Virus record (IMG/VR): IMGVR_UViG_3300034198_013697 | Span: 1-34,261 of that record | From: a virus | Reading direction: 5' to 3' (one strand) | Length of the DNA: 34,261 nucleotides | In this document: positions 1 through 34,261 of the stretch, piece by piece | How the letters are laid out: each line of letters opens with the position of its first letter | Position numbering within the stretch: position 1 is the stretch's first letter | Translations under genes and position numbers: made by a program | Notes under the pieces: model-generated | The model's database searches: none | Seen by the model: only the letters and a program-made list of their open reading frames with translations | Told to the model about the DNA's origin: nothing

Positions 1-693
1 AACCACGGAAGTAGCACCAAGACCTACAAAGGCAGCAGAGCCGCCAGCACTTCGCATAACTAAGGTATTAGGTGTCGCATTGTTAGTGGCAGCGAGCACA
101 GCGGTCGACGCATTAGCTACGTCAGCGGCAAGAGCGCCACCAACGCTGTTAACTATGGACGTTGCAACACCGCTTATTGGGGGTAATGATGTGACGTCAC
201 CGTTTAATACGAAGGAACCACCTGGGCTTACATGTGCGTCAACGTATTGCTTTGTTGCTGCACCTAGGGCATTGGTTGGGTCTGCATTGAGAATTAAGTT
301 ACCTGTCATTGTGCCACCAGATAACTTTAGAAACTCTTGAGAGCTTAGCCTTGTAATTTGTAGCTGGTCATAAAAAGTCGGGTCATTGATACTCATTATC
401 CAATGCGTATATGTAACATCGGCTTCAATGTTGTATGTGTAGAACGTAGCACCGTTGAAAGTGTATCTCAATGTAACCGTGTTACTTGATGAGTCGGTTC
501 TACGGAACATTAGAGAACCAGATTGCAATAGATTAGCTGGCGTTGGTATTGGTGGCAATGTTATTACAATGTTCCCTGAACTTGCGTCGATATCGTAGAA
601 AGTACGATTCCATTGGTCTAATGTGACATCTGCAAGTATTGGATTAGGTGCATAGTACATCGATAAATTGTTAACAACTGATAGATATGCCAT
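1..693 (-). CDS. Tail fibre protein, partial (C-terminus beyond window)
   Basis: The frame is open from an ATG at 693 to the left edge (231 codons), so the C-terminus is missing. AGGAT lies upstream of the start. Residues 1 to about 115 resemble the N-terminus of the next gene upstream (701-1771), sharing a SSGNIVITLPP-like segment and an FRR.D motif. Further on comes GGTMTGNLILNADPTNALG followed by AATKQYVDAHV, a repeat unit typical of phage tail fibres. The protein probably attaches to the baseplate through its N-terminus and reaches the host surface distally. It is the last gene of the leftward late operon visible here. Fibre assignment is fairly sure; the receptor is unknown. Confidence 0.8.
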   Translation of the reverse strand, partial: MAYLSVVNNLSMYYAPNPILADVTLDQWNRTFYDIDASSGNIVITLPPIPTPANLLQSGSLMFRRTDSSSNTVTLRYTFNGATFYTYNIEADVTYTHWIMSINDPTFYDQLQITRLSSQEFLKLSGGTMTGNLILNADPTNALGAATKQYVDAHVSPGGSFVLNGDVTSLPPISGVATSIVNSVGGALAADVANASTAVLAATNNATPNTLVMRSAGGSAAFVGLGATSVV

Positions 694-700
694 ATTGTTT

Positions 701-1771
701 TTATCCTATTAGCCAAAATGAATTAGTGGAGGAAATAATACCAGTTAAATATATATTATCACCGTTTTTTTGTAGCGTGGTTGACGTTGTCCCATCTCCA
801 AAAGTGTCCCCTGATGTGCAAGAAACCGTTAACACACCCGACGGAGCTAATTTAAATATTTGATATATTTTCAATAGATTTGCGGTAGAGGGGTTTAATA
901 ACGAAGATAACTTAGGTAACGTTAAAGTTCTATTAACACCAGATACTAAGTTACAAATTATTATGGCGTCTGTGGGGAATGCTGTGTAATCTTGGTCTAA
1001 TATCTCAATAAATTTTTCATAGTCATTTGTTAGTAAAGGATTCTGACCCTCTACATATAAAGCGACGTTTATTCTGTCATACCCTGCAATAGCTGGGGCA
1101 GATTGACCAGAGTTTTGGTTATAGAATATGTATATATCCCTAGAATAAGTACCTTCTTCGACTGGAACTAAGTAGCCGTTAACATTGCAGCCTAGCGCAA
1201 AGTCATCTCGTCTTGCAAGCCCACCGCCATTTTGTACTACGTAAACAGCACTTTCCACGTTGTTAGTCTGTGACCCTGCAAGAATCGAATCACCAGCTGA
1301 CAAAGTCCAGCCACCAACATTTAGCCCTATGTAATTGGTAGCATTGACGTCTATGTTAGTTACTGCCGAAGTAGTAGCCGAGAATCTAGCTACTCTAGTT
1401 TGATTTAATACATTGGCACTACTTTGCTGAAAATAGAACGTATTTGAACCAGAGTCGCCATCGTAAACCGATGTAAATTGGTGAACTACGTCAGTACCCA
1501 CAGGTAACTTTATATTCTGCATTACTCCGTTTATCACTGCCACAACGGTTACTGTGTTAGCCGCTACGGTGTCTAGTCTTCGTAGGAATATGGAACCCAT
1601 CTCTAAGGTATTTGACCTTAATGAATTCGGTGGCAATGTAATCGTTATGTTCCCTGATGTGGCAATCACATCAAAAAGTTGTCTACGCCAATAGCCAATT
1701 GTTGTATTACTCGATATGGCGTTAGGTTGGTAATCGTAGGATAAGTTTTCCGTTATTGGGTTGTAGCTCAT
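701..1771 (-). CDS. Tail fibre / receptor-binding structural protein
   Basis: A 356-residue protein with an AGGGG ribosome binding site before its ATG. Its first ~120 residues are related to those of the adjacent fibre gene (TSGNITITLPP, then FLRRLD and NTVTV). Its last ~60 residues (GDTFGDGTTSTTL ... NSFWLIG) resemble the C-terminus of the gene at 1774-2400 (GNTFLDGSTSWVV ... STLWSKG). It therefore looks built from exchangeable modules: an N-terminal beta-rich attachment part and a small C-terminal beta domain. The composition is rich in Ser, Thr, Asn and Val, as in extended fibres. A fibre or tip role is inferred from composition, modules and position after the baseplate genes. Confidence 0.65.
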   Translation of the reverse strand: MSYNPITENLSYDYQPNAISSNTTIGYWRRQLFDVIATSGNITITLPPNSLRSNTLEMGSIFLRRLDTVAANTVTVVAVINGVMQNIKLPVGTDVVHQFTSVYDGDSGSNTFYFQQSSANVLNQTRVARFSATTSAVTNIDVNATNYIGLNVGGWTLSAGDSILAGSQTNNVESAVYVVQNGGGLARRDDFALGCNVNGYLVPVEEGTYSRDIYIFYNQNSGQSAPAIAGYDRINVALYVEGQNPLLTNDYEKFIEILDQDYTAFPTDAIIICNLVSGVNRTLTLPKLSSLLNPSTANLLKIYQIFKLAPSGVLTVSCTSGDTFGDGTTSTTLQKNGDNIYLTGIISSTNSFWLIG

Positions 1772-1773
1772 AG

Positions 1774-2400
1774 TTACCCCTTACTCCATAATGTACTTTG
1801 AAAGATTGCATACATAGAATAAACACCTTGAGCAGTGACAACCCATGACGTAGAACCATCTAGGAATGTGTTACCTGCGGCAAGGTTAATTGTCACGCTG
1901 TTAGCTTGTGAACGTTTGACGAATCTAAATAACTGCGTTCTCCCAGCGGTATCAGGGCTAGATAGCGCAGCAATAGAAGGCATTGTTACAACGATATTCG
2001 CAGCCGTAGAGTCAAATTGAGCCGCCGATTGAGATATAGGGAAGTTGTAAGTAGCCGCAGTAATCGGCACACCTACAAATACACATTGTGTCGCTGTATC
2101 TACGTTGGCAATTTGTCTCCAAGTATTCGTCGCTAAACTAGGTTGTATATTGGCTCCCGTTGTGCGACAAAGCCAAACGCTGTTTGCATAGGTAACGTAA
2201 CTTACTCCAGTTGTATACGTTGTGGTGCTGTTCCAAGGTGATATACCACCAGCGGCTACAACGGCACTATCAACATAGTTCTTTGTTGCTAATCCCTGTG
2301 GTGCCGTAGGATTCGGTGCTGTCCATTGTCCTGTAATGTTAACATTGGCGGTAGGGTCTGCGTCTCCACCACCTAAGAATGCGAAGTTACTGTAAGCCAT
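1774..2400 (-). CDS. Short tail fibre-like protein
   Basis: A 208-residue protein preceded by AAGGAC. The N-terminal part contains GQWTAPNPTAPQGLATKNYV, continuing DSAV: the DPTNxxxAATKxYVD-type fibre repeat. The middle has a chitin-binding-like stretch (ISPWNSTTTYTTGVSYVTY followed by NSVWLC and QPSLATNTW), the pattern of CBM5/12-like modules on bacterial and phage surface proteins. The C-terminal ~90 residues form a beta module shared with 701-1771. The binding module suggests carbohydrate recognition; this is inferred from aromatic spacing only. Confidence 0.65.
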   Translation of the reverse strand: MAYSNFAFLGGGDADPTANVNITGQWTAPNPTAPQGLATKNYVDSAVVAAGGISPWNSTTTYTTGVSYVTYANSVWLCRTTGANIQPSLATNTWRQIANVDTATQCVFVGVPITAATYNFPISQSAAQFDSTAANIVVTMPSIAALSSPDTAGRTQLFRFVKRSQANSVTINLAAGNTFLDGSTSWVVTAQGVYSMYAIFQSTLWSKG

Positions 2401-2415
2401 TGTTTTTGTCCTTTC

Positions 2416-2802
2416 TTAGTATATGATGAGTCCTTGAATATCCATGTTACCGTTGGCGCCGCCAGTCTTTGTGAACCTAACTGCTAAGTACTTTGTGGTT
2501 ACACGGAAACCGCTGTCGACTGTTTGCTTTGTGGTGTTTCCTGCGAATTTTCCAGCGGTAACAGGATAAGTAAACGCTGGTGACGTTACGAACGTTGAAA
2601 CCGTTGGGTCATCATTGGATAAAAAAATATCCGCCGATCCTGCTGCGTCCGTAGATGTAAGGTTTACATCGAGAGACCATGATAGCGGCATATCATAGAT
2701 TAATAACCCATCGTTTTGCACTGTCTGGGAACCTGCGAGTTTATAGACAAACAACGTAGGCGTTGCTACTAGAATGCTTCCTTGAAATTCTTTAGCTCTC
2801 AT
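2416..2802 (-). CDS. Small beta-rich late structural protein, function unknown
   Basis: A 128-residue protein lying between the two fibre groups, starting at an ATG with AGGAG upstream. The sequence alternates polar and hydrophobic residues, which suggests an all-beta fold (TVQNDGLLIYDMPLSWSLDV, and KYLAVRFTKTGG near the end). No family was recognised. Its position among fibre genes suggests a baseplate or fibre accessory part. Confidence 0.5.
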   Translation of the reverse strand: MRAKEFQGSILVATPTLFVYKLAGSQTVQNDGLLIYDMPLSWSLDVNLTSTDAAGSADIFLSNDDPTVSTFVTSPAFTYPVTAGKFAGNTTKQTVDSGFRVTTKYLAVRFTKTGGANGNMDIQGLIIY

Positions 2803-2852
2803 GGAATCTCCTTGAGTTATTATGTTACTAAATTAAAACTAAACTACAATAC

Positions 2853-3713
2853 TTAAAATTGGGTTGTCACAGTTACTTCGGATATTCGTCCTATCCTGAT
2901 ATAATTTGCCACATCGGTAACAGTGGTCTGCGCTTTATTATTGCATTGGACTTTGATATCATCAACAACAAATTCCAATGTATCACCTGCGTTCATATTT
3001 CTTACAAATTCCGTAGTTATCGATGTGAATCTAAGGTTGTCTACAGGTGAGACACCATATCTTTGGTTTCTATATTGTTGACTGTATCTCAAACTTTGTG
3101 CGTATGCCATTATACATGAATTTGCATTCTTATACGTGGGGTTATTTGCGGTGTTTACTACGTGCTTTGTATACAAGTTAAAAATAGTCCAAACACCGTA
3201 AATATCGTAAGCTGAGAAATCATAATTACTCATGTCTAATGTTAACCTAACGTTAAACTTAAATATATTACTATTTGCTACGGTAAAAACACCTGTTGCG
3301 CTGTTCAGTGTTATCCCCGCTGCGGTGGAAAACTGCGTGTTGTCAGAATAAGCCTGGATTGTGGTTCCGTTAGTATAGTTAATAACGTTTAACGGGTTAT
3401 TCATAACTCCCCGAAGATACGCAGTTGACCCAGAACTTGGGAACGTGGGGGCACCGCCAGACGTCGGAAACAGGAGGTTATAGATAAACGTTGAGTATGT
3501 ATCAAAATATTGGAACCATACTCCAGTGTTGTAGGCTTCATTGTTAACCCAGTCCATTCTAGGTATCTCACCGCCACCTGTAGTTGGGTCATAGATCCAA
3601 CCTATCTGCCTCTTAGCATTACTAGGAGAAGCTTTGACAGCCGATGGTGACGTTGCCCACGTTGGAAACGTTGTAGACGTTGGTTTCGTTGGAAATGTAT
3701 CTTTTACTGCCAT
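2853..3713 (-). CDS. Tail fibre/tip paralogue C of three tandem copies
   Basis: A 286-residue protein. The N-terminal ~75 residues carry the motif shared by all three neighbours: P.WA, then NAKRQIGWIYDPTTGGGE, P.MDWVNNEAYNTGVW, YF, and a hydrophobic end near NLL. Copy A at 4606-5424 has almost the same block (EWVNNEAYNTGIW). The C-terminal two thirds differ between copies and read as a beta sandwich (ATGVFTVANSNIFKFNVRL). The likely role is a virion surface protein whose conserved N-terminus docks on the particle while the C-terminus binds ligand. The start ATG at 3713 has only a weak ribosome site and almost touches the preceding gene. Confidence 0.65.
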   Translation of the reverse strand: MAVKDTFPTKPTSTTFPTWATSPSAVKASPSNAKRQIGWIYDPTTGGGEIPRMDWVNNEAYNTGVWFQYFDTYSTFIYNLLFPTSGGAPTFPSSGSTAYLRGVMNNPLNVINYTNGTTIQAYSDNTQFSTAAGITLNSATGVFTVANSNIFKFNVRLTLDMSNYDFSAYDIYGVWTIFNLYTKHVVNTANNPTYKNANSCIMAYAQSLRYSQQYRNQRYGVSPVDNLRFTSITTEFVRNMNAGDTLEFVVDDIKVQCNNKAQTTVTDVANYIRIGRISEVTVTTQF

Positions 3714-3714
3714 A

Positions 3715-4587
3715 TTACACCAAGTTCCAGTATATGTTACAGGTTACAGGGGAAGAATTTGACCCATAACTAATGGGGCAAAGACTCAGATCCGCAGGTG
3801 TCACTCGATTATTGTAATCAGTGAACCCATAGTTTACATTGTTTATCGAAATAGTTAAAACGTCACCTGATAAACAGTAAACTACATCCTGAAACTTAAC
3901 TTGCCTTAGTGGATTACGATACTGTGAAGTATCATTATTCACATTTATATCCCAGTCAACTTGCCCTTGTGATTGTATCCCAGATACCTTGACACCATTT
4001 TTAAACAATGAAACATTTATGTTATTACTTCCACCACCGACACCATTTCGTGCCCCAGGTGGGTACTGCCCACTCGGCCAGACTACCTTGTAGTATAACC
4101 TATTGTTCGTAGTCACGTTAAGAGCACCTTGAATGTTCACTTCATAGTACCCATCGGCTGGGCAAGTAAATTGTCCCGTAGTGGTATTGTAGGGATTCGT
4201 AGTTATTGTCGAGGGGTACCTTGATAAAGCGACGGTATCCATGACCATAGTGTTCTCTGAGTTAGGTGATACTATAGATTTTACTCCGGAGCTTATAAGA
4301 CTTACAAAGCTTGAAAAATACGAATCCCCTGATTGCGCTGTGTTGAAGAAAGCATTTATATACAATGCAACATTGTTAAAATACTGGCACCATTGACCCA
4401 CTAGGTTCTTGTTAAAGTTTTCATATTGATATGGGAAACGCTCTCCCATCTTTGTAGATGACGCATTGGCATATTCTATCCCAACGTTCCTTTTAGCGTC
4501 ACCTGGGTCTTTTTTATCTGTGTTTCCTGTGGTCACAGCCCAATCAGGTAAATCGTTAGTCGGTGCCGCAGGTGGTGAAAAAGCCAT
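3715..4587 (-). CDS. Tail fibre/tip paralogue B of three tandem copies
   Basis: A 290-residue protein, the most diverged of the three. The N-terminal block is still recognisable (LPDWA, DPGDAKRNVGIEYA, then WCQYFNNVALYIN), but the WVNNEAYNTG segment is replaced. The segment TTGQFTCPADGYYEVNIQGA matches the C1q/TNF-like jelly-roll pattern (P..G.Y......), which is common in receptor-binding tips. An AAGGAG site precedes the ATG. Fold and role are inferred from motif shape. Confidence 0.65.
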   Translation of the reverse strand: MAFSPPAAPTNDLPDWAVTTGNTDKKDPGDAKRNVGIEYANASSTKMGERFPYQYENFNKNLVGQWCQYFNNVALYINAFFNTAQSGDSYFSSFVSLISSGVKSIVSPNSENTMVMDTVALSRYPSTITTNPYNTTTGQFTCPADGYYEVNIQGALNVTTNNRLYYKVVWPSGQYPPGARNGVGGGSNNINVSLFKNGVKVSGIQSQGQVDWDINVNNDTSQYRNPLRQVKFQDVVYCLSGDVLTISINNVNYGFTDYNNRVTPADLSLCPISYGSNSSPVTCNIYWNLV

Positions 4588-4605
4588 AGTATTATTGTCT
4601 CCTTG

Positions 4606-5424
4606 TTATGAACCCGTCACATATTGATACTTGTCCCAGATTACGATTAAACTAGAGTTATTTGCTAATATTGTAGCTGTTTGGTTAAACACTTGTAATA
4701 TAGGTGTTTCATAGTTTCTATTTACCCCGTTTGTTGCGTAGAATCTCACTGAATCACCCCTCATAAGACTAACAGTAGTACTAAAAACATGGTTGTGGTA
4801 GCAAACCCCAGCGGTAGTATCCGATAAAGGGTCAGGTACCCAAGATACAGTCGAACCCGTAGAAAACGCTGTTTCTCTGCTTATTGCTGGTGCGTTAACT
4901 CCAAAGGATAAGTTTTTTACTAGATAGACGTTGGTAACTGGCCTCTGAATATCACTGGTTCCTTGATTGTTTATTTTGATATTTATATTGCCCTTAAATG
5001 TGTAAACACCTGATATAGGAGCGATGAAATCCGTACCATCAAATACATTTAAGTTTGAGGAATTTATAACTGTGGTACTCATTCTAATCAATGCACTTAC
5101 CGTCGCTGAATTTAACAACGTTAAAAATGAGTCAGGGCTAGCCGGTACATTTTGGTCTAACGAAGGTGTCGCTTTCATTAGTGCAAAGCTAAAATAACCA
5201 ATGTTTAAAAGGTTCCCTAGGAAACTATTTACTGAGGCGAAGTAGGTTGCCCAGATACCTGTGTTATATGCTTCATTGTTAACCCACTCCATTGTTGGGT
5301 ATTCACCGAATCCAGTTGTGGTATTGTAAGCCCAGCCTGCGGCACGCTTTGTCGCTCCTGGGTCTATCTTTGCCCCGTTGGTTGCCCAGACGGGTAGTAT
5401 GCTTGGTGCTACTGGGAAAGCCAT
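4606..5424 (-). CDS. Tail fibre/tip paralogue A of three tandem copies
   Basis: A 272-residue protein. The frame extends upstream to 5475, but the ATG at 5424 follows AGAAAGGACAG at good spacing and gives MAFPVAP..., matching the starts of the paralogues; the longer start would read into the previous gene. The N-terminal block is DPGATKRAAGWAYNTTTGFG then EWVNNEAYNTGIW. The C-terminal part contains FIAPISGVYTFKGNINIKI, a C1q-like pattern. It directly follows the last recognised baseplate gene, so it may be the copy that contacts the baseplate. Confidence 0.65.
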   Translation of the reverse strand: MAFPVAPSILPVWATNGAKIDPGATKRAAGWAYNTTTGFGEYPTMEWVNNEAYNTGIWATYFASVNSFLGNLLNIGYFSFALMKATPSLDQNVPASPDSFLTLLNSATVSALIRMSTTVINSSNLNVFDGTDFIAPISGVYTFKGNINIKINNQGTSDIQRPVTNVYLVKNLSFGVNAPAISRETAFSTGSTVSWVPDPLSDTTAGVCYHNHVFSTTVSLMRGDSVRFYATNGVNRNYETPILQVFNQTATILANNSSLIVIWDKYQYVTGS

Positions 5425-5440
5425 AGTTACTCTGTCCTTT

Positions 5441-6115
5441 CTAGGTAGTCGTTGTCTTGTAGAAACCACCAGCAACGGGGTTGTTTCGTGGGTCTAGGTA
5501 AGACAATCCAGCACCGTCCGCACTGACGCTTTGGTCTGGTTTTCCTAACTGATAATACTTGATAACGGAAGAATTTACAGTAAGTTGAATACCTATAGCC
5601 TTAAGTTTAAATAGGTCATAGACAAACTGAGTATACGCTGGAGTCGTAGGGTCTAGGGCAATGGTTACGTTGAGTGACGCATTACCAGACTCTTGGAACA
5701 ATGCATTTGTAAACTGAGAGCCGTAACCATTGGCTACGTAGTAATTGTAAAAATCCCTTATTGTACCGCGTGACGTCACAAATACGATTCTGTTAGCAAT
5801 GGCACTACGTAGCGTAGAATCGGAGGCCGTAGACGAATATGTTTGTGTCAAGTAGTTAGCCATGATTTTTAAATAGTCACCAGAGGAACCCGAAGGTATC
5901 GTAGTACTATTCACACTGTTATAGTTTACTGCGTTTACAAGGGAGCGAATAATATCATAGTATTGCTGTTTCTGTGTAGCTATGGCTGTCATTATTCCCA
6001 TGAAACTAGGCATATTTTGGTACACGCTGGGTAACTGAGTTTTCAAATCTGCTATGAAATCCTTTGCAGGTAATTGTGTCAAAGCACCTGCGGGGAATTG
6101 CTGTGGTGTTATCAT
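5441..6115 (-). CDS. Baseplate wedge protein, DUF2612-like (gpI-type)
   Basis: A 224-residue protein directly after the J-like gene, which it overlaps by 4 bases. It contains IPSGSSGDYLKIMANYLTQT, an internal SAIANRIVFVTSRGTIRDF segment, and a later IALDPTTP.Y.Q stretch. This resembles the DUF2612 family, which occupies the position of P2 gpI or T4 gp7/gp53-like wedge parts next to the J homologue. It probably links the wedge to the fibre genes that follow. AAGGACATACT precedes the ATG. Confidence 0.6.
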   Translation of the reverse strand: MITPQQFPAGALTQLPAKDFIADLKTQLPSVYQNMPSFMGIMTAIATQKQQYYDIIRSLVNAVNYNSVNSTTIPSGSSGDYLKIMANYLTQTYSSTASDSTLRSAIANRIVFVTSRGTIRDFYNYYVANGYGSQFTNALFQESGNASLNVTIALDPTTPAYTQFVYDLFKLKAIGIQLTVNSSVIKYYQLGKPDQSVSADGAGLSYLDPRNNPVAGGFYKTTTT

Positions 6116-7419
6116 AGTATGTCCTTGTTTATCGCAGTAAAAGCAAAGTCTGCGTCTGCTAGATTATATGTAAACCCTATTTCACGTCTTAAGTAAACTA
6201 AGTCAGTTCTACCGCCAGCCCCGTAGGTAATAAAGTTAAAGGATCTGAGGTCGACGACACCAAGATACGTAGCTTGGATAAGCGTAGTTAACTCAGTAAT
6301 AGTGTACATTAAATCCGTAGGTAACGTCTTTGACCTGAAGTAATTGTTCACAAGGGCTAACACAGACGCTTTTAATCCAGGTAACGTATTTAGTGGAAAC
6401 ACTTGGCCGTTGTAACCTGCGTCATTAGGGTTAACATTGTAGATGAAATCAAGTTTAACACCAACACGGCGTAACTGAATTGGGTTTAATGTTACAACAC
6501 CAGTGTAACCGCCGTACGGTGTTTGCACTGTAAAATCAGTAGCTCCAATGTTAGTACCTTGTCCATAGGTATTTGTCCCTGCTGGGTGGTAGTTATACAC
6601 TGTTTGAGCAATGGATTGAAGATTCAGGTCATTGATATCAAAGTTATTACCAGCGGCTCCATTGGTTGGGTATTCTAGGTAAACTGTGCAACCTCGCTGG
6701 TTAGGTGATGTGTTAATTGTTTCAGCGACAAAGACGGAACGAAGTGCTGCAATGTTTAAGTTAAGTATTGACTTCTCAAGACCATAGTAAGTTTGTCCTG
6801 ATACGTTGAGGTAGTATTTACGTCTCGCTGCAAACTGTGAGTCACTTTCCCTTGCGGTTCCTAGTGACGTTGCTGCCGAGTTAGTAACGTTAGTAACATA
6901 GCCACCAAGGCTACTAGCGATGTTCAAGGCACCTGCGGCTACTGAGTTAATAATATCCGTAGAATATACGATGATAGAATAAGTTCCGCTGGCATTATAT
7001 GTGTAACTTTGATTCGGCGTGTACACTGGCGACGGTGTTATTGACGCAGTTGTCACAGCCCACGTAGCAGGAATTGTTAACGATGTAATCGTTGGAGTAC
7101 CTCCACCAGGTGCTAAGTTAACTGTAAACGTAACCACAGCGGTACTTGGTATCAACCCCCTACGGTTAAGGTTTAGTATCGAGGAAGCCAAGATATCTAA
7201 TCCTAGTCCGCTTGCTGTGTTTGCATTAAGTGAGTTCCAAAGAACTTGTAGAGCTTGTTGAATTTGATAATCAAATACCGCAGTAATCTGCGATATCACA
7301 TATGCTGGGCTATCTGCGCTCGTTGCGTCACTGAACGTCGGTAAAAAGGCTGTTTGGTAATTAGTTTGTATTGTATTTAGCGAGTCTATGATTATACCGT
7401 AATTACTGTCAAATTGCAT
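6112..7419 (-). CDS. Baseplate J-like wedge protein
   Basis: A 435-residue protein of the Mu gp47 / P2 J / T4 gp6 type, which forms the baseplate wedge ring. Supporting features are the N-terminal segment with SPAYVISQITAVFDYQIQQA, a beta domain near residues 90-160 (VTFTVNLAPGGGTPTITSL), the typical AARESDSQFAARR-like stretch (here SLGTARESDSQFAARRKYY, about residues 190-208), and the later VRVKLDF-like segment (RRVGVKLDFIYNV). Length fits the family. It sits between the gp25-like and DUF2612-like genes, the standard order. GAGGTTATAGC precedes the ATG. Confidence 0.85.
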   Translation of the reverse strand: MQFDSNYGIIIDSLNTIQTNYQTAFLPTFSDATSADSPAYVISQITAVFDYQIQQALQVLWNSLNANTASGLGLDILASSILNLNRRGLIPSTAVVTFTVNLAPGGGTPTITSLTIPATWAVTTASITPSPVYTPNQSYTYNASGTYSIIVYSTDIINSVAAGALNIASSLGGYVTNVTNSAATSLGTARESDSQFAARRKYYLNVSGQTYYGLEKSILNLNIAALRSVFVAETINTSPNQRGCTVYLEYPTNGAAGNNFDINDLNLQSIAQTVYNYHPAGTNTYGQGTNIGATDFTVQTPYGGYTGVVTLNPIQLRRVGVKLDFIYNVNPNDAGYNGQVFPLNTLPGLKASVLALVNNYFRSKTLPTDLMYTITELTTLIQATYLGVVDLRSFNFITYGAGGRTDLVYLRREIGFTYNLADADFAFTAINKDIL

Positions 7420-7420
7420 G

Positions 7421-7780
7421 CTATAACCTCACCGTAATTGCCTGACCTATTTTTGTCTTAGCTGTTAACGTTGTTGAATAGTACCGTGTAGCAGGAGAAA
7501 AAGCACTATCAACTACTTCAACCGTAGATACATTGTTTACCTTAAGAGCTTCGTCGGCATAGATTTGACTTACGATATCTGGGTTATCGGCGTTACTTAC
7601 AACTAGCTCCATAGGTATCCCAAAGTCGGGGTCTGCTTTCCATTCATCCTTGAGTGTAGATAGCCTTATTTGTAACTTAGATTGAACTATATTTGCGTCG
7701 CTGGTTTCATAGGAGTTCAATACATCGAAGTAAGTAGACCCATCGATATTTGTTTTTGTTACTACTTTTAACTCTGTCAT
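7421..7780 (-). CDS. Baseplate wedge protein, gp25/W-like
   Basis: A 119-residue protein overlapping the spike gene by 4 bases. Its size, the KLQIRLSTLKDEWKADPDFG segment with G(I/V)P following, and a C-terminal beta hairpin fit the short gp25-like/DUF2634 sheath-initiator proteins. In T4 and P2 such proteins nucleate sheath polymerisation on the wedge. The order spike - gp25-like - J-like is standard for contractile tails. Family call is by pattern and order. Confidence 0.7.
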   Translation of the reverse strand: MTELKVVTKTNIDGSTYFDVLNSYETSDANIVQSKLQIRLSTLKDEWKADPDFGIPMELVVSNADNPDIVSQIYADEALKVNNVSTVEVVDSAFSPATRYYSTTLTAKTKIGQAITVRL

Positions 7781-8463
7781 GGCTGAGACCCTTTAAACGT
7801 TGTGAACTTTGTTTGCGTGGTAGTCATTTGTGTAACAAAGGTATTTGCGGCCGTAGTAACCTGAACTTGATACGCTGGACTTACTGCGGAACCACCAGCA
7901 CCAGGAGTCCAAGTAAATGTAGGCACACTACCCGCAGTTACTAAGGAATTAGCAAAGGTACCCATGTTGGTTGCCATTGTAATTAGTTCCTGCATTAACT
8001 TTATACCCATGCTCATGAATTCCATACCAGAACTTTGTAACGCTGGAGCCTGAGAAAATTTTTGCATACATGGAATAAAAACGCAGGCATTAACGTTATG
8101 TAAGCTTCCTGACTCAGGAGCCGCAGGAATAGGAGATGACGAAGTTAACCATGAGTATATCTCTCTGTCTACCCAGATGACTAGTCCAACGTCACCTGGA
8201 ACTATGCTAGCACTGATTGCGTGGGTTGACCCAGCCAATTGAAACACAGGGACACTTAGTAACTTGGGATACGTAGTAAACCCTGTGTTCTTGTCAAAGT
8301 ATTTCACAGAGGGCTGAATATCAACGCAACTTTTGTTAGTCGCTGATACATTGACAACTGTGGCTATGGACGCTGAGGGGGTTGAGTTTTGTTCATCGAA
8401 TAAGTATCTCTTGAACTGCTCAAAGCTATCAGGTAAAAATGGGTTTATATCAGGAGTTTCCAT
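7777..8463 (-). CDS. Baseplate central spike, Gp138 N-terminal domain type
   Basis: A 228-residue protein. Residues ~30-140 read as the OB-fold domain of phi92 Gp138-like spikes: SIATVVNVSATNKSCVDIQP, then a proline/valine-rich PVFQL segment, GDVGLVIWVDREIYSW, and LHNVNACVFIP. The rest is a Thr/Ala-rich stalk. It would form the membrane-piercing trimer below the hub. It overlaps the small gene upstream by 14 bases and the gp25-like gene by 4. No lysozyme domain is visible. Confidence 0.8.
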   Translation of the reverse strand: METPDINPFLPDSFEQFKRYLFDEQNSTPSASIATVVNVSATNKSCVDIQPSVKYFDKNTGFTTYPKLLSVPVFQLAGSTHAISASIVPGDVGLVIWVDREIYSWLTSSSPIPAAPESGSLHNVNACVFIPCMQKFSQAPALQSSGMEFMSMGIKLMQELITMATNMGTFANSLVTAGSVPTFTWTPGAGGSAVSPAYQVQVTTAANTFVTQMTTTQTKFTTFKGSQP

Positions 8464-8692
8464 TTGCTAAAACCTTTTGTAATTTGTCATGAAGCATATC
8501 AACGATTACTTTAACTTCATTTATTTCTTGGTCTGTCTTAAAGAATCCTGTGCTTTTCATTGCTAACAAATACATTAGATAATCAGCACGTCTAGCTTCA
8601 ATGGTCGCTGGGTTCGGTGCATACTGTTTAAATGCTTCTATGTTCTGTATTGCGTCTACCATTGTGTTGATGTTTCTATTGTCCAATAACAT
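8450..8692 (-). CDS. Small baseplate-cluster protein, unknown
   Basis: An 80-residue predicted helical protein between hub and spike genes, with GGGG before the ATG and a 14-base overlap with the spike gene. Segments such as RADYLMYLLAMKSTGFFK and EVKVIVDMLHDKLQKVLANG are amphipathic. No family recognised. Its coupling to the hub and spike genes suggests a hub assembly helper or minor part. Confidence 0.5.
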   Translation of the reverse strand: MLLDNRNINTMVDAIQNIEAFKQYAPNPATIEARRADYLMYLLAMKSTGFFKTDQEINEVKVIVDMLHDKLQKVLANGNS

Positions 8693-8693
8693 T

Positions 8694-9656
8694 CTAAGCC
8701 CCTTTCGGATACAATTTTAAAGTAGTAAGCCAATCCCCGTTTCTATAGTCTCCGCTGTATTTAATGCCGTAAACCTTGTATGACTTGTTGTTGTACTCGT
8801 AGAACTCTGTGTTCTTTATCATCACTGTTTCCGTAGGTGAAAATCTCCTAAGTAAAACAGAGACCGTAATAAACGGGTTATTCTTATTTAACGATTTTTG
8901 AGAAAAATAGTCCACTGGGAGTAACTGAGGGCTTATGCCTTCTGCCCTAATATTTCCTACCATTCCCGAAGTAGGGGTTATCACTTTAAGTAATCCTGTG
9001 TTTACTTCGATACTATTGTATATGTTACTTGTTATATAAATTCCATCGGAGTACTGAGAAAATTGACAAGCGTTGTCAGCGCATAACTCTGTTAATATGG
9101 TTTGCACTGATTTATTTGTTACTGAAAAAGGTGCAGTGTAAACTTTGGTCAAAAGCTCACCGCCAATGATATTAATGGTACCATTGTAAAAAGTCTGAAG
9201 ATACGAAGATATCGCAGTGCCCGATGTACCACTAGGAAAAGTGAACGAAGGTCTAGGGTAATTAAGATTAAATATTGCGTCACAGGCTACTACTTCGGTT
9301 ACTAGTTCCGTGCCTACTCTGTAAGTATTGGTGTTGAACACAAGTCCCTGAAATATGACTTCTGCGCTTGCTGAGTTATCAATACCTTCGTTAGGTTGAT
9401 ACCACGTCAAGAATCGAAACCCCCGTTTAGAACCAACTCCCGCAAAGTTTGCTACGGTATCAGGGTTAAGTTGATAGAATTGAAACGTTGCAGTATTGAA
9501 ACATTGTAGCCCTATGTTGTATTCAAATTGTACTTGTTCACCACCATTAATCGTTAGATTAGGTAAGTCAACGAGAGCCCCGCCTACGATGTTAAAGAAT
9601 TCTACTCGATACTTTCTATTTAATTGTGCAGTGGTTAAGTTTAGTGACGTTACCAT
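8694..9656 (-). CDS. Baseplate hub protein (gp27 / gpD-like)
   Basis: A 320-residue protein, beta rich, in the hub position between the plug-like gene and the spike. The N-terminal NRKYRVEFFNIVGGALVDLP segment and the middle VFNTNTYRVGTELVTEVVAC part (a statement of an induced field acting on the tube-like domain) resemble hub proteins of this myovirus type. The hub trimer joins tail tube to spike. GAGGTAAC precedes the ATG. Confidence 0.7.
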   Translation of the reverse strand: MVTSLNLTTAQLNRKYRVEFFNIVGGALVDLPNLTINGGEQVQFEYNIGLQCFNTATFQFYQLNPDTVANFAGVGSKRGFRFLTWYQPNEGIDNSASAEVIFQGLVFNTNTYRVGTELVTEVVACDAIFNLNYPRPSFTFPSGTSGTAISSYLQTFYNGTINIIGGELLTKVYTAPFSVTNKSVQTILTELCADNACQFSQYSDGIYITSNIYNSIEVNTGLLKVITPTSGMVGNIRAEGISPQLLPVDYFSQKSLNKNNPFITVSVLLRRFSPTETVMIKNTEFYEYNNKSYKVYGIKYSGDYRNGDWLTTLKLYPKGA

Positions 9657-9659
9657 GTG

Positions 9660-10076
9660 TTACCTCGCAATACAGTATAAATTCACCCCTGCGTTAATAG
9701 TATCAAAATTCACCTGTGTCACTGTGCGCCCTGAGTTATTTACAAAGAAAAACTTGTAAGGGAACCCATTGTCTACATCGTTTATGTAGCTATCTAGGAC
9801 ACATTTGAAAGAACCAAAGTACACTGTCTTTCTATCAACGCTGTAGCAACTAATGTAACAGACGTTGGACAATAAAGTAGGGTCATTGGTCAAATAGTAA
9901 TCTGGGGAAAGTTCCACAGTGTTTAAGTTAAAGTAGACTACATAGGAAACCCCAGCTACTTGGATTACCACTTCTTTCTCTGTTATTCCTGTGGGGAAAG
10001 TCAAAGGTATGTAGTAAGCAGATTTTCCCGTAGTGTTAGCCTGTGAGGTCGATGTAAGCGGCGGTGCTATACTCAC
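9660..10076 (-). CDS. Baseplate plug-like protein
   Basis: A 138-residue beta-rich protein. Its start is a GTG at 10076 that overlaps the stop of the preceding gene (GTGA); GGGAG lies 8 bases upstream. Size, order (Dit-like, this gene, hub) and the segments YYIPLTFPTGITEKEVVIQV and YFNLNTVELSPDYYLTNDPT resemble the small cyanophage-type baseplate plug proteins that close the tube end. The call relies largely on order and size. Confidence 0.5.
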   Translation of the reverse strand: MSIAPPLTSTSQANTTGKSAYYIPLTFPTGITEKEVVIQVAGVSYVVYFNLNTVELSPDYYLTNDPTLLSNVCYISCYSVDRKTVYFGSFKCVLDSYINDVDNGFPYKFFFVNNSGRTVTQVNFDTINAGVNLYCIAR

Positions 10077-10666
10077 GTCGGTATACTCCCTGAATAAGGT
10101 TGAGCATTTGAGAACGAAGCGCTGCTTTGTCCCGTTGTTGTGACTATGTTAATTTGTTTCAGGGAAAGTTGAAACCTTATTGCAGTCTTACCTATGGCAT
10201 TGTTCCTAGGGATAACTAGTTCTTCTATGGCCATGTTATCAAGTTTAAGGTAGCTTTTACCAAAGAGTAACCCAGTGGTCACAGTAAGCCCTACCTTTGC
10301 TTCATAGGCGTCAATAAGTAACTGGGTAGCACTACCTAGCTGACTAAAGTTTAAGTGTCCTAAGATTAACGAAGGTGTCATACTTGTAAGGTACCCAGTT
10401 AAATTTAACATCTTAGGTAACTTTATAATAGCGTCGGTAACGCTGACACCATTTTGAACGGGGTTCTCTGTTATTTTGTTTCTTAGTATCAATGCTTCTT
10501 CGACTGAGGCACTCATACCATTGGAGTAATTGATACCAGAGTTACCAGCGGCCGTAAGTTCCAGAGGGTTCGTTGGTGTTACATCGTAACCAGTGAAATA
10601 GATTCCTAGCTTTGTTGTTGGCGTATACCACCAAGATAAATAGAATGACGAAATATCAGCGGCCAC
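10073..10666 (-). CDS. Dit-like baseplate/tail protein, N-terminal domain type
   Basis: A 197-residue protein starting at GTG (10666) with AGGAGG six bases upstream; the start lies right beside the tape-measure stop. The central ITENPVQNGVSVTDAIIKLP segment and the following LNLTGYLT resemble the 'Dit-like phage tail protein' domain found after tape measures in related myoviruses. It likely forms a ring joining tube to hub. The C-terminal 20 residues are Ser/Gly rich. Confidence 0.65.
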   Translation of the reverse strand: MAADISSFYLSWWYTPTTKLGIYFTGYDVTPTNPLELTAAGNSGINYSNGMSASVEEALILRNKITENPVQNGVSVTDAIIKLPKMLNLTGYLTSMTPSLILGHLNFSQLGSATQLLIDAYEAKVGLTVTTGLLFGKSYLKLDNMAIEELVIPRNNAIGKTAIRFQLSLKQINIVTTTGQSSASFSNAQPYSGSIPT

Positions 10667-10667
10667 A

Positions 10668-11882
10668 TTAGCCTCCTACTTTAGCCCTAGAGGCGTTTTG
10701 ATTGTTTTTATATTGACTCATTGGTGTCGGTGTAACTGCATTGATTACAGAGTTACCTATCTTACCTAATGTATTTAGAGCACCACCAGCCGTGTCAGCA
10801 ACGGTATCAGAGAGCGAAGTTTTCCCCGTAACAAGGTCACTTAGTCCAGAGACACTATTGGCAACCAGTGTGACCGCTTGTGCCTTGACGTCCATGTATT
10901 TAATAACACCTTGAGTAGCTAACGATGTACTTAGTGCTTTGTCAATGGCAGCCTGCATTTTCTGTGTGGCTCCCTTGAACTCAACGAAAGCGCTTCGCCA
11001 TTCGTCGCCACTTTGCATACCACCACGTACGCCTGATACTTGGTCTGCCATGTTTGCAACGTTAGCGCTACCTATGTGATTTAGACCATATTGCAAGTTC
11101 TCGCTGATACCTAGACCACTTTTAACCGTTGAAGCTAAGCCAGCGGGTAAACTTTGTGTTGCTTTGTTTAACTGCGCATTCAAGTCATACGCTGTGGCCA
11201 TTGGGTCATACTTAGCTTTTCTTTGTATCTCCATGGGATTGATACCTAGAGCCATGAACATCATAGCCTTTTGGTCACTCATACCAAAGAGAAGCTCTTG
11301 CTGCAAAGATTTACCTGCGGCTACAACTTCCTGCAACGAGGTACCCGCCAATTGGGCTTGGTTACTCAATTTATATATTTGGTCTACTGACCTACCTGTT
11401 GCCTGTGAAAGTTTGTGTAGGTCAAGTTCTCTCTCAAATTTATCGGCCATTTTGTTTTGCAATGATTCCATTAGGGATACTATGCCTGCAACGAGACCTG
11501 AGACAGCTAAACCCACAGCGGCACCAATGGCACCCCCTGTCATAGTTCCACCGCCAACGGCCATGGTTTTAGCTACGGACTCAGCATTGTCTCCTAGGTC
11601 TTTGTCAGCGGCTTTCTTACCATACTTATTCATATAGTCTTGACGAAGCACCGTGTAAATTTGTTTTAAGTAACCTTCGGAACGATTCAACGTTTTCAAC
11701 ACAGGGCTTTGGCCAGAATCAGTAGCCATTGAACTTTGGGAGCTGCTTCCAGTTATTTGTTCCCTAGACTTCATTCCATCTGATTTAAGCTGAGTTACCT
11801 TTTTCTTTATCTCTTGGTATTCAGTGTCATCTACTTTCAGGGATACCTTGACCAATAATTCGTCTAATTCGCTAGCCATCAT
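10668..11882 (-). CDS. Tail tape measure protein
   Basis: A 404-residue protein (ATGATG start, GAGGTAA upstream). The N-terminal ~100 residues are helical and charged. Residues ~109-137 form a Gly/Ala-rich hydrophobic stretch (GGAIGAAVGLAVSGLVAGIV) like those of tape measures that interact with the host membrane. The rest is helical with Ala/Gln-rich segments. It follows the chaperone pair and precedes the Dit-like gene, the standard place. At about 0.15 nm per residue it would predict a short tail near 60 nm, so an additional tape protein cannot be excluded. Confidence 0.75.
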   Translation of the reverse strand: MMASELDELLVKVSLKVDDTEYQEIKKKVTQLKSDGMKSREQITGSSSQSSMATDSGQSPVLKTLNRSEGYLKQIYTVLRQDYMNKYGKKAADKDLGDNAESVAKTMAVGGGTMTGGAIGAAVGLAVSGLVAGIVSLMESLQNKMADKFERELDLHKLSQATGRSVDQIYKLSNQAQLAGTSLQEVVAAGKSLQQELLFGMSDQKAMMFMALGINPMEIQRKAKYDPMATAYDLNAQLNKATQSLPAGLASTVKSGLGISENLQYGLNHIGSANVANMADQVSGVRGGMQSGDEWRSAFVEFKGATQKMQAAIDKALSTSLATQGVIKYMDVKAQAVTLVANSVSGLSDLVTGKTSLSDTVADTAGGALNTLGKIGNSVINAVTPTPMSQYKNNQNASRAKVGG

Positions 11883-12003
11883 TTACCTCGGTTACTGTGT
11901 TAATGTAGGTCATGTAGTCAACGAGTGTCCAATGATTCATGATATCCTTGTAGTGACCCATACCCCTAGCACTTAACATCATTGCTACTTTCGAAATATC
12001 CAT
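11872..12003 (-). CDS. Second tail assembly chaperone part (possible -1 frameshift extension)
   Basis: A 43-codon frame from ATG 12003 to TAG 11872, in the -1 frame relative to the upstream chaperone gene, which it overlaps by 19 bases; the frame is also open upstream of the ATG. The peptide (ISKVAMMLSARGMGHYKDIM ... TYINTV) is helical. Position between the first chaperone gene and the tape measure is that of the G/T pair of lambda and the gpE/E' pair of P2. No clear ribosome site precedes this ATG, which favours translation by frameshift at the A-rich stretch 12007-12018. Its stop overlaps the tape-measure start by 11 bases. Confidence 0.6.
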   Translation of the reverse strand: MDISKVAMMLSARGMGHYKDIMNHWTLVDYMTYINTVTEVNDG

Positions 12004-12446
12004 AGTGATTTTCTTTTTACTGGTTCCGTTTCCTTCGATTTCTTTGGATTCTCTGGCTCTATTTCTTGCGCTACGGAACGAACTCCAATCGCCAGAAGAG
12101 TCATGACTTCTCTGGCACGTGAAAAAAAACCAAAGTTAAACTCAAGGAACTTCCCAAGCAATGGAACAAAGTCATGGTAGTTGTCTTCAATATCCTCAAG
12201 CTCTAAGGCTCTGGGTTTCCCATTACTTCCTGTTATTGTTACATATTCACAAAGTGTTTGTTGTAAAAAATCGATATCATGGGGCTTAAGGTCTAAGAAG
12301 AAACTAAATTCTCCTAAGCTAATCTTTGTCATCGAGTTCATAACAAAGGGTAACAATTTGTTCGCAGTAGACAGGTTTACTCGTCTAAATGTTGCGGTTA
12401 GCTCACCTATACGGCAAGTCTTAATATCATTGGAATCTACGGTCAT
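11985..12446 (-). CDS. Tail assembly chaperone, first part
   Basis: A 153-residue acidic/helical protein located between the tube gene and the tape measure, preceded by AGAAAGGACTTG. The N-terminal half resembles tail chaperones (KTCRIGELTATFRRVN...), the C-terminal end is Lys-rich (ENPKKSKETEPVKRKSLWIF). Tail chaperones coat the tape measure while the tube polymerises. The A-rich codons near its 3' end coincide with an open -1 frame. Family call is based on position, size and the two-frame arrangement. Confidence 0.7.
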   Translation of the reverse strand: MTVDSNDIKTCRIGELTATFRRVNLSTANKLLPFVMNSMTKISLGEFSFFLDLKPHDIDFLQQTLCEYVTITGSNGKPRALELEDIEDNYHDFVPLLGKFLEFNFGFFSRAREVMTLLAIGVRSVAQEIEPENPKKSKETEPVKRKSLWIFRK

Positions 12447-12490
12447 ATCAAGTCCTTTCTCATTGTGTCCTTTCCTATGCTAATTTAGTA

Positions 12491-12519
12491 TTGACTATGG
12501 GACAAGGTAAAACTAAGAT
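12491..12519 (+). promoter_or_regulatory. Sigma70-like promoter of the tail-operon island gene
   Basis: TTGACT at 12491-12496 and TAAGAT at 12514-12519 are separated by 17 bases. They face right, against the late operon, and the next rightward start is at 12580. Four or five of six bases match the consensus in each box. Predicted by eye. Confidence 0.5.
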
Positions 12520-12525
12520 AACTGT

Positions 12526-12558
12526 GTGAGCTAGGTTTCTTGTCCTTTCCTAGTTCAC
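12526..12558 (+). promoter_or_regulatory. Hairpin in the 5' leader of the island gene
   Basis: GTGAGCTAGG (12526-12535) pairs with CCTAGTTCAC (12549-12558), ten pairs with one G-T, around a 13-base loop. It begins right where a transcript from the promoter at 12491-12519 would start. It could stabilise the leader, be an operator, or end leftward transcripts; no T-run follows on either strand. Confidence 0.45.
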
Positions 12559-12579
12559 GCTCCAAGATACAAGGACTCT

Positions 12580-13017
12580 ATGATGACAACCCCCATTGCA
12601 GTACAAAGATTATTCCTCGAATTACGTGGCAACTTCGCTAACGTTAAAATTAATATAGTCCAAGTTAAAACTGTATTCTGCAACTCCTTTGAAATCGAGT
12701 TAAATTTACCTCGTGGACAAAGTTACGCAGAGGACGTATTTGACTACATTTACAATGTATTTGACAACCAACGAGCCTTTGAGTCTAAGGAACTGTTTGC
12801 AGCGTTCACAAGGGAGATTCGTAACTGGGACTACAAGTACGTCGTTGAGGTCACAGACCTAATTAAACAAGGTTATCAAAGTTTACTTACCATTGGTATT
12901 GAGTACTTCTCAAGGTCACTTGGTATCAAACACCCCGATGCTAACTATGCTCACAGGGTGATGGAACGTGACAAGAAGCAACTGAGAGAACGATTACTCA
13001 AGATGAGTGGCCACTGA
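12580..13017 (+). CDS. Island ('moron'-like) gene inside the tail operon, unknown function
   Basis: A 145-residue protein encoded against the late operon, between the tube and chaperone genes. ATGATG start with AAGGA upstream, its own promoter-like boxes, and a leader hairpin. The N-terminal half is mixed alpha/beta (NVKINIVQVKTVFCNSFEIE), the C-terminal half helical and charged, ending in MERDKKQLRERLLKM. No signal peptide or membrane segment. I do not recognise a family. Independent promoter and antisense placement are the marks of cargo genes added to phage late operons; the function could concern host interaction or regulation of late genes, but nothing in the sequence decides this. Confidence 0.75.
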   Translation: MMTTPIAVQRLFLELRGNFANVKINIVQVKTVFCNSFEIELNLPRGQSYAEDVFDYIYNVFDNQRAFESKELFAAFTREIRNWDYKYVVEVTDLIKQGYQSLLTIGIEYFSRSLGIKHPDANYAHRVMERDKKQLRERLLKMSGH

Positions 13018-13331
13018 AACCTACTGTGAAAGTCCCCACCTCCTTTCTCCAAAAGTGCTCTTTTTTATTTTTTTATTTTTTATATTAAATATATAGAAAT
13101 AGTCACAGTATTTTAGAAGACGAGTAAAATAGCGGGTTTTACCTCTACAATGACTGTGAACCCACTGTGAGCCTGTTTTTGTTATTCAATATTATCAAGG
13201 TTAAATAAAATTGGTATTTTGATAAGAACTGTGAAGTGACTGTAAAACTTGTCTGACAATAAAGCTACCCTGTCACAGGATTGATAACATTGAACAAGTA
13301 TAGCTTTAATAAAATGATAAAAGCTGTTACC
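13018..13331. repeat. Non-coding iteron-like array, copy A
   Basis: 314 bases between two convergent genes. A T-rich/A-rich tract (13060-13098) is followed by CTGTGA/TCACAG elements: CTGTGA at 13024, 13154, 13165 and 13229; TCACAG at 13103 and 13273. The segment 13255-13296 repeats 26097-26138, including 26 identical bases (13271-13296). Relative to TCACAG 13103 the sites lie at +51, +62, +126 and +170; in copy B they lie at +52, +62, +125 and +170. No convincing gene: a short leftward frame at 13265-13462 overlaps the tube gene and the repeat. Confidence 0.8.
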
Positions 13332-13757
13332 TTAAGCTCTGATAACATTGTGAAGAAACAACTGATACGTTCTAACCATATCTGCGGTGTTATTGGAGTA
13401 GTTATCTTGGCTATGGCGTATAAAGTGTGAATTCGCAGACGCCGATGTGTCCGATGGGTCACTGATATTCACTGATGAAAATGGTACATAGAGACCACTA
13501 GTTTGAAACAATATTGCAGCGGCACGAAGTAACTTGTAACTAGGGTTATCATAGTAAACTCTTATTGTCGCAGTAGCAGTGTTATTTGAGGTCATAGTAG
13601 CATGTACTTCGCCATCAGAGCCACTTTCTACGCTAGCAATATCTGCGTTAGGGTTGATATCAAGGTAAGTGCCACCAGCGTAACCAGAGACAATGACGCC
13701 CCCTACTGTGATTACGTGGTTCTGTGGGGAAAATGGAGGTCTTGATACGTTAGCCAT
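13332..13757 (-). CDS. Tail tube protein, DUF3277-like
   Basis: A 141-residue protein just downstream of the sheath gene, with AGGAT before its ATG. Features of the family: FSPQNHVITVGGVIVSGYAG near the N-terminus, a GSDGEVHATMTSNNTATATI segment, and a helix-containing end. The tube is the inner channel of the contractile tail. Sheath followed by tube is the standard order. Its 3' end borders the non-coding array. Confidence 0.85.
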   Translation of the reverse strand: MANVSRPPFSPQNHVITVGGVIVSGYAGGTYLDINPNADIASVESGSDGEVHATMTSNNTATATIRVYYDNPSYKLLRAAAILFQTSGLYVPFSSVNISDPSDTSASANSHFIRHSQDNYSNNTADMVRTYQLFLHNVIRA

Positions 13758-13769
13758 AGTAGTTATCCT

Positions 13770-14957
13770 TTATATACTAATGTTACAGTTAACTGCGAGT
13801 CTTTGAATTCTGGACAAGTAGGTTAAGTTTGCAGACAGACTTTGATAAATTCTGTTAGCTACGTCTTGAACTGGTACCTGTGACTTGTTTAGGTAAATAA
13901 TATCTGAGTTCTTAAATGGCAAAATAACTTTGTTTAACACAGCCTTATTTAGGGAACCCTTGAACGCTGCCACAAGTAACTGAATACCTGAGTCATCATA
14001 AAGTAAGCCACCAAGTGGTTGCTGGTTAACAAGTACATTGGCCAAGTCAGCTTGGACAGTTAACTGAATATAGTCGGCTCCTACGATTTGGTCTAAGTAA
14101 ACTTGGGTCGCTGCTTTAGATGAGGACGCGTATCCATATTGAACTAAGGCTAATCCAGCGTTACCAAATAACGGGTAAACATTGTTATTCGTAGGAATTA
14201 AGCCCACAGTGGTACCAGGAATACCCATAGCAGACGTGGTGATTGTAGAGTCTCCTGGAATACTTTGTAACTGCATACCTGAGATAGACTTTAACCCTAT
14301 GGACGATGTAAACAAGTTCGTGAAGTATGCACCCATGCTCGCAGCGGCTAAGGACACAGGTTGCGATGTAGACCCTGCAATCGGCGTTAAATTCTGTGCA
14401 TGGTTAAAGATGTAAAGGTCATTGGAACCTCCAGCCGTTTGAATCGTAGCCGCAATGGTACCACTGTCAGCAACGTCCATAAACATTTTCTTAGGGTTAA
14501 CTAAGGCACGTTGTGAAACAAGAGCAGCAGACCAACCATTGGCCTGAGTAACCTGAGTAGCTGTGATTGCGTCGGCTACATAGAAGGCATAGGGTATATT
14601 GTTACTATTGAATATAGTCTGTAACGCTGTTACGTAGTTGGTCAAAGTAGGGTCAAGGCACGATACAACTAAGTTAGTCGGTGTCGGTAACTGTGCAAAG
14701 AATACGCTAGCAGCATTTAGTAACCATTGATAACGATTATCTTGCAACGCTGTACCAGTTATTTTGGAACTAAAGTCTGCGGATATCTGAGCATACGATG
14801 TGTAAGTATATGTTAAATTAGTACCCCAAGCCGCAGGTTTTGACGCTGGTGGGAATACACCAATTATCATGCAACCATTGAAGCTTGGTGCTTGGTTTAC
14901 TGTGGTATTCACAAGTACATTGACTTGCGATAACCATGATAAATTCACTGAACTCAT
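13770..14957 (-). CDS. Tail sheath protein, DUF3383-like
   Basis: A 395-residue protein preceded by AGGAG. It opens with a beta strand and a helix (LSWLSQVNVLVNTTVNQAPS) and has the middle DUF3383-like LDQIVGADYIQLTVQADLAN, then NVLVNQQPLGGLLYDDSGIQ and a C-terminal region SDIIYLNKSQVPVQDVANRI. DUF3383 proteins are contractile sheath subunits in this phage type. The neighbouring DUF3277-like tube gene supports the call. Confidence 0.85.
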   Translation of the reverse strand: MSSVNLSWLSQVNVLVNTTVNQAPSFNGCMIIGVFPPASKPAAWGTNLTYTYTSYAQISADFSSKITGTALQDNRYQWLLNAASVFFAQLPTPTNLVVSCLDPTLTNYVTALQTIFNSNNIPYAFYVADAITATQVTQANGWSAALVSQRALVNPKKMFMDVADSGTIAATIQTAGGSNDLYIFNHAQNLTPIAGSTSQPVSLAAASMGAYFTNLFTSSIGLKSISGMQLQSIPGDSTITTSAMGIPGTTVGLIPTNNNVYPLFGNAGLALVQYGYASSSKAATQVYLDQIVGADYIQLTVQADLANVLVNQQPLGGLLYDDSGIQLLVAAFKGSLNKAVLNKVILPFKNSDIIYLNKSQVPVQDVANRIYQSLSANLTYLSRIQRLAVNCNISI

Positions 14958-14968
14958 TGAGTCGTCTC

Positions 14969-15859
14969 CTATTGAATGCTAAGGCTCCAAGCGACTTTGT
15001 TAATCGTTGTTGCCGTTGAATCTGTTAACTCTGTTATGAAGCTAAAATCTATAGTGCAATCAGCGTGGAATATACTCCTATTCTCATATAGTTCCTCGTA
15101 CACTGTGTTTGTTGACCCTGTGCTACTTAGATATGCTAATTTGTTACTGGCAGAGATGTAAGGGGAATTAGTTATCTTGATTAAAAATGTTTCCAGTAAG
15201 GACAAAGCTTCTATTTTATCGTAGGCATAGAACCCATAGTTTACTTTAAGTACGTGGGATTTACTGTAAGCCATTGCTTGGCGAGTGTCGTCATAGTATT
15301 TGTAATTAGTGTTATCCACGTTATCAATGCCAACTATGTTAACTACGCAATAAGGGAACAAAGGTCTAAGTTCTTGTTGAAATGCCCATAGCGCTGTCAG
15401 TCCCGTAGTATCCTTTGCAAGCTTAACTAGGTTAAACAGTGGGGCAAATTGTGAATCAAACTGTGGATATGGTATCGAAATAGCCGTACCGTTGTAAGTT
15501 ATTCTATTGTCCCTACATAGTATTGTTTCAATGTGGTTGGTTGACAATACCGTGAAAGCTTTGTAATTAAGGTCTGTGACAATTTTGTACACAAGGTTAT
15601 CATTGATAATATAGTTAGACAAAGATACCCCTGTTACATCAGCGGATATATCGTAATCTGTGTATACACTGATATAGTCCGAGTAGTGTGTACCTTCCTT
15701 CATAAATTTGAGACCAGACTTAGCCAGTGGCTGCACAGACGCCCAGATAGAACTTAGCGTATACGATGGTAATATTGCGTAACCATTGTCATCATAGGTG
15801 ACCATTTGTCCACCAAAGGATACAAGGGTTACAGGTTTCAAAAAGTCTGCGCTAATCAT
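14969..15859 (-). CDS. Neck/tail terminator protein (LIC_12616-like)
   Basis: A 296-residue protein between the gp10-like and sheath genes, overlapping the gp10-like gene by 8 bases. Two parts are visible: residues 1 to ~115 read as a beta barrel of head-closure type (MVTYDDNGYAILPSYTLSSI), and residues ~150-296 contain FDSQFAPLFNLVKLAKDTTG, then RQAMAYSKSHVLKVNYGFYA, like phage neck terminator gp12-type proteins. It may combine head-completion and tail-terminator roles. The call rests on order and pattern. Confidence 0.6.
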   Translation of the reverse strand: MISADFLKPVTLVSFGGQMVTYDDNGYAILPSYTLSSIWASVQPLAKSGLKFMKEGTHYSDYISVYTDYDISADVTGVSLSNYIINDNLVYKIVTDLNYKAFTVLSTNHIETILCRDNRITYNGTAISIPYPQFDSQFAPLFNLVKLAKDTTGLTALWAFQQELRPLFPYCVVNIVGIDNVDNTNYKYYDDTRQAMAYSKSHVLKVNYGFYAYDKIEALSLLETFLIKITNSPYISASNKLAYLSSTGSTNTVYEELYENRSIFHADCTIDFSFITELTDSTATTINKVAWSLSIQ

Positions 15860-16319
15860 TAGACTGCACCTTATACGTTATTGCGTTAATCATTTGACCA
15901 CTGTCAACCAACGGTTTCGATGACCCTTTTCGAATAACAGTTAACGGAGAGTTCGCAGGTGAAATACCCGCTGCGATTTCCTCCTTAATTAATCCAACGA
16001 TATACGTTCCAAGTAATGGATGAAAATGCTCAGGGGACTTAAGTAAAATCTGCTTCGCTTTGTCTAAGATATCTCTGCGTCTCTTTGTGAAAGTACCGCG
16101 GATAAAAGGTCTGCTTGGTGTTCTCTCAGTACCCTTTTCGTTCCAGTTGGCTACTTCACCCACAGTGATTGACTTAGAAACAGAGAAGCGTTGTTTACCT
16201 TGAGTCTTAACATTTGCAGGTACGACACGCACGAGCTTCTTTTGCTCACCTTCGGAACCATGAATCCCGATGGTTATTGATTTACCTTCTAATTGTTTCA
16301 GCGTGTCCAATAAACTCAA
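15852..16319 (-). CDS. HK97 gp10-like / neck protein
   Basis: A 155-residue protein. It starts with TTG at 16319, whose bases overlap the preceding stop (TTGA), since no in-frame ATG exists upstream or near. The pattern SITIGIHGSEGEQ, VGEVANWNEKGTERTPSRPF, IRGTF, and a C-terminal SPLTVIRKGSSKPLVDSGQM with INAITY is the classic gp10-like neck/tail-completion signature (NEFGTxxxPxRPF...LxDTGxLxxSI). It helps join head and tail. Confidence 0.85.
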   Translation of the reverse strand: MSLLDTLKQLEGKSITIGIHGSEGEQKKLVRVVPANVKTQGKQRFSVSKSITVGEVANWNEKGTERTPSRPFIRGTFTKRRRDILDKAKQILLKSPEHFHPLLGTYIVGLIKEEIAAGISPANSPLTVIRKGSSKPLVDSGQMINAITYKVQSND

Positions 16320-16723
16320 AGATACGTACCCCCTGCGCTAACAAAGCCACCATAGAGAATAGCTAAGCGTCTTTGTAAACTTAGATACATGCGACCATAC
16401 TTTGTGGTTTTAAACTCTTCCTCGAACATGTTGTTACCTGGTGACACCGCAAAGCTACGAGACACCGCAGCCGTAGAATCAGAGCTAACAACGGCACCAG
16501 AGGTACTTACTACAGGGAGTTCCATGTAATACAGGTAGTGACCAAGTAAACTCATGAATCCATTAGTATACAATGTTCCCCAGTCCGTAGGTTCGATGAT
16601 ACCTTTGGCTTGGATATCATCAATCCAGAATTGTATACGAGGTGCAGTGAGGTACGATATAAGCTTGTCCCCCAAGAAATACGACTGCACATCGGCCACA
16701 GTTGGGGGAATATTAACTGCCAT
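16316..16723 (-). CDS. Head-tail connector, DUF4054-like
   Basis: A 135-residue protein starting at an ATG overlapping the capsid stop (TAATG). Helical N-terminus (TAPRIQFWIDDIQAKGI), YTNGFMSLLGHYLYYMELP, and the C-terminal FEEEFKTTKYGRMYLSLQRR match DUF4054, a gp6/gp15-type adaptor. It would dock under the portal. Confidence 0.75.
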   Translation of the reverse strand: MAVNIPPTVADVQSYFLGDKLISYLTAPRIQFWIDDIQAKGIIEPTDWGTLYTNGFMSLLGHYLYYMELPVVSTSGAVVSSDSTAAVSRSFAVSPGNNMFEEEFKTTKYGRMYLSLQRRLAILYGGFVSAGGTYL

Positions 16724-17817
16724 TAACCAATACCAGAGATTGAGTAAACAGCTTCAGGGATTTTAACAGTTAATCCAGCTGTTACGTTTTGGTATGGTAA
16801 GAAGTAAGCCACTTTGGTTGCATCGTAGCTTTGTGGCAATGCTTCAATGATTCTTGATGTAGATAACTCAAGGTGCATTGGGTCATTGTAGTACGCAATC
16901 ATTGTATTCGCTGGAATCGCTGGGATACCTGCAATTCTGAATCCACGGTCTGTTAAGTAATCAACCACAGAGCGACCTTGTAAGTCAGAGAATGTTCTGT
17001 TCAATAACTTAAGGTTAAGGAGAGATACTAAGAGACAGAAAGGGGCTGGCTCAAATACACCTTTTGTATTGTCAATAATCTTAGAATTGATTCTTACGAT
17101 ATCGTCCACAATTGCTCTACCAGTTGTTGCATTAGCCCACACCACAGTTGTAGTAATGGAGCTATTGATTGCGCTGTTTTGCAATAAACCTTTTTCTTCT
17201 GGTAAGGAACCATTAGCATTGAATAATGCAAAGTTTTGCTCAAGTAAACCTAAGTCACGTGCAACACGGTTAGAAAACATTTGTTGCAACGGAAGGTTAT
17301 GAGCCGCAGCTACTTCGAGGTCATAGAGACTTAGATAGAAGCCTTCACGAGATATCTTGATAGGTCTACGTAATACTTGAGTAGAACCTTTGATGATTCT
17401 CATCTCACTTGGATCTTCCCACTCTTTACCAGACCCAGCGTTGCCAGTGTTATCAATACCCGACGCAGAGAATAATTGTGGTACATAGACTTTCTCAGTA
17501 GCACTGACACCAGTGTACTCAAAGAAAATCTTTTCACTTGGAAAGTTTGCAAAGCTCTTGCGTAACCATGATTGCTCAACAACTTGCTCAACGATACGTT
17601 TATCTAAGTCAATCGCCATTTCATAGGTTTGTAGCACACTGTTGGCGTCAAAGCGCTTTGTACTGCGTCCATTGGTGATTGGTTTGTCCCATAGTTGACT
17701 CGCCATACCTAAGATTAAATCGTCATACGCTGTCTCACGACGGTTATCATTGAGGAACTGAGACAACTTCGGCTCTTGGTTAATTAATGCTTGTTTCTGT
17801 AATAAACTTAAACTCAT
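16723..17817 (-). CDS. Major capsid protein
   Basis: A 364-residue protein with AGGAG before its ATG. It follows the cement and protease genes and precedes the connector, the normal capsid position. Segments such as VEQSWLRKSFANFPSEKIFF, RRPIKISREGFYLSLYDLEV and a C-terminal stretch AYYNDPMHLELSTSRIIEAL fit HK97-fold capsid proteins in DUF1073/DUF2213-type head clusters. No separate delta domain is evident. Cleavage by the upstream protease is possible but not visible. Confidence 0.8.
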   Translation of the reverse strand: MSLSLLQKQALINQEPKLSQFLNDNRRETAYDDLILGMASQLWDKPITNGRSTKRFDANSVLQTYEMAIDLDKRIVEQVVEQSWLRKSFANFPSEKIFFEYTGVSATEKVYVPQLFSASGIDNTGNAGSGKEWEDPSEMRIIKGSTQVLRRPIKISREGFYLSLYDLEVAAAHNLPLQQMFSNRVARDLGLLEQNFALFNANGSLPEEKGLLQNSAINSSITTTVVWANATTGRAIVDDIVRINSKIIDNTKGVFEPAPFCLLVSLLNLKLLNRTFSDLQGRSVVDYLTDRGFRIAGIPAIPANTMIAYYNDPMHLELSTSRIIEALPQSYDATKVAYFLPYQNVTAGLTVKIPEAVYSISGIG

Positions 17818-17840
17818 TTCTAATTACTCCTTTTTTAGTA

Positions 17841-18359
17841 TTAGCCTACTCTCACTATAGCAATTCCACCTGCTGGAGCTGCTGACGCATAGAACCATGT
17901 AGGGTGAGCACCCGCTGTCGCTGTATCTGCACTTGCTCTGAATGACCCTAGTTGGTTGTTCGCAGGTACCGACGCACTCGCTGCAAAGCGAATAAACACT
18001 TGTTGTCCTGAACTAACTGCCTCTTCGACCTTAACCGCAATAGTACCAATTTCTAATCCTGTAATAGATTTACCTGGGCTTGCTCTATCTGTATCTGTGG
18101 CTACCCAGTTACCATTGCTATCGTAAGCGAAAGAACTAACTCTCATACCTACCATTGAAACAAACATGCGATTAGATATATCCCCAGAGGCCACAGGTAA
18201 CTTAAACCCACCAGACGCAGAGTCCAATTTCATTGCGATACCAAATGGTATGGATAACGTAGCTTCTGTGTTAACGTTTGTTAACATAGAGTATGGATTT
18301 GAGTCAGCAATCGCACCTACAATGTAATTAGCTGGCTGAATATTTTGCATATATGGCAT
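17841..18359 (-). CDS. Capsid cement/decoration protein (gp24-like)
   Basis: A 172-residue protein between protease and capsid genes, with GGGAGAT before the ATG. Starts with MPYMQNIQPANYIVGAIADS; later SGQQVFIRFAASASV and a short hydrophobic C-terminus. This fits structural cement proteins (DUF2190/gp24-type) that sit on the capsid surface and are encoded just before the capsid gene. Its start context ATAGTTACTATGCCAT is repeated upstream of the portal gene. Confidence 0.7.
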   Translation of the reverse strand: MPYMQNIQPANYIVGAIADSNPYSMLTNVNTEATLSIPFGIAMKLDSASGGFKLPVASGDISNRMFVSMVGMRVSSFAYDSNGNWVATDTDRASPGKSITGLEIGTIAVKVEEAVSSGQQVFIRFAASASVPANNQLGSFRASADTATAGAHPTWFYASAAPAGGIAIVRVG

Positions 18360-18364
18360 AGTAA

Positions 18365-19453
18365 CTATCTCCCTTTACCGTTGATTAGTGAGTTAACGTG
18401 ACTGTTTCTATCGTATGCTGACCATTGTAAATTACTTTCGGAACTGTCACCCTTGTACTCTTTCTTTATTGAATAGTTAGACAGAGAATTAAGCAATGGG
18501 TCTTTTTCCTTGCTATCAGATTTTTTTGTTTTCTCAGCCTCAATGCTATCCATACGAGTACTTAGGTTATCCAGTTTAGAAATCAATGATTTGATTAGCT
18601 CATTGGTTTCTGTCATTGCAGCGTCTCCTTTCTTTTTGCGGTCTTTTTTCTTTGCGTCCTTTTTCTCTTTTTCCTTAGATTCTTCCTCGTCAGAGTCTTC
18701 TTTGGATTCATCGGAACTGTCTTCCTTAGATTCTTCGTCGTCTGAGTCTTCTTTCTCAGCTTCGTAGCCCTCTTCGTACTCTTCGTCCTTCTTTTTCTTA
18801 TCCTTCTTCTTTGCGTCTTTCTTCTCAGATTCGTCTACCATTCCTTTGTCTGCCTTTCTTGCTGATTCTTCGGTTATTTCACCCGCTGAATTGGTACTCA
18901 TATCAGCGTCAGTTTTGTATACCATTGCACTATCTCCCTTTTTTACTATTGAACATATTGAACCACCACGTGCCGCAGGGACACAGGCTAAATGATTATA
19001 AACAATATCAGTCTGTTTCTTCGTGTACTGAATACCCTCGTGAACGCCTACTTCGTCCACAAGCTTACAATCGTACCCCATTGACCACTCCTTAATCTCA
19101 CCGTTTTCTACGGCATTGATAAGCGTGGGGTCGGTTATAATAATTGAATCTACCTTAACTACATCTAGCTTTTCTTTTTTGGCAGAGTAACCTTGACTAC
19201 CCAGAAACCCTTTTATATATTGAGCCGTAGTTGACGGTGTCAACAAATCTGGTGGATGATTCCAAGTAACAGGTAGTGCCCTTAGTGTATCTAAGCTTTC
19301 TTGTTTCATTACTTCGTTGTGAGGACGTAGCTCATTGCCTGTATCGTAAACAAAAATGCCTGTGCGGGTAACGATTCCAGCGACGTCTAAGTACCCTTGT
19401 GGTGTTCGTTTAAACGTTTCTATTTTAAAGTTTGAGTCATACCTAGCGACCAT
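18365..19453 (-). CDS. Prohead protease (DUF2213) fused to a charged scaffold-like region
   Basis: A 362-residue protein. Residues 1 to ~175 are DUF2213: TWNHPPDL with His66, EWSMGYDC with Ser124, and YNHLACVPAARGG with His154, fitting a His/Ser/His catalytic set of the prohead protease type. Residues ~185-290 are extremely charged low-complexity sequence, with a Lys-rich motif (EKKDAKKKD) on both sides of an acidic Glu/Asp/Ser core. A helical segment (ELIKSLISKLDNLSTRMDSI) follows. Fusion of protease and scaffold in one product is common in prohead assembly; the scaffold part would be removed on maturation. Site assignments are inferred by alignment with remembered family patterns. Confidence 0.75.
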   Translation of the reverse strand: MVARYDSNFKIETFKRTPQGYLDVAGIVTRTGIFVYDTGNELRPHNEVMKQESLDTLRALPVTWNHPPDLLTPSTTAQYIKGFLGSQGYSAKKEKLDVVKVDSIIITDPTLINAVENGEIKEWSMGYDCKLVDEVGVHEGIQYTKKQTDIVYNHLACVPAARGGSICSIVKKGDSAMVYKTDADMSTNSAGEITEESARKADKGMVDESEKKDAKKKDKKKKDEEYEEGYEAEKEDSDDEESKEDSSDESKEDSDEEESKEKEKKDAKKKDRKKKGDAAMTETNELIKSLISKLDNLSTRMDSIEAEKTKKSDSKEKDPLLNSLSNYSIKKEYKGDSSESNLQWSAYDRNSHVNSLINGKGR

Positions 19454-19511
19454 GTTTTTACCTCTTACCTAGTATTCCAATGACTCGCTCAATTAGTCAA
19501 CAAAAATCTTA

Positions 19512-20219
19512 TTAAACTAGGGGTATAAGCACACAACGGCAATTATAGTCATTGTACTCTTTGGGAAGGTTCTTTATATCGAACACTTTGCCCTCTAGTT
19601 TACGATGTGAATCTCTGACTCGCTCGTCACCGCTGGTTTGCCATTTGCACTGAGTAACACCGATACTTTGAGCCTCAGCTAGCGTTAAGTCTCTGTTCAA
19701 ATTGTTTATCTCAGTCCTAGACCAAGTGTCAGTGAACTTATACTTAGGCTTAGTATACTTTGCTTCAAAGAGCTTATCTTTGTTCTCTGAGTTAAACAGT
19801 GCACTTGCTCTGAAATCATCAAGTTGTTGTTTCCTCTTGTCCCACTCAGCTTCCAAAGTATCCCGTAGCTTTTCCCTTGTACCTGTTTCAAAGGACACGA
19901 GGCGATCTACCATTGAGGTACTTGGTATCTTTTTGTCAAAGTTATCCAAGGTTTTCTTTAATGAATCCTCGGCTACTTTGTTCAATATATCGTAGCTTAT
20001 CTTTGTGAGGAATACATCAACAATGTTATCGTAGACCTTGGGAATCTTAAGAACCCTTGGTTTACTGAGTAAATCAAGTAACACTGCATTCGTTGATTTC
20101 CAGAAGGTATTTAGTACACTGCGCAACCAACGAGAGAAGCGCAACTCATTTGCCTTTGGAAACCTTATTGCTTGGCTTACCTTTATCATTGGCTTCTTTG
20201 TCTTCTTTTTCATCGCCAT
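19512..20219 (-). CDS. Head morphogenesis protein, Mu F / SPP1 gp7-like
   Basis: A 235-residue basic protein that overlaps the end of the portal gene by 74 bases; GGGAGAACC precedes the ATG. The C-terminus has TWSRTEINNLNRDLTLAEAQ, then QCKWQTSGDERVRDSHRKLE, and ends NDYNCRCVLIPLV. The W.T..D.RVRDSH..L.G and NCRC pattern is diagnostic of the Mu F-like domain. These minor head proteins act in prohead assembly and sit next to portal. Confidence 0.85.
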   Translation of the reverse strand: MAMKKKTKKPMIKVSQAIRFPKANELRFSRWLRSVLNTFWKSTNAVLLDLLSKPRVLKIPKVYDNIVDVFLTKISYDILNKVAEDSLKKTLDNFDKKIPSTSMVDRLVSFETGTREKLRDTLEAEWDKRKQQLDDFRASALFNSENKDKLFEAKYTKPKYKFTDTWSRTEINNLNRDLTLAEAQSIGVTQCKWQTSGDERVRDSHRKLEGKVFDIKNLPKEYNDYNCRCVLIPLV

Positions 20220-21645
20220 CTGGTTCTCCCTTGTCCACTAAGTCCACTAAGTCCACACTGTCAGCCCTTTGAATATCAGGGTACATCTTGACTAAGAAAT
20301 CTGAGCAATCGTACCCTTGACCTTCTAAGGAAACTATACCACTTGCATACGAAGCGAAAACCGCTGACTCCTCAGTTTGCGTAGGAGCCTCATGGTGTTC
20401 GTAACTTACTTCGTAATCCTCTGGCATTTTAAGTCCGTCAGTGTTCTCAAAGACCCTCATAAAGTATTCGATAATCGGAGTTAGCTTGTCTCCTCTCTCG
20501 GAATCAATGAACCCTTGAAACGTTGTTTTCTCTGTTCTCCCAGTGGTCTGACCTGTGGAACCTTCGTTAAACAACACATCATGGGGTATATCGGTATCAA
20601 GGCAAAGGCGCTCCTTTGTCTCTCTGATTAACTCAGATATCCCAGTAAGTGTTGGTGTGTAGTACTCAAATTCCTCAGTTGAGTCTATGGCACTGATATT
20701 GTGTAAACTGCGCCCTTTGTTCTTAGCAGCCAAAGCAGCCGCTAGTTTACTGCGTTGTTCTGGGTTAGTTAAGGCCGCTGATAACCCTTGTATCTTATGA
20801 ACTGGCATAGGTACTTTGGCTAGCAACGTGGCAAGGTTATCCATGACTGCGCTGTAGTTACGTGCGGCGTTCTCAATGTTACGAATATACGTGTCATGGA
20901 AATGAAGGTTACTGCGGAATGTGAACGGCATCAATTTGACCCCATAGAAGCCAAGTAACCTTGATTTATGTATTTTCTGAGAACCCATTTGAGGGAGCGC
21001 AGATACTTCTTTCATGTACTCTTTGCGGCTAGTGCTGTCATTGAGGTCAAATTTATTCGCTGTAAGGGGTTGCTGAACCACGTAGTAACTTATTGGATTG
21101 AACTCAAAGTCTAGTTCCTCTGGGTACGCTGCAAGAAAGTAGCGGTTAATCAGGTTCACATCGTCAAGCTGGTGAACTTCGCTAGCACTAAGTGGCTCGC
21201 TGTAATCTGTGCTTCCATTGGCTCTTATGATTAAGAACGAGTGACCGTGGATATAGCCCGATGTAGCTAAGTCCTTAAGTTTCTTCCATAGCCTATATTT
21301 CTTTGTGAACAAACGTTTAAACTTGGCATTGTATTCCAAGTCCTCGGACTTTATTTCAAAGGAGTCTTTGAACATATATTTTACAAGGAGACGAATGATT
21401 CTGTTAATCGTAGGGTCACAGGTGTATAGATTCTCAACCTGAGGAAAAGAATACTGTGTAAACGGTTTAATCTTTGTCATTTCGTTTACGTCGGACTGAG
21501 TCCCTTGGCCTGTGAGTAAGTTGTAATATATTGAGTCACTGCGGCTAACACGGTTACGAAGCTCTTCGATTTCGCTGTTAAGCTCTGCAACTTTGCTCGC
21601 ATGGTAACTGTCATTTCTTTGTTTCTTTGGTTTTCTATGGCTCAT
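20146..21645 (-). CDS. Portal protein, DUF1073-like
   Basis: A 499-residue protein with GGGGGAAA before ATG 21645. Typical DUF1073 features: NRIIRLLVKYMFKDSFEIKS, the KDLATSGYIHGHSFLIIRAN core, YYVVQQPL, the stem-like IPHDVLFNEGSTGQTTGRTE, and a C-terminal Lys/Glu/Asp-rich tail. The portal dodecamer is the DNA gate for packaging and head-tail joining. The terminase genes lie upstream, separated by the rightward 21.8-23.7 kb island. Confidence 0.88.
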   Translation of the reverse strand: MSHRKPKKQRNDSYHASKVAELNSEIEELRNRVSRSDSIYYNLLTGQGTQSDVNEMTKIKPFTQYSFPQVENLYTCDPTINRIIRLLVKYMFKDSFEIKSEDLEYNAKFKRLFTKKYRLWKKLKDLATSGYIHGHSFLIIRANGSTDYSEPLSASEVHQLDDVNLINRYFLAAYPEELDFEFNPISYYVVQQPLTANKFDLNDSTSRKEYMKEVSALPQMGSQKIHKSRLLGFYGVKLMPFTFRSNLHFHDTYIRNIENAARNYSAVMDNLATLLAKVPMPVHKIQGLSAALTNPEQRSKLAAALAAKNKGRSLHNISAIDSTEEFEYYTPTLTGISELIRETKERLCLDTDIPHDVLFNEGSTGQTTGRTEKTTFQGFIDSERGDKLTPIIEYFMRVFENTDGLKMPEDYEVSYEHHEAPTQTEESAVFASYASGIVSLEGQGYDCSDFLVKMYPDIQRADSVDLVDLVDKGEPDGDEKEDKEANDKGKPSNKVSKGK

Positions 21646-21740
21646 AATTTCCCCCTGTTTGCAACGATAACATGCAGTGGAAAGTAATCAAAGGAAAAAA
21701 CTAGGTCACGTTGGTTTACAAGGGATTCAATGCATGGCAT
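21642..21740 (-). CDS. Possible 32-residue leader ORF before portal
   Basis: ATG at 21740 to a TGA that overlaps the portal start (ATGA), giving MPCIESLVNQRDLVFSFDYF plus 12 more residues. The start context ATAGTTACTATGCCAT equals that of the cement gene at 18359, but no strong ribosome site is seen (CACATAGTT only). It could be a coupling peptide or chance. Confidence 0.3.
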   Translation of the reverse strand: MPCIESLVNQRDLVFSFDYFPLHVIVANRGKL

Positions 21741-21765
21741 AGTAACTATGTGGCCAACGGTTGGC
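21738..21765. promoter_or_regulatory. Two adjacent perfect inverted repeats
   Basis: CATAGTAACTATG (21738-21750; 6-bp arms, 1-bp centre) and GCCAACGGTTGGC (21753-21765; 6-bp arms, 1-bp centre) lie side by side between the divergent portal gene (left) and small membrane gene (right). The position fits operator sites controlling one or both. The first overlaps the start of a tiny leftward ORF. Confidence 0.45.
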
Positions 21766-21791
21766 TACCAAGAGTCTGGGAGGACTAAGTT

Positions 21792-21959
21792 ATGTGTCTA
21801 AGTTTCATGAAGTCATTGTTAGTGTTGTTAATGGTGTTATCCGTGGTTTCCTTTGTTGGTCTTATTACCGCAGAGGTTCTAGGTATCGTAGGGTTGACGT
21901 TATTCCTAGCTACTGCGGTTCCCTTTGTGTTGTGTTTCATTATTTACTTGGCAATCTAA
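21792..21959 (+). CDS. Small two-helix membrane protein
   Basis: A 55-residue protein from ATG 21792, with GGGAGG 8 bases upstream. Two hydrophobic segments (about residues 6-25 and 30-53: KSLLVLLMVLSVVSFVGLI and VLGIVGLTLFLATAVPF) with almost no charge. The alternative frame 21761-21979 lacks such a pattern and a good start. Size and topology allow a holin, but there is no lysis partner beside it. First gene of the rightward island. Confidence 0.6.
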   Translation: MCLSFMKSLLVLLMVLSVVSFVGLITAEVLGIVGLTLFLATAVPFVLCFIIYLAI

Positions 21960-21960
21960 G

Positions 21961-22002
21961 GTCTGGGAGGACAAAGTAATGAATATTTTGGCTACGATGT
22001 AG
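21961..22002 (+). other. Orphan translation leader with 7-codon ORF (gene-start remnant)
   Basis: GTCTGGGAGGACAAAGTAAT then a 7-codon frame (MNILATM, ATG 21979, stop 22000-22002). The block repeats the leader of the gene at 21792 (GTCTGGGAGGACTAAGTT) and that of the Rha fragment at 23296 (GGGAGGCTAAGTT followed by MCILVTM). It looks like the start of a former Rha-type gene copy whose body is gone, or a leader peptide for the Rha gene at 22075. Confidence 0.45.
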
Positions 22003-22074
22003 GTAAAGTGTTAAACACATATTAAAAGTTGTGTATTAATTCGATTGATTATTTAACAAATAAAGGAGATATTT

Positions 22075-22791
22075 ATGTCACAGTTAGTTAAGTTAGAGTC
22101 GATTGCTGGTAATAATGTAGTTGCAACCACTAGTTTGAAGATTGCAGAGGTGTTTGAAAAGAACCATTTTGACGTAATTAAGTTAATAGAAATAGAGATA
22201 AACAAAGGATTATTCGGTGCCAGAAATTTTTCTGTCTCCTCTTATAAAAGTGAACAGAACAAAGAAATCAAGATGTATTTACTCGATGAGAGATTTACAA
22301 CTTTCCTCACAATGGGATTCACAGGAGACCGAGCAGACCAATGGAAGCTTCAGTACATAGACGCATTTAACGCAATGAAAGATGAGATACATAAGAAAAA
22401 AGAATTAACCACTGGGGGTGTGTTCAAGGATTTCCATAGTATCGCTGAGGTTCTAGGGTTAAGCAAGGAACAAGCTGCTATCCATGCAAACCATGCCACA
22501 AGGAAGAAGACAGGAGACGATGTTCTAGCTCTCATGGAGTACAAAGTAATCACTGGGACTAGGTATCAAAGTTTAACAAAGTGGCTAGAAGGCGCTGGGA
22601 TATCTGCGGTAAAGGGTAACAAAGTATTAAGTGATAAAGGTTACCTAGTGAAAGACTTAAGTAATCAATGGACACTGACAAAGCTAGGTGAAACTATCGG
22701 TCACTTAGTTACACAGGAAGCTGGAGGTAAGATGAGACAAAGCATCGAGTGGTCAGAGGAAGTAGTCAATGTAATCTTAGGGGGCAAGTAA
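22075..22791 (+). CDS. Rha-family phage regulatory protein
   Basis: A 238-residue protein; ATG 22075 after AAAGGAGATA. The N-terminal ~90 residues match the Rha domain (NNVVATTSLKIAEVFEKNHF with DVIKLIE, then KMYLLDERFTTFLTMGFTG, the typical x-Y-x-L-x-x-x-x-F-x-x-L-x-MGFTG motif). Residues ~110-238 have another helical domain (VITGTRYQSLTKWLEGAGI, GNKVLSDKGYLVKDLSNQWT) like the C-terminal domains attached to Rha and antirepressor proteins. Rha proteins (named from phi80) interfere with growth in hosts lacking IHF. Role here: likely transcription or host control. It overlaps the next gene by one base (TAATG). Confidence 0.85.
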   Translation: MSQLVKLESIAGNNVVATTSLKIAEVFEKNHFDVIKLIEIEINKGLFGARNFSVSSYKSEQNKEIKMYLLDERFTTFLTMGFTGDRADQWKLQYIDAFNAMKDEIHKKKELTTGGVFKDFHSIAEVLGLSKEQAAIHANHATRKKTGDDVLALMEYKVITGTRYQSLTKWLEGAGISAVKGNKVLSDKGYLVKDLSNQWTLTKLGETIGHLVTQEAGGKMRQSIEWSEEVVNVILGGK

Positions 22792-23051
22792 TGAAGTATA
22801 TCAGCGTAATCTTAGTACCACGTAACAGGGAAGTCATATTACCGGTGGACAATATTAAGTTACTTAGACCTACGAACCATTGGGGCTTTCACCACACTGT
22901 CTTTTTGCGCAATGGTGATATGTTCGATGTATCAATCACTCAATGCTACAATGGTTCAATGGTTCCGTTGAAAGACCCTGACTCAGCGTTGCAGCGACTA
23001 ATCGAGAAACTAAGGAGGCAATACCATGACTCAGAGATACTACTTGAATGA
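22791..23051 (+). CDS. Small protein with FlbD-like beta domain, unknown
   Basis: An 86-residue protein; ATG 22791 overlaps the Rha stop, which chooses this start over the one at 22749. The segment ISVILVPRNREVILPVDNIK plus later FLRNGDMFDVSI has the strand-turn-strand shape of FlbD-like small barrels, similar to the gene at 26674 and the C-terminus of 26285. Role unknown. Confidence 0.6.
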   Translation: MKYISVILVPRNREVILPVDNIKLLRPTNHWGFHHTVFLRNGDMFDVSITQCYNGSMVPLKDPDSALQRLIEKLRRQYHDSEILLE

Positions 23052-23292
23052 CAGAGAACTAAGTGTAATGTTCTATGACCATGTGACTAGGGAACTAGGA
23101 CACTCAGTAGACCAAGGTGAATATGACAAGCTTACTGAGATGTTCTTTGATGAGTGGCTAGAGATGTGTGTGGAGACTAAGTTACTTGACCACGATGGGA
23201 CACATTTCTACTTTGAACAAGGTGTCCCTGATGATGTATCTAGGACACAGTTACAAAGGTACTTGCGCAGTGAACACACTAGGGGAGGCTAA
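23026..23292 (+). CDS. Small acidic early-type protein, EWL family
   Basis: An 88-residue acidic protein; AGGAGG precedes ATG 23026, 26 bases inside the previous gene. The stretch MFFDEWLEMCVETKLLDHDG and the following FYF aligns with FQEWLGNMEANELILWS...CYYV of the gene at 31786, and the N-termini (YYLNDRELSVMF / FYLTTDDVADMF) match as well. So it belongs to a two-member family in this phage. Function unknown. Confidence 0.6.
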   Translation: MTQRYYLNDRELSVMFYDHVTRELGHSVDQGEYDKLTEMFFDEWLEMCVETKLLDHDGTHFYFEQGVPDDVSRTQLQRYLRSEHTRGG

Positions 23293-23295
23293 GTT

Positions 23296-23536
23296 ATGTG
23301 TATCTTGGTTACGATGGAGCAAGTTAATAGTGGTGATAACAAAGTAGCGGCGATTACTAGTTTGAAGATTGCAGAGTTTACAGGTAAAGCTCACAGTGAC
23401 GTTTTATTCAGTATTAATGAGCTAATTCTGGCAGGGGAATTTTCCCCCGCCAACTTTGTTAAGGGGGAGTACAAACCCTACTGATATTTATAACTATGTA
23501 TTGACTCAGAGGTCAAAAGCTTACTTAGAAACATAA
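23296..23536 (+). pseudogene. Broken Rha-family gene copy (N-terminal part)
   Basis: From ATG 23296 (GGGAGG upstream) 62 codons read MCILVTMEQVN... and include AAITSLKIAEFTGKAHSDVL, the Rha N-terminal pattern; 21 bases (23356-23376) are identical to the intact rha (22129-22149). The frame stops at TGA 23482. Moving one base on (from 23483), the next frame reads DIYNYVLTQRSKAYLET until 23536, which recalls the KMYLLDERF...FL segment, so one base change has disrupted an already short copy. The remaining Rha domain is absent. It could still make a 62-residue peptide. Confidence 0.6.
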
Positions 23537-23559
23537 TCAAAGAAATTAAGAGGTTAAAC

Positions 23560-23739
23560 ATGATTGAGCCAATGTATTTAGTATCCGCAGCGTACCTTGT
23601 AATCGGAGTGTCTTTTCTATCCTATGTAACAGTGAGCAAAGTGGGAGAAGGGTACAGCGGTATTCTTTGGCACAGGGTAATCATTGCAGCGTTGTTCTGG
23701 CCATTGTTCATGTTCTATTTACTAGTTATCAGAGAGTGA
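23560..23739 (+). CDS. Small two-helix membrane protein, overlapping large terminase
   Basis: A 59-residue protein; ATG 23560 with AAGAGGT upstream. Two hydrophobic segments (MYLVSAAYLVIGVSFLSYV, and HRVIIAALFWPLFMFYLLVI) flank a short basic/polar loop. Its last 11 bases overlap the end of the leftward large terminase gene. Holin-like topology, but the function is unknown. Last gene of the rightward island. Confidence 0.6.
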   Translation: MIEPMYLVSAAYLVIGVSFLSYVTVSKVGEGYSGILWHRVIIAALFWPLFMFYLLVIRE

Positions 23740-25288
23740 ATGTATCACCGAATACAGAGTCTTCCTTAGCAACTTCCTTACCACTATAAAAGTCAGCAAT
23801 GGCTCCTAAGTCCGCAGCGTAATACTTGTCATAGGCAAATATGCAACCAAGCGTCAAAGCGTCTGTGGCGTCATCGTTCTTACCAAAGGGAAAGTTAGCC
23901 ATGCACTTGAGTAAAGGTTCTTGCCATTCTTCGACACCTTCGACAATCTCAGATTCCGTTGGTTGAAGTATGTAAACTTTACCCCTGTTCATCATTGCCT
24001 TAAGTGGCTGTGCCCTAGTTATCTTAGAACCATTCTGCCTAAGTAGCTCAGGGTTTTTACCTTGTACACCTGGTAACTTCTTTAACATTTCCCCATAGTG
24101 CTCACCACCGACACCAGGGTCTAGAGGAAACACAGGCACGCAGTCCCAACCATCGGCTTTACTTGTTTCATCAATGAGCACGTCGTTAGCGTCAACAAGG
24201 CCACGTTGTCCTACCATGTCCACGATAACAATGAAATCTTTGAACACTGCGAACTTAACACCCCTTGTCCAATCTCGCTTCAAGGTATCCTCGGCTATTT
24301 GTCCCCTACGTTCACCAACGCCAGCTAAGTCCCAACTTCTCACGTAACAGCGTGCAGTGTGGGCAATACTATCAAAGTGCTTACGTGTCATAGGTTTCAG
24401 CGTATCTAAGTTGAAGAAGCCACCGTTCATAGCCTGAGGGTCTTGCATCATTTGGGCATTGAATGTGTAGGGGTCATTGCTTTTCATTGCAAGCAGCGTT
24501 TCCGTTGATATACGCTGTGGGAATATGGATTCACCATCAATTAACGCTGGTATCTTTAGATGGACATATTTGTAGTCACTTTGGTTAAGCACAGCGCCGC
24601 TAAGGTCTTCAGGGTGAACACGTTGCTGAAATATGATTAGTGGTACTTTGTTCATATTGTTTCTGCGTGTAATAAAGGTGTTCCAAAGCTTATCAGCGAC
24701 ACCTTGGCGCCTTGTTTCATAGAATGTATCGCTGATTTTATTAGGGTCATCGAATATAAGGTCTCCACCGAAAGGAGTAGCTGTTAAGTCCCCTGCACCA
24801 AAACCCGTTGCCACACCGTATATCGTTGTTGCTAAGAACTCACCACGTTGAGCCGTAGTCCATATACCTGTGGAGTCTTTGCGCATGTTGGAACTAAGCC
24901 CACAAACGTTCTTAAGTACATCTTTGACTTCACGGCTAAACTTGTGACTTAGGTCTTTGGAGTAGGACACGTAGAAAAACTTAGCTGCACCGTTCATTAC
25001 GTAGCACCAAGCCACATAAAGCGTAACTATCAAAGTTTTACCGAAACGAGGGGCAATGTTGATTACTACGATGAAAGTATCATCGGGTAATTGACGCAAT
25101 GCACACTTGGTTAACAAATCACATAGAGCTTTGTGGTGCACTGTGACAATGAACTCAGTGTTATACAGTGCAAAGAAAGTCTCTTTAACAAAGGATAATA
25201 GGTCACGATATTCCCTAGGTTTCTCCATTGACGCATGGTAACGAAGTGCTTTCTCCAGAATCTTTGAGTTAATTGACGTTGGTTTCAT
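23729..25288 (-). CDS. terL: Terminase large subunit
   Basis: A 519-residue packaging motor and nuclease. ATPase: Walker A APRFGKT at residues ~79-85, preceded by a long hydrophobic strand; Walker B FGGDLIFDDP at ~173-182; coupling motif region near 208-223 (TRRNNMNKVPLIIFQQR). Nuclease: YVRSWDLAG with Asp320, FPLDPGVGGEHYG with Asp390, and KNDDATDAL with Asp472/473/476 near the end, a set of acidic residues as in the RNase H fold. Upstream terS overlaps by 4 bases. Together they cut and package DNA through the portal. Confidence 0.95.
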   Translation of the reverse strand: MKPTSINSKILEKALRYHASMEKPREYRDLLSFVKETFFALYNTEFIVTVHHKALCDLLTKCALRQLPDDTFIVVINIAPRFGKTLIVTLYVAWCYVMNGAAKFFYVSYSKDLSHKFSREVKDVLKNVCGLSSNMRKDSTGIWTTAQRGEFLATTIYGVATGFGAGDLTATPFGGDLIFDDPNKISDTFYETRRQGVADKLWNTFITRRNNMNKVPLIIFQQRVHPEDLSGAVLNQSDYKYVHLKIPALIDGESIFPQRISTETLLAMKSNDPYTFNAQMMQDPQAMNGGFFNLDTLKPMTRKHFDSIAHTARCYVRSWDLAGVGERRGQIAEDTLKRDWTRGVKFAVFKDFIVIVDMVGQRGLVDANDVLIDETSKADGWDCVPVFPLDPGVGGEHYGEMLKKLPGVQGKNPELLRQNGSKITRAQPLKAMMNRGKVYILQPTESEIVEGVEEWQEPLLKCMANFPFGKNDDATDALTLGCIFAYDKYYAADLGAIADFYSGKEVAKEDSVFGDTFTL

Positions 25289-25812
25289 GGTTTACCTCGT
25301 TTACTTAGAAACTCTGCATCTGTGGGGCTCATGTTCATTGCTATCTTTGTAGTCTCTAGCTCCACTTTGTCCCTGTGTGCCCTGCGGTTATGCTTCAATG
25401 ATTTCTCTGTTAACTCTAGTTTGCGTTCCTCTACATTGGCACGTTGTTTAGATAGTTCACGCTGTAACTGTGTAGTCGCTAAGTGTTCATCGTAACCAAA
25501 GCGGCTTTGGCACACGTAACGCAGTGCACTGAAAGTTACATTGCTCACATCAGGCATTGCCCCTGTGGCTATCTGCATTAACACTGTGTTTATTGATAAC
25601 TGTGCTCTTGCTTTACCAAGCTCCACAGCCTCAATGATTCTATTGTTAATAAACGAAGCATGTAGAAATGCCCTGATATCAACGTGAAGCAATGTGGCCA
25701 TTGTCCTAGGATCTAAGATACCTACGAAAGCGTAGTTCTCAATAAGTTCGATATCATTGTCACTTGGTTTCCAAGCACTTTGTTCAAAGAGTTCTGTAAT
25801 CGATGTGGTCAT
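25285..25812 (-). CDS. Terminase small subunit-like protein
   Basis: A 175-residue protein. I take ATG 25812 rather than 25821, because GGGAG lies 9 bases before 25812 and only 1 base before the other. The N-terminal half is helical with a possible HTH (DPRTMATLLHVDIRAFLHA), and the C-terminal half is a charged coiled coil (ELSKQRANVEERKLELTEKS). It is translationally coupled to terL (ATGA-type overlap), the normal terS position. It would recognise the packaging site. Family match not verified. Confidence 0.75.
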   Translation of the reverse strand: MTTSITELFEQSAWKPSDNDIELIENYAFVGILDPRTMATLLHVDIRAFLHASFINNRIIEAVELGKARAQLSINTVLMQIATGAMPDVSNVTFSALRYVCQSRFGYDEHLATTQLQRELSKQRANVEERKLELTEKSLKHNRRAHRDKVELETTKIAMNMSPTDAEFLSKRGKP

Positions 25813-25861
25813 AGTAATCATCTCCCTTAGTTAACCTTAGTTTTATTGGATAAATAAGGCA

Positions 25862-25877
25862 ACTGTGATTTCACAGT
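25862..25877. promoter_or_regulatory. Perfect inverted repeat ACTGTGA-TT-TCACAGT
   Basis: Seven-base arms with a 2-base centre, about 50 bases upstream of terS. It contains two facing CTGTGA elements, so it is a plausible binding site for a dimer acting on the late promoter. The other elements of the array are mostly single half-sites. Confidence 0.6.
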
Positions 25878-26235
25878 CGAGGTTCGATGACCCAAAAGGT
25901 GTCTTCTTATTTTTTTTATTTTTTTATAATATATATAGTAATAGTCACAGTGTATGAGAAAACCTTGGTACCAAAGGAAAAGGCACTGTGCAGCAACTGT
26001 GAACCACTGTGAACCCATCAGATTTCCCTTTGTTTACGTAGTATTCTTTTTACAGTGATTTCCCTGTCTCTGTGAACTCCACTGTAACAGCTGGCAGACA
26101 ATAATTACATAGTGTCACAGGATTGATAACATTGAACATCTTAGTCCTTGGTAATTTGATAACATTTTGATAAAGTAACAGAGCTTCCTTGTCACAGTTA
26201 AAACCCTTGGTGCCAAAGAACTTAGTCCTACTACT

Positions 26236-26259
26236 TGACACACAATGAACTATGTGTCA
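26236..26259. promoter_or_regulatory. Inverted repeat operator candidate before the HTH gene
   Basis: TGACACA (26236-26242) and TGTGTCA (26253-26259) are perfect 7-base arms with a 10-base spacer, 25 bases before the HTH start. The position suits autoregulation. The right arm runs into one of the TCACAG elements. TTGACA at 26235-26240 could be a -35 box, but no -10 lies at 16-18 bases. Confidence 0.5.
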
Positions 26260-26284
26260 CAGTATATTTAAGGAGGAAGGAACT

Positions 26285-26677
26285 ATGAACACAGAAATGG
26301 AGTTACATGAGCTCGCAGGTGTCATTGGTATCAGTGTTAGAACATTGTACCGAGCACTTCGTAAAGCCGATGTTCGCATTGATTACAAGGTTAGTCATAG
26401 AGGTAAGCGTAAATCAGTGGTCACAGTTAACGATGTGGTCATATCACACATAAAGGAGGCACTATGTAAACGCAGCTTTAGACCAAAGCGTCTTGATAAC
26501 TTGGTTGGTTTGTTCTATATCGTTAAGGATGGATTGACACTAAGAGAATTTAAGATTGCTGTGAACGATGTAGTCAGCATAACAGAGACAAGCTGTTTCA
26601 ATGGTCTGTTTACGTACACAATGATAACTTGGGATAACACAGTCTACGAAGTAACAACTAGGGAGAAATTGAAATGA
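26285..26677 (+). CDS. HTH regulator with small C-terminal beta domain
   Basis: A 130-residue protein. AAGGAGGAAGG lies just before ATG 26285, so I reject the start at 26252. Residues ~6-27 form a MerR/excisionase-like HTH (ELAGVIGISVRTLYRALRKA), with a basic wing (SHRGKRKSVVTVNDVV). Residues ~75-130 are a beta domain (LTLREFKIAVNDVVSIT ... TYTMITWDNTVYEV) related to the next gene. As first gene of the early operon, next to the array and the palindrome, it is the best candidate to bind CTGTGA elements. Its 3' end overlaps the next gene by 4 bases. Confidence 0.75.
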   Translation: MNTEMELHELAGVIGISVRTLYRALRKADVRIDYKVSHRGKRKSVVTVNDVVISHIKEALCKRSFRPKRLDNLVGLFYIVKDGLTLREFKIAVNDVVSITETSCFNGLFTYTMITWDNTVYEVTTREKLK

Positions 26678-26901
26678 GTAAGTTTATACATGTAACTGAG
26701 TCAGATGGCACAGAGTTTGCACTATCCGTTAATAACATAGTAAGTATTGAACCACAGTTTGAACCTAGCAACCCTGAGTTAATTGTAGAAGGTAGGTTTA
26801 TTATAAGAGTAAGCTTTTACGGTAAAACTCATAGGTTAGACAATGTGCAGTTAGCAGCATATTTCGAAAATATAGATGATGTAATGGAATTTATTAAATA
26901 A
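26674..26901 (+). CDS. Small FlbD-like beta-barrel protein
   Basis: A 75-residue protein coupled to the HTH gene (ATGA overlap). VTESDGTEFALSVNNIVSIE, then FIIRVSFYGKTHRL, resembles FlbD-like domains and the C-terminal domain of the preceding regulator (IAVNDVVSIT). Possibly a free-standing regulator partner. A hairpin follows at the stop codon. Confidence 0.6.
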   Translation: MSKFIHVTESDGTEFALSVNNIVSIEPQFEPSNPELIVEGRFIIRVSFYGKTHRLDNVQLAAYFENIDDVMEFIK

Positions 26902-26928
26902 AAAACCCCCATTGTTCGCGCAATGAGG
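26897..26928 (-). terminator. Intrinsic terminator for leftward transcription
   Basis: Read on the minus strand: CCTCATTG (from 26928), loop CGCGAA, CAATGGGG, then TTTTTTATTT. The stem is 8 pairs with one G-T. On the plus strand that position is a C-A mismatch and no T-run follows, so the structure is better for leftward transcripts, although all nearby genes run right. It overlaps the stop of the 26674 gene. Confidence 0.55.
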
Positions 26929-26953
26929 ATTCAAAAAATGAGGACTATAGTAC

Positions 26954-28492
26954 ATGAATAGTAACATGCTAGCGGACTTTCCGCAATCTAAAAAGTATTC
27001 TTTTTTCCTAAGAAACGGTGAGCTTAAGGTAAATAATGTAATCTCTGGTAAGTCAGGCTCACTGACCGCAGCGGTTATGAATGAACTTAAGAATGAGTGG
27101 AAATTGCACGAAGATATCCTTGCACAAGAGATATCAAGGATACGCCATAGCCTAATTGCCGTTGAGAATGAGAAAGAGAAGGCTAATCTTAAAGAGATTT
27201 CTAAGCACACAGATAACACAATGATGACTAAGGATGAGATGAAACAGTACTATGAGTCCTGTTACTACTTCATGACTAAGTCCATGGGTGATGGTTGGCT
27301 CATTGACCTTGAGAATCATAAATTTACAATGATTGACAAGAGTGCCATAGCCGATGTGATTGAAGATAAGGACGAGAACAAGGCTTACTGGAAATCAAGG
27401 TATTTCATTGGTAAACGTGAATACAATCCACATAAGCACTCAATACTATACGATGTGGTCGATGGTAACATTACATATAAAGCAATGAATACTTATTACT
27501 TGCCAACATGGAAGAAAGAGTATCCAAAGCCACCTGTGCAACTAGACCCTTTGTTAGTTAAGTTCTTTAAGCACTTGTTTCCAGAGCGTGATTGTCAACT
27601 CTACATCATGGACTGGATAGCGAACTCTATGTTCACTCGTAACATGTGCTACTTGATACTCATTGGTGAGAAACGTGTAGGCAAAGGTCTCTTGGTTGAT
27701 ATGATTTCCCGTGTACATCGTAGGGAAAACGTGCAAACAAGGTCATCTGAGCAAGCCTACGACTTGTATGATGGTGACTTAGCATTCACGACCGTTGTGA
27801 GCTTTGATGAAATAACCATTTGCAATAGTAAGCAATACAATTACTTAAAGACTTTTGCCAATGATTACAAGAACTATCGAGCCATGCACTCAGAGAGTTT
27901 TACTGCAAACAATTACGCAAACGTTATTATTACTTTGAACAAAGAGTCGTCCATATCAGCACTAGACACACAAGACGGGAGGTTATCAGTGCCAAAGTTA
28001 ACAAGTAAGAAATTAGTTGAGTCATTCACAGAGGAAGAAAGAAAGAGATTATGGACAGACGACAGCTTGATTGAGAACCTGGTTGCTTACTGTTTCCATA
28101 GTAAACCAACTCGTGATATGGCCGTGAGACACGTCAACTTAGAAGAACTTGAGAAGGTCACGACTCTTGCAATGCCTAACTATATGGCCGAATTTCTAGA
28201 AATTTGCCGTGAACTTATGCTCAAAGAGTTCAAGAATTTAGACGGGGCACTAAAAGCATATAATGATTCAGGTAACAAGAACTTTAAGTTTGTAATACCT
28301 ACAAACATAGTGTCAAAGGCTATCGTGCGCTGTGAAGACCATAAGAACCCTGATTTACGTAGTATCTCACAGAACAAGTTACATAAGTTCTTTGTGAATC
28401 ACCCTGAATCAGGGAAAACTATGCGCCAGACTTCGGAGACTAAGTATAAGATTTTGACAAACAATGATTTACTGGGTATTGCTACAAAATAA
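26954..28492 (+). CDS. Replicative primase-helicase (SF3/DUF5906-like)
   Basis: A 512-residue protein; GAGGA lies before ATG 26954. Walker A GEKRVGKG at ~238-245 (after a hydrophobic strand CYLILI), Walker B VVSFDE at ~281-286, sensor VIITLNK at ~324-330, and an Arg-containing GRLSVPKL at ~342-349, all in SF3/DUF5906 order. The N-terminal 200 residues hold no zinc-finger or TOPRIM motif I recognise, so primase activity is unproven. It would unwind DNA for the polymerase encoded next. The frame contains long charged helices near 45-85. Hairpin at the stop codon. Confidence 0.85.
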   Translation: MNSNMLADFPQSKKYSFFLRNGELKVNNVISGKSGSLTAAVMNELKNEWKLHEDILAQEISRIRHSLIAVENEKEKANLKEISKHTDNTMMTKDEMKQYYESCYYFMTKSMGDGWLIDLENHKFTMIDKSAIADVIEDKDENKAYWKSRYFIGKREYNPHKHSILYDVVDGNITYKAMNTYYLPTWKKEYPKPPVQLDPLLVKFFKHLFPERDCQLYIMDWIANSMFTRNMCYLILIGEKRVGKGLLVDMISRVHRRENVQTRSSEQAYDLYDGDLAFTTVVSFDEITICNSKQYNYLKTFANDYKNYRAMHSESFTANNYANVIITLNKESSISALDTQDGRLSVPKLTSKKLVESFTEEERKRLWTDDSLIENLVAYCFHSKPTRDMAVRHVNLEELEKVTTLAMPNYMAEFLEICRELMLKEFKNLDGALKAYNDSGNKNFKFVIPTNIVSKAIVRCEDHKNPDLRSISQNKLHKFFVNHPESGKTMRQTSETKYKILTNNDLLGIATK

Positions 28493-28516
28493 AAAACCGC
28501 AGGGGATGACTGCGGT
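28491..28516 (-). terminator. Intrinsic terminator for leftward transcription
   Basis: ACCGCAG (28496-28502), 7-base loop, CTGCGGT (28510-28516); perfect 7-bp stem. On the minus strand it is followed by TTTTTTATTTTG; on the plus strand by TCACCG, no T-run. It lies at the helicase stop codon, in the same arrangement as the hairpin at 26897-26928. Confidence 0.55.
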
Positions 28517-28611
28517 TCACCGATTAGAGTGTGGGAGGAGTTACTCTGTTTGGCTTATATCAACAATAGGTGTCATCAGGAAAAAAAACAATAGATAAAA
28601 AGGACTAGGTT

Positions 28612-30510
28612 ATGAAAAACTTTACAAATGTTTACATTGATATGGAGTATAGAAAAAACGACGTTACAGGAACCTTTAAACTGATATGTGTGTCTTTAGA
28701 AGTAGATGAGTTGGTAACATCATTTGATTTGAGACACGATGACAAAGATTTTAAAGATTTTATTAATAAGTTAAGTAATCCATTATTTATAGCGTACAAC
28801 GTAGCAGGTGCAGAGGGTCAGGCGTTAACTCAGATAATGGGTCACAAATGGATGTTGAAAACGAACTGGATTGACTTATGGGTAGAATTTAAGCAGTATT
28901 CTTTAACACATCCCGATTATATGAATCAAAAGAACGGTATAACTACGGCTTTGGATACCTTTGAGATACCATATAACGCTGATAAAGAGGGAACCCGTGA
29001 GATTATCTTAGGTAACGATGAGTACACAGACGCTCAGATGGCTCAGATTATCAAGTACTGTGAAGCCGATGTTCTATCTTTGAGACCATTAGCACGTAAG
29101 TTGTTCATTATTGGCCAAGATTACGGTGTAACCCTTGATGATATGATTGAACGTGGTCGCTATTGTCGCAACGTTGGCGTATCTCAGTTCTGTTCACGTG
29201 GTTTCCCAATGGACAAAGAGTTAACAAAGGCTGTCTTTAATAATCGTCAGAAGCTGCGCAATGCACTTAGTGCTCAATGTAACGAAGTGACAGGGTTCAA
29301 GATATACAAAGAAAATACTAAGGGTCGTGGTGAACACAAAGTCTTTACACATTATAGCTTTAGCTTCAGCGAATTCGCTGAATACCTTGAGTCTAAGGGT
29401 CTGCTACATACTTGGAAACGCACAGAGGCTGGTAGACTTTGCATGGAAGAGGACTATGTAGACGAAATGGTCAGCGGTTACAAGACAATCATCGAGCCTG
29501 TGTACTTAGCACGCAATACATTGAAGCAATTGAACTCCACAGACCTCAGCGCAATCATGGATGACGATGGATACATTAGACCTGATTATTGGGTATTTCA
29601 TCAAAAGACTTCAAGGACAAGTCCTAAGCCAGCCAAAGGGTTCATAATGAATCTATGCCCTTGGTTACGTATGCTATGCAGACCAGCGCCAGGACGTGCC
29701 CTTGTTACCATAGACTTTAAGTCCCAAGAGGTCTTAGTAGCTGCGGCGTTAGCTAAAGATTACTCAATGCTCGAAGATTACTTGACCGATATTTACCTTG
29801 GTCAAGGTAAGAAGACTGGGTTTATTCCTAAGGAAGCTACAAAGAAGTCACATAAAACAATGCGCGACGGATTTAAGCCCGTGGTCTTAGGTACTAGTTT
29901 TGGAATGCAAGCGAAGTCATTGTCAATACATTTTTACAACTTCTGGAAAGATCTTGGTATCGAGAAAGACCTAGGTGACTGCGAGTCCGACGCTCGTGAG
30001 TTTCTTTACAATCACAAGGAGTCGTATGCAGCGTACTATGATTTCATTGCTGACACGCTGTATTCTATGAAAGACAACGGATACATAGAGACTGTGGACG
30101 CTTGGAAGTACTTTTATTCCCGTGGTATGCGTGAGAACTCGGTTAAGAATCTTAAAATGCAAGGTAACGGTGCAGCAATGACTCGTCGGGCTAGTAACTA
30201 TTGTATCGAGGACTACAATGTTTGGGTTATCCCACTGCACGACGCTGTTTACTTTGAATGCGCAGAGTCCGAAGCTGTAGAGTTAGCCAAAAAAGTCAGC
30301 GCTGCAATGGTTCAAGCGAGCATTGATACCTTGGGTGAAGAGTTCGGTAAGCACATGGGTACAGCGACACAGATATTCACGCACACTATGCCTTACTATG
30401 ATAAACGTGGTGAGACAATGTATCGCCGAGTAACTAAGGAACTAGGTTTCCCTTGTCCCGAGGAATTTACGAAGCCACCAGAGATTGAGAACATCCACAA
30501 CCCAGCGTAA
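28612..30510 (+). CDS. Family A DNA polymerase with N-terminal 3'-5' exonuclease
   Basis: A 632-residue replicative polymerase; AAGGAC precedes ATG 28612. Exonuclease: YIDME with Asp10/Glu12, AYNVAGAEGQAL at ~61-72 and the YCEADV motif with Asp153, i.e. a DEDD-type domain. Polymerase: RTSPKPAKGF at ~335-344, motif A TIDFKSQE with Asp368, motif B RDGFKPVVLGTSFGM at ~418-432, QGNGAA at ~517-522, and motif C LHDAVYFEC with His543/Asp544. Motif C is usually His-Asp-Glu; here the Glu is Ala545. The gene ends in a rightward terminator. It works with the primase-helicase in the same operon. Confidence 0.95.
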   Translation: MKNFTNVYIDMEYRKNDVTGTFKLICVSLEVDELVTSFDLRHDDKDFKDFINKLSNPLFIAYNVAGAEGQALTQIMGHKWMLKTNWIDLWVEFKQYSLTHPDYMNQKNGITTALDTFEIPYNADKEGTREIILGNDEYTDAQMAQIIKYCEADVLSLRPLARKLFIIGQDYGVTLDDMIERGRYCRNVGVSQFCSRGFPMDKELTKAVFNNRQKLRNALSAQCNEVTGFKIYKENTKGRGEHKVFTHYSFSFSEFAEYLESKGLLHTWKRTEAGRLCMEEDYVDEMVSGYKTIIEPVYLARNTLKQLNSTDLSAIMDDDGYIRPDYWVFHQKTSRTSPKPAKGFIMNLCPWLRMLCRPAPGRALVTIDFKSQEVLVAAALAKDYSMLEDYLTDIYLGQGKKTGFIPKEATKKSHKTMRDGFKPVVLGTSFGMQAKSLSIHFYNFWKDLGIEKDLGDCESDAREFLYNHKESYAAYYDFIADTLYSMKDNGYIETVDAWKYFYSRGMRENSVKNLKMQGNGAAMTRRASNYCIEDYNVWVIPLHDAVYFECAESEAVELAKKVSAAMVQASIDTLGEEFGKHMGTATQIFTHTMPYYDKRGETMYRRVTKELGFPCPEEFTKPPEIENIHNPA

Positions 30511-30527
30511 CAACTGGGTTTTTCTTT
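30499..30527 (+). terminator. Rho-independent terminator after the polymerase gene
   Basis: AACCCAG (30499-30505), 8-base loop, CTGGGTT (30514-30520), then TTTCTTT. The 7-bp stem includes the stop codon in its loop. It separates the replication genes from the downstream small-gene operon. Confidence 0.75.
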
Positions 30528-30561
30528 GTGACAAAAATTCTTTGACCCGTCGCTTGACTTT

Positions 30562-30776
30562 GGATGCCACGAGTGGCATCCTTAGAACAGGAAGAGTGAT
30601 AGCTCTGACAGCAACGAGAGTCTAGGGGAAGCAGCGAACGGTGCCTCTAGGAGTACAAGGGAACCCAACTACATAGGGTTTGACCATATAGCAGTGAGAC
30701 CTGCTTCAAGTTGAATTGATTTCAACGATGACAACGTAAACAACGTAAAGTAGTTCCTGTGGTGCGGTTTCACCAC
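30562..30776 (+). ncRNA. Hairpin-rich non-coding region, candidate structured RNA
   Basis: 341 bases (30511-30851) have no convincing frame. Seven hairpins lie here: GGATGCCA-CGAG-TGGCATCC (30562-30581); CTCT/AGAG (30603/30617), with AGAG at 30593 as alternative partner; CTAGGGG/CCTCTAG (30622-30628/30644-30650); AACCC/GGGTT (30662-30680); AGCAG/CTGCT (30690-30705); GTTGAA/TTCAAC (30710-30726); GTGGTG/CACCAC (30759-30776). A repeat ACAACGTAAACAACGTAAA sits at 30731-30749. Polarity is assumed rightward from neighbours. I recognise no known RNA class and no strong promoter. A leader of the 30852 operon is the other reading. Confidence 0.5.
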
Positions 30777-30851
30777 GTTAAAACATAAACACATCGGGAC
30801 AAAATACATAGTTTCCATTGTCACTTTGCAATTAATACTAGGAGACACAAT

Positions 30852-31187
30852 ATGACAGTAGAATTTAGAATCATTGAGATTGTTGGAGAATACGAAGGTG
30901 ACGAGTACGAAGAAACATATCAAGTGTTAAAAGATGGCTTTGAATCTAAGAAATCTGCCAGTGAGTACGCAGTAGCTAATTACCAAAGTAAACAATACTT
31001 TATACGTGGTGACAAACTAAAGTACCTGACAAAGCAACAAGAACTAGCTTACAAATTACAGAAAGAACTAAAAGAATTGTTATACTTAAAACCAGGCGAC
31101 AACGATGTACGTAGAGATATTACTGCGAATCAAAATAGATTAGATAAACTTAGTAAACAAATAGAAAAAGAAATCAGAGGACAATAA
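30852..31187 (+). CDS. Small early protein with C-terminal coiled coil, unknown
   Basis: A 111-residue protein; AGGAGAC before ATG 30852. The N-terminal ~55 residues are acidic, mixed alpha/beta (RIIEIVGEYEGDEYEETYQV); residues ~60-110 are charged helix (TKQQELAYKLQKELKELLYL ... KLSKQIEKEI). First gene after the hairpin region and start of an overlapping operon (ATGA-like junction to the next gene). Function not recognised. Confidence 0.65.
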   Translation: MTVEFRIIEIVGEYEGDEYEETYQVLKDGFESKKSASEYAVANYQSKQYFIRGDKLKYLTKQQELAYKLQKELKELLYLKPGDNDVRRDITANQNRLDKLSKQIEKEIRGQ

Positions 31188-31408
31188 TGAAACACATTTA
31201 CATGTACGAATACAAAGCAGCGTTGAGCGATGGCACGGATATAACAATGAGGTCTGTGAATCTTAGTGTATTCAGAGCCTTAGTTAAACGTTATGACAAG
31301 AAATCAAGTATTACAAAGATAACTATGACTCTTGCATTCACTGGTGACAATGACACAGGGTTTGGCATTGAAGAATACAACAAAGTAATCTGGGAGGTAG
31401 CAAAATGA
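31187..31408 (+). CDS. Small early protein, unknown
   Basis: A 73-residue protein; ATG 31187 overlaps the preceding stop (TAATG), RBS AGAGGA just upstream. It contains YEYKAALSDGTDITMRSVNL and a TKITMTLAFTGDN strand segment; a small alpha/beta fold is likely. No family recognised. Confidence 0.6.
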   Translation: MKHIYMYEYKAALSDGTDITMRSVNLSVFRALVKRYDKKSSITKITMTLAFTGDNDTGFGIEEYNKVIWEVAK

Positions 31409-31632
31409 TGACAGAATCTGGAATCATTGATATTGAAAAGCTTTGTGTCGGGGATAGTTTATACTACGTTGGAAAATACAAAGTAAGAGGTAGACATTAT
31501 AAAGTTATTGATATTTGTAAGCGTACTGAAACTGTAACACTGTCTAAATGGAAAGGAAAAAGGGAAATGAAAATAACCTTTGACCTACTAATAGCAATTT
31601 TTATAACTATTGAAAAAGGACAAGGATGGTAA
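31405..31632 (+). CDS. Small beta protein, paralogue of the next gene
   Basis: A 75-residue protein; GGGAGG before ATG 31405, which overlaps the preceding stop. The segment GRHYKVIDICKRTETVTLSK followed by KGK and an I..L end aligns with GKDYRVCDHMFEGDTTVTIL, KGK of the next gene. Function unknown. Confidence 0.6.
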   Translation: MMTESGIIDIEKLCVGDSLYYVGKYKVRGRHYKVIDICKRTETVTLSKWKGKREMKITFDLLIAIFITIEKGQGW

Positions 31633-31634
31633 CT

Positions 31635-31802
31635 ATGACACGACGTATACTACTTGAACCACAAGACACCGTTAAGATTGATGGCAAAGATTACAGAGTT
31701 TGTGACCACATGTTCGAAGGTGATACAACGGTTACAATATTAGTCAAAGGGAAAGGAGCAGTAACTATAGGAAAGGAGATACTCGATGAAAGTGTTGAAT
31801 AG
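31635..31802 (+). CDS. Small beta protein, 55 residues
   Basis: ATG 31635 is two bases after the preceding stop, with AAGGATGG upstream. The product MTRRILLEPQDTVKIDGKDY, continuing RVCDHMFEGD and TTVTILVKGK, is related to the previous gene. It overlaps the next gene by 17 bases. Its integration in the chain of overlapping genes supports it being real. Confidence 0.6.
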   Translation: MTRRILLEPQDTVKIDGKDYRVCDHMFEGDTTVTILVKGKGAVTIGKEILDESVE

Positions 31803-32010
31803 TTTCTATTTGACCACAGATGATGTAGCAGATATGTTTCAGCGTTACTTAGAAGACATCGGTGCCGCTGACTTAGAAAACGAAGTGGAATACAGCGAAT
31901 TTGAGAAAACATTTCAAGAGTGGCTAGGAAACATGGAAGCCAATGAGTTGATTCTTTGGTCTCCACGTGAACAATGTTACTACGTAAAGAAGGAGAACTT
32001 AGAACTATGA
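31786..32010 (+). CDS. Small acidic early protein, EWL family
   Basis: A 74-residue protein; GGAAAGGAGATA before ATG 31786. FYLTTDDVADMF, EKTFQEWLGNMEANELILWS and CYYV match the gene at 23026 along its length. It probably arose by duplication of one early gene. Role unknown. ATGA overlap with the next gene. Confidence 0.6.
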   Translation: MKVLNSFYLTTDDVADMFQRYLEDIGAADLENEVEYSEFEKTFQEWLGNMEANELILWSPREQCYYVKKENLEL

Positions 32011-32297
32011 AAACAGCATGGGAAATATTGAGAGAAGAAAGCATTGCGGCGATGGGCTTGTCACGAGGTAAAGACGAAGCCCTAGGGGCTGCGTATCAAA
32101 AATACTTAGACACAAAGGAAGAAATAAACTCAAAAATACTGAGAGATAACCCAGAATTAGATGTGAACAACAAAAAACTTTTAAAATTAGCCTCTATGGG
32201 CTTTGGTTACCTTGTTACAACAGACGATTTACTTAAAATAAAGGACTTAGAAAATGAAAATAGTAATAACAATGTTGCTCAGTCTAACAATAGTTAG
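32007..32297 (+). CDS. Small helical early protein, unknown
   Basis: A 96-residue protein; ATG 32007 overlaps the previous stop and follows AAGGAGAACTT, so the start at 31974 is rejected. Helical and charged (AYQKYLDTKEEINSKIL), ending in an Asn/Ser-rich tail. The last 44 bases overlap the lipoprotein gene in another frame. No family recognised. Confidence 0.55.
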   Translation: MKTAWEILREESIAAMGLSRGKDEALGAAYQKYLDTKEEINSKILRDNPELDVNNKKLLKLASMGFGYLVTTDDLLKIKDLENENSNNNVAQSNNS

Positions 32298-32721
32298 TTG
32301 TGGCGCAAACAGAGGAAATCAGTTCAAAGACCCAGAGTTAACCAATGTGATTATGCAAGCTGCGAATGACTTAGAGTCACGCAGTTTCAACACATCAAAG
32401 ATTTGGACTAACGTTGATAGCTGGGAATTTAGTAACGACGCTTACACTGGTGAAAATGGTCGCTGTGACCATGCAAACAGTGATATAGAGTTTAACCTCA
32501 CCCAAGCTGACCAAGGAAACCACGTAACGATTAATCGGGAAATGTGGAATACCTTGAATATCTGGGAGCGCAAAGAGCTTTTGATTCATGAGCTGGCACA
32601 TTGTGCCTATGGAATTGAACACAGTAAATATGGACTTATGAACCCAGAGTTAATATTGATAAAGAATCAACAAGGATACGACAATATTTTAGACAACTTT
32701 GTATATGGAGTAAAACAATGA
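32254..32721 (+). CDS. Lipoprotein with zinc-metallopeptidase motif
   Basis: A 155-residue protein; AAGGAC before ATG 32254. Signal peptide [16 protein letters not shown] with lipobox IVSC gives lipid-modified Cys16. Residues 112-123 read [12 protein letters not shown], an HExxH zinc site with a third His and the Glu113 catalytic residue; downstream GLMNP (127-131) looks like a Met-turn. This is close to the HELGHC.LG..H motif of small secreted metallopeptidase-like proteins. Cys71 and Cys117 may form a disulphide. The mature part would lie in the periplasm, anchored to a membrane. Substrate unknown. It lies just before the methylglyoxal synthase gene (ATGA overlap). Confidence 0.8.
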
Positions 32722-33164
32722 GTTCTGGGTGTAAATATAAAGAAGTGATATTACCCAAAAGGAAAAGAATTACCCTAATTGCTCATGACAACAAAAAGAA
32801 AGAATTATTAGATTGGTCCGTATCACACAGGGATAAACTAGTTGAACATGAATTATATGCTACAAGTACAACAGGTAGGTTGATAGAAACAGAGACTGGT
32901 CTTAAAGTTACTTGCTTCCAAAGTGGGCCATTAGGTGGGGATATGCAAGTGGGTTCTCATATAGTAGAAGGGAAATTAGACCTTATTGTTTTTTTCTGGG
33001 ACCCTTTAACTAATCAACCTCATGACCCAGACGTTAAAGCGTTATTAAGAATTGCTGTTGTTTGGAATGTACCCCTAGCATGTAATCTGTCATCCGCCGA
33101 TTTCTTAATTAGTTCACTATATTTTTCAAGTGAATATAAAAAACAAATGAAGGAGATAAAATGA
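32718..33164 (+). CDS. mgsA: Methylglyoxal synthase
   Basis: A 148-residue homologue of bacterial MgsA (DHAP to methylglyoxal plus phosphate). Compared from memory with the E. coli enzyme (offset +4), it aligns with no gap over the core: [16 protein letters not shown] (His23, Asp24), [27 protein letters not shown] (catalytic Asp75), IVFFWDPL (Asp95) and [11 protein letters not shown] (His102, Asp105), then [19 protein letters not shown]. All catalytic positions I know are present. The C-terminus is shorter by ~8 residues and diverged, where E. coli has IPDYQRYL. Tightly coupled to the lipoprotein gene and the next gene (both ATGA overlaps), so it is a stable operon member. No glyoxalase is seen. 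Confidence 0.92.
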
Positions 33165-33442
33165 CTAACAATTTTAAACACGTAGATATCAACACAAAGA
33201 TTTACAACGGTAATGCCGTAGTCGTAGAGTTCACCTATCGTGACGTTATCTACACAAACGGCGTGGAACTTTCCGAAGTAATCAGGGCAAACATGATACC
33301 GCAGACCTTTGTTTTCAAGCGCCTAGTTGAGCCTTTTGTTCATGTGAGCGGCATAAAGTACACAATGGATCAGTTGCACGAGTTTAACACAGTGGTTTGT
33401 AACAAAGTGGCGGCGATAGCGTCGTTTCCAAAGGAGGTGTGA
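33161..33442 (+). CDS. Small early protein, unknown
   Basis: A 93-residue protein; GGAGATAAA before ATG 33161, overlapping the mgsA stop. Beta-rich N-terminal half ([20 protein letters not shown]), then helical. No family recognised. Its 4-base coupling to mgsA may mean a shared role, but nothing in its sequence indicates one. Confidence 0.6.
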
Positions 33443-33444
33443 TA

Positions 33445-33717
33445 ATGTGCCATAATTTAATAAGCGATTTAGAACTCAATGATTACATCATTGACTACGC
33501 TGGTAAAATGTTCAAGGTTAACGATAAGCGCATAGTGGCCGATGGTTCCGAAGTGGTTCTTGCTCTCGAAGAAGTTACGAAAGCAAAGAGACCCAACACA
33601 CTGGAACGGGGATTTTACCTAAGTGGTCGCTGGTTCACATCATTATACGAAGAAAAGAATCATCCAAGGGATATCAAGGAAATAATCAAAGGAAGCGAGG
33701 TGAGCTATGGCTTTTGA
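33445..33717 (+). CDS. Small early protein, unknown
   Basis: A 90-residue protein. ATG 33445 lies 7 bases after AAGGAGG, whereas the GTG at 33439 is too close to it. It contains IIDYAGKMFKVNDKRIVADG and a later SGRWFTSLYEE; a small beta fold is likely, loosely like the 31405/31635 proteins. It overlaps the next gene by 11 bases. Confidence 0.6.
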   Translation: MCHNLISDLELNDYIIDYAGKMFKVNDKRIVADGSEVVLALEEVTKAKRPNTLERGFYLSGRWFTSLYEEKNHPRDIKEIIKGSEVSYGF

Positions 33718-34036
33718 AACCAAGTTTGACGTTGACGGCTATGAACCAATTTACAACCAACTAAGTTTACATATGAAAAAAGTATACTTGAACTTTGTAC
33801 TTAAGCACCGGGGTGGCGTTGGTAGACCATCAGACAATGTTCAATTTGACCGTGAGTTACATTTTTACAATGAGTGTAAGCGTGAGCTTGTTGCAATTAC
33901 ACGTAGAATCGAGTATCGTACGTGGTCATGTAACGAGGTGACCTATGATAGACAACGTGACCTAGCGGCTTTGCACCGACACTTTAGGTTTACGTTGAGC
34001 TTTTTGTTTAACCATAACGTTGGGGAGGATAGATAA
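33707..34036 (+). CDS. Basic helical early protein, unknown
   Basis: A 109-residue protein; GCGAGGTGAGC before ATG 33707. Strongly basic and aromatic (KKVYLNFVLKHRGGVGRPS, RRIEYRTWSCNEVTYDRQRD, HRHFRFTLSFLFNHN). May bind nucleic acid, inferred from charge only. Slightly overlapping neighbours indicate the same operon. Confidence 0.6.
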   Translation: MAFETKFDVDGYEPIYNQLSLHMKKVYLNFVLKHRGGVGRPSDNVQFDRELHFYNECKRELVAITRRIEYRTWSCNEVTYDRQRDLAALHRHFRFTLSFLFNHNVGEDR

Positions 34037-34038
34037 CA

Positions 34039-34197
34039 ATGGATTTAGGTGACTTACACAATAGTATCATTGATTTACTCGAAGACTTTGAGAAACACTA
34101 TCCAGAGGATTACAAAGGTGACGCAGAATACACAAGTTTTGTAATGGCCGCTGATTACTTTTTAAAATGGGGACACTGGGAGGACAAAGACGAATGA
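34039..34197 (+). CDS. Small acidic protein, 52 residues
   Basis: ATG 34039 follows GGGGAGGATAGATAAC; product starts MDLGDLHNSIIDLLEDFEKH and ends KWGHWEDKDE. Acidic and helical. It overlaps the next frame (ATGA). Position and ribosome site support it; function unknown. Confidence 0.55.
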   Translation: MDLGDLHNSIIDLLEDFEKHYPEDYKGDAEYTSFVMAADYFLKWGHWEDKDE

Positions 34198-34261
34198 CAA
34201 GGCAAGAGCGCAAAGAACTCTATGCAAAATGGGACAAGGTTACATTAGATGACCTTGTTGC
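34194..34261 (+). CDS. Start of a further early gene, truncated by window end
   Basis: ATG 34194 overlaps the preceding stop and follows GGGAGGACAAAGACG. Twenty-two codons are visible (MTRQERKELYAKWDKVTLDD, then LV). Basic, helical start; no identification possible. Confidence 0.45.
   Translation, partial: MTRQERKELYAKWDKVTLDDLV

Follow-up and report, generated by a model that had tools for sequence, protein, structure and literature searches.

The window analysed here, a stretch of viral DNA of 34,261 bases (IMG/VR record IMGVR_UViG_3300034198_013697), contains two non-coding regions in which the same hexamer, CTGTGA or its complement TCACAG, recurs at matching intervals next to an AT-rich tract. 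One region lies among late genes and the other beside replication genes, which raises the question of what a phage would use two such arrays for. The answer favoured here, that both are origin-like sites, is well supported but unproven.

Genome context of the two arrays

The window was found to fall wholly inside contig IMGVR_UViG_3300032269_000993 (designated G001), with 100% identity where compared; the 123-bp direct terminal repeat of this contig indicates a complete circle of 45,138 bp, the genome of a bacterial virus. Its late genes run leftward and encode a contractile tail (sheath and baseplate), portal and terminase. The early genes run rightward from position 26,285 and encode a helix-turn-helix (HTH) protein, a small protein, a DUF5906/SF3-type helicase-primase and a family A DNA polymerase, followed by a PDDEXK exonuclease and lysis genes.

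Copy A (13018..13331) is located in the late region between the 3' ends of a lone plus-strand gene (12580..13017; 145 aa, moron-like, no family match) and a minus-strand gene for a virion structural protein (13332..13757; PHROG 280), a convergent arrangement which a preliminary description of the locus had reported and which holds. Among the gaps that separate called genes in the window it ranks third in size, and it carries 6 of the 15 non-coding CTGTGA sites. Copy B (25822..26284), the largest such gap, separates the divergent HTH gene (26285..26677, plus strand) and a minus-strand gene (25285..25821) which is small-terminase-like by its position upstream of the large terminase; the latter protein gave no match in a family search and is 46% identical to its counterparts in two relatives, G002 and G003. 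Copy B thus adjoins the genes for the HTH protein, the SF3-type helicase and the polymerase, with the terminase gene on its divergent side, and copy A lies 12.84 kb away on the 45,138-bp circle.

The HTH protein is a candidate array binder and/or regulator. Its orthologue in G002 resembles HTH_17, a weak match below the curated cut-off, and its N-terminal part is predicted to fold as E-H-H-E-E-H (pLDDT about 80), for which a fold search gave no confident match. The DUF5906 protein (26954..28492, plus strand; Pfam PF19263, 8e-9; PHROG 1156, DNA primase) is SF3-type helicase/primase-like and a candidate initiator; there was no solved relative by sequence and the predicted (AlphaFold) model was poor. 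The family A polymerase is encoded at 28612..30510 (plus strand; Pfam PF00476, 3e-15). No DnaB or helicase-loader match was obtained among the replication and early proteins scanned, Rfam and tRNA searches returned nothing, and two scans of genome contigs for host prophages found none.

A promoter-like sequence (TTGACT-17-TAAGAT) was noted at 12447-12579, before the lone plus-strand gene adjoining copy A, and its start, TTGACTATGGG, is also found before the HTH gene of a further relative, G004. Another promoter-like sequence, TTGACTTTGGATGCCACGAGTGGCATCCT, at 30511-30851, has a palindrome between its two hexamers and a similar copy outside the window, at about position 36626 of the G001 contig; these sites are perhaps the operator of an early or middle promoter.

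Organisation of the arrays

In copy A, CTGTGA was located on the plus strand at 13024, 13154, 13165 and 13229 and on the minus strand at 13103 and 13273; in copy B it was located on the plus strand at 25863, 25997, 26007 and 26070 and on the minus strand at 25871, 25945, 26115, 26192 and 26257. When offsets are counted from the TCACAG that follows the AT tract (13103..13108 in copy A, 25945..25950 in copy B, both minus strand), the sites of copy A lie at 0, 51, 62, 126, 137 and 170 and those of copy B at 0, 52, 62, 125, 137 and 170, so that the oriented spacings agree within 1 bp. The intact sites among these reproduce exactly the intervals given in the preliminary description (+51/+62/+126/+170 and +52/+62/+125/+170), and the site at +137 is a degenerate CTGTAA common to both copies. 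At 10.5 bp per turn the core sites fall near whole helical turns (0, 4.9, 5.9, 12.0, 13.05 and 16.2).

The sites at about +51 and +62 form a plus-strand tandem pair, ACTGTGAACCCACTGTGA with an 11-bp step in copy A (13153..13170) and ACTGTGAACCACTGTGAACCC with a 10-bp step in copy B (25996..26016), the latter being identical in G002 and G003. A second plus-strand pair joins ACTGTGA to the degenerate ACTGTAA in copy A (13228..13245) and CTGTGA to CTGTAA in copy B (26070..26087), and GACAATAA is found at +152 in both. The block of 26 identical bases reported previously (TGTCACAGGATTGATAACATTGAACA, a TCACAG site plus TTGATAACATTGAACA) was recovered at 13271..13296 and 26113..26138. Outside this core, copy A has one plus-strand site upstream of its AT tract (13024..13029), and copy B has a palindromic pair, ACTGTGATTTCACAGT, upstream of the small-terminase-like gene (25862..25877). 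A CRP-like site was considered for the element and rejected, the spacer of the palindrome being 2 bp and not 6 bp.

The AT tracts lie at 13061..13095 (copy A) and 25907..25941 (copy B), resemble unwinding elements and contain 30-mers of 0% GC. Only eight 30-mers in the whole 45-kb genome are without G or C, and all of them start within these tracts (at 13061-13066 and 25907-25908). The tract of copy A is the stronger of the two, with the lowest-GC 60-mer of the genome starting at 13059.

Frequency, spacing and sequence divergence

The hexamer was counted on both strands of the window, giving 46 sites where 20.6 were expected, a number reached in 0 of 100 shuffles. All 15 of the non-coding sites lie within copy A or copy B, and the density is 7.3 per kb in non-coding and 1.0 per kb in coding DNA. 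ACTGTGA is also the top 7-mer of the whole G001 genome when words are ranked by clustering at two places (5+5 copies; at most 3+3 in shuffles), and the same scan of nine unrelated viral contigs or contig pieces gave at most 4+4, with A/T-rich words.

The four spacing matches listed in the preliminary description would arise by random placement with a probability of about 3 in 10 million (analytic estimate), a figure which is no independent test since the two copies are probably paralogous. That description had also stated that most bases between the sites are diverged. Divergence was confirmed, although the filler is not random: an ungapped comparison gave 41% identity, a value that none of 2000 shuffles reached (shuffled filler, 27%), and the excess takes in the CTGTAA and GACAATAA blocks. 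When gaps were allowed there was no excess (56% against a null of 58%). Most of the filler has diverged, then, apart from a few blocks that are better conserved, and the observation as a whole is real and stronger than was first stated.

The suggested check by GC skew did not mark an origin; neither overall skew nor skew at four-fold sites singled out copy A or copy B. No DnaA-box-like match was present in either copy, as would be expected if a phage protein initiates replication.

Copy A had no DNA similarity in annotated phages. A 16-mer scan of viral contigs returned 22 stretches, of which two were G001 itself and the others had no nucleotide similarity to the window, and a scan for the tandem pair returned the known relatives and three contigs for which no similarity to the window could be detected, two of these having the match in coding sequence. 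Tail sheath and helicase scans gave no further relatives. Four CTGTGAAC words were observed within about 200 bp (L030, about 3090-3290) of G014, a contig of a phage that likewise shows no detectable similarity to the window.

Arrays in related genomes

G002 (22.6 kb) and G003 (23.0 kb) are both incomplete; their helicases are 69% identical to that of G001, while their late module and large terminase are unrelated to those of G001. At the place of copy B both contain an AT tract, the identical 21-bp tandem pair and flanking TCACAG sites, together with an additional word, AGTTCGA. An HNH-like open reading frame lies between the array and the HTH gene in G003 (L026, 8783-9301) and is missing from G002.

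The fourth genome, G004 (IMGVR_UViG_3300036979_000283), is regarded as a complete circle of 39,434 bp because it carries a 105-bp terminal repeat. Its polymerase is 78% identical to that of G001, whereas the SF3-type helicases of the two phages share only 23% identity over 252 aa and its HTH protein likewise differs. No CTGTGA array was found in this complete genome. It has instead two arrays of the element CAAGAGAT, CAAGAGA(T): R1 (39021-39256 on the reverse complement of the contig), on the replication side between the small-terminase-like and HTH genes, and R2 (23631-23869, likewise on the reverse complement), in the late region beside an Ant-like (antirepressor) gene. R1 and R2 together hold 12 of the 16 CAAGAGA and 10 of the 12 AAGAGAT copies, and CAAGAGA is the top two-place word of the genome (6+6). 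They lie about 15.4 kb apart in 39.4 kb. R1 and inverted R2 are 69% identical over 131 bp, share an identical CTTTAAAAAAAGTT tract and have near-equal spacings (9, 32/42 and 33 bp); R1 has one element and 10 bp, about one helical turn, more than R2. The AT tract is short and less extreme than in G001. The two arrays are inverted relative to each other, though both flank leftward operons.

The absence of CTGTGA arrays from a related phage had been named in advance as a finding that would count against the pattern. The word is indeed missing from G004, but the two-array layout is kept with another element, and in G001 and G004 alike the two members of the pair match. That both arrays changed element together points to one binder that needs both. 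Copy A was seen in one phage genome (G001) and R2 in one (G004). Since G002 and G003 are incomplete, no second array is seen in them; the sequence of G003 breaks off at the point where one would begin, 15 bp beyond the gene bordering R2 in G004, and those bases contain one more AGTTCGA word.

Two further features of the replication region were observed. A hairpin precedes the helicase gene at 26904-26930 of the window and at the same place in L025, L026 and G004, with compensatory changes in its stem (CATTG/CAATG in G001, GTTA/TAAC in the other three). The DNA polymerase gene is split at an identical place by about 730 bp containing an open reading frame in L025 (12954-13687) and in G004 (reverse complement 3796-4526); the frame in L025 is HNH-like, as judged by eye, and an Rfam search of this insert matched no known intron.

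Proposed function and alternative explanations

Copies A and B are probably dual initiator-binding replication sites, with copy B as the primary origin and copy A as a second origin or fork barrier. Among the functions proposed when the locus was first described, an iteron-type origin with an unwinding tract fits best; packaging, partition and boundary sites are less likely. Each array would be a copy of one cis-element, in which initiator sites adjoin an AT tract that melts, and one phage protein would bind both arrays and melt the adjacent tract. Either the DUF5906/SF3-type helicase-primase or the HTH protein encoded next to copy B, or the two together, would probably be the initiator, and ACTGTGAAC is the array word that these proteins may bind. 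Between G001 and G002, which share the array element, the helicase is far more conserved (69% identity) than the HTH protein (29%), so that the choice of binder leans toward the helicase. The primary origin would be copy B, or R1 in G004, which adjoins the replication genes; copy A, 12.84 kb away among late genes, and R2 in G004 would be a second initiator-bound site. The latter could be a second origin, or a barrier at which stalled forks would change from circle-to-circle replication to concatemer synthesis, the role suggested for oriR of Bacillus phage SPP1. Binding, melting, the division into primary and secondary sites and the barrier step are all inferred. In favour of the interpretation are the confinement of GC-free 30-mers to the two copies, the position of copy B beside the replication genes, the persistence of its AT tract and tandem pair in G002 and G003, and the paired arrays of G004; against it count the uninformative GC skew, the short AT tract of G004, the incompleteness of G002 and G003 and the sighting of copy A in a single phage genome.

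An unlikely, though reasoned, alternative is that the HTH regulator acts on the arrays as operators or as control regions of late operons, copy B serving the divergent terminase and replication operons and copy A the leftward tail genes. Copy B does lie between divergent promoters with the HTH gene next to it, a CTGTGA-like site occurs in or near the putative HTH-gene promoter of G001 and G002, and R2 is upstream of the Ant-like gene. Copy A, on the other hand, is placed between two convergent 3' ends and contains no minus-strand promoter-like match, and an operator would need neither the most AT-rich tract of the genome nor six sites whose spacing is kept across 170 bp. The mutual inversion of R1 and R2 beside operons of the same direction argues that array orientation bears no relation to transcription. 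In addition, TGTGTCA, part of a promoter-proximal element, is common to G001 and G004 despite their different arrays, and this element therefore appears separate from the array. Rather improbable, too, is an arrangement like that of P4, with copy B as the origin and copy A as a cis replication region (crr) which the helicase-primase must also bind, by looping, and at which nothing initiates. Two distant regions with an equal iteron, one of them beside an SF3-type helicase-primase gene, and the free orientation of R1 and R2 agree with it. Against it, the AT tract of copy A is stronger than that of copy B, whereas P4 crr is not known to have the AT tract of its origin, and a domain search gave the SF3-like DUF5906 match but none of the P4 alpha type.

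Partition (centromere-like) or packaging sites are very unlikely. Centromeres have repeat arrays of such size and copy B adjoins a small-terminase-like gene; however, no ParA, ParB or integrase was found among the early proteins scanned, one start site suffices for packaging, and G002 and G003 keep the tandem pair despite an unrelated large terminase and late module. That copy A survives as a relic of some former duplication or exchange of modules and has no present function is scarcely probable: this copy was seen in one phage genome only, yet it retains its spacing and AT tract while most of the filler has diverged, and G004 has an independent R1/R2 pair.

The dual-origin interpretation can be extended, tentatively and with some doubt, to the proposal that, in an undescribed group of phages whose helicases are of SF3 type, paired origin or fork-barrier arrays behave as a replication module open to exchange; replacement of the initiator would entail replacement of both arrays, and the second site would be essential and evolve in concert with the first.

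Comparison with known systems

Chi-like phages (Casjensviridae, e.g. SeWh-1) also have an SF3/DUF5906-type primase, but only a single array was found among them: in SeWh-1 (MH791395.1, about 59534-59800), seven GTTACAA words lie within 260 bp near the DUF5906-type primase gene, possibly a single origin. No such array pair was found in a Silvanigrella phage. Iteron plasmid origins (oriV with RepA, RepE or TrfA) share with the present arrays helically phased repeats that adjoin an AT-rich tract and lie close to a gene for a DNA-binding protein; the elements of G001 differ in being short (6-9 bp), in both orientations and at two loci, with no DnaA box and no Rep-family protein among the proteins scanned.

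In satellite phage P4, one iteron is present at both ori and crr, both of which are required, alpha is an SF3-type helicase-primase, and crr is not known to have the AT tract of the origin. G001 is similar in having one iteron at two distant cis regions and an SF3-type helicase-primase as the likely initiator. It differs in giving no P4 alpha-type match, in having an AT tract at both sites, and in being a phage of full size that encodes a polymerase of its own.

Among phages, two origins in one genome are well documented chiefly for SPP1, and the reason for keeping a second initiator site among late genes, fork stalling that leads to concatemers, is still a model. As published descriptions, on which this comparison rests, have it, the circularised 44-kb genome of SPP1 has two similar origins about 12-13 kb apart, each combining direct repeats with an AT-rich DUE; the second of them lies among late genes with morons, and the initiator bound at oriR is proposed to stall forks so that concatemer synthesis starts (PMC6316719, PMC3485210). 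Binding of both sites by one initiator and a theta to sigma switch also belong to the SPP1 type. The paired element was at first thought to be of an unlisted bipartite kind, a view that does not stand, oriL and oriR of SPP1 having an equal two-site layout. The likeness covers two sites of similar build, with repeats and an AT-rich tract, in G001 as in G004 (R1 and R2); their distance (12.84 kb on the 45.1-kb circle of G001 and about 15.4 kb on the 39.4-kb circle of G004); and a moron-like setting, copy A being beside the lone plus-strand gene without a family match and R2 beside the Ant-like gene. As to differences, oriL lies inside the initiator gene (gp38, G38P) whereas copy B is intergenic, and SPP1 uses a helicase loader and DnaB-type helicase (gp39, gp40) with the host polymerase, unlike G001 with its DUF5906/SF3-type protein and its own family A polymerase. 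The initiator type being different, G001 is not a member of the SPP1 family.

The two-array layout is thus found here in phages whose replication proteins are unlike those of SPP1, with both repeats differing jointly between G001 and G004. If the dual-origin interpretation is true, this suggests that the layout either evolved repeatedly or has a wide distribution and that the second site is under selection, and it would provide a signature for virome searches, namely one word clustered at two non-coding places, one of them beside a helicase gene. The arrays of G001 most likely represent a variation on the two-origin layout of the SPP1 kind, served by replication proteins of another class.
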